Shown: piece by piece, positions 1 to 22,913 of the stretch | Layout: each line of letters opens with the position of its first letter | How positions within the stretch are numbered: the stretch's first letter is position 1 | Source of the DNA: a virus | Virus record (IMG/VR): IMGVR_UViG_3300047481_000096 | Span: 1-22,913 of that record | Strand: one strand, 5' to 3' | DNA: 22,913 nucleotides | The notes under the pieces: model-generated | The model's input: only the letters and a program-made list of their open reading frames with translations | Databases searched by the model: none | Told to the model about the DNA's origin: nothing | Translations under genes and position numbers: made by a program

Positions 1-83
1 GTGATCTGCTCATCAGTCGCGTTGTCTGGACCCTCAATTCTGAGGATCGAACCGTCAGGCGCTTGGACTCGGTAAACGGCCAT
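1..83 (-). CDS. N-terminus of a large virion protein, probably gp16-like ejection protein (partial)
   Basis: Only the first 27 codons lie in the window; the gene continues past base 1. The ATG at 83-81 overlaps the TAA of the preceding ejection-protein gene by one base (TAATG), so it is translationally coupled. The visible residues begin MAVYRVQAPDGS and continue with ILRIEGPDNATDEQ, a short N-terminal module I recognise from large phage structural and ejection proteins. In P22 the gene after 20 is 16, the third ejected protein, and the position here matches. Function is therefore inferred from order, not from a domain. It could instead be another internal virion protein or a transglycosylase-bearing protein. 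Confidence 0.55.
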   Translation of the reverse strand, partial: MAVYRVQAPDGSILRIEGPDNATDEQI

Positions 84-1444
84 TATTCTCTACCCAAGAC
101 CCGGAAGCCAGAGGGCATGGCAGCAGGCGCAGCGGTAGGAGCAACTGCCCGGTCTGTCGCTGTACCCATTGCACTCGGTACGCCAGGAGCCTGTGCTGGA
201 GCTGCACCACCAGGTCCAGCAGGCCGATCTGGAGCTGCACCAACACCGTATTTCCGGGCGGCTTCGTCTCGACCCTTCAAAATCAACCTTTGAGCTTCCA
301 TAAGGTTTTTGCCAAGCTGCTCTGGACTCTGACGAAGACTTAAATTTGTAAGGGCGGCTTGAAGTGCAGCCCCTTCTTTTTCTGACAAAGCGCCCAGTCC
401 TTTCATCTTTTCGACCTGAGTAAGGAAAGCTTGCGATTTGAGAGATTCAATTAACTCTTCAAAATCTGCTGTGTCCTGAGACAGCGTTGGCAGGCGAGTC
501 GAGATCGGGCCTGTGGCAGACTCGACATAACCCTTGGGCTTTGTGATGTCGATCTTTCCAGACTTGTCTTTTCCCCACCCGGCCAGTGCGCGGTCAGCAG
601 TGTTCAAGAAGTTGTCAAAGTTGGCAAATGCGTTGTTGGCATCTGAGACCTTCTTGCGGAGCTTGTCATCGCGCTCAACTTGAGCGTCTGCAAGTTTCTG
701 CTCAAGCTCACGACGCTTCAAAAGATTCTCTTCTTGCTTCAGCTGGGCATTAAGCGCATTGATTTTGAGGTTTGCTCTTGCAACCTCTGCGTCTACCGCA
801 TAGTTTTCGATCTGGGCTTTTTTTAACCCAAGATCCGCTACGGCCTGAGATTCTGCAAAGTTTGCATCGACCGCCGCTTTTTTTGCCTTGGCGGTTTGCT
901 CTTCAACTCTCCCTGGGCGCAGCTCTTGCGCCTCAAGAGTCTGAACCACCTTGCCGAACTTTTCTGGATTGAGAAGCGTCAGCGAAAAGTTGGTGATGGC
1001 CTTTGCCTTGTTGACTCGATCTGGATCTTCGGTGTTTGAAAGAATCTGCTGAATCTGATCGTAAGTCGTCGTCGGTAGACCAGCTGTCTTCCGAGCTTGG
1101 ATGGTCTTTTCAACAACATTCAAAGCAACATCAGGGTTTTGATTTTCAAGGGACACGGCAATCTGTGCGCCAACATCGAACTCTGAGTCGAGCTGCTCTT
1201 GGCTGAATCGGCCAGCAACGTCTTTGATGACTTCTCGCTGACTCGGATACTTCAAAGCAAACTCGTTGAATGCTCTCATCGAGGGGTTTTGTAATACTTG
1301 CTGAAGGTCGGTTGAATATTGAACCTTCAGTTCTTCGGCTGCTTTTCGCTGTTGACGCGCTTGTAATGCTTCACCAAAACCCTCGATTGCACCTGGGATG
1401 TCTACCCTGGGCATCATTCCTAAATAATTGATAGGCTGAACCAT
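83..1444 (-). CDS. DNA transfer (ejection) protein, P22 gp20-like
   Basis: A 453-residue protein in the position of P22 gene 20 and close to its length (about 470). It is predicted to be carried in the virion and ejected to help DNA cross the cell envelope. The sequence is largely helical and charged: residues about 180-270 are rich in A, K, E and Q with heptad-like spacing (a coiled coil is likely), while the last 50 residues are a low-complexity Pro/Ala/Gly tail. No enzyme motif is visible. It starts at an ATG 9 bases after the stop of the gp7-like gene and ends with a TAATG overlap into the next gene. The call rests on composition plus synteny; sequence similarity to gp20 itself is not obvious by eye. 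Confidence 0.6.
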   Translation of the reverse strand: MVQPINYLGMMPRVDIPGAIEGFGEALQARQQRKAAEELKVQYSTDLQQVLQNPSMRAFNEFALKYPSQREVIKDVAGRFSQEQLDSEFDVGAQIAVSLENQNPDVALNVVEKTIQARKTAGLPTTTYDQIQQILSNTEDPDRVNKAKAITNFSLTLLNPEKFGKVVQTLEAQELRPGRVEEQTAKAKKAAVDANFAESQAVADLGLKKAQIENYAVDAEVARANLKINALNAQLKQEENLLKRRELEQKLADAQVERDDKLRKKVSDANNAFANFDNFLNTADRALAGWGKDKSGKIDITKPKGYVESATGPISTRLPTLSQDTADFEELIESLKSQAFLTQVEKMKGLGALSEKEGAALQAALTNLSLRQSPEQLGKNLMEAQRLILKGRDEAARKYGVGAAPDRPAGPGGAAPAQAPGVPSAMGTATDRAVAPTAAPAAMPSGFRVLGRE

Positions 1445-1453
1445 GTTGAGTCC

Positions 1454-2095
1454 TTAAAAGAATCCAGCGGCTGTTTTACCAATGGCCAACAGATCACCAA
1501 AAGCTTGTCTGGGTACGGAGCCTCTGGCAATAATTCCACCAGCCCTTGCAGCGCCAGCTTGACCAAGAAGATCACCAATTGCTCCAGCAGACTCCATGCC
1601 TGCCGCGGCCTGCCCAGCGGCAGATGCCTGGCTAATCTTTGTTAGACCACCAAGATTTGTAAATTGCTGTTGAATGATGTCGGAAAGAAGTTGCGGTCGA
1701 AACTGAGCGAGTGCGGCCTGCACATTCCCACCGCGAAGACCGCCAGTGGCCGATGCTCTCTGAAGCAATGCTTCTTCGCCTTGCCTTGTCAGCGCTTGCA
1801 AAACTGGGCTTGTTTCAAGGCCACTAATGGCTCTTTGTTGCGCCGCAGTACCTCTCAGTCCTAGCAATTCTTGCTGTGCTTGTAATGCGCCAGTAACTCC
1901 AGGCTCACCTACGCCAGCCGTTACAAAAGGCGACATCAGCTCAATCAGCTTGTCAAACTGGCGACGCTGTTCTGCAATGCCTGCTTCGGCAGCCTGGGCC
2001 TGGAGTTGTCCAGCCCGTTCTGCCGCTTGACCTGCCTGTTTAGCCCCGGTGATCCCACCGACGACATCACCAATAAAATCTCCGACGAAACTCAT
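1454..2095 (-). CDS. DNA transfer protein, P22 gp7-like
   Basis: A 213-residue protein of the family usually annotated as phage DNA transfer protein (P22 gp7 class), part of the ejected internal protein set. The N-terminus (FVGDFIGDVVGGITGAKQA) is Gly/Ala-rich and amphipathic, as expected for a membrane-inserting ejection protein. The central segment SATGGLRGGNVQAALAQF is the most characteristic stretch. An upstream in-frame ATG at 2107 exists, but the ATG at 2095 is preferred: it has GGAG six bases upstream and forms an ATGA overlap (2092-2095) with the stop of the preceding gene. The C-terminal half is again Gly/Ala-rich. No catalytic motif is present. Confidence 0.7.
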   Translation of the reverse strand: MSFVGDFIGDVVGGITGAKQAGQAAERAGQLQAQAAEAGIAEQRRQFDKLIELMSPFVTAGVGEPGVTGALQAQQELLGLRGTAAQQRAISGLETSPVLQALTRQGEEALLQRASATGGLRGGNVQAALAQFRPQLLSDIIQQQFTNLGGLTKISQASAAGQAAAGMESAGAIGDLLGQAGAARAGGIIARGSVPRQAFGDLLAIGKTAAGFF

Positions 2096-2610
2096 GTCAA
2101 TCTCCATTCTTGGCGAGTAATGCCAAGCATATAAACTCCGACCGCCTCACCGTCTTTTACGGCAGCGCATCGACGAAAACCTTCTTCTTTCATCCCAAGC
2201 TTGTGACCGTAGTTCTTTGCTTTCTTGAGATACTCATAAATGTGCGCCGTCACCCGCATTACGCCTTGCTGGAATGCCCAGGTTAAGAACATATCCCCGA
2301 GCTTCCTGGAGTGCTTCAAAGCAGACTTAAACAGTAGCGAGTGCCACTCAATCTCATGCTCGGAAAACCGAATTGCCAGGAAAGCGCCAACGAATCTATT
2401 GTCAATCCATGCTGACAAATAGGTGGCGAGGGGGTGAACGACAGGTCGAAGCTCACGGCCATCTGCCGCGATGCTTGCGATGTAGGAGTCTGAATAAACC
2501 TCACGCAAATGCTGACCCGTAATCCCGACTGTCAATTTCACTTCTCCGAGTGAGTTGAGCTGTCGGCGGCTCTTGAGGCTCGACAGAATAATTGTCTCAC
2601 AACGGTTCAT
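2092..2610 (-). CDS. GNAT-like acetyltransferase fold protein in the virion module
   Basis: A 172-residue protein resembling the Gcn5-related N-acetyltransferase fold. The C-terminal half contains YEYLKKAKNYGHKLGMKEEG followed by FRRCAAVKDGEAV and a closing LGITRQEW. This is the usual GNAT pattern in which an aromatic or small residue precedes helix 4, then G(F/M)xxEG, then a strand and a terminal R-x-E-W. A similar GNAT-like protein is found among phage internal or head-assembly proteins (for example T7 gp13), so a structural rather than enzymatic role is possible. The longer open frame to 2760 runs inside the upstream gene and is not used; the ATG at 2610 lies 4 bases after that gene's stop. 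It occupies the slot of P22 gene 14. Confidence 0.65.
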   Translation of the reverse strand: MNRCETIILSSLKSRRQLNSLGEVKLTVGITGQHLREVYSDSYIASIAADGRELRPVVHPLATYLSAWIDNRFVGAFLAIRFSEHEIEWHSLLFKSALKHSRKLGDMFLTWAFQQGVMRVTAHIYEYLKKAKNYGHKLGMKEEGFRRCAAVKDGEAVGVYMLGITRQEWRLT

Positions 2611-2614
2611 TTCG

Positions 2615-2953
2615 TCAACCCGTGATCTCGCGCCCTGATGCGCGAATCGTAAGAGATGTTGCTGCGCTTGCGATGGTGGAGATAAATCCACCCGGCTCGA
2701 GCGCCTGGCCCACCAGCTCGGGGCAAGTGTAAGTCTCGTCTGGGGCAATCGACCGAGCATCGACGATCAGATTGTCAACGCCAGGTACGCCGCCAGAGGT
2801 CACAAGATTGACCGAAATGGTTACGTTTCCAGCGCTGGTGTTGGTCACAGTGAACTTGTCAATGATCGCCTTTGCGTTGACCGCGGTATATTGCGTGGTC
2901 TGGGCGTTTTCAGCCTGCTTGGCTGGAATGAGGACTTTGACTGAGACGGCCAT
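2615..2953 (-). CDS. Small beta-rich phage structural protein
   Basis: A 112-residue protein with alternating hydrophobic and Thr/Ser/Val positions (for example DKFTVTNTSAGNVTISVNL), suggesting a single beta-sandwich domain like those of small virion decoration or tail-tip proteins. No signal peptide or membrane segment is seen. It has a good AGGAG ribosome binding site six bases before the ATG at 2953 and follows the needle-like gene after 8 bases, so it is part of the tail/ejection transcript. P22 has no obvious counterpart between genes 26 and 14, so this is an accessory structural gene. Function is otherwise unknown. Confidence 0.6.
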   Translation of the reverse strand: MAVSVKVLIPAKQAENAQTTQYTAVNAKAIIDKFTVTNTSAGNVTISVNLVTSGGVPGVDNLIVDARSIAPDETYTCPELVGQALEPGGFISTIASAATSLTIRASGREITG

Positions 2954-2961
2954 GATTACTC

Positions 2962-4197
2962 CTACAGTTGAATTTGATTGACTGCGACAATGCCAGCGGG
3001 GGCTGCTGGGTAGTCATTTGGAGCGACTCCACCAGCTGCAATGGTCACAAGCGAGACGTTCGTGCTATCGGCCTGCCACCATAGTTCGATGTAATCGCCT
3101 GCATCGAGACTGAAAAACTCTGAGAGCGAAATCGGTGAATATCCATTATTGATGTCAAGCGTGATTGCTCTTGTCGTGTTGGCAATGTTTGTTCCGTTCT
3201 TTTTGAACCAGAAAAGAATGTTTTTTGCGCTTGAGCTGCCGCTTTGAAGCTGAAGTGTTACGTCAAACTGATAAAGACCAGACTCAACCACCGTCAGTTG
3301 GGAACTTGAAACAATGCTGATGCCATTGGCAATCTCGGTGTTGTCCCAGGTGATGACGTTGGAAGTGTTGGCTCCCGTTGGGGAAGTTGACGCACCAGTC
3401 TTGGTGAACTCGCCATAGTATTGCTGTTGCTGGATGGTCGGTCGAACGAAAATCTCGCCTGTGGTGGCATTGCTCTCAAGAACAGCGGCCACCGGGATCA
3501 CGTTGTCTGGGGCGGTAGGCTTGACGTTGGTCAGACCTCCAGCCACCGTCGGGCTTGCATAAAGAACGTCTCCGATTGAGAAGGCGCTTGTGTCGATTCC
3601 CTCAATATGGCCCCAGACCTGGGCATAGCCAATCTGTCCAGCGTTCGGAAGATCATGGGCCATGATTCCCAGAATGTAGAGCGATGGGCTTGAACCGTCA
3701 GCAAGATAAGGCGCAACAGAAATCACGTTGTTGGCGCTGACACCGACGAATCCAACAACTTCACCCTTATTGATCGTCGAGCCTGTGGCGTTCTCCACTC
3801 TCGCGTAATAATCAAGGCCAATCCTCTGGATCACCCCATAATCCATGCCTAGCTGCGCGGTCTGCTCTGCGTTATCCCAGGCAAGCCTTCGGATTCGCTC
3901 AACATGAGGCGCGGCCTGGTTGAGATCGATGTAATCCGTGACAACAGAATTATTGTTCTCGATGGATGGAGCAGACGCGAGAAGCTGAACTATTCTTTGC
4001 AGTGCCGCAATCTGTGCGAGGGCTTCGTTGGCGCTGGCCGCTGCCGAGTCTGCTTGGAACTCAAAGTCTGTCCCGACGATTGGGGCCAGGGTCTGGACGG
4101 TGGCAAACAGATTTTCAAACTGCTTGATCTGCTCAAAGTCTTGGAGGAAAGAAGCTAACTGGTCTCGGGTTAGCTTTAACGGGGGAATGATGGCCAT
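2962..4197 (-). CDS. Tail needle or short fibre candidate with C1q/TNF-like C-terminal domain
   Basis: A 411-residue protein in the gene position of P22 gp26 (tail needle), directly after the gp10-like gene. Residues 1-120 are helical and heptad-like (FLQDFEQIKQFENLFATVQT and following), fitting a trimeric coiled coil. Residues about 125-255 (from DYYARVENATGSTINKGEVV to GEIFVRP) form a Gly/Val-rich beta module that recurs in phage fibres. Residues about 270-400 resemble a C1q/TNF-like jelly roll: the strand pattern ESGLYQFDVTLQL, then NILFWFKKNG, then SLDAGDYIELWW is typical. The Sf6 tail needle is known to carry a TNF-like knob, so a needle with a receptor-interacting tip is a reasonable reading. 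Other options are a tail or head fibre. Start is set by coupling, one base after the gp10-like stop. Confidence 0.55.
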   Translation of the reverse strand: MAIIPPLKLTRDQLASFLQDFEQIKQFENLFATVQTLAPIVGTDFEFQADSAAASANEALAQIAALQRIVQLLASAPSIENNNSVVTDYIDLNQAAPHVERIRRLAWDNAEQTAQLGMDYGVIQRIGLDYYARVENATGSTINKGEVVGFVGVSANNVISVAPYLADGSSPSLYILGIMAHDLPNAGQIGYAQVWGHIEGIDTSAFSIGDVLYASPTVAGGLTNVKPTAPDNVIPVAAVLESNATTGEIFVRPTIQQQQYYGEFTKTGASTSPTGANTSNVITWDNTEIANGISIVSSSQLTVVESGLYQFDVTLQLQSGSSSAKNILFWFKKNGTNIANTTRAITLDINNGYSPISLSEFFSLDAGDYIELWWQADSTNVSLVTIAAGGVAPNDYPAAPAGIVAVNQIQL

Positions 4198-4198
4198 G

Positions 4199-5608
4199 TC
4201 ATGCCGCCATTGGCTCGATTTGAGCCTCTAATCGTGCAACCGAGATGTGGGCATCGCTTGTGCCTCTAAATCGCTGGATGCGCCAGTTCCGCATGAATCC
4301 TTGCTGGAACCAGACAAGACGCTTGGCGGGGCTTCCTGTCGTGCCGACCTTGATGAATCGGTCCTGAGAGTAGCTCTTACCGTCGATTGAGTATGAGGTC
4401 GAGATCACCGGGTCCAGGCCGAGGGCGACGCTTCCTGTCAAGCTGACCAGCTCCATCTGGTGGAAGACTGCTCCCAGGCTCTCGTTGTACACAATGATCG
4501 TCCCGAATTCCCATCGAACAATCTGGCCCCAATGGCTCGAGATGTCCTCCGAAACTATGCCAAGGTTGGATGATTGAGGGTCGCCAAGAATCCATTTGTC
4601 ATAGCAATAGATAAAGTTTCTAGCACGATACTGCTCAAATCCAGCAAGAGAAGTTGTCAACACAAACCAAACTAGTTGGCCCAGCGCAGCGCTGGTCGTT
4701 CCATCAAAGACCAGCGTTCTGTCGGGAAGGTGTATATACAAAAAGGTGTGGTCTTTTTCGACCCTCTGCTCGAGCAGAATCTGAGACAGAGTTGCTTCGG
4801 AGTAACCCTCGAGGATTTGGTCAATCTCCCTGGTGGCAATCTTCTCTGTCGTTGCATTCGCGGCTAGGTAAACGCTGGGAGCCTCACCGCGGCCACCGCC
4901 TACAAAGGCGATTCTCTGCATGAACTCACAGCAGGCATGAGTCCCAACAGCGCCCTTTTGGACCTGCGCTCCATCGACTCGATTAAACGGGAAGAAGTCA
5001 CCGCCCACGTTGTCGAACACTTCTATTGTGTTGGCATTGATTGCATAGACTTCGTTCCTGAGTTTAATCAGGGCCACCACGGGGTCAGGATCGACCTCAG
5101 AGCTTCCGTACTTGAGGGGGTTGACCTGAGTCGGGTCTGTCAGCTCGGTGACCACCAGGAACTCGCCATCGGTCGTCATAAAGTAACCATCGACCCAGAC
5201 GACATCGAGGACCAATCCAAGATCAGGGTCGGTGACCTGAATCAGGCCAAGAGTCGGAGAATAATAGTAAAGTCGGCCACCAGATGCGACTGCAAGGCGG
5301 TCAAATGAATAGTCCATCGAGACTAGATCATCTGTTGGACCGCCAACATCACCAAGGATAGTCACCACCCCAGCCGAGGAAACGGTCACCAGCTTGCTTC
5401 CCATCACTCGATAGCAGATTCCTTGCCACTCGATCCCACCGCGGTCAACGCCTGGGCCTGTGGCGAACTGCACCACACCGTCACCAGGCCGAAGGTAGCC
5501 GTTCGAGATGCCACTTTTAAGAGACACAGGGACCATGTTCACCGGGTAAGACTGGCGAAGGTCTGGGGCGTTATCGGCAAAGACACCGTTGAGGATAGGA
5601 ATCTGCAT
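4199..5608 (-). CDS. Packaged DNA stabilization protein, P22 gp10-like (tail hub)
   Basis: A 469-residue protein very close to the length of P22 gp10 (472). In P22 this hexameric hub binds gp4 below the portal, holds the packaged DNA in and accepts the tail needle. Features shared with gp10 include the opening with a SYPVNMVP motif and GYLRPGDGV, the segment VQKGAVGTHACCEFMQRIAF, APSVYLAANATTEKIATREI with ILEGYSEATL, and the block TFLYIHLPDRTLVFDGTTSA. These occur in the same order as in gp10 (compare HLPRHVLVYDASSS). The sequence is beta-rich throughout, as expected for the propeller-like fold. It begins at an ATG overlapping the previous TAA (TAATG at 5606-5610). Position between the gp4-like and needle-like genes supports the call. 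Confidence 0.88.
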   Translation of the reverse strand: MQIPILNGVFADNAPDLRQSYPVNMVPVSLKSGISNGYLRPGDGVVQFATGPGVDRGGIEWQGICYRVMGSKLVTVSSAGVVTILGDVGGPTDDLVSMDYSFDRLAVASGGRLYYYSPTLGLIQVTDPDLGLVLDVVWVDGYFMTTDGEFLVVTELTDPTQVNPLKYGSSEVDPDPVVALIKLRNEVYAINANTIEVFDNVGGDFFPFNRVDGAQVQKGAVGTHACCEFMQRIAFVGGGRGEAPSVYLAANATTEKIATREIDQILEGYSEATLSQILLEQRVEKDHTFLYIHLPDRTLVFDGTTSAALGQLVWFVLTTSLAGFEQYRARNFIYCYDKWILGDPQSSNLGIVSEDISSHWGQIVRWEFGTIIVYNESLGAVFHQMELVSLTGSVALGLDPVISTSYSIDGKSYSQDRFIKVGTTGSPAKRLVWFQQGFMRNWRIQRFRGTSDAHISVARLEAQIEPMAA

Positions 5609-5934
5609 TATTTTTTCGTCGCCTCATAACGCTTGAGAAGCGCCCGACCTTTTGCGGCAAGCCTGGCTGCGGCAGCTGGCGTACCAGGTGCAGGCTCACC
5701 CCATGCTCGAGCTGCAAGGGCAAGCCTTGTCGGCTCACCGTTGGGTTTTTTGAGTGGCCCAGCCGGGTTGGTATAGAAGCGAGTAAGGAAAGATCCTTTC
5801 CTTTTCATCTTCTCTGGCGTGTTGGCTGCGCCTTTAACGCCTGGCTTGAGGTTTGCGCCTTCAGTCCTTTTGAAGTGCGCTCGGCCAGCCGCCGTCAGCC
5901 CACCTTTTGGGTCTTTGAGCGGCTGCTTGGCCAT
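5608..5934 (-). CDS. Small basic phage protein (DUF6321-like)
   Basis: A 108-residue, strongly basic protein. The N-terminal half has KGGLTAAGRAHFKRTEGANL, then GVKGAANTPEKMKRKGSFLT, a pattern I recognise from short phage-encoded proteins of the DUF6321 type. The C-terminal part is Ala/Arg/Lys-rich and helical and ends in Lys residues. No function is established for the family as far as I know. Its net positive charge and position inside the virion gene block suggest a nucleic-acid-binding or internal virion role, which is inference. Both junctions are TAATG overlaps, so it is translated in tight coupling between the fibre-like and gp10-like genes. Confidence 0.6.
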   Translation of the reverse strand: MAKQPLKDPKGGLTAAGRAHFKRTEGANLKPGVKGAANTPEKMKRKGSFLTRFYTNPAGPLKKPNGEPTRLALAARAWGEPAPGTPAAAARLAAKGRALLKRYEATKK

Positions 5935-7157
5935 TAGGCAGATACCGCTTTGATGACCGCAAAACGGATCACAATCGCTTCGGCCAGCGCACCAGCAGTC
6001 ACGTTTCGGACATTGATTGAGGCCGATCCAGCAGCCGATTGAGCGTTCAGGGTGTACGAACCAGCAGTACCGCCAGAGATGTGGTTCATCACCAAAATGT
6101 CTCCAGCTTCTATTGTGCTATTGGTCAGGGTAAACGATACAGTCGTGTCAGCGCCAAGGTTTGCCGCGTTCATCGTGATCGAGCCGTTAGTTTTATCAAG
6201 GGTGACACCCGTGGACTTGTCGGTTAGCTGTGTGACCGTGCCACCAGAGCCTGTGTTGTAGCCCTGCTTTCCAGTGCCTGTGATGAGCTGGCTTCCAGAG
6301 GTCGAGAGACTTGTACCAGTTGCAGCTCCGATCACGGGAGTGACCAGGGTTGGCGTATTGGCAAAGACCAGCGCACCAGATCCAGTCTCGTCGGTAACGG
6401 CTGCGGCCAGGTTGGCAGATGATGGAGTGCCAAGGAATGTGGCCACGCCAGCACCAAGACTGGTGATTCCTGTTCCACCGTTGGCCACTGGGAGCGTTCC
6501 TGTAACGCCAGTCGTTAGCGGCAAACCCGTGCAGTTCGTCAGCGTTCCAGAAGTCGGGGTGCCAAGGATCGGGGTGACAAGCGTTGGAGTGTCGTTAAAA
6601 ACCAACAGTCCTGTGCCTGTCTCGTCGGTCATTGCCGCACGAAGATTGGCGCTCGTTGGGCTTGCAAGCCAGGCTTGAACGCCAGCTGCGTAAGTGGTCT
6701 CAGCATTGATCTGATACCAAGAGTTCGTCGCTTCGTAGTACCGAACGCGAACCGCCGAACCACCAGCTAGGCTCAGAATCGAACCATAAAGCGCCACAGC
6801 TCCATTCAGACCAATCGTCAACGATGTGATCGTTTGCGTGGTGCTGATAAGAATTTCCGTGCCGTCTGGTGTGAGCGTGTTAACTGGGAGATTGATCGTT
6901 CCAGCTGCAAGCGGCCCGGCTGGTTGCAACAACGCCCATTGCTGCTCTGCAACGGGAGTCGGTAAGTTAATCACAAAAGGGCTGGTCGGAACGTAAAGGT
7001 TCACCGCCATCGTTGGCGATGCAAAGTTCTGCTGGAAGAAGGTCAGCAGTGAGCTGACAGGCAGTCTCCGCGCATCACCGTTGTTCGGCGTGTAGACCGC
7101 GAACTGGTCACCAGGCGAGACCTGTGCAAGAAGTGGAAGCTGATTGATGGTAGGCAT
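5934..7157 (-). CDS. Repeat-containing tail fibre or collar-like protein
   Basis: A 407-residue protein, Thr/Gly/Ala/Val-rich. The N-terminus (INQLPLLAQVSPGDQFAVYT, then NGDARRLPVSSLLTFFQQNF) is a recurring head-proximal attachment module of phage fibre proteins. Residues 159-207 and 237-285 are two copies of a repeat (for example TDETGTGLLVFNDTPTLVTP versus TDETGSGALVFANTPTLVTP) with a 78-residue period, joined by a TLPVANGGTGITSLG linker; the NGGTGxTS element is common in phage fibres. The last 80 residues look like a compact beta domain. No enzymatic tailspike motif is visible. It sits between the gp4-like and gp10-like genes, where P22 has no gene, so it is an inserted virion appendage gene. 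GAGGA precedes the ATG at 7157. Confidence 0.65.
   Translation of the reverse strand: MPTINQLPLLAQVSPGDQFAVYTPNNGDARRLPVSSLLTFFQQNFASPTMAVNLYVPTSPFVINLPTPVAEQQWALLQPAGPLAAGTINLPVNTLTPDGTEILISTTQTITSLTIGLNGAVALYGSILSLAGGSAVRVRYYEATNSWYQINAETTYAAGVQAWLASPTSANLRAAMTDETGTGLLVFNDTPTLVTPILGTPTSGTLTNCTGLPLTTGVTGTLPVANGGTGITSLGAGVATFLGTPSSANLAAAVTDETGSGALVFANTPTLVTPVIGAATGTSLSTSGSQLITGTGKQGYNTGSGGTVTQLTDKSTGVTLDKTNGSITMNAANLGADTTVSFTLTNSTIEAGDILVMNHISGGTAGSYTLNAQSAAGSASINVRNVTAGALAEAIVIRFAVIKAVSA
6303..6449 (-). repeat. Copy 2 of the intragenic repeat in the fibre-like gene
   Basis: Encodes residues 237-285 of the fibre-like protein. Compared with copy 1 it conserves the order S-A-N-L, T-D-E-T-G-(S/T)-G, L-V-F, T-P-T-L-V-T-P and the following G. 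The two copies are offset by 234 bases, an exact multiple of three, so unequal recombination between them would keep the frame. Confidence 0.75.
6537..6683 (-). repeat. Copy 1 of the intragenic repeat in the fibre-like gene
   Basis: Encodes residues 159-207 of the fibre-like protein (begins VQAWLASPTSANLRAAMTD). It matches copy 2 at most positions of a 49-residue block; the divergence suggests an old duplication or a modular repeat acquired as such. Confidence 0.75.
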
Positions 7158-7164
7158 GGTGTCC

Positions 7165-7668
7165 TCAGTAATAGGTGTTGTTTGAGACGTTCACAGGCTC
7201 GAGGTAGCCCTCTGCGCCAGTCTGAACAGGACTCTGCGGGGGTGGAAGGAAAGGATCGTCGATTCTCCAAGGCTTCTGGCCAGCACCAGCAGGCATAGTC
7301 CTGGGGAGCTGCATATCGATGGGGTAGGTCGCTCTCTGGAGAAGGACGTTGTAAGCCTGCTTGGCGGTGGATTTCACCTCAATCGCCACTTGCTTACCAA
7401 AGCTCGGCGCAATTCGGATGGCGAGGTTGGTGTATATCGCCTCATACGCTGAATCAGGTACATCAGTCTCCTGATCGAGGTCTGAGTCCTGGGGGTTTGA
7501 TGGAAGCGGGTAGGCAAGGCGAATCCCTTGTGCGTTCCAGGTGGCCATCATCGTATCGAGACGACGAAGCGCCGACTGGAGCTGCTCGGGTTGAAGGTCG
7601 AAGACGTAGCCTGCGAGGCCGATCTCGTCGAACGCTTGCTCTACAAACTGACGCTTAGTCCACCCCAT
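7165..7668 (-). CDS. Tail accessory factor, P22 gp4-like
   Basis: A 167-residue protein, nearly the length of P22 gp4 (166). In P22, gp4 is the first protein to bind under the portal ring and bridges it to gp10. The sequence is largely helical, with GYVFDLQPEQLQSALRRLDT, then MATWNAQGI and YEAIYTNLAIRIAPSFGKQV, which is the typical pattern of this adaptor family (DLxPEQLQxALxxLDxMMAxW). It sits upstream of the gp10-like gene as in P22, separated by two extra genes. Two adjacent ATG codons exist at 7671 and 7668; the second has the better spacing to GAGG. The start lies inside the end of the preceding gene (stop at 7655), indicating coupling. Confidence 0.85.
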   Translation of the reverse strand: MGWTKRQFVEQAFDEIGLAGYVFDLQPEQLQSALRRLDTMMATWNAQGIRLAYPLPSNPQDSDLDQETDVPDSAYEAIYTNLAIRIAPSFGKQVAIEVKSTAKQAYNVLLQRATYPIDMQLPRTMPAGAGQKPWRIDDPFLPPPQSPVQTGAEGYLEPVNVSNNTYY

Positions 7669-8011
7669 CATCTCCCTCGACTTTCTCGCCGATCAAGGCA
7701 ATCAACTTCTTATCGCTGGTGCGGCCATCGAACTTGATGTCCAGATCCTTTGCCATCTGCTCGAGTTCTGCTCGAGTGGGTGGCGTGTCATCCTCCACCA
7801 GCTCTCCAACCACTTCTTCGACCAATTCTTTGACTTCAACAGCTTTAGGTGCAGCGAATCCGCAAGCCTCATCTCTTGTGGCCAGCCAGCCCTCTTTGAG
7901 CATCAGCTGGCGCTCGGCTTCGTCTTCAACTGCGCGGTACTGATACCGCTTGCGCTTGTACAGCCCTGGGCCACCGCCTGCTTTGTAAACGAATGTCGGG
8001 AATTGAATCAT
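7655..8011 (-). CDS. Phage protein with C-terminal HeH/LEM-like motif
   Basis: A 118-residue protein. Residues 1-50 (FPTFVYKAGGGPGLYKRKRY, then RAVEDEAERQLMLKEGWLAT) form a module seen in small phage structural-region proteins that carry the phrase 'YxAVEDEAExxxxLxxGW'. The middle (about 55-76) is an acidic Glu/Val/Asp linker. The C-terminus TRAELEQMAKDLDIKFDGRT followed by SDKKLIALI resembles the HeH/LEM or SAP-type helix-extension-helix fold, often DNA- or protein-binding. The ATG at 8011 overlaps the preceding TGA as ATGA, and its end overlaps the gp4-like gene. Exact role unknown; probably head or head-tail joining related from position. Confidence 0.65.
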   Translation of the reverse strand: MIQFPTFVYKAGGGPGLYKRKRYQYRAVEDEAERQLMLKEGWLATRDEACGFAAPKAVEVKELVEEVVGELVEDDTPPTRAELEQMAKDLDIKFDGRTSDKKLIALIGEKVEGDDGVD

Positions 8012-8175
8012 TTTTTCTTTGCCGTTTTTGCAGATTCTTTGAACGCCTTTGCCGTTGGCGCACCCTTGGAGCCAGGCTTCCTCATCCGCTCTGGTGTTTC
8101 ACCAGCAGCTTTCTGGCGCTCAATGCGCTTGCGTTTGGCCTGAATGTTTGCGTAAAGACCTGGGGGCTTTTTCAT
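8008..8175 (-). CDS. Small basic conserved phage protein, 55 residues
   Basis: A 55-residue gene coupled on both sides by ATGA overlaps (8172-8175 with the upstream stop, 8008-8011 with the downstream start), which strongly supports it as real. The product begins MKKPPGLYANIQAKRKRIER and contains RMRKPGSKGAPTAKAF near its end. I recognise this GLYANI-AKRKRI / MRKPGSKGAPT pattern from tiny proteins encoded beside head genes of many podoviruses. It is highly basic (about one third Lys/Arg). No characterised function is known to me; a nucleic-acid-binding or internal virion role is conceivable. Confidence 0.75.
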   Translation of the reverse strand: MKKPPGLYANIQAKRKRIERQKAAGETPERMRKPGSKGAPTAKAFKESAKTAKKK

Positions 8176-8438
8176 TTGCTTGCGATCTTGTTAGCCATTG
8201 CAGCCTGCTTTGCGGCCAGCTTCTTGACCATCGCCATGCGTGAGCGGTCTGCCATGATCTCTTGCGCTCTCATCACGGTGTCCATGTCCGACATTGCGCG
8301 GTACTTTTTCTCTTCGGCCATGTCCTCGCGCTCGTCCTTCATTTCCATCTTGACGTACTTGGCGACAGCGTTACCGTTTGACTTTGAGGCGGCTTTCTTT
8401 GCTGGGGCTTTCTTTGCCGGGGCTTTCATCATCTTCAT
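8172..8438 (-). CDS. Lysine/alanine-rich small protein with PAKKA repeats
   Basis: An 88-residue protein beginning MKMMKAPAKKAPAKKAASK, with APAKK repeated twice, a histone-H1-like or HU-tail-like composition. The rest (KMEMKDEREDMAEEKKYRAM and later KLAAKQAAMANKIASK) is an amphipathic, Met-rich helix. ATGA overlaps join it to the genes on both sides. The repeated APAKK also occurs near the C-terminus of the preceding 67-residue protein, so the two may share origin or partner. Function unknown; DNA condensation or structural packing is an inference from charge only. Confidence 0.6.
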   Translation of the reverse strand: MKMMKAPAKKAPAKKAASKSNGNAVAKYVKMEMKDEREDMAEEKKYRAMSDMDTVMRAQEIMADRSRMAMVKKLAAKQAAMANKIASK

Positions 8439-8638
8439 GCCATCTTCCTTTTGCTCGATGCCTTCTTGCTTGCCATCTTCTTGGCAGGCGCTTTGCTGGG
8501 CTTGCCAGCTTCCATTGCAGCTTTCCGTGCCACGTTCAGAGCGATTGCCACCGCCTGCTTCTTGGGCCGTCCAGCCTTCTCTTCCATCTTGATGTTCTCA
8601 CCAATCGAGGTGCGCGAGTAACCCTTCTTGAGCGGCAT
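8435..8638 (-). CDS. DUF6496-like small phage protein
   Basis: A 67-residue protein. The first 45 residues (MPLKKGYSRTSIGENIKMEE, then AGRPKKQAVAIALNVARKAA) match the very common small phage protein family I know as DUF6496, in which GxPxKQAVAIAxxxAR is the core. The C-terminal 20 residues are an added basic tail with APAKKMASKKASS. It has GAGG upstream of the ATG at 8638 and an ATGA overlap with the next gene. No biochemical function is established for this family to my knowledge. It lies in the cassette between coat-associated and tail genes. Confidence 0.75.
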   Translation of the reverse strand: MPLKKGYSRTSIGENIKMEEKAGRPKKQAVAIALNVARKAAMEAGKPSKAPAKKMASKKASSKRKMA

Positions 8639-8640
8639 GA

Positions 8641-8706
8641 TTATTTCCTCTTCTTGGGGGGTTTTGGCTTCTTCATGGGCTGAGGCTTGCTTGGGTAGAT
8701 CAGCAT
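8641..8706 (-). CDS. Putative 21-residue basic peptide
   Basis: A tiny reading frame starting at ATG 8706 with a strong AAGGAG six bases upstream and ending TAA two bases before the next ATG. The product begins MLIYPSKPQPMKKPKPPKKR, so it is Pro/Lys-rich like its neighbours. The good ribosome binding site, tight spacing and matching composition support expression. It could instead be a leader peptide that couples translation into the DUF6496-like gene after the terminator. No family is recognised. Confidence 0.45.
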   Translation of the reverse strand: MLIYPSKPQPMKKPKPPKKRK

Positions 8707-8717
8707 CACAGACTCCT

Positions 8718-8748
8718 TAAAAAGCGGCCCGGAGGATTAGTCCGGGCC
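8718..8748 (-). terminator. Rho-independent terminator after the decoration-like gene
   Basis: On the minus strand an 8-base stem GGCCCGGA/TCCGGGCC (8741-8748 with 8726-8733) with a 7-base loop is followed by GC and five T residues. It lies 7 bases beyond the stop of the 203-residue gene. It would end or attenuate the head transcript, lowering expression of the downstream small-protein and tail genes relative to coat. Confidence 0.85.
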
Positions 8749-8754
8749 TGGGGT

Positions 8755-9366
8755 TTACATCCGATAGCTTGCAAACGTATCAGCAGCGGTCTTGACGGTC
8801 AGGAATGACCCAGAGGTTGCAGTTACCACAGCGCCATCACCGTTGATGTTATGACCAGATCCAGCGTTGGTCACGGTAGCAGTGTCGGGGCCAGTGTTGA
8901 CCACGGTCCAGGTGAACGAATCACCAACGGCCAGCTCCATCGCGGCATCCATCGCAGCGCCCGTGGGCAACTGGAGGGTCACAGCGGCGGCAGTGGTCGT
9001 GGTAATCAGGCCATCGGTAATGCCAGCGATCATCGCAGCCGAAGTTGCAGCGGCAGTCGTGTTCAGGGCATTGGCCGAAACGCCAGAGCGCACACCAATC
9101 AGCTCGGGGATGCTAGGAGCAGTTCCCACGTTGTACAGGACCACAGTGGCACCAGCTTGAATCTGAATCGTTGCGGCATTGGTAAAAGGACCGTAGACAA
9201 CGATTTCATTGTTCGAAGGCAGGCCAAGGAGGTCTTGCTGAACGGGGTAGTTAGGAAAACCGACAAGCTCGAACACCTGAGCTTCGGCAATGGAGGCGAC
9301 AGCGATGCTCTCACCAGCGCCTACGGCGACGGTAGCGTCACCCTGGGAATAAACGATTTGAGACAT
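8755..9366 (-). CDS. Head decoration or stabilising protein candidate
   Basis: A 203-residue Ala/Thr/Val/Gly-rich beta protein directly after the coat gene. The N-terminal domain (VGAGESIAVASIAEAQVFEL onwards) and the C-terminal domain are distinct. The last 45 residues (VTNAGSGHNINGDGAVVTAT, then SGSFLTVKTAADTFASYRM) follow a pattern common in phage decoration and head-fibre proteins, where a GHxxxG strand pair precedes SGxFxxxxTxxxxFxxYR. No enzymatic motif is present. Immediate coat-proximal position between a strong hairpin and a terminator suggests high-level expression, as for a capsid cement protein. A short head fibre is the main alternative. Confidence 0.55.
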   Translation of the reverse strand: MSQIVYSQGDATVAVGAGESIAVASIAEAQVFELVGFPNYPVQQDLLGLPSNNEIVVYGPFTNAATIQIQAGATVVLYNVGTAPSIPELIGVRSGVSANALNTTAAATSAAMIAGITDGLITTTTAAAVTLQLPTGAAMDAAMELAVGDSFTWTVVNTGPDTATVTNAGSGHNINGDGAVVTATSGSFLTVKTAADTFASYRM

Positions 9367-9388
9367 TTTTAGTTCCTTTCGAATGAGC

Positions 9389-9406
9389 GGGGGGCCGAAG
9401 CCCCCC
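9389..9406 (-). promoter_or_regulatory. Very stable C(UUCG)G hairpin between coat and decoration-like genes
   Basis: On the minus strand GGGGGGC-TTCG-GCCCCCC forms a perfect 7-base-pair stem with a UUCG tetraloop, 6 bases after the coat stop codon and before the ribosome binding site of the next gene. No T tract follows, so it is not a classic terminator. It more likely protects the 3' end of coat mRNA, marks a processing site, or gives partial termination. Confidence 0.75.
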
Positions 9407-9412
9407 TATCAA

Positions 9413-10702
9413 TTAGGGCTGGTTGAACAGGAGGATTCCCGACATCTCAGGCTGCTTGTTCACCACTCCGAACAGGGTATCGAGACGATACTTGATCTTC
9501 ATAGTGTTGATGTCATAGAACTTCTGCATGACCAGCTCGATGCCCTGGTCCGTGCTGCCACGCATGATGGCGGCACCAGAGTCCGAAGGAATTGCAAAGC
9601 GGCCAGGAAGGATTTCCAGAGCATCTTTTTGCCAGAAGGGGTTGATCGCCGAAGCACCCGTGTTGATGTAGGTGATGTCAGCGGCAGCGTTGGGAGTCAC
9701 GATCACGTTCTGATACTGCTCGGCAGCATCGCCACCCTGGCCAGAAATGATCGGGGGGGAGATAACCAGAGTCGTACCGTTCACAACCTGAGTCACGCGG
9801 AAGGTCTTGGGTTCGCCAGTACCTTGTTTGGTGATGTGATGAACAGCCTCGACACCCTCAATGGTGAAGCAGTCGCCAGCAACCACGCCAGTCGTGTCCG
9901 TAACGGTCACGGTCTGGAAACGGTTATCGACGTTGGAGACTTCACCAGTTGCGGCCACGGACGTTGCCTGGGGAACATAAATGTTACCGCCAGCCAGAGT
10001 CGTGTTGATCTCGTCGTTAGCACCAGCCGCGACAGCGATGCGGTTGGCATAGTCCATCTTGTAGGTCATGAAGTTGGCGATGTTTCCAACGAATGCACGC
10101 TCGTAAGCGGTGTTGGACTTGTCGCCCTGGAAGGAACGTGCGCCGATGGTCGCAACACCGTTGGCAATGTTGCCTGCCATCTGGTTGTAGTTGCGGCTGG
10201 AGAGCGCGGCATAGCGGTCAAACATCTGAACGCCCTGCTCGTTCATGATTGCATCGCACTCGGCAATGTCATCAAAACCAGTCGCGTCGCCAGCACGGGG
10301 AACCACAAGGGTGCCTTGGGCCGCGGCCACGTTCATAATCTGGATGTTGATGTCAGAGGCAAGCTTCTGCTTGGCAGACTCACCGAGACGATTCTCTTGG
10401 AGCGAGTCACGCAGCTCGACAGCAGACATGATCCAGGGAACCGAACGGTTGAATCCGATGGTTGAGGGAACGGACAGCTGGGTGTAGTCCCTAAAGTTAC
10501 CAGTCATGTCCAGGGTGAACGAGCCACCAAAGGACTGGGAAATATAGGGCATCGGTCGCCAGATGACGTTGTTGGTGCGCTCCATCATCGTCTGGTCTGT
10601 GTTGTAGATCGAGACGTTGCGCGACAGCACTAGAGCGTCGTTAAAGCCTTCGAGGATGTCCTCAAAGGCTACTCGCTCTTCTTTGGAAAAGGCGTTAGCC
10701 AT
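9413..10702 (-). CDS. Major capsid (coat) protein, P22 gp5-like
   Basis: A 429-residue coat protein of the HK97 fold, P22 branch (P22 gp5 has 430). The diagnostic feature is the inserted I-domain at about residues 235-330: VDNRFQTVTVTDTTGVVAGD, FTIEGVEAVHHI and FRVTQVVNGTTLVISPPII line up by eye with P22 gp5 [20 protein letters not shown] and FSVVRVVDGTHVEI. After it, INPFWQKDALEILP parallels the P22 NVFWADDAIRI. The ATG at 10702 has AAAGGAA upstream. The 125-base gap before it carries a GCCC/GGGC hairpin (10766-10769 with 10777-10780) and T/A-rich sequence that may hold a coat promoter, but I see no convincing -35/-10 pair. The scaffold gene precedes it, as in P22. Confidence 0.93.
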   Translation of the reverse strand: MANAFSKEERVAFEDILEGFNDALVLSRNVSIYNTDQTMMERTNNVIWRPMPYISQSFGGSFTLDMTGNFRDYTQLSVPSTIGFNRSVPWIMSAVELRDSLQENRLGESAKQKLASDINIQIMNVAAAQGTLVVPRAGDATGFDDIAECDAIMNEQGVQMFDRYAALSSRNYNQMAGNIANGVATIGARSFQGDKSNTAYERAFVGNIANFMTYKMDYANRIAVAAGANDEINTTLAGGNIYVPQATSVAATGEVSNVDNRFQTVTVTDTTGVVAGDCFTIEGVEAVHHITKQGTGEPKTFRVTQVVNGTTLVISPPIISGQGGDAAEQYQNVIVTPNAAADITYINTGASAINPFWQKDALEILPGRFAIPSDSGAAIMRGSTDQGIELVMQKFYDINTMKIKYRLDTLFGVVNKQPEMSGILLFNQP

Positions 10703-10827
10703 TTTGAATTCCTTTCAATCGGGTTGAGAAAATGTTTTTTACTGCTCAAGTTCTCATCCAACTGCGCCCGGATGGAGGGCATCAAAATGTCTGCCGATTT
10801 CAGGTTGGCGATACCATAGTAATTATT

Positions 10828-11703
10828 CTAAGCCCTTTTTTGCTTTTTGTAAGCATAGACCTTCGAATAATCTCCAGTCCTGGCCGCTTCCTCTCGGAGG
10901 CGATCAAGGTTTGAATCGACTGCTCCGCGGATCGGAGCGGTGCCACCCCCCACGGTCTTCTCGGGCGGCGGCGGCGTTCTCTTTCCAGTCACTTTCAATT
11001 GGGTCTCCAGTTTGGCAATGGCAAAGGCGAACTTCACAGGATCGGCAATCAATGCCAGCTCTTTTGCCTTCTTAGGGTTTTTACCGAGGGCATAGATCAC
11101 AAGTGCTGGATTCTCAGCGCCTTGGATCACCACGCCCTGCTGGGTGACGTTGAGCATCTCGGCCACGGTGGACTCGGCATCCTCGAAGTCTTTGACTTTG
11201 AGCGAGGTGCGAGACTGGGCGTAAGACTCGAGCTTGTTCTGCCAGGCTTCTTGGGCTTCCTCTTCCTGGCGCTTGCTCTGAGCCAGCTGGTCGTCGTAGC
11301 GGCGCTTCTTGTCGAACCAGTCTGCAAGAGATGCCTCGTACTTGGTCGTGTCGTAATCGAAGTCTTCCAGCTCGGGCTTCTTGCCTGGGGCCGCGCTGGT
11401 CTGCGGTGCCTGCTGCTGGGCAAGCCTGGCTTCGAGTTCTCTGATTCGCTTCTGGTCTTCCCGGTTCTTCTTGCGAAGGTCGCGCACCCACTCTGGAGCG
11501 GGTTGAACTTCCTCTTCCACAGGCTCATCACCGATCATCACGGTGATTTCCTCTGGCTCGGTTTCTGCGACTGGAGCTGCCTGCTCTTCTTGTTGCTGCG
11601 CTTCTATTTCAGGTTGCGCTTCTGATTCTTGAAGGTCTTGCTGGTCTTGAAGGTCAGCGAGGTTAACTTCAGGCGCTTCTGCCTGCTCTTGCTCTGGTGG
11701 CAT
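10828..11703 (-). CDS. Scaffolding protein
   Basis: A 291-residue, highly charged Gln/Glu-rich protein in the P22 gene 8 position (P22 gp8 has 303 residues). It would template procapsid assembly and leave or be removed before packaging. Residues 1-75 are acidic and Gln-rich; residues about 75-185 include a long helix (VRDLRKKNREDQKRIRELEA) and another at KRQEEEAQEAWQNKLESYAQ, typical for the elongated scaffold dimer. The basic C-terminus (DSNLDRLREEAARTGDYSKV then YAYKKQKRA) fits the coat-binding helix-turn-helix. The frame is open to 11802 but the ATG at 11703 is chosen: it has AAAGGAG at ideal spacing and lies 44 bases after the upstream stop. Confidence 0.85.
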   Translation of the reverse strand: MPPEQEQAEAPEVNLADLQDQQDLQESEAQPEIEAQQQEEQAAPVAETEPEEITVMIGDEPVEEEVQPAPEWVRDLRKKNREDQKRIRELEARLAQQQAPQTSAAPGKKPELEDFDYDTTKYEASLADWFDKKRRYDDQLAQSKRQEEEAQEAWQNKLESYAQSRTSLKVKDFEDAESTVAEMLNVTQQGVVIQGAENPALVIYALGKNPKKAKELALIADPVKFAFAIAKLETQLKVTGKRTPPPPEKTVGGGTAPIRGAVDSNLDRLREEAARTGDYSKVYAYKKQKRA

Positions 11704-11747
11704 TACTTTCTCCTTTGCTCGGCCATCTTCGGCTGGCCGGGGTGCCG

Positions 11748-14700
11748 TCACTCTTCTTTTGGTGCCATCTTCTTGCGCTGCGCCTCGGCTCTTTTTTCCC
11801 ACTTGGGAAGAGCTTTGGCCATAGCGCTGTCAACAGACTTACCTATCGAGGCGAAGGCCTTGACTGACTCATTGTGATCACCAATTCGCTGCCGTAATTG
11901 TTTGCGAATTGTCTCTGCTCTTCCTCTGACGCTTGATAGCGCGACACCCTCGGGGAGTTGCTTGGAGTCGATTGGGAGGGCTTCGAGCTTGCCTGCGAGG
12001 AATTTGGAGATGTCTGAGCGCTTAACGCCTTTGCCTGCGAGATCGGTGATTCTAGTGATTGCTTCATCGTTCCATCCTTTCAGAGTTTCCTTAATTATTC
12101 TATTATACTCTGCGCCAGTTCCGGGGTCTTCTACATAATTTTTTCCAAATTCGCTGCGATAGGCCGAACTGAAGACCCTTGGATCTCTTGCGCCGTATCT
12201 TTCTTGCAACATATCGACCGCCCGGTCAATGTTTTCGATGTTCGGGGCTTCTGGGCCTGCGTCGCCAAACCTCGGATTGATGTCCACCACCACGCCGTCC
12301 GGGTAGCGCATGGCCGAAACCTCGAAACCTTCCCCAAGCTCTTTGCTGATGTCTACCAGCAGGCTCTCAGGAACGGCGCCATCAATGTCAAATTTCATGC
12401 TATTGGTGGCCACATAACCCTCTGGCAGCGCTTCACCAGGGTTGAGCCTGCGGATCTCTGCCGCGGCCATTGCTTTCTGCTTCAACCCAGACCCAGCCAC
12501 CGCGTTGGCATAGGCAATCTGGTCTGGGGTCATGTCTTTGAACGGAATGCGAATGTTCGGCCCGGCAGCGCCTTGGAATGTGCCTGCAATGGCGAACGGA
12601 TCTTGTGATGTCGGAGCATAGATCCGGGTGACAGACTCAGCCCGGTTGGTGGCCACTCGGACCAAGTTCTGCCAGGGGGTTGGCTTCCCTCTTGCCGATT
12701 CGTACATTGCGCCAGTCAAAAGCTTAAGGTATTCGCGCTGCGTCAGCTCGTCGCCTGCTGCTTTTGCTGCTTCGTAAAGCTCTGCGCCACGTTTGCCACT
12801 CGGGGTCAAGAGTGTCCCGAACTCAACGGTGGCCTTCGGAGCCATACGGAATGCAGGCGTTGTCGGGCGAAGTGCGTCTGGCACTCTTGGGTCCATCAGA
12901 ATTTCCCTGGTCAGAATCCCGTTTGGAACCTCAATCCCGGCCTTCTCGAGTTTCTTAATGACCTTATTAAATTCGCCTGCATAGTCCGATCCCTCGACCG
13001 CGTCAAGCTTGGTCGTGTCTATCCCCATGTCAGAGGCTCTCATCTCCACCCACTGCCGCGCCTGGTTGTGCCAGGATTCATGCGGAACCGCTGGATTGCC
13101 AGTCTCGTTGTGGTAATCCCGAATCTTGTTCATGTACTTGGCGAATACTTCGTGCAGCGCCTGATTTGCGCCCAGCTGGTCGTCAGTAATACCGAATGCC
13201 TTGCCCACCCAGACATCATTGACCGAGATCGGGTAACGCACTGGCAGGCCACCAGTCAGCGCTAGGGTGTCGGAGAAGTTGCCAGTCTTGTTGGCCAGGT
13301 CTGAGCTAATGTTAGTGCCTTCCCTGCGAAGCGCATCGCGCACGGTCGATGGAATCGTGACATCGACATCGACAGGAACGCCCTGGAGCTTTTGCGAGAG
13401 AATGGCCACCGAGCGCTCGAGGTTCTGCAATGGATCTGCTCGAGCTGAAGTCGCGCCGATTAAATCGAGGAACGTCAGCATCTCTCTGGTAGACAGGTCT
13501 GGCAGGCGATCAATAAATGACTCACCCGACAGCTCATACCAAAGCTGAGAACGAAGCGGAAGCTGAAATGCGCGATCCCACGATGCAGCCGGGAAAGCCT
13601 CCCAGGTTGCACCTGTTCGGTCCACGGCCTGCTTGGCCGCAGCGCTGGACTCGTCAATCGATTCGCGCCACATTCTGGATAGATCGTCATCGGTGCCTTT
13701 AAAGCCTTCACCACGTTGTGCAAGCTGCTCTGGCGTAAGAGCTGACCACGGTTGGCCATCGGGCTGGCCTGGTCGGTAAACGCCACCACGCACACGCTCG
13801 GCCTCTGGAACAATAACGTTGAGGCGATCAGCAACGATGTTCTGGCCCATCCGGGTATCGGCCCTGGCGATCTCCATCTCTTCAGGCGTTGGTGGCCGTG
13901 TCAACGGTGGGATGTCTTGCCCCCGCATCACGGTCTGCCGGGTTGGTTGGTCGAGCTGCTCTGGCCGAATGCTCACCCCGCCAGGCGCTGCCAATGATTC
14001 TCGAACCGCGGCTGCTGTTGGTGATATTGCGGGCGCTGCCGCTCTCATCGTGCCAGGGACATCGGCCATTGCCTGATAGATTTGCTCGGTCGTAAGCTCT
14101 GGCTTCCCAGTGATTGCTCGAACCGCGCCAGTCCCAGCGCTCTCCGCGGCCATTCTCGCGCCGAGTGCGGTATCTCTTACACCCAAAAGAGGCAGCGCCG
14201 TCATTGAGGTGCTGACTGGTGGGAGCTTGTATTCAGTCTCAAGCCTCTCAAAGAACTCGCCAGTCTCGCCGAGCATCTCCCGGCCTGCTTCGGTCTTTGG
14301 TTTATAGCCGAGTCGATCAAGGATCGATGACATCCGAGCCTCGACTGCTCGAGGACTAACATCGCCTTCTCTTACTGATTCGACAAAAGCGCCACCAAGC
14401 GCCACCGGGAAACCAGCGACACTACGGACAACTGCTTCGGCGGTTTCTGCGCCACCGACCAATCGCTCGAGCGGCGTGTATTGGCGCTCTGGAACTGGTC
14501 GATCTCTTATAACTCGACCGAACTGATCGACCTGTGGGACTTCGCTTATTGCTGTCGGCGTTGATGCTCTTGTAAAGGCTTGCTGCGGGGGCGGTGGTTG
14601 AATCTGAGCCTGCGGCAGACGTTGCCGAATAAATTCACTTCCAAGCACTGGTTGCGCTGTGTAGCCAAATGGCCGCAAAAATTGCGTTGCCAAATCAACA

Positions 14701-14762
14701 GGGGCGCCAAGAGTCGAGGCCAGCGCATCATAGGCCAGCTCTTTTATGCGTGGATCAGCCAA
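11748..14762 (-). CDS. Large virion-module protein of unknown function, between portal and scaffold
   Basis: A 1004-residue protein with no counterpart in P22, where portal and scaffold genes are adjacent. It starts at a TTG (14762) eight bases after a strong AGGAGG, overlapping the portal stop by 8 bases. The N-terminus (DALASTLGAPVDLATQFLRP, then FGY and GSEFIRQ) resembles the opening of large phage internal proteins and polyvalent proteins. Residues 60-330 are Pro/Ala-rich and disordered-looking; residues about 360-720 are more globular (for example PHESWHNQARQWVEMRA). A mixed alpha/beta region about 750-870 contains VATNSMKFDIDGAVPESLLV and SAMRYPDGVVVDINPRFGD. The C-terminus is helical and basic. 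I recognise no catalytic signature. Options: ejected internal protein, portal-associated protein, or an enzyme delivered with DNA. Confidence 0.75.
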   Translation of the reverse strand: MADPRIKELAYDALASTLGAPVDLATQFLRPFGYTAQPVLGSEFIRQRLPQAQIQPPPPQQAFTRASTPTAISEVPQVDQFGRVIRDRPVPERQYTPLERLVGGAETAEAVVRSVAGFPVALGGAFVESVREGDVSPRAVEARMSSILDRLGYKPKTEAGREMLGETGEFFERLETEYKLPPVSTSMTALPLLGVRDTALGARMAAESAGTGAVRAITGKPELTTEQIYQAMADVPGTMRAAAPAISPTAAAVRESLAAPGGVSIRPEQLDQPTRQTVMRGQDIPPLTRPPTPEEMEIARADTRMGQNIVADRLNVIVPEAERVRGGVYRPGQPDGQPWSALTPEQLAQRGEGFKGTDDDLSRMWRESIDESSAAAKQAVDRTGATWEAFPAASWDRAFQLPLRSQLWYELSGESFIDRLPDLSTREMLTFLDLIGATSARADPLQNLERSVAILSQKLQGVPVDVDVTIPSTVRDALRREGTNISSDLANKTGNFSDTLALTGGLPVRYPISVNDVWVGKAFGITDDQLGANQALHEVFAKYMNKIRDYHNETGNPAVPHESWHNQARQWVEMRASDMGIDTTKLDAVEGSDYAGEFNKVIKKLEKAGIEVPNGILTREILMDPRVPDALRPTTPAFRMAPKATVEFGTLLTPSGKRGAELYEAAKAAGDELTQREYLKLLTGAMYESARGKPTPWQNLVRVATNRAESVTRIYAPTSQDPFAIAGTFQGAAGPNIRIPFKDMTPDQIAYANAVAGSGLKQKAMAAAEIRRLNPGEALPEGYVATNSMKFDIDGAVPESLLVDISKELGEGFEVSAMRYPDGVVVDINPRFGDAGPEAPNIENIDRAVDMLQERYGARDPRVFSSAYRSEFGKNYVEDPGTGAEYNRIIKETLKGWNDEAITRITDLAGKGVKRSDISKFLAGKLEALPIDSKQLPEGVALSSVRGRAETIRKQLRQRIGDHNESVKAFASIGKSVDSAMAKALPKWEKRAEAQRKKMAPKEE

Positions 14763-16821
14763 TTGGCCTTCCTCCTAAAATCTCCTGAATGCCCTTTGCT
14801 GAGTCAATCGCCAGGCGCTGATCGTCTTCATCGACCTTGGCCAATGTTTCGATTGTCTTGGCATTGCGCTCTGCTGTGCCTGCTGCTTTGTAGTCTGCAT
14901 CGGCCAGAGTGTTGATAACGTCAGCTCGAGCTTTTGCGGCCCTGGCTGTTGCTTCTTCAGCTGCGGCCTGCAAGAAGACTGCATTCGGATCGCCCTGCGC
15001 TTGCTGCGCCGCCATCTCCGCGGCCATTGCCTCTGCTTCTTCCTGTGTCGGTTTGACCACGCCCATGCGGATCAACTTCTGTCGGAAATAATCTCGAGCC
15101 TCTGCGATACCCTCGCCTTCCATGTTCATCATCGCCATCGCGCCCAAAACTTGAAGCGTCTCTGGGTCTTGGGTGATCTGCATCATTCCAAGAATAGATC
15201 GCACCACCGCCTGGCGTTTGCTGCTCGAGGAAGGTCCAACGTCCACAATGACATCGAGGTCGGCAGTCGAGAGGTCGTTCTCCATCTCCATCTCGCCAGC
15301 CTCTGAGATTGTCGGCTTCATCAGCTCAAGACTCTCCATCTCGCCAGCCAGGCCCACGCCCTTCATCCGACGGCCTTCTTCAACGTAAACGTCCTTAGCC
15401 ATCGAGAGCCATATCTCGCCTGACCGACGAACAGCCTTGGCCATGTTCGACATATAGATGAAGGTCTGCATATCCATGCGCTGCTGGATAAGCTCCACAG
15501 CCTTGCCAGAGATATTCGAGACAATCTGCTCTTGTTGGCCAGCATTGCCGAGAATGTCCTGAATGTCTTGCTCTGTGACTTGTAAAAGACCAGCCAGGGC
15601 CGGGGGTATGGCCGCTGACCGGGTATAAGCGACTGGCCCGGTAACTTGCTGAGATCCGTCTGGACCTGTGACCGGGTTTACCAATAGATAAGGGAAGTTC
15701 CGAAGGTTGTCCTCTGACCACATGATCTGGTGGCCAGCAACCTGTTCTGGAGTCAGGATCGGCTTCTCAATGCTCGAGTAGGCGCTGATCTCACCGAGCT
15801 TGGAGAGCTGCATATTCTTCAAGCGCTGCGCGTCCTTTGCGAGACGAACGTGGCCCATCATGCGCTCGATGTTGTCAATGAACCATCTCTTACCGTAGAC
15901 CGGGACAATGGGAATGTCCTTGCCTGCGATGTAGCCCAGATCATCAAGGATGCGGCCACCAGACATTAGGTATTTGTGGACCTTGCGCTTCTTGACCCGC
16001 TTCTGGCGAACCTCGACCGTACCGATGGCCGCAAACTCTTCGAGCCTCTCATCGTCCAGCTCGTCGCTTGTGTAGCGCTCTTCCTCGCCAGAGATGTTCT
16101 GGAAGATTCGTACCGTGGTGTTGACATCCTCGACCTTGTAATACTCGGCGATGTAGACAACGTCGGGCGTGGCCCAGTCAAACTCGTATTGATGGATCTC
16201 TTTGGGCCAGGTCGCTGGATCGTCGCCCCACTGCTCCATATAAGCTTCGCGGGTAAGAGCTGTCAGCACAAAGCATCGACGGGCATCGGCCTTGTCTTGA
16301 CGTTTGGCATTCAGATCAAAGAAGACTGAGCTGTCAGCATCGAAGATTGGCTCGATGATGATGCGCTGCTTCTCGTTCTCATCATCCTCTTCGTCTTCAT
16401 AAACCGTCCGAAGGCGCCAGGCTCCAAAGCCACCACCGACCGCTTCCTCGAATCCGTTGTCGTAGGCTTCCTCGGCGCTCGAGTCCATCTCGTCTGCACG
16501 GTAGAGCTTGTCGCAAGTGTCAGCGATCTTCGACTCGGGCCTGCCATCACGCGGCACATAATCGACGGTGATTCTATTGTTGCGGTATTCGTTGATGATG
16601 CGAGTCACGGCCAACATAATCTTGTTGACCTCGAACTTCGGTTTGTTTTCGTATTGCTCTCGAAGTGGGCCTTCCCACTGAGCGCCTGCGATGGAATAAA
16701 AGCGACGGTCTTGCAGGCATTGAAGGCGTTCGTCTCGAACTGCCTCTTGGATTCTGTCGAACTCGGCCAGGGCTTCGGCGTGAATATTCGCCAGGCGCTG
16801 GTCGTTAGTTAGTCGGGCCAT
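14755..16821 (-). CDS. Portal protein, P22 gp1-like
   Basis: A 688-residue portal of the P22 type (P22 gp1 has 725). It forms the dodecameric ring through which DNA enters and leaves the head. Matching features are the N-terminal helix block (RLANIHAEALAEFDRIQEAV), the phrase RFYSIAGAQWEGPLREQYEN followed by KPKFEVNKIMLAVTRIINEY, the segment VDYVPRDG, and a long C-terminal helical region (about 590-680) rich in Ala/Glu/Gln that would form the barrel or crown. The barrel-like tail is shorter than in P22. The ATG at 16821 has GGAG upstream and lies 27 bases after the large terminase stop, in the canonical terminase-portal order. Confidence 0.92.
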   Translation of the reverse strand: MARLTNDQRLANIHAEALAEFDRIQEAVRDERLQCLQDRRFYSIAGAQWEGPLREQYENKPKFEVNKIMLAVTRIINEYRNNRITVDYVPRDGRPESKIADTCDKLYRADEMDSSAEEAYDNGFEEAVGGGFGAWRLRTVYEDEEDDENEKQRIIIEPIFDADSSVFFDLNAKRQDKADARRCFVLTALTREAYMEQWGDDPATWPKEIHQYEFDWATPDVVYIAEYYKVEDVNTTVRIFQNISGEEERYTSDELDDERLEEFAAIGTVEVRQKRVKKRKVHKYLMSGGRILDDLGYIAGKDIPIVPVYGKRWFIDNIERMMGHVRLAKDAQRLKNMQLSKLGEISAYSSIEKPILTPEQVAGHQIMWSEDNLRNFPYLLVNPVTGPDGSQQVTGPVAYTRSAAIPPALAGLLQVTEQDIQDILGNAGQQEQIVSNISGKAVELIQQRMDMQTFIYMSNMAKAVRRSGEIWLSMAKDVYVEEGRRMKGVGLAGEMESLELMKPTISEAGEMEMENDLSTADLDVIVDVGPSSSSKRQAVVRSILGMMQITQDPETLQVLGAMAMMNMEGEGIAEARDYFRQKLIRMGVVKPTQEEAEAMAAEMAAQQAQGDPNAVFLQAAAEEATARAAKARADVINTLADADYKAAGTAERNAKTIETLAKVDEDDQRLAIDSAKGIQEILGGRPIG

Positions 16822-16848
16822 TTCAGCTCCTTACGTTTTTTGAATTGT

Positions 16849-18069
16849 CTACCAATTATTCTTGACAGGCAAGGGCGTGACCACGGCGGCGGCTGGTTTC
16901 GCGGCGCGTCTGACACCTTCGCAGGCGTATCTCAGGGCATCGATAACATGATTCTCTCGGTCCTCGAGCCTGGGCAGAATCTTCCCGGTCAGCGGGTCTT
17001 GCTTGTAAGAGTAGAGCGTCAGCTCGTCGATGGTATGAACGCAACGCGGATGTACAACGATGTCATAGGATTTGAGCCATTCGACACCCTCCTCGACCGA
17101 GTTGGCTCCTTTGACCGCGCTCATTATCTTCGGGAATCCATTGGCTCTCATGTAAGAGATTGTCTCGGGCCGGGAGGAATCCGCGACGATTGGCCACTTC
17201 TCAGCCTCTGGGACCGAGAAGAACAGAGCTGGCGTGTCGGTGATCTCGCAGCCGACCATATAAGCCTCGTAATCAACGAACAGAGTGCGGCCAACGATGT
17301 GGCAACGCACCAAGACTGTCGGATCTATGGCAAAGCCCCAGTCTGCGCCCAGGCGGTGGATCGCGTCTTTCGGTGCCTCGAACTCCTCGACTTTCCAGTT
17401 CTTGAAGACTCTCGTCTGGGAGTTGGTGACGTACGCGCCCTTCCAGACATGGAGATACTTGTCCATGTCCCTGCCGCGGTCGTACTCCATCTCTTGCTTA
17501 AGGACCGTCGGGAACCAGGGATTGCCCTCATAGTTGACCTCGACCACGATGGCATCTGGAGGCGGGTTTGGACCTCGCAAGAGGTGATCCACTGGATCAG
17601 ACTCGTACCGTGGATTCCAGGTAAACAGCAGCTCGGAGTCAGGCTTCCTGATCGTCGGGCGCAATAGGTCCAGACTGCGCTGGGAAAGACTTTGGGCCTC
17701 TTCTACCCAGGCGATGTCGTAGCCCTCGAGCGACTTGATCGAGTCGGCCGTGTGGTTCTGCATCCCTTGGAAGATGATTCTCCCGCCTCGGGGGGTCAGT
17801 ATTTGATCCCGCTGCACCTCGAAGAGCTGCCCGACCTGTAGCTTCTCGATCTTTTCCTCGAGCAACTTCTTGACCGACTGGTTGAGCGACTTCTGGACCT
17901 CACGGACGCATACAACGTCGGTCTTGTTAGTCACGCACCTTCGGATGATGTATTCAGCGAATGCGTGGGATTTGCCTGATCCGCGGCCACCGAAGGCTGC
18001 GCGGTATCGAGCTGGCTTAGTTAGAACATCGACGGCCCAGCGTGGGATTTCAATGTTGAGGGTCGACAA
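16849..18069 (-). CDS. Terminase large subunit (Terminase_3 type packaging ATPase/nuclease)
   Basis: A 406-residue DNA packaging motor. The ATPase domain shows Walker A GGRGSGKS (27-34), Walker B IAWVEEA (119-125, catalytic Glu within EE) and the coupling motif FTWNP (149-153). The RNase H-like nuclease domain shows three acidic sites: LGADWGFAIDP (D242), VADSSRPETI (D296) and NHVIDALRY (D376). This combination is that of the PBSX/Terminase_3 family rather than lambda GpA. It starts at TTG 18069, inside the last 20 bases of the small terminase gene, with GGTGAG eight bases upstream; I see no ATG start near. The length is slightly short for the family but all motifs are intact, so it should be active. 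Confidence 0.95.
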   Translation of the reverse strand: MSTLNIEIPRWAVDVLTKPARYRAAFGGRGSGKSHAFAEYIIRRCVTNKTDVVCVREVQKSLNQSVKKLLEEKIEKLQVGQLFEVQRDQILTPRGGRIIFQGMQNHTADSIKSLEGYDIAWVEEAQSLSQRSLDLLRPTIRKPDSELLFTWNPRYESDPVDHLLRGPNPPPDAIVVEVNYEGNPWFPTVLKQEMEYDRGRDMDKYLHVWKGAYVTNSQTRVFKNWKVEEFEAPKDAIHRLGADWGFAIDPTVLVRCHIVGRTLFVDYEAYMVGCEITDTPALFFSVPEAEKWPIVADSSRPETISYMRANGFPKIMSAVKGANSVEEGVEWLKSYDIVVHPRCVHTIDELTLYSYKQDPLTGKILPRLEDRENHVIDALRYACEGVRRAAKPAAAVVTPLPVKNNW

Positions 18070-18433
18070 TGGTCAATCTCACCTCTGAAACCAATGGACC
18101 GCCACCAGGGCCGCTAATCTCGCTCTCAACCTTGTCTGAGTATCCGTGCTTGGTCAGCATCAGCTTGCTGATCGTGGAGTTGTAGTCGCCTTTTAGACCG
18201 CCCTTGAGCAGCTCTCGCTCTTGTTTGGTCATTATTTTCCCTAAGATGTCCGAAAAACTTTCGTTTTCCTTTGCCCACTCGTAGACAGTCGACCTTCTCT
18301 TATCGATGTAGAGTGCAAGACCAGCAATAGTTGGCACTTCTTCCTCTGCGACGTAGCCGCCGTTCACATACTCTTCTGCCTTCTTGATGATGGCATCGTT
18401 GAGTTGTTTTGGTCGGCCAACAGGGTTCTTCAT
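18050..18433 (-). CDS. Terminase small subunit (gp3-like DNA packaging protein)
   Basis: A 127-residue protein that should recognise the packaging start site and recruit the large subunit. The N-terminal half (VGRPKQLNDAIIKKAEEYVN and PTIAGLALYIDKRRSTVYEW) is a helix-turn-helix of the type in small terminases, with AGLALYIDKRRSTVYEW as the recognition unit. The middle (MTKQERELLKGGLKGDYNST then ISKLMLTKHGYSDK) is a highly characteristic block of gp3-type packaging proteins. The C-terminal Gly-rich tail would contact the motor. Its start overlaps the preceding winged-helix gene as ATGA (18430-18433), and its end overlaps the large subunit by 20 bases. Confidence 0.9.
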   Translation of the reverse strand: MKNPVGRPKQLNDAIIKKAEEYVNGGYVAEEEVPTIAGLALYIDKRRSTVYEWAKENESFSDILGKIMTKQERELLKGGLKGDYNSTISKLMLTKHGYSDKVESEISGPGGGPLVSEVRLTIVDPQH

Positions 18434-18675
18434 GCCTGCGCTTCCGTCTTGAGTTTGTAGGTCCAGATTTCCTTGCGCCCGAATCCTTTGACCCGAGCAA
18501 TCTTCTCTTGTTCGATCAGACCGCGTTTGCGTAGGTGAGCCAGGCTCATGCTGATCTGGCCATCCGACAGCTCGGGGTGCTTCTCTTTCAAGTCTGCGTG
18601 AGTCAGCGGTTCACCATTCAAGCAAGCCCTGATTTTAGTGACTGCGCCTGAACGCTCTTTTTTGATCTCTTCCAT
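18430..18675 (-). CDS. Small winged-helix DNA-binding protein
   Basis: An 81-residue protein with a winged helix-turn-helix pattern: a first helix about residues 9-20, LTHADLKEKHPELSDGQISM (helices 2 and 3) and the wing LRKRGLIEQEKIARVKGFGR with KEIWTYKL. This resembles MarR-like or transcription-factor-type small regulators. The frame is open to 18747, but the ATG at 18675 is supported by AAGGAG seven bases upstream. It lies just downstream of an A/T-rich palindrome (18692-18711), the obvious candidate for its own operator, and is coupled to the small terminase by ATGA. It may regulate the switch from early leftward genes to packaging genes. Confidence 0.7.
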   Translation of the reverse strand: MEEIKKERSGAVTKIRACLNGEPLTHADLKEKHPELSDGQISMSLAHLRKRGLIEQEKIARVKGFGRKEIWTYKLKTEAQA

Positions 18676-18691
18676 GATGATTCTCCTTGGC

Positions 18692-18711
18692 AATAATTGT
18701 AAACGATTATT
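18692..18711. promoter_or_regulatory. Candidate operator: near-palindromic A/T-rich site
   Basis: Arms AATAAT and ATTATT surround GT..AC, giving 16 of 20 positions symmetric. On the minus strand it contains a TACAAT sequence (18696-18701) that could serve as a -10 element, although no good -35 is visible. It overlaps the stop of the 39-residue gene and lies 17 bases before the ATG of the winged-helix gene, with the AAGGAG between. Binding here would block transcription into the terminase genes. Confidence 0.45.
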
Positions 18712-18826
18712 TCCCGAGAAGCACTTGGGTTGCTCGACGCAGTGCATCTATTGCGCTGGAGAGTCGACCTTGGAAGAATCTGCGCCTTCTGTATGTTTCG
18801 ACAAAAGTTCTAATGACTCGTTTCAT
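18707..18826 (-). CDS. Small basic protein, 39 residues
   Basis: A short gene filling the gap between the 90-residue protein and the winged-helix gene. Its ATG overlaps the preceding stop (ATGA, 18823-18826) and GGGGAG lies just upstream. The product begins MKRVIRTFVETYRRRRFFQG and ends RRATQVLLGK, so it is strongly basic with one helix likely. No family is recognised. The coupling and ribosome binding site make it likely to be translated. Confidence 0.6.
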   Translation of the reverse strand: MKRVIRTFVETYRRRRFFQGRLSSAIDALRRATQVLLGK

Positions 18827-19095
18827 TTTTCTCCCCTTTCTCTGATCTTCCCGCTGCACTCGTCTGCCACGGCCTCAAGGTCTGGGTAGTGAACACGGGC
18901 GTGCTTGTTGGCTATATCCTCACAGATCTTCGCACACGCCTCACGCTCAGTCTGAACGCCTTTGACCAACGCATTTGTCCAGTTCTCTGCGATTTGCCAC
19001 TCCAACTCTTTAAGCAAGTCTTCAATGGTGTCTCCGTGGCCTGTGGAGTAACCCTGCTCCATCATCCAGTTGGCTATTTTTTGTAGGTCAGTCAT
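18823..19095 (-). CDS. Phage hypothetical with EREACAxICE motif
   Basis: A 90-residue helical protein. The C-terminal part (TEREACAKICEDIANKHARV, then ADECSGKIRERGEK) carries a motif common in short phage proteins: a helix ExExCAxICE followed about 20-25 residues later by an AxxIRxR helix. The function of this family is unknown to me. The protein 200 bases upstream (80 residues) has the same motif, so these are probably paralogues. The ATG at 19095 has GGAGAT upstream and overlaps the previous stop by 8 bases. Confidence 0.65.
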   Translation of the reverse strand: MTDLQKIANWMMEQGYSTGHGDTIEDLLKELEWQIAENWTNALVKGVQTEREACAKICEDIANKHARVHYPDLEAVADECSGKIRERGEK

Positions 19096-19297
19096 TCGTA
19101 TCTCCTATCCACACCTCTGATTTAGCGGCCTCAAGAAAACCAATCATCTTCAGACGGTCGCGCACGCTTGTACTCATAATCCTGTACCGCCCATCCTTGA
19201 TACCGAACAGCATGATGGATTCAAAGTTTTCAGCGATTGCTTTCTCAAGCACCTCTTTCACGGCCTTCTTCTCGTCTTTGAGGTTTACTATTTTCAT
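19088..19297 (-). CDS. Conserved small phage hypothetical
   Basis: A 69-residue protein beginning MKIVNLKDEKKAVKEVLEKA, followed by SIMLFGIKDGRYRIMSTSV and a helix ending in KSEVW. The pattern of a strand, a helix, then a FGxKDGxxxI hairpin and a final amphipathic helix recurs in small proteins of temperate and lytic phages of proteobacteria; I know no function for it. It is coupled to the upstream gene by ATGA (19294-19297) and overlaps the next gene by 8 bases. Confidence 0.6.
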   Translation of the reverse strand: MKIVNLKDEKKAVKEVLEKAIAENFESIMLFGIKDGRYRIMSTSVRDRLKMIGFLEAAKSEVWIGDTND

Positions 19298-19536
19298 TTC
19301 TCACCCCACGCACCAACCTCACCAACTCTGGCTACATCAATACACCTTGCTCTGATTGCTGTGGAAGCCTCTGCTTTCGTGATCCATGCGCCATTCCGCT
19401 CCATGTTTTCACAGATCAAGGCACACTTCTCACGCTCAATATCCACAGCCCAGTTAACCAGCTTGTAGATAAAATCATCAGCATCGAGGCCTTGCGGCAA
19501 TGCTTCTATTAGTTCTGCAATCTCTTCTTTTGTCAT
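19294..19536 (-). CDS. Phage hypothetical with EREKCAxICE motif
   Basis: An 80-residue protein. Residues about 33-46 (DIEREKCALICENM) and the later AEASTAIRARCIDV form the same two-helix motif as in the 90-residue protein at 18823-19095, with the usual spacing. The N-terminus (MTKEEIAELIEALPQGLDAD) differs, so the shared part is a movable C-terminal module. It ends GEVGAWGEK, the same GEK ending as its paralogue. ATGA overlaps link it to both neighbours. Function unknown. Confidence 0.65.
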   Translation of the reverse strand: MTKEEIAELIEALPQGLDADDFIYKLVNWAVDIEREKCALICENMERNGAWITKAEASTAIRARCIDVARVGEVGAWGEK

Positions 19537-19787
19537 AGCTGCACCCCGAGAACCGTCTGCTTGACCCCCATATAAGGTGCCTCGAGCTTCATTGGCCTGC
19601 CAGAGGCGACGAATGTCGAGAGCGCCCTCTCATGCGTTCCAATCTTGTCGACCAGGTCCAAGCGCTGCAATAACCTCAGAATGCCATAAGGCTCACGCTG
19701 GTGGCCAAGGTAATCTGCGACCTCTTTGGCTGTGTGCGGCTGGCGCAGATAATCCAGCACCTTTTGTTCGTTTGGACTGAGTTTCAT
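19533..19787 (-). CDS. Winged-helix-like phage protein
   Basis: An 84-residue protein with a clear winged helix-turn-helix layout: LSPNEQKVLDYLRQPHTAKE (helices 1 and 2), then VADYLGHQREPYGILRLLQR as recognition helix and LDLVDKIGTHERALSTFVA as wing. It resembles the small phage-encoded wHTH proteins often labelled DNA-binding or helix-turn-helix domain proteins. The remaining 20 residues are less structured. The ATG at 19787 is chosen over 19814 because it forms ATGA with the preceding stop (19784-19787). It could be a second regulator in this operon besides the 81-residue one. Confidence 0.65.
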   Translation of the reverse strand: MKLSPNEQKVLDYLRQPHTAKEVADYLGHQREPYGILRLLQRLDLVDKIGTHERALSTFVASGRPMKLEAPYMGVKQTVLGVQL

Positions 19788-19999
19788 TTGCGCTCTTCCT
19801 GTTTTTCCATCCACATTCCAACGCAGACTTGCTCCAGCTCCCAGTTCGGGTTGCCGTTGATCTTGACCTTCAATGCGTCTGCGCGGCCGTGCTTGTAGGC
19901 TTCTGCGTAAATCTCGACGGGGCTTTGCGATGGCAATGTCAGCCAGAAAGCCACAAGCCCAATCGCCACCCCAACACCAAATCCAGCAATAGATTTCAT
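19784..19999 (-). CDS. Small single-pass membrane protein
   Basis: A 71-residue protein. Residues 4-22 (IAGFGVGVAIGLVAFWLTLP) are a continuous hydrophobic stretch that would act as a membrane anchor or uncleaved signal. The rest (VEIYAEAYKHGRADALKVKI and ELEQVCVGMWMEKQ) is a short soluble tail with the YxxGRxDALK pattern seen in small Rz- or unknown phage membrane proteins. A lysis role is possible but unsupported by any neighbour. ATG 19999 overlaps the previous stop as ATGA. Confidence 0.6.
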   Translation of the reverse strand: MKSIAGFGVGVAIGLVAFWLTLPSQSPVEIYAEAYKHGRADALKVKINGNPNWELEQVCVGMWMEKQEERK

Positions 20000-20157
20000 A
20001 TTTCGCTCACTTTCAAAGAGACCTTCACCGCCCTGGCTCCTTCTCTCTGGGCCGCGATTTCCTCCGCGCCTGCCTTGGTCGAGAAAAGCATCGGGAACCC
20101 CAGAGCGTCCCGAAGAACGCCCTGCTTGAGTTTTACGATCCACGCACGAAACATCAT
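19996..20157 (-). CDS. Small phage protein, 53 residues
   Basis: A 53-residue gene with ATGA overlaps at both ends (20154-20157 and 19996-19999). Two ATG codons are adjacent; the outer one forms the overlap. The product includes RAWIVKLKQGVLRDALGFPM and AGAEEIAAQREGARAVKVSL. This WIVKLxxGV...LFSTKAxAEEIAAQ... AxxVxVSL arrangement looks like a small beta-alpha-beta fold that is repeated in many phage genomes without known function. Its clean coupling to the frame upstream is one of the arguments that the erf-overlapping gene is real. Confidence 0.65.
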   Translation of the reverse strand: MMFRAWIVKLKQGVLRDALGFPMLFSTKAGAEEIAAQREGARAVKVSLKVSEI

Positions 20158-20339
20158 CGGAATAGCTCTGGGATGAAGTTAAGCGCCAGGAAGAGACTGA
20201 CCAAGAACACTGACCCCAGCAGGCAGTCGAGCTTGGAGTTCTGCTTTGCGTCGATCCTTCGCTGCCGTAATTCTTGCAACTGCTTCCCGGTCAGACTGAA
20301 CTGCGTTAATGGCGACTGTGAATATTTTTTTGAGTTCAT
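20154..20339 (-). CDS. Putative 61-residue membrane protein overlapping the 3' end of erf
   Basis: An open frame in a different phase from erf, sharing 161 bases with it. Evidence for it being a gene: the ATG at 20339 has GGAG seven bases upstream; its TGA overlaps the next ATG in the ATGA form found throughout this operon; and the product has a sensible layout, with a polar Gln/Arg-rich N-terminus (QFSLTGKQLQELRQRRIDAK) followed by one hydrophobic segment at about 38-58 (LLGSVFLVSLFLALNFIPEL). Against: no family recognised, and overlap this long needs conservation evidence. A shorter version starting after erf is less likely because no start with a ribosome binding site is seen there. Confidence 0.45.
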   Translation of the reverse strand: MNSKKYSQSPLTQFSLTGKQLQELRQRRIDAKQNSKLDCLLGSVFLVSLFLALNFIPELFR

Positions 20340-20844
20340 CGATGTTCTCCGATTCATTGATTGCGATTTCGTTGTCTACTATTGTGGATTCTGCGACCTT
20401 GACTGGTTTTGCAGCCTTAACCTCATGCGAATGCGCGTCTGCGTCGTTATCACCCTCGGTTGGGATTGCAAAGGACTGAAAGCAGGCGTACTTGTAGGCG
20501 GCTGACATGGCCTTGTTGGTGGCCTTGTCGCCCGAGTCCATCGCCTCACCGAACGTCTTGATCGTATGCTTGGACCCGTCTTCGGCGCTCACCAGATCAA
20601 ACTCGGCCTCGACCGTTACATAAAAGAGCGCGGTGCCTTTGGCGTTGACCCGCTCCTCGCAGCTGCGCGAGAGCATCCTCGGAAGAATGCAAAGGCCGTG
20701 CTGGGCCAAGAGCGGTGACATCGCGTTGTAAACCGCATCGATGCCGCGGAAATTAAAATTCTGCGCCTGGTTCTTCGAGTCCTTGGCAATGCCAATCTTC
20801 GAGAGCGCATCCTGAACTTTGTTGATTGCTTGGTAGACCTTCAT
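20179..20844 (-). CDS. erf: Erf-family single-strand annealing recombinase
   Basis: A 221-residue protein of the ERF superfamily, whose founder is P22 Erf (essential recombination function). It anneals complementary single strands during recombination and genome circularisation or concatemer formation. Typical features are the opening (INKVQDALSKIGIAKDSKNQ), NFNFRGIDAVYNAMSPLLAQ with HGL, the strand AKGTALFYVTVEAEFDLVSA with EDGS, and the block GEAMDSGDKATNKAMSAAYK followed by YACFQSFAIPTEGDND, which is the family hallmark (GxxxDxxDKAxxKAxTxAxKYxLxxxFxIPTGDDxDAD). The C-terminal third is a linker and helical tail. AAGGAG precedes the ATG at 20844, and a dedicated promoter lies just upstream. 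Confidence 0.93.
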   Translation of the reverse strand: MKVYQAINKVQDALSKIGIAKDSKNQAQNFNFRGIDAVYNAMSPLLAQHGLCILPRMLSRSCEERVNAKGTALFYVTVEAEFDLVSAEDGSKHTIKTFGEAMDSGDKATNKAMSAAYKYACFQSFAIPTEGDNDADAHSHEVKAAKPVKVAESTIVDNEIAINESENIDELKKIFTVAINAVQSDREAVARITAAKDRRKAELQARLPAGVSVLGQSLPGA

Positions 20845-20875
20845 TTTCTGCTCCTTCTTGGTTGATGATGGTTCT

Positions 20876-20903
20876 ATTGTAGCGATTCTATTGTTTAATG
20901 CAA
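20876..20903 (-). promoter_or_regulatory. Promoter of erf (TTGCAT-N16-TACAAT)
   Basis: Minus strand: -35 TTGCAT at 20903-20898, 16-base spacer, -10 TACAAT at 20881-20876. It lies 32 bases before the erf start and overlaps the end of the preceding gene. The same -35 and spacing occur at 21765-21792. The spacer contains AACAATAGAAT, an inverted copy of the motif in the other promoter, pointing to one regulator for both. Confidence 0.6.
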
Positions 20904-21187
20904 TAGATTCGGATGATTCGCCCGTGGGCGCTTGGGCGCTGGCTCGGTATGTATCCGACTGGCTCGAATCTTGAGTCTTTGAAGACTGCGCCCATCAGGT
21001 TCGGGTGGGCCTCTTCTGGGAGAGGGCAGACCTCATGGATCTGGTCTGAGCTGACCCTTCCCTGCTCCCTGGCGATTTTCTCGGCCAGAAAGCGTGCCTG
21101 CTCGAGCCACCAATCGAACCCTTGGGAAACCTTGGCCAGCCCTTTGTCTCGCCTCTGCCGCCCCTCAAAAAGCCCGATTTGGGTCAT
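20888..21187 (-). CDS. Conserved phage hypothetical, 99 residues
   Basis: A 99-residue protein starting at ATG 21187 in an ATGA overlap with the preceding stop. The body is helical (QGFDWWLEQARFLAEKIARE), then QGRVSSDQIHEVCPLPEEAH, and it ends in GYIPSQRPSAHGRIIRIYCI. The pattern RVxSDxxHxxxPLPxxxHPNxxGAVFxxxxFxxVGYxxSxRPSAHxRxIRxW is familiar to me from phage replication/recombination regions, always without a function; the layout suggests a winged-helix-like DNA-binding fold. A longer open frame upstream is out-of-gene readthrough and is not used. Confidence 0.7.
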   Translation of the reverse strand: MTQIGLFEGRQRRDKGLAKVSQGFDWWLEQARFLAEKIAREQGRVSSDQIHEVCPLPEEAHPNLMGAVFKDSRFEPVGYIPSQRPSAHGRIIRIYCIKQ

Positions 21188-21474
21188 AGTTCCTCCACGG
21201 TCACTTGGTAAAACTTGCCGTTCTTGTCCATCACGGTCATGGACTTCTTGGTGCTTTGCAGCCAGCCCTCGTCGGGGTGAAGATCGGAGTGAACCTTGCC
21301 GCAGCCAGCGACAATCCCATCCCGGTCGGGGCCGTTCAATGCGTCTTTGATGACGCTGGCAATCTTGTCGCAGTAGGCCAGGTTGATGTGATAGGGCTTG
21401 AGCTGCTCCTCGAACTCTTGTTGCTCGAGCTGCTGTTGGTGGTGGAGCGCTGCCTGGATGTCGTCGTCGTTCAT
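21184..21474 (-). CDS. Unknown early protein, 96 residues
   Basis: The ATG at 21474 overlaps the previous stop as ATGA, and GGGGA lies upstream; it is preferred over the in-frame ATG at 21486. Residues 1-30 are a Gln/Glu/His-rich helix (ALHHQQQLEQQEFEEQLKPY), probably a coiled coil. The rest contains NLAYCDKIASVIKDALNGPD and ends in a beta hairpin (MTVMDKNGKFYQVTVEEL). I recognise no family. Its position next to erf in the first leftward transcript suggests a role in replication or recombination, or in host takeover. Confidence 0.6.
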   Translation of the reverse strand: MNDDDIQAALHHQQQLEQQEFEEQLKPYHINLAYCDKIASVIKDALNGPDRDGIVAGCGKVHSDLHPDEGWLQSTKKSMTVMDKNGKFYQVTVEEL

Positions 21475-21716
21475 TTGTTTCCCCAATAGATTGCTTCGAG
21501 AACCGCATCAATGTCGTGAATCGTCTTGTCCACCAGTGCGATGGCCGAGTCGATCTCATGCCGAAACTCTTGCTCTTTGATCTCCAGCTCACGGCGCTTT
21601 CTGAGCCAGAACTCGAGGTCTTTGTTGAGCATCTCGACCTCGGCCCTCTTCGCATCTTCGATCTCCGCTGGAGCGGCGTTGGAAAACATCTCAGTAAATG
21701 TTGTTGCTTTGCTCAT
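21471..21716 (-). CDS. Unknown helical early protein, 81 residues (first gene of the leftward operon)
   Basis: The first gene of the leftward early transcript, 42 bases after the predicted start of transcription. The ATG at 21716 has AAGGAG eight bases upstream and is preferred over 21743. The product is almost entirely helical and charged: EIEDAKRAEVEMLNKDLEFW, then LRKRRELEIKEQEFRHEIDS, so it is probably a coiled-coil dimer. No catalytic or DNA-binding motif is seen. It has no recognised family; it could be an accessory to the annealing protein or an anti-host factor. Confidence 0.6.
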   Translation of the reverse strand: MSKATTFTEMFSNAAPAEIEDAKRAEVEMLNKDLEFWLRKRRELEIKEQEFRHEIDSAIALVDKTIHDIDAVLEAIYWGNK

Positions 21717-21759
21717 TTGTCTTGCTCCTTTTCTGTGTTTCAATATTTGCTAACCACAG

Positions 21760-21786
21760 GAACTATTATACAGAGAACAATAGTTC
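21760..21786. promoter_or_regulatory. Inverted repeat operator in the divergent control region
   Basis: GAACTATT (21760-21767) and AATAGTTC (21779-21786) are perfect 8-base inverted arms with an 11-base spacer. The repeat covers the -10 and the whole spacer of the leftward promoter, and lies 37 bases before the rusA-like start, so a bound dimer could control both directions. The inner AACAATAG/CTATTGTT also appears in the erf promoter. Confidence 0.6.
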
Positions 21787-21792
21787 ATGCAA
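21765..21792 (-). promoter_or_regulatory. Leftward early promoter (TTGCAT-N16-TATAAT)
   Basis: Minus strand: -35 TTGCAT at 21792-21787, 16-base spacer, and a consensus -10 TATAAT at 21770-21765. Transcription would begin near 21758 and run through the leftward operon. A rightward promoter must also exist here, but I see no good -35/-10 pair on the plus strand. Confidence 0.65.
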
Positions 21793-21822
21793 CTCTAATC
21801 ACCCACAACTTATGGGGGAATT

Positions 21823-22161
21823 ATGCTGGTCCTACCTTGGCCACCCAAAGAGCTGTCACCTAATGCGCGAACCCACAGAATGGCCAAAGCCAAGGCCGCA
21901 AAGGCCTACCGCCATGCCTGCTGGGCCTTAACCAAAGAGGCGGGAGTATCACTTGGTGATCTACCCGTGCATTTGAAGATCACCTTCGTGCCGCCAACCC
22001 GGCAGCCCAGAGACCTCGACAACTGCCTGGCCGCGATCAAGTCGGGGATCGATGGCATGGCCGACGCGCTCGGAGTCAATGATCGAGACTTTCGACCTAT
22101 TACTGTTGACATCTCGCCAGACATCGGTGGGATGGTGATTGTTGAACTATTGGAAAATTGA
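21823..22161 (+). CDS. rusA: RusA-family Holliday junction resolvase
   Basis: A 112-residue endonuclease of the RusA family, which cuts four-way DNA junctions as a dimer. The N-terminal LPWPPKELSPNARTHRMAKA is the family signature (PPxxLSPNARxHxxxK). The catalytic acidic cluster is visible in QPRDLDNCLAAIKSGIDGMA (D64, D66) and in ADALGVNDRDF (D81 and D87). Conserved basic residues lie between, at K22-K27. It is the first rightward gene, with GGGGGAA before the ATG at 21823, and probably resolves recombination or replication intermediates together with Erf. Its length is slightly under that of E. coli RusA (120), and all expected residues are present. Confidence 0.92.
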   Translation: MLVLPWPPKELSPNARTHRMAKAKAAKAYRHACWALTKEAGVSLGDLPVHLKITFVPPTRQPRDLDNCLAAIKSGIDGMADALGVNDRDFRPITVDISPDIGGMVIVELLEN

Positions 22162-22185
22162 TGTATCATAGGAAATGTTGGAAGT

Positions 22186-22519
22186 GACGCTCCAGCATTT
22201 GGTCTAGGGAAGAACCTCTTAGTGAGGGCTTGAAGCCATCGTTCCTAGACCCGATGCTGGCTCCGTCAAAGCCCAAGTCCTCCCTAAGGGGTTTTTCTTT
22301 GGGCGCTCCGACCGTACTCCAGACGGACTGAGAGCGTAACCCCGCTGCGTGGAAGAAAAGGGTACAGGTAAGGGATCGAAAGATCACCCGGTGCAAATCC
22401 GTAAGAATCCTGCGGCTGGCAGACAACCAGTAGCCGAGGGCATAACGTAACCAATCGTTAGCTGACTGGTTCCGGCATAGGCCGGGGGCGATAACCTTGC
22501 TTTTTACCCTTGTGGGGTA
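22186..22519 (+). ncRNA. Candidate large structured RNA between rusA and a small ORF
   Basis: About 375 bases without a credible protein gene hold a near-continuous series of helices on the plus strand. Domain 1: GACG 22186-22189/22264-22267, CCAGCAT 22192-22198/22254-22260, a 10-pair stem 22201-22210/22242-22251, with two inner hairpins (CCTC/GAGG 22215-22227; GGCT/AGCC 22227-22237). Then GCCCAA 22271-22276/22299-22304, CGCTC 22304-22308/22332-22336 enclosing CCGT/ACGG 22312-22326. Domain 2: CAGG/CCTG 22365-22368/22409-22412 enclosing a GAAA-capped stem (22372-22388). Then CGGCT/AGCCG 22413-22436, CCGGC/GCCGG 22472-22485 and TACCC/GGGTA 22505-22519. A GNRA loop on the plus strand fixes orientation. 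It fits no family I can name: no group I P7 (AGACUA/UAGUC), RNase P, tmRNA or tRNA signature. Confidence 0.6.
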
Positions 22520-22541
22520 GGGGGCAGTTTGGGCGATAAAT

Positions 22542-22802
22542 ATGAAAAAGCAACCTACTGAGTACCTTTTAAACCCTAAAAAACCAGGATCAAAAGCTCA
22601 CATTTGGGTAGGATTCGATTCAGCGTGTCGAATGTTTAGTACGGGAGGAATGAGAAAAAAACGACAAAAATTGTTCAGCTCTACAATGGGTAAAGAAATT
22701 TGCCTCATGTGTATGAATGTTTCATCAATCAAAGAAGGAGAAGAAAATGGAAGAGTTCAAGAAGTTCTGGGATGCGTACCCTCGAAAGGTCGGCAAGGCT
22801 GA
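22542..22802 (+). CDS. Small CxxC phage protein downstream of the structured RNA
   Basis: An 86-residue frame starting 22 bases after the last RNA helix. Residues 18-60 (KAHIWVGFDSACRMFSTGGM, later MGKEICLMCMN) resemble a family of small phage proteins with a KxHIWxGxDTxCRMxSTGG opening and a later CxxC; His20, Cys29, Cys54 and Cys57 could bind zinc. Function unknown. No purine-rich ribosome binding site is visible just before the ATG, so translation may depend on the RNA structure or another element. The last 20 codons run through the ribosome binding site and start of the next gene (56-base overlap), and look unlike the conserved part; the original C-terminus may have been lost. The stretch is more A/T-rich than its surroundings. 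Confidence 0.55.
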   Translation: MKKQPTEYLLNPKKPGSKAHIWVGFDSACRMFSTGGMRKKRQKLFSSTMGKEICLMCMNVSSIKEGEENGRVQEVLGCVPSKGRQG

Positions 22803-22913
22803 AGCTCGAAAAGCCTGGGCGCAGACTGAGAAGATCAGGCCCGATGTCGAGACCATCATCAAAGCAATACACGCTGCCTGCAAGACTGAGCAATGGATGC
22901 GAGGCGGTGGGCA
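22747..22913 (+). CDS. Replication-module protein, N-terminus (partial)
   Basis: Starts at ATG 22747 with AAGGAG and six-base spacing (22735-22740), and runs off the window after 55 codons. The visible part, MEEFKKFWDAYPRKVGKAEA, then RKAWAQTEKIRPDVETIIKA and TEQWMRGGG, is the well-known FWxAYPRKxGKxxAxKAW module that occurs at the end of, or as a separate gene beside, phage replication initiators and DnaT/primosome-like proteins. It is usually followed by FIPxPxTWLNxxRW, which would lie outside the window. Its location after rusA suggests the replication module begins here. Confidence 0.8.
   Translation, partial: MEEFKKFWDAYPRKVGKAEARKAWAQTEKIRPDVETIIKAIHAACKTEQWMRGGG

Follow-up and report, generated by a model that had tools for sequence, protein, structure and literature searches.

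Genomic setting of the locus

The DNA analysed here (the window) is an entire IMG/VR record of 22,913 bases, which is linear and probably a fragment. A gap of 380 bases (22162–22541) separates the gene of a RusA-like Holliday junction resolvase (21823–22161, + strand; PHROG 34, E 1.2e-21) from a small open reading frame of 86 amino acids (22542–22802, + strand) without a PHROG or Pfam match. The latter overlaps the start of a gene for a replication initiation protein (22717–22913, + strand; PHROG 9474, E 1.3e-12), of which only the beginning is present, as it runs off the contig. Since the closest annotated relative of the RusA protein (48% identical) is found in a Limnohabitans phage, a betaproteobacterial host is likely, though not shown. 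ARAGORN finds no tRNA or tmRNA gene in the window.

The gap contains a promoter and two structured RNA modules, denoted A and B. The sigma-70-like promoter (TTGAAC-16-TATCAT, 22142–22169, + strand), found by a consensus scan, lies just 5' of module A; TATCAT/TATAAT-like boxes are seen by eye at the equivalent place in other members of the family. The initial annotation, made from this sequence alone, had proposed one large structured RNA. The helices that it listed are all in the sequence where it placed them, and the region is indeed structured, non-coding and covarying, but it consists of two separable modules. The folding energy of the whole gap region is unusual in comparison with shuffled sequences (z = -3.07) because of module A.

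Module A is a pseudoknotted, terminator-like RNA

Module A (22176–22300, + strand) folds more stably than any of 200 shuffles (z -4.68). The 5' strand of helix a (22185–22210; TGACG, CCAGCAT, GGTCTAGGGA) pairs with its 3' strand (22242–22268; TTCCTAGACC, ATGCTGG, CGTCA) in three segments, 22185–22189/22264–22268, 22192–22198/22254–22260 and 22201–22210/22242–22251. This is the "4+7+10" composite stem of the initial annotation, which is present but forms only one half of a pseudoknot. It is crossed by stem b/c, whose 5' strand (22215–22231; CCTCTTAG, GGGCTT) pairs with the 3' strand at 22269–22291 (AAGCCC, CTAAGGGG), the crossing part being 22215–22222/22284–22291. All four strands lie on the + strand and are supported by sequence and covariation. 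A terminator-like T-run, TTTTTCTTT (22292–22300, + strand), stands directly 3' of the stem, with an equal layout in other members: a 5' element reaches past a long terminator-like stem to pair with its inner loop, and the T-run follows. Across 113 members, the crossing helix scores 19.77 with its own partners and 15.76 with permuted ones (maximum 16.57; none of 2000 permutations reaches the observed value).

Promoter-like sequence followed by module A is found 5' of type I, type II and unclassified members of the family (defined below). Three lineages (loci L019, L029 and L033) appear by eye to have B without A, which indicates that B is separable from A.

Architecture of module B

Module B (22311–22539), a type I ornate RNA, is about 230 nt long (about 365 nt with A), and folds into about nine helices and two pseudoknots, together with a T-loop hairpin that is invariant. 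It is supported by 55 IMG/VR contigs and one metagenome-assembled genome (MAG), by a covariance model and by covariation. Module B and all of its elements are on the + strand.

The 5' domain (22312–22363), which is common to type I, type II and other RNAs, contains helices H1 (22318–22321/22350–22353) and H2 (22333–22336/22343–22346). The loop of H2 (22340–22342) pairs with 22360–22362 to form the first pseudoknot, PK1 (22339–22363), which is 97.6% paired, with double changes at two pairs; single members carry TAGACCT/GGGTCTA or AATCGG/CCGATT. With a loosely drawn window, a permutation test gave PK1 no significance (857 of 2000); the evidence for PK1, which rests on column counts and single members, is weaker than that for PK2. 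The closing helix H4, CAGG/CCTG (22365–22368/22409–22412), is 99.1% paired with CG, UA and AU exchanges. It encloses H5 (22372–22388), a GAAA-capped hairpin with one bulged A, which is 98.8% paired with double changes at all six pairs; this nested arrangement had been correctly recognised from the window alone. H5 is followed by a T-loop-like hairpin, CGG-UGCAAAU-CCG (22389–22401), identical in 28 of 28 members; some relatives have the loop UGCAAUU or GGCAGUU. The seven-nucleotide T-loop form is known from tRNA and other RNAs.

H6, CGGCT/AGCCG (22413–22436), is 95% paired, and its loop (22425–22431) pairs with 22465–22471 to form PK2 (22425–22471), with 6–9 base pairs in all 35 distinct members. 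Three hairpins complete the fold: H8, TAACG/CGTTA (22443–22460), which has a changed sequence in relatives by eye; H9, CCGG/CCGG (22472–22485), seen in the sequence and by eye in relatives; and the terminal hairpin H10 (22496–22527), which has a conserved G-rich strand, GGGGTAGGGGGCAG, in the alignment. The sequence of PK2 differs among members (ACCTCCA/TGGAGGT, ATACGCA/TGCGTAT, AACCAGT/ACTGGTT and others), and none of 2000 permutations reaches the observed score (17.01 against 12.39 when permuted). AACCAGT/ACTGGTT, the pairing of the window, had been taken for an alternative in competition with other helices; the pairing is real, but it is a pseudoknot compatible with them. A second proposed alternative, GCCCAA with TTGGGC, exists in the window, but no family support for it was seen, and its 3' part overlaps the repeat copy R2. 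The idea of a switch operating by competing pairings is thus not borne out, the main pair being a pseudoknot, and no evidence of a ligand switch was found.

On the alignment of type I members (A1), standard pairs occupy 91.4% of cells with a covariation of 0.498, compared with at most 48.5% and 0.109 when partners are slid by 1–3 columns. H1, H4, H5 and H6 are paired in 93–99% of cells, with frequent double changes. For the 5' domain, an alignment of 61 distinct sequences (A2) gives 93.8% of cells paired and a covariation of 0.658 (at most 0.119 when slid); H2 is paired in 69.6% of cells on A1 and 94.3% on A2. The + strand is the RNA strand, since G-U pairs far outnumber A-C pairs (66:17 on A1, 33:0 on A2).

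Taken by itself, module B shows no unusual stability (z = -0.23; 81 of 200 shuffles). Folding energy would neither prove nor disprove B, and the case for it is a comparative one. Its ordinary stability is the one point in favour of a chance structure, or of a cryptic protein-coding gap. Compensatory changes occur in every tested helix group, and members differ in the gap by insertions and deletions of all lengths, so that no shared reading frame would survive. A conserved protein frame without covariation, which the initial annotation had named as a refutation of its proposal, is not seen; it is the chance or coding explanation that the strong covariation refutes, and we regard it as practically ruled out.

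In four loci (L116, L131, L136 and L147) H5 is replaced by an insert of 100–154 nt, closed by TTGATGATGG/CCATCATCAA and beginning about 75 nt downstream of where the 5' domain starts. The insert of L136 holds a tRNA-like T arm (GGTTACGGGTTCGATTCCCGTCGCC), although ARAGORN calls no tRNA there. By eye, L132, L179 and L199 apparently have similar H5 inserts, and in L140 and L192 a comparable element lies just 5' of the RNA.

A direct repeat flanks the terminal hairpin

Two copies of a direct repeat, R1 (22486–22494) and R2 (22531–22539), both GGGCGATAA on the + strand, stand before and after H10, and conservation of the family stops at R2. The repeat is 6–9 nt long, and its two copies are identical within each intact type I member. 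In an unselected set of 37 members the match within a member averages 7.5 nt, against 4.46 nt for pairs taken across members; the exceptions are L021, a truncated locus, and L015, with a 5-nt match. Loci added later agree, giving 76 distinct members with more than 30 repeat sequences and an R1–R2 spacing of mostly 43–54 nt, but a member entered this larger set only if it showed a shared stretch of 6 nt or more. Where the repeat deviates, it does so in both copies together (GCTGATCT, TGTGAAC, GGTTGAAA, GGATGG).

It is surprising that a sequence that differs from phage to phage is constant inside one RNA, and we know of no other RNA class with a short direct repeat that varies between phages yet is identical within each RNA. 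No third strand complementary to R1/R2 was found in cis within about 400 nt (6.57 against 6.34). The identity of R1 and R2 without a complement in cis implies either that a trans partner changes in step with them or that the two copies are important for one another. A search for a direct repeat in type II RNAs found none.

Distribution and novelty of the family

The gap has no relatives among annotated phages and plasmids by blastn; queries with module B of relatives gave only short matches at chance level, and a 65-nt consensus of the 5' domain found nothing. A type I relative used as the query gave one match, of 53 nt, in the environmental phage MW202753. In that genome, part of the RNA (the 5' domain) lies inside an annotated hypothetical-protein CDS (MW202753.1 32238–32669; locus L232 2972–3403), which is possibly a spurious gene call. 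Searches of Rfam 15 with the window and relatives of B returned matches at chance level only, none above the gathering cut-off, in agreement with the initial annotation, which could name no family.

A sequence pattern derived from B, GGTGCAAATCCGTNANAATCC, identifies 51 IMG/VR contigs, and a second pattern adds 4 to give 55; a type I RNA is also present on one Burkholderiales MAG contig. Pattern-matched contigs that extend far enough all show the full architecture, with little sequence identity. Trained on 28 members, a covariance model detects a single copy in each phage record and aligns with the window over all 231 positions (189.8 bits); as the window is in the training set, independent support comes from the patterns and the PK2 test. 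The window has every type I feature, namely the 5' domain, H4/H5/T-loop, H6 with PK2, and R1-H10-R2. The pattern of the 5' domain, CGTACTCC..ACGA.A...A..GCGYGGAA, recurs in at least 120 viral stretches. What follows this domain takes at least two forms, the type I architecture of the window and a type II architecture without the direct repeat, besides some that remain unclassified. Among about 400 Burkholderiales genomes, B was found only in the MAG that defines the group, apart from one match to the 5' domain only; judged by these searches, B is essentially viral. In a Burkholderiales chromosome (G193; L110 1502–1553) the 5' domain stands alone, followed by an unrelated, possibly different RNA.

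The follow-up that the initial annotation had suggested thus gave a negative Rfam search, a set of homologues, and pairs that covary. Judged on sequence comparison, this is a recurrent structured RNA, on well over a hundred environmental phage contigs, that belongs to no catalogued family and is real and undescribed. Its identity as a family is near certain; its function is not. No prior description was found in open PMC papers, and a description elsewhere is not excluded. Within that literature we rate B as a categorically new RNA class, for which "ornate phage RNA" is a description and not a family; it belongs to a structured RNA superfamily that neither Rfam nor the literature, so far as searched, contains.

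Comparison with known RNAs

HEARO/OMEGA RNAs are non-coding RNAs with pseudoknots in mobile DNA. B is likewise a pseudoknotted non-coding RNA, but has no Rfam match, and no gene of the IscB/IsrB/TnpB type adjoins it in the clusters examined (not every neighbour was scanned); a HEARO/OMEGA identity is rejected on these grounds. Group I and group II introns are rejected for lack of an Rfam intron match, and a tRNA or tmRNA identity is rejected because both ARAGORN and Rfam are negative. GOLLD and ROOL are phage-borne, ornate RNAs of no known function, with tRNAs sometimes near or inside them (PMC12286853). B resembles them in being phage-encoded and highly structured with multiple pseudoknots, and in the tRNA-like insert of L136. 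Unlike them, it lies mostly away from tRNA islands, with a tRNA within 1.5–2 kb at 8 of 181 loci. GOLLD and ROOL exceed 650–800 nt; with about 230 nt B is too short, and with no match to an Rfam covariance model its membership is rejected. The initial comparison with the GOLLD/ROOL/HEARO class therefore holds for style only, there being no homology as far as Rfam can tell.

The T-loop hairpin of B is identical in sequence and closing pair to one in the cobalamin riboswitch (RF00174), and the rest of the fold differs. The invariant GGTGCAAATCCGT also occurs in L092, a Berkelbacteria MAG, where a cobalamin-riboswitch-like sequence (about 3433–3463) matches the T-loop 13-mer of B letter for letter and, in the covariance-model alignment, shares its closing helix. 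This leaves room for B as a distant cobalamin-type riboswitch, but we consider it very improbable: the likeness is confined to one hairpin and its closing pair, Rfam gives no cobalamin match even at E up to 10 in scans of short stretches, the downstream genes are unrelated to B12, and the T-loop itself varies in relatives.

Exchange of RNA modules behind module A

The slot between rusA and the replication gene carries A plus B in the window and in L018. The same slot holds A plus the Rfam family Betaproteobacteria-1 (RF02932) in the near relatives L053–L055, with covariance-model scores of 79 bits in L053 (1011–1132) and 77 bits in L055 (3489–3611), and A, an open reading frame and a type II RNA in L056, a near relative of the window. 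In comparisons between loci of type I, type II and Betaproteobacteria-1, module A shows 71–85% identity (85% between L042, type I, and L155, type II; 71% between the window and L053). The unit 3' of A is swapped like a cassette, and the RNA modules are interchangeable. Complete RNA modules are traded between phages while the promoter and probable attenuator stay constant, much as protein genes are.

Betaproteobacteria-1 is, like B, a structured RNA of unknown function; it has no sequence or structure match to B, its 5' domain differs, and the window is not reported by the Rfam search for it (cut-off 49.4 bits). Rfam assigns it the type sRNA gene, and it is also found in Burkholderiales chromosomes, where its copies show no clear R1/R2 rule. 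This orphan family gains functional neighbours by the present comparison.

Neighbouring genes

No single gene that co-occurs with the RNA was found when one was sought, and neighbours vary; the clusters looked at contain RusA, Erf, TerL, Cro/HNH, replication and unknown genes, and the downstream genes belong to many families. The nearest recognisable neighbours are oriented ++ in 68 loci, -+ in 12, -- in 12 (both on the opposite strand) and +- in 3, and in 109 of 127 loci the recognisable gene downstream runs in the same direction. These neighbours come from ordinary calling of open reading frames, and individual ones may be wrong. A + strand open reading frame of at least 45 amino acids starts no more than 150 nt from R2 in 70 of 76 type I members; in the lineage of L002, L050 and L052 nothing 3' of the RNA looks like a plausible sense gene. 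The members examined show no terminator after B, whose 3' end is therefore only guessed.

In about 25 mostly type II loci (range L111–L218) an upstream + strand open reading frame combines HNH_3 and P22-Cro-like domains, a homing endonuclease joined to a phage repressor, and mostly ends about 150 nt before the 5' domain.

Possible functions

We tentatively interpret the locus as an early-region phage RNA locus consisting of its own sigma-70-like promoter, module A and the compact, pseudoknotted module B, with B acting mainly in trans; our confidence in this reading, which we favour, falls somewhat short of even. The promoter would drive A, part of the transcription would read on into B, and A, being terminator-like, would probably set how much passes. 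B could then serve as scaffold or decoy, binding a partner by its conserved 5' domain and T-loop hairpin; the identical R sites beside the G-rich hairpin might offer one phage-specific partner two places to dock. The structures, their conservation, the + RNA strand, the identity of R1 and R2 and the exchange of the module behind A are observed; transcription, attenuation, action in trans and the partner are inferred. A trans-acting RNA is favoured because B is swapped for a family of sRNA type and occurs in antisense contexts, and it is supported by the lack of a tie to one gene, the locus's own promoter and the lineage without a sense gene. Against it stand the absence of expression data, of an identified partner and of a terminator found behind B, and the position of B 3' of a terminator-like stem with no promoter between them. 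The co-direction of the downstream gene and the open reading frames that follow R2 also fit a cis-acting leader.

A cis-acting gate of the early operon is thus a serious rival, possible although on balance doubtful. Phage lambda nutR/tR1 and HK022 put are positioned at a terminator between early genes. Here, A would be the attenuator in the place of nutR/tR1, and B or its type II counterpart would act as a gene-agnostic leader to control either RNA polymerase passage, by put-like antitermination, or ribosome loading on the next early gene. The inferred position of the RNA locus is comparable, and this reading draws its strength from the pronounced co-direction (including the 68 loci in ++ context) and from proximity to cro and replication genes: the roughly 25 mostly type II loci are ordered cro, A, RNA, early genes, an open reading frame follows R2 in 70 of 76 type I members, and A ends with a long stem and a T-run. 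However, the RNA of the window is much larger than put or nut-tR1 and lies after the terminator-like stem instead of before it; in one and the same slot, unrelated RNAs take the place of the 3' module, some contexts are antisense without a sense gene, and no comparable element was found in open PMC papers. Least supported of the three, and in our view unlikely, is a self-matching RNA, for which the mechanism is inferred: R1 would act on R2 as a built-in guide or anchor, for instance through base pairing with the DNA template strand there, so that the RNA recognises its adjoining DNA through 6–9 nt identical to its own 3' border. This could serve in an R-loop, in priming of replication, or in guided recombination or module exchange at the 3' boundary of the element. 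The match of R1 and R2 in all intact type I members, whatever their sequence, would be explained, as would the lack of a complementary third strand nearby and the location of R2 exactly where conservation ends and different genes are joined; but type II has no repeat, no nuclease or recombinase is common to the family, and a clean empty site was not found. If true, the element would be an RNA that has its specificity rewritten in two places at once. The self-matching reading can also point to nine type I loci (L113, L117, L120, L125, L126, L143, L163, L177 and L226) with weakly matching GIY-YIG/NUMOD3/AP2 open reading frames 300–880 nt upstream, which are suggestive of homing endonucleases near the type I locus.
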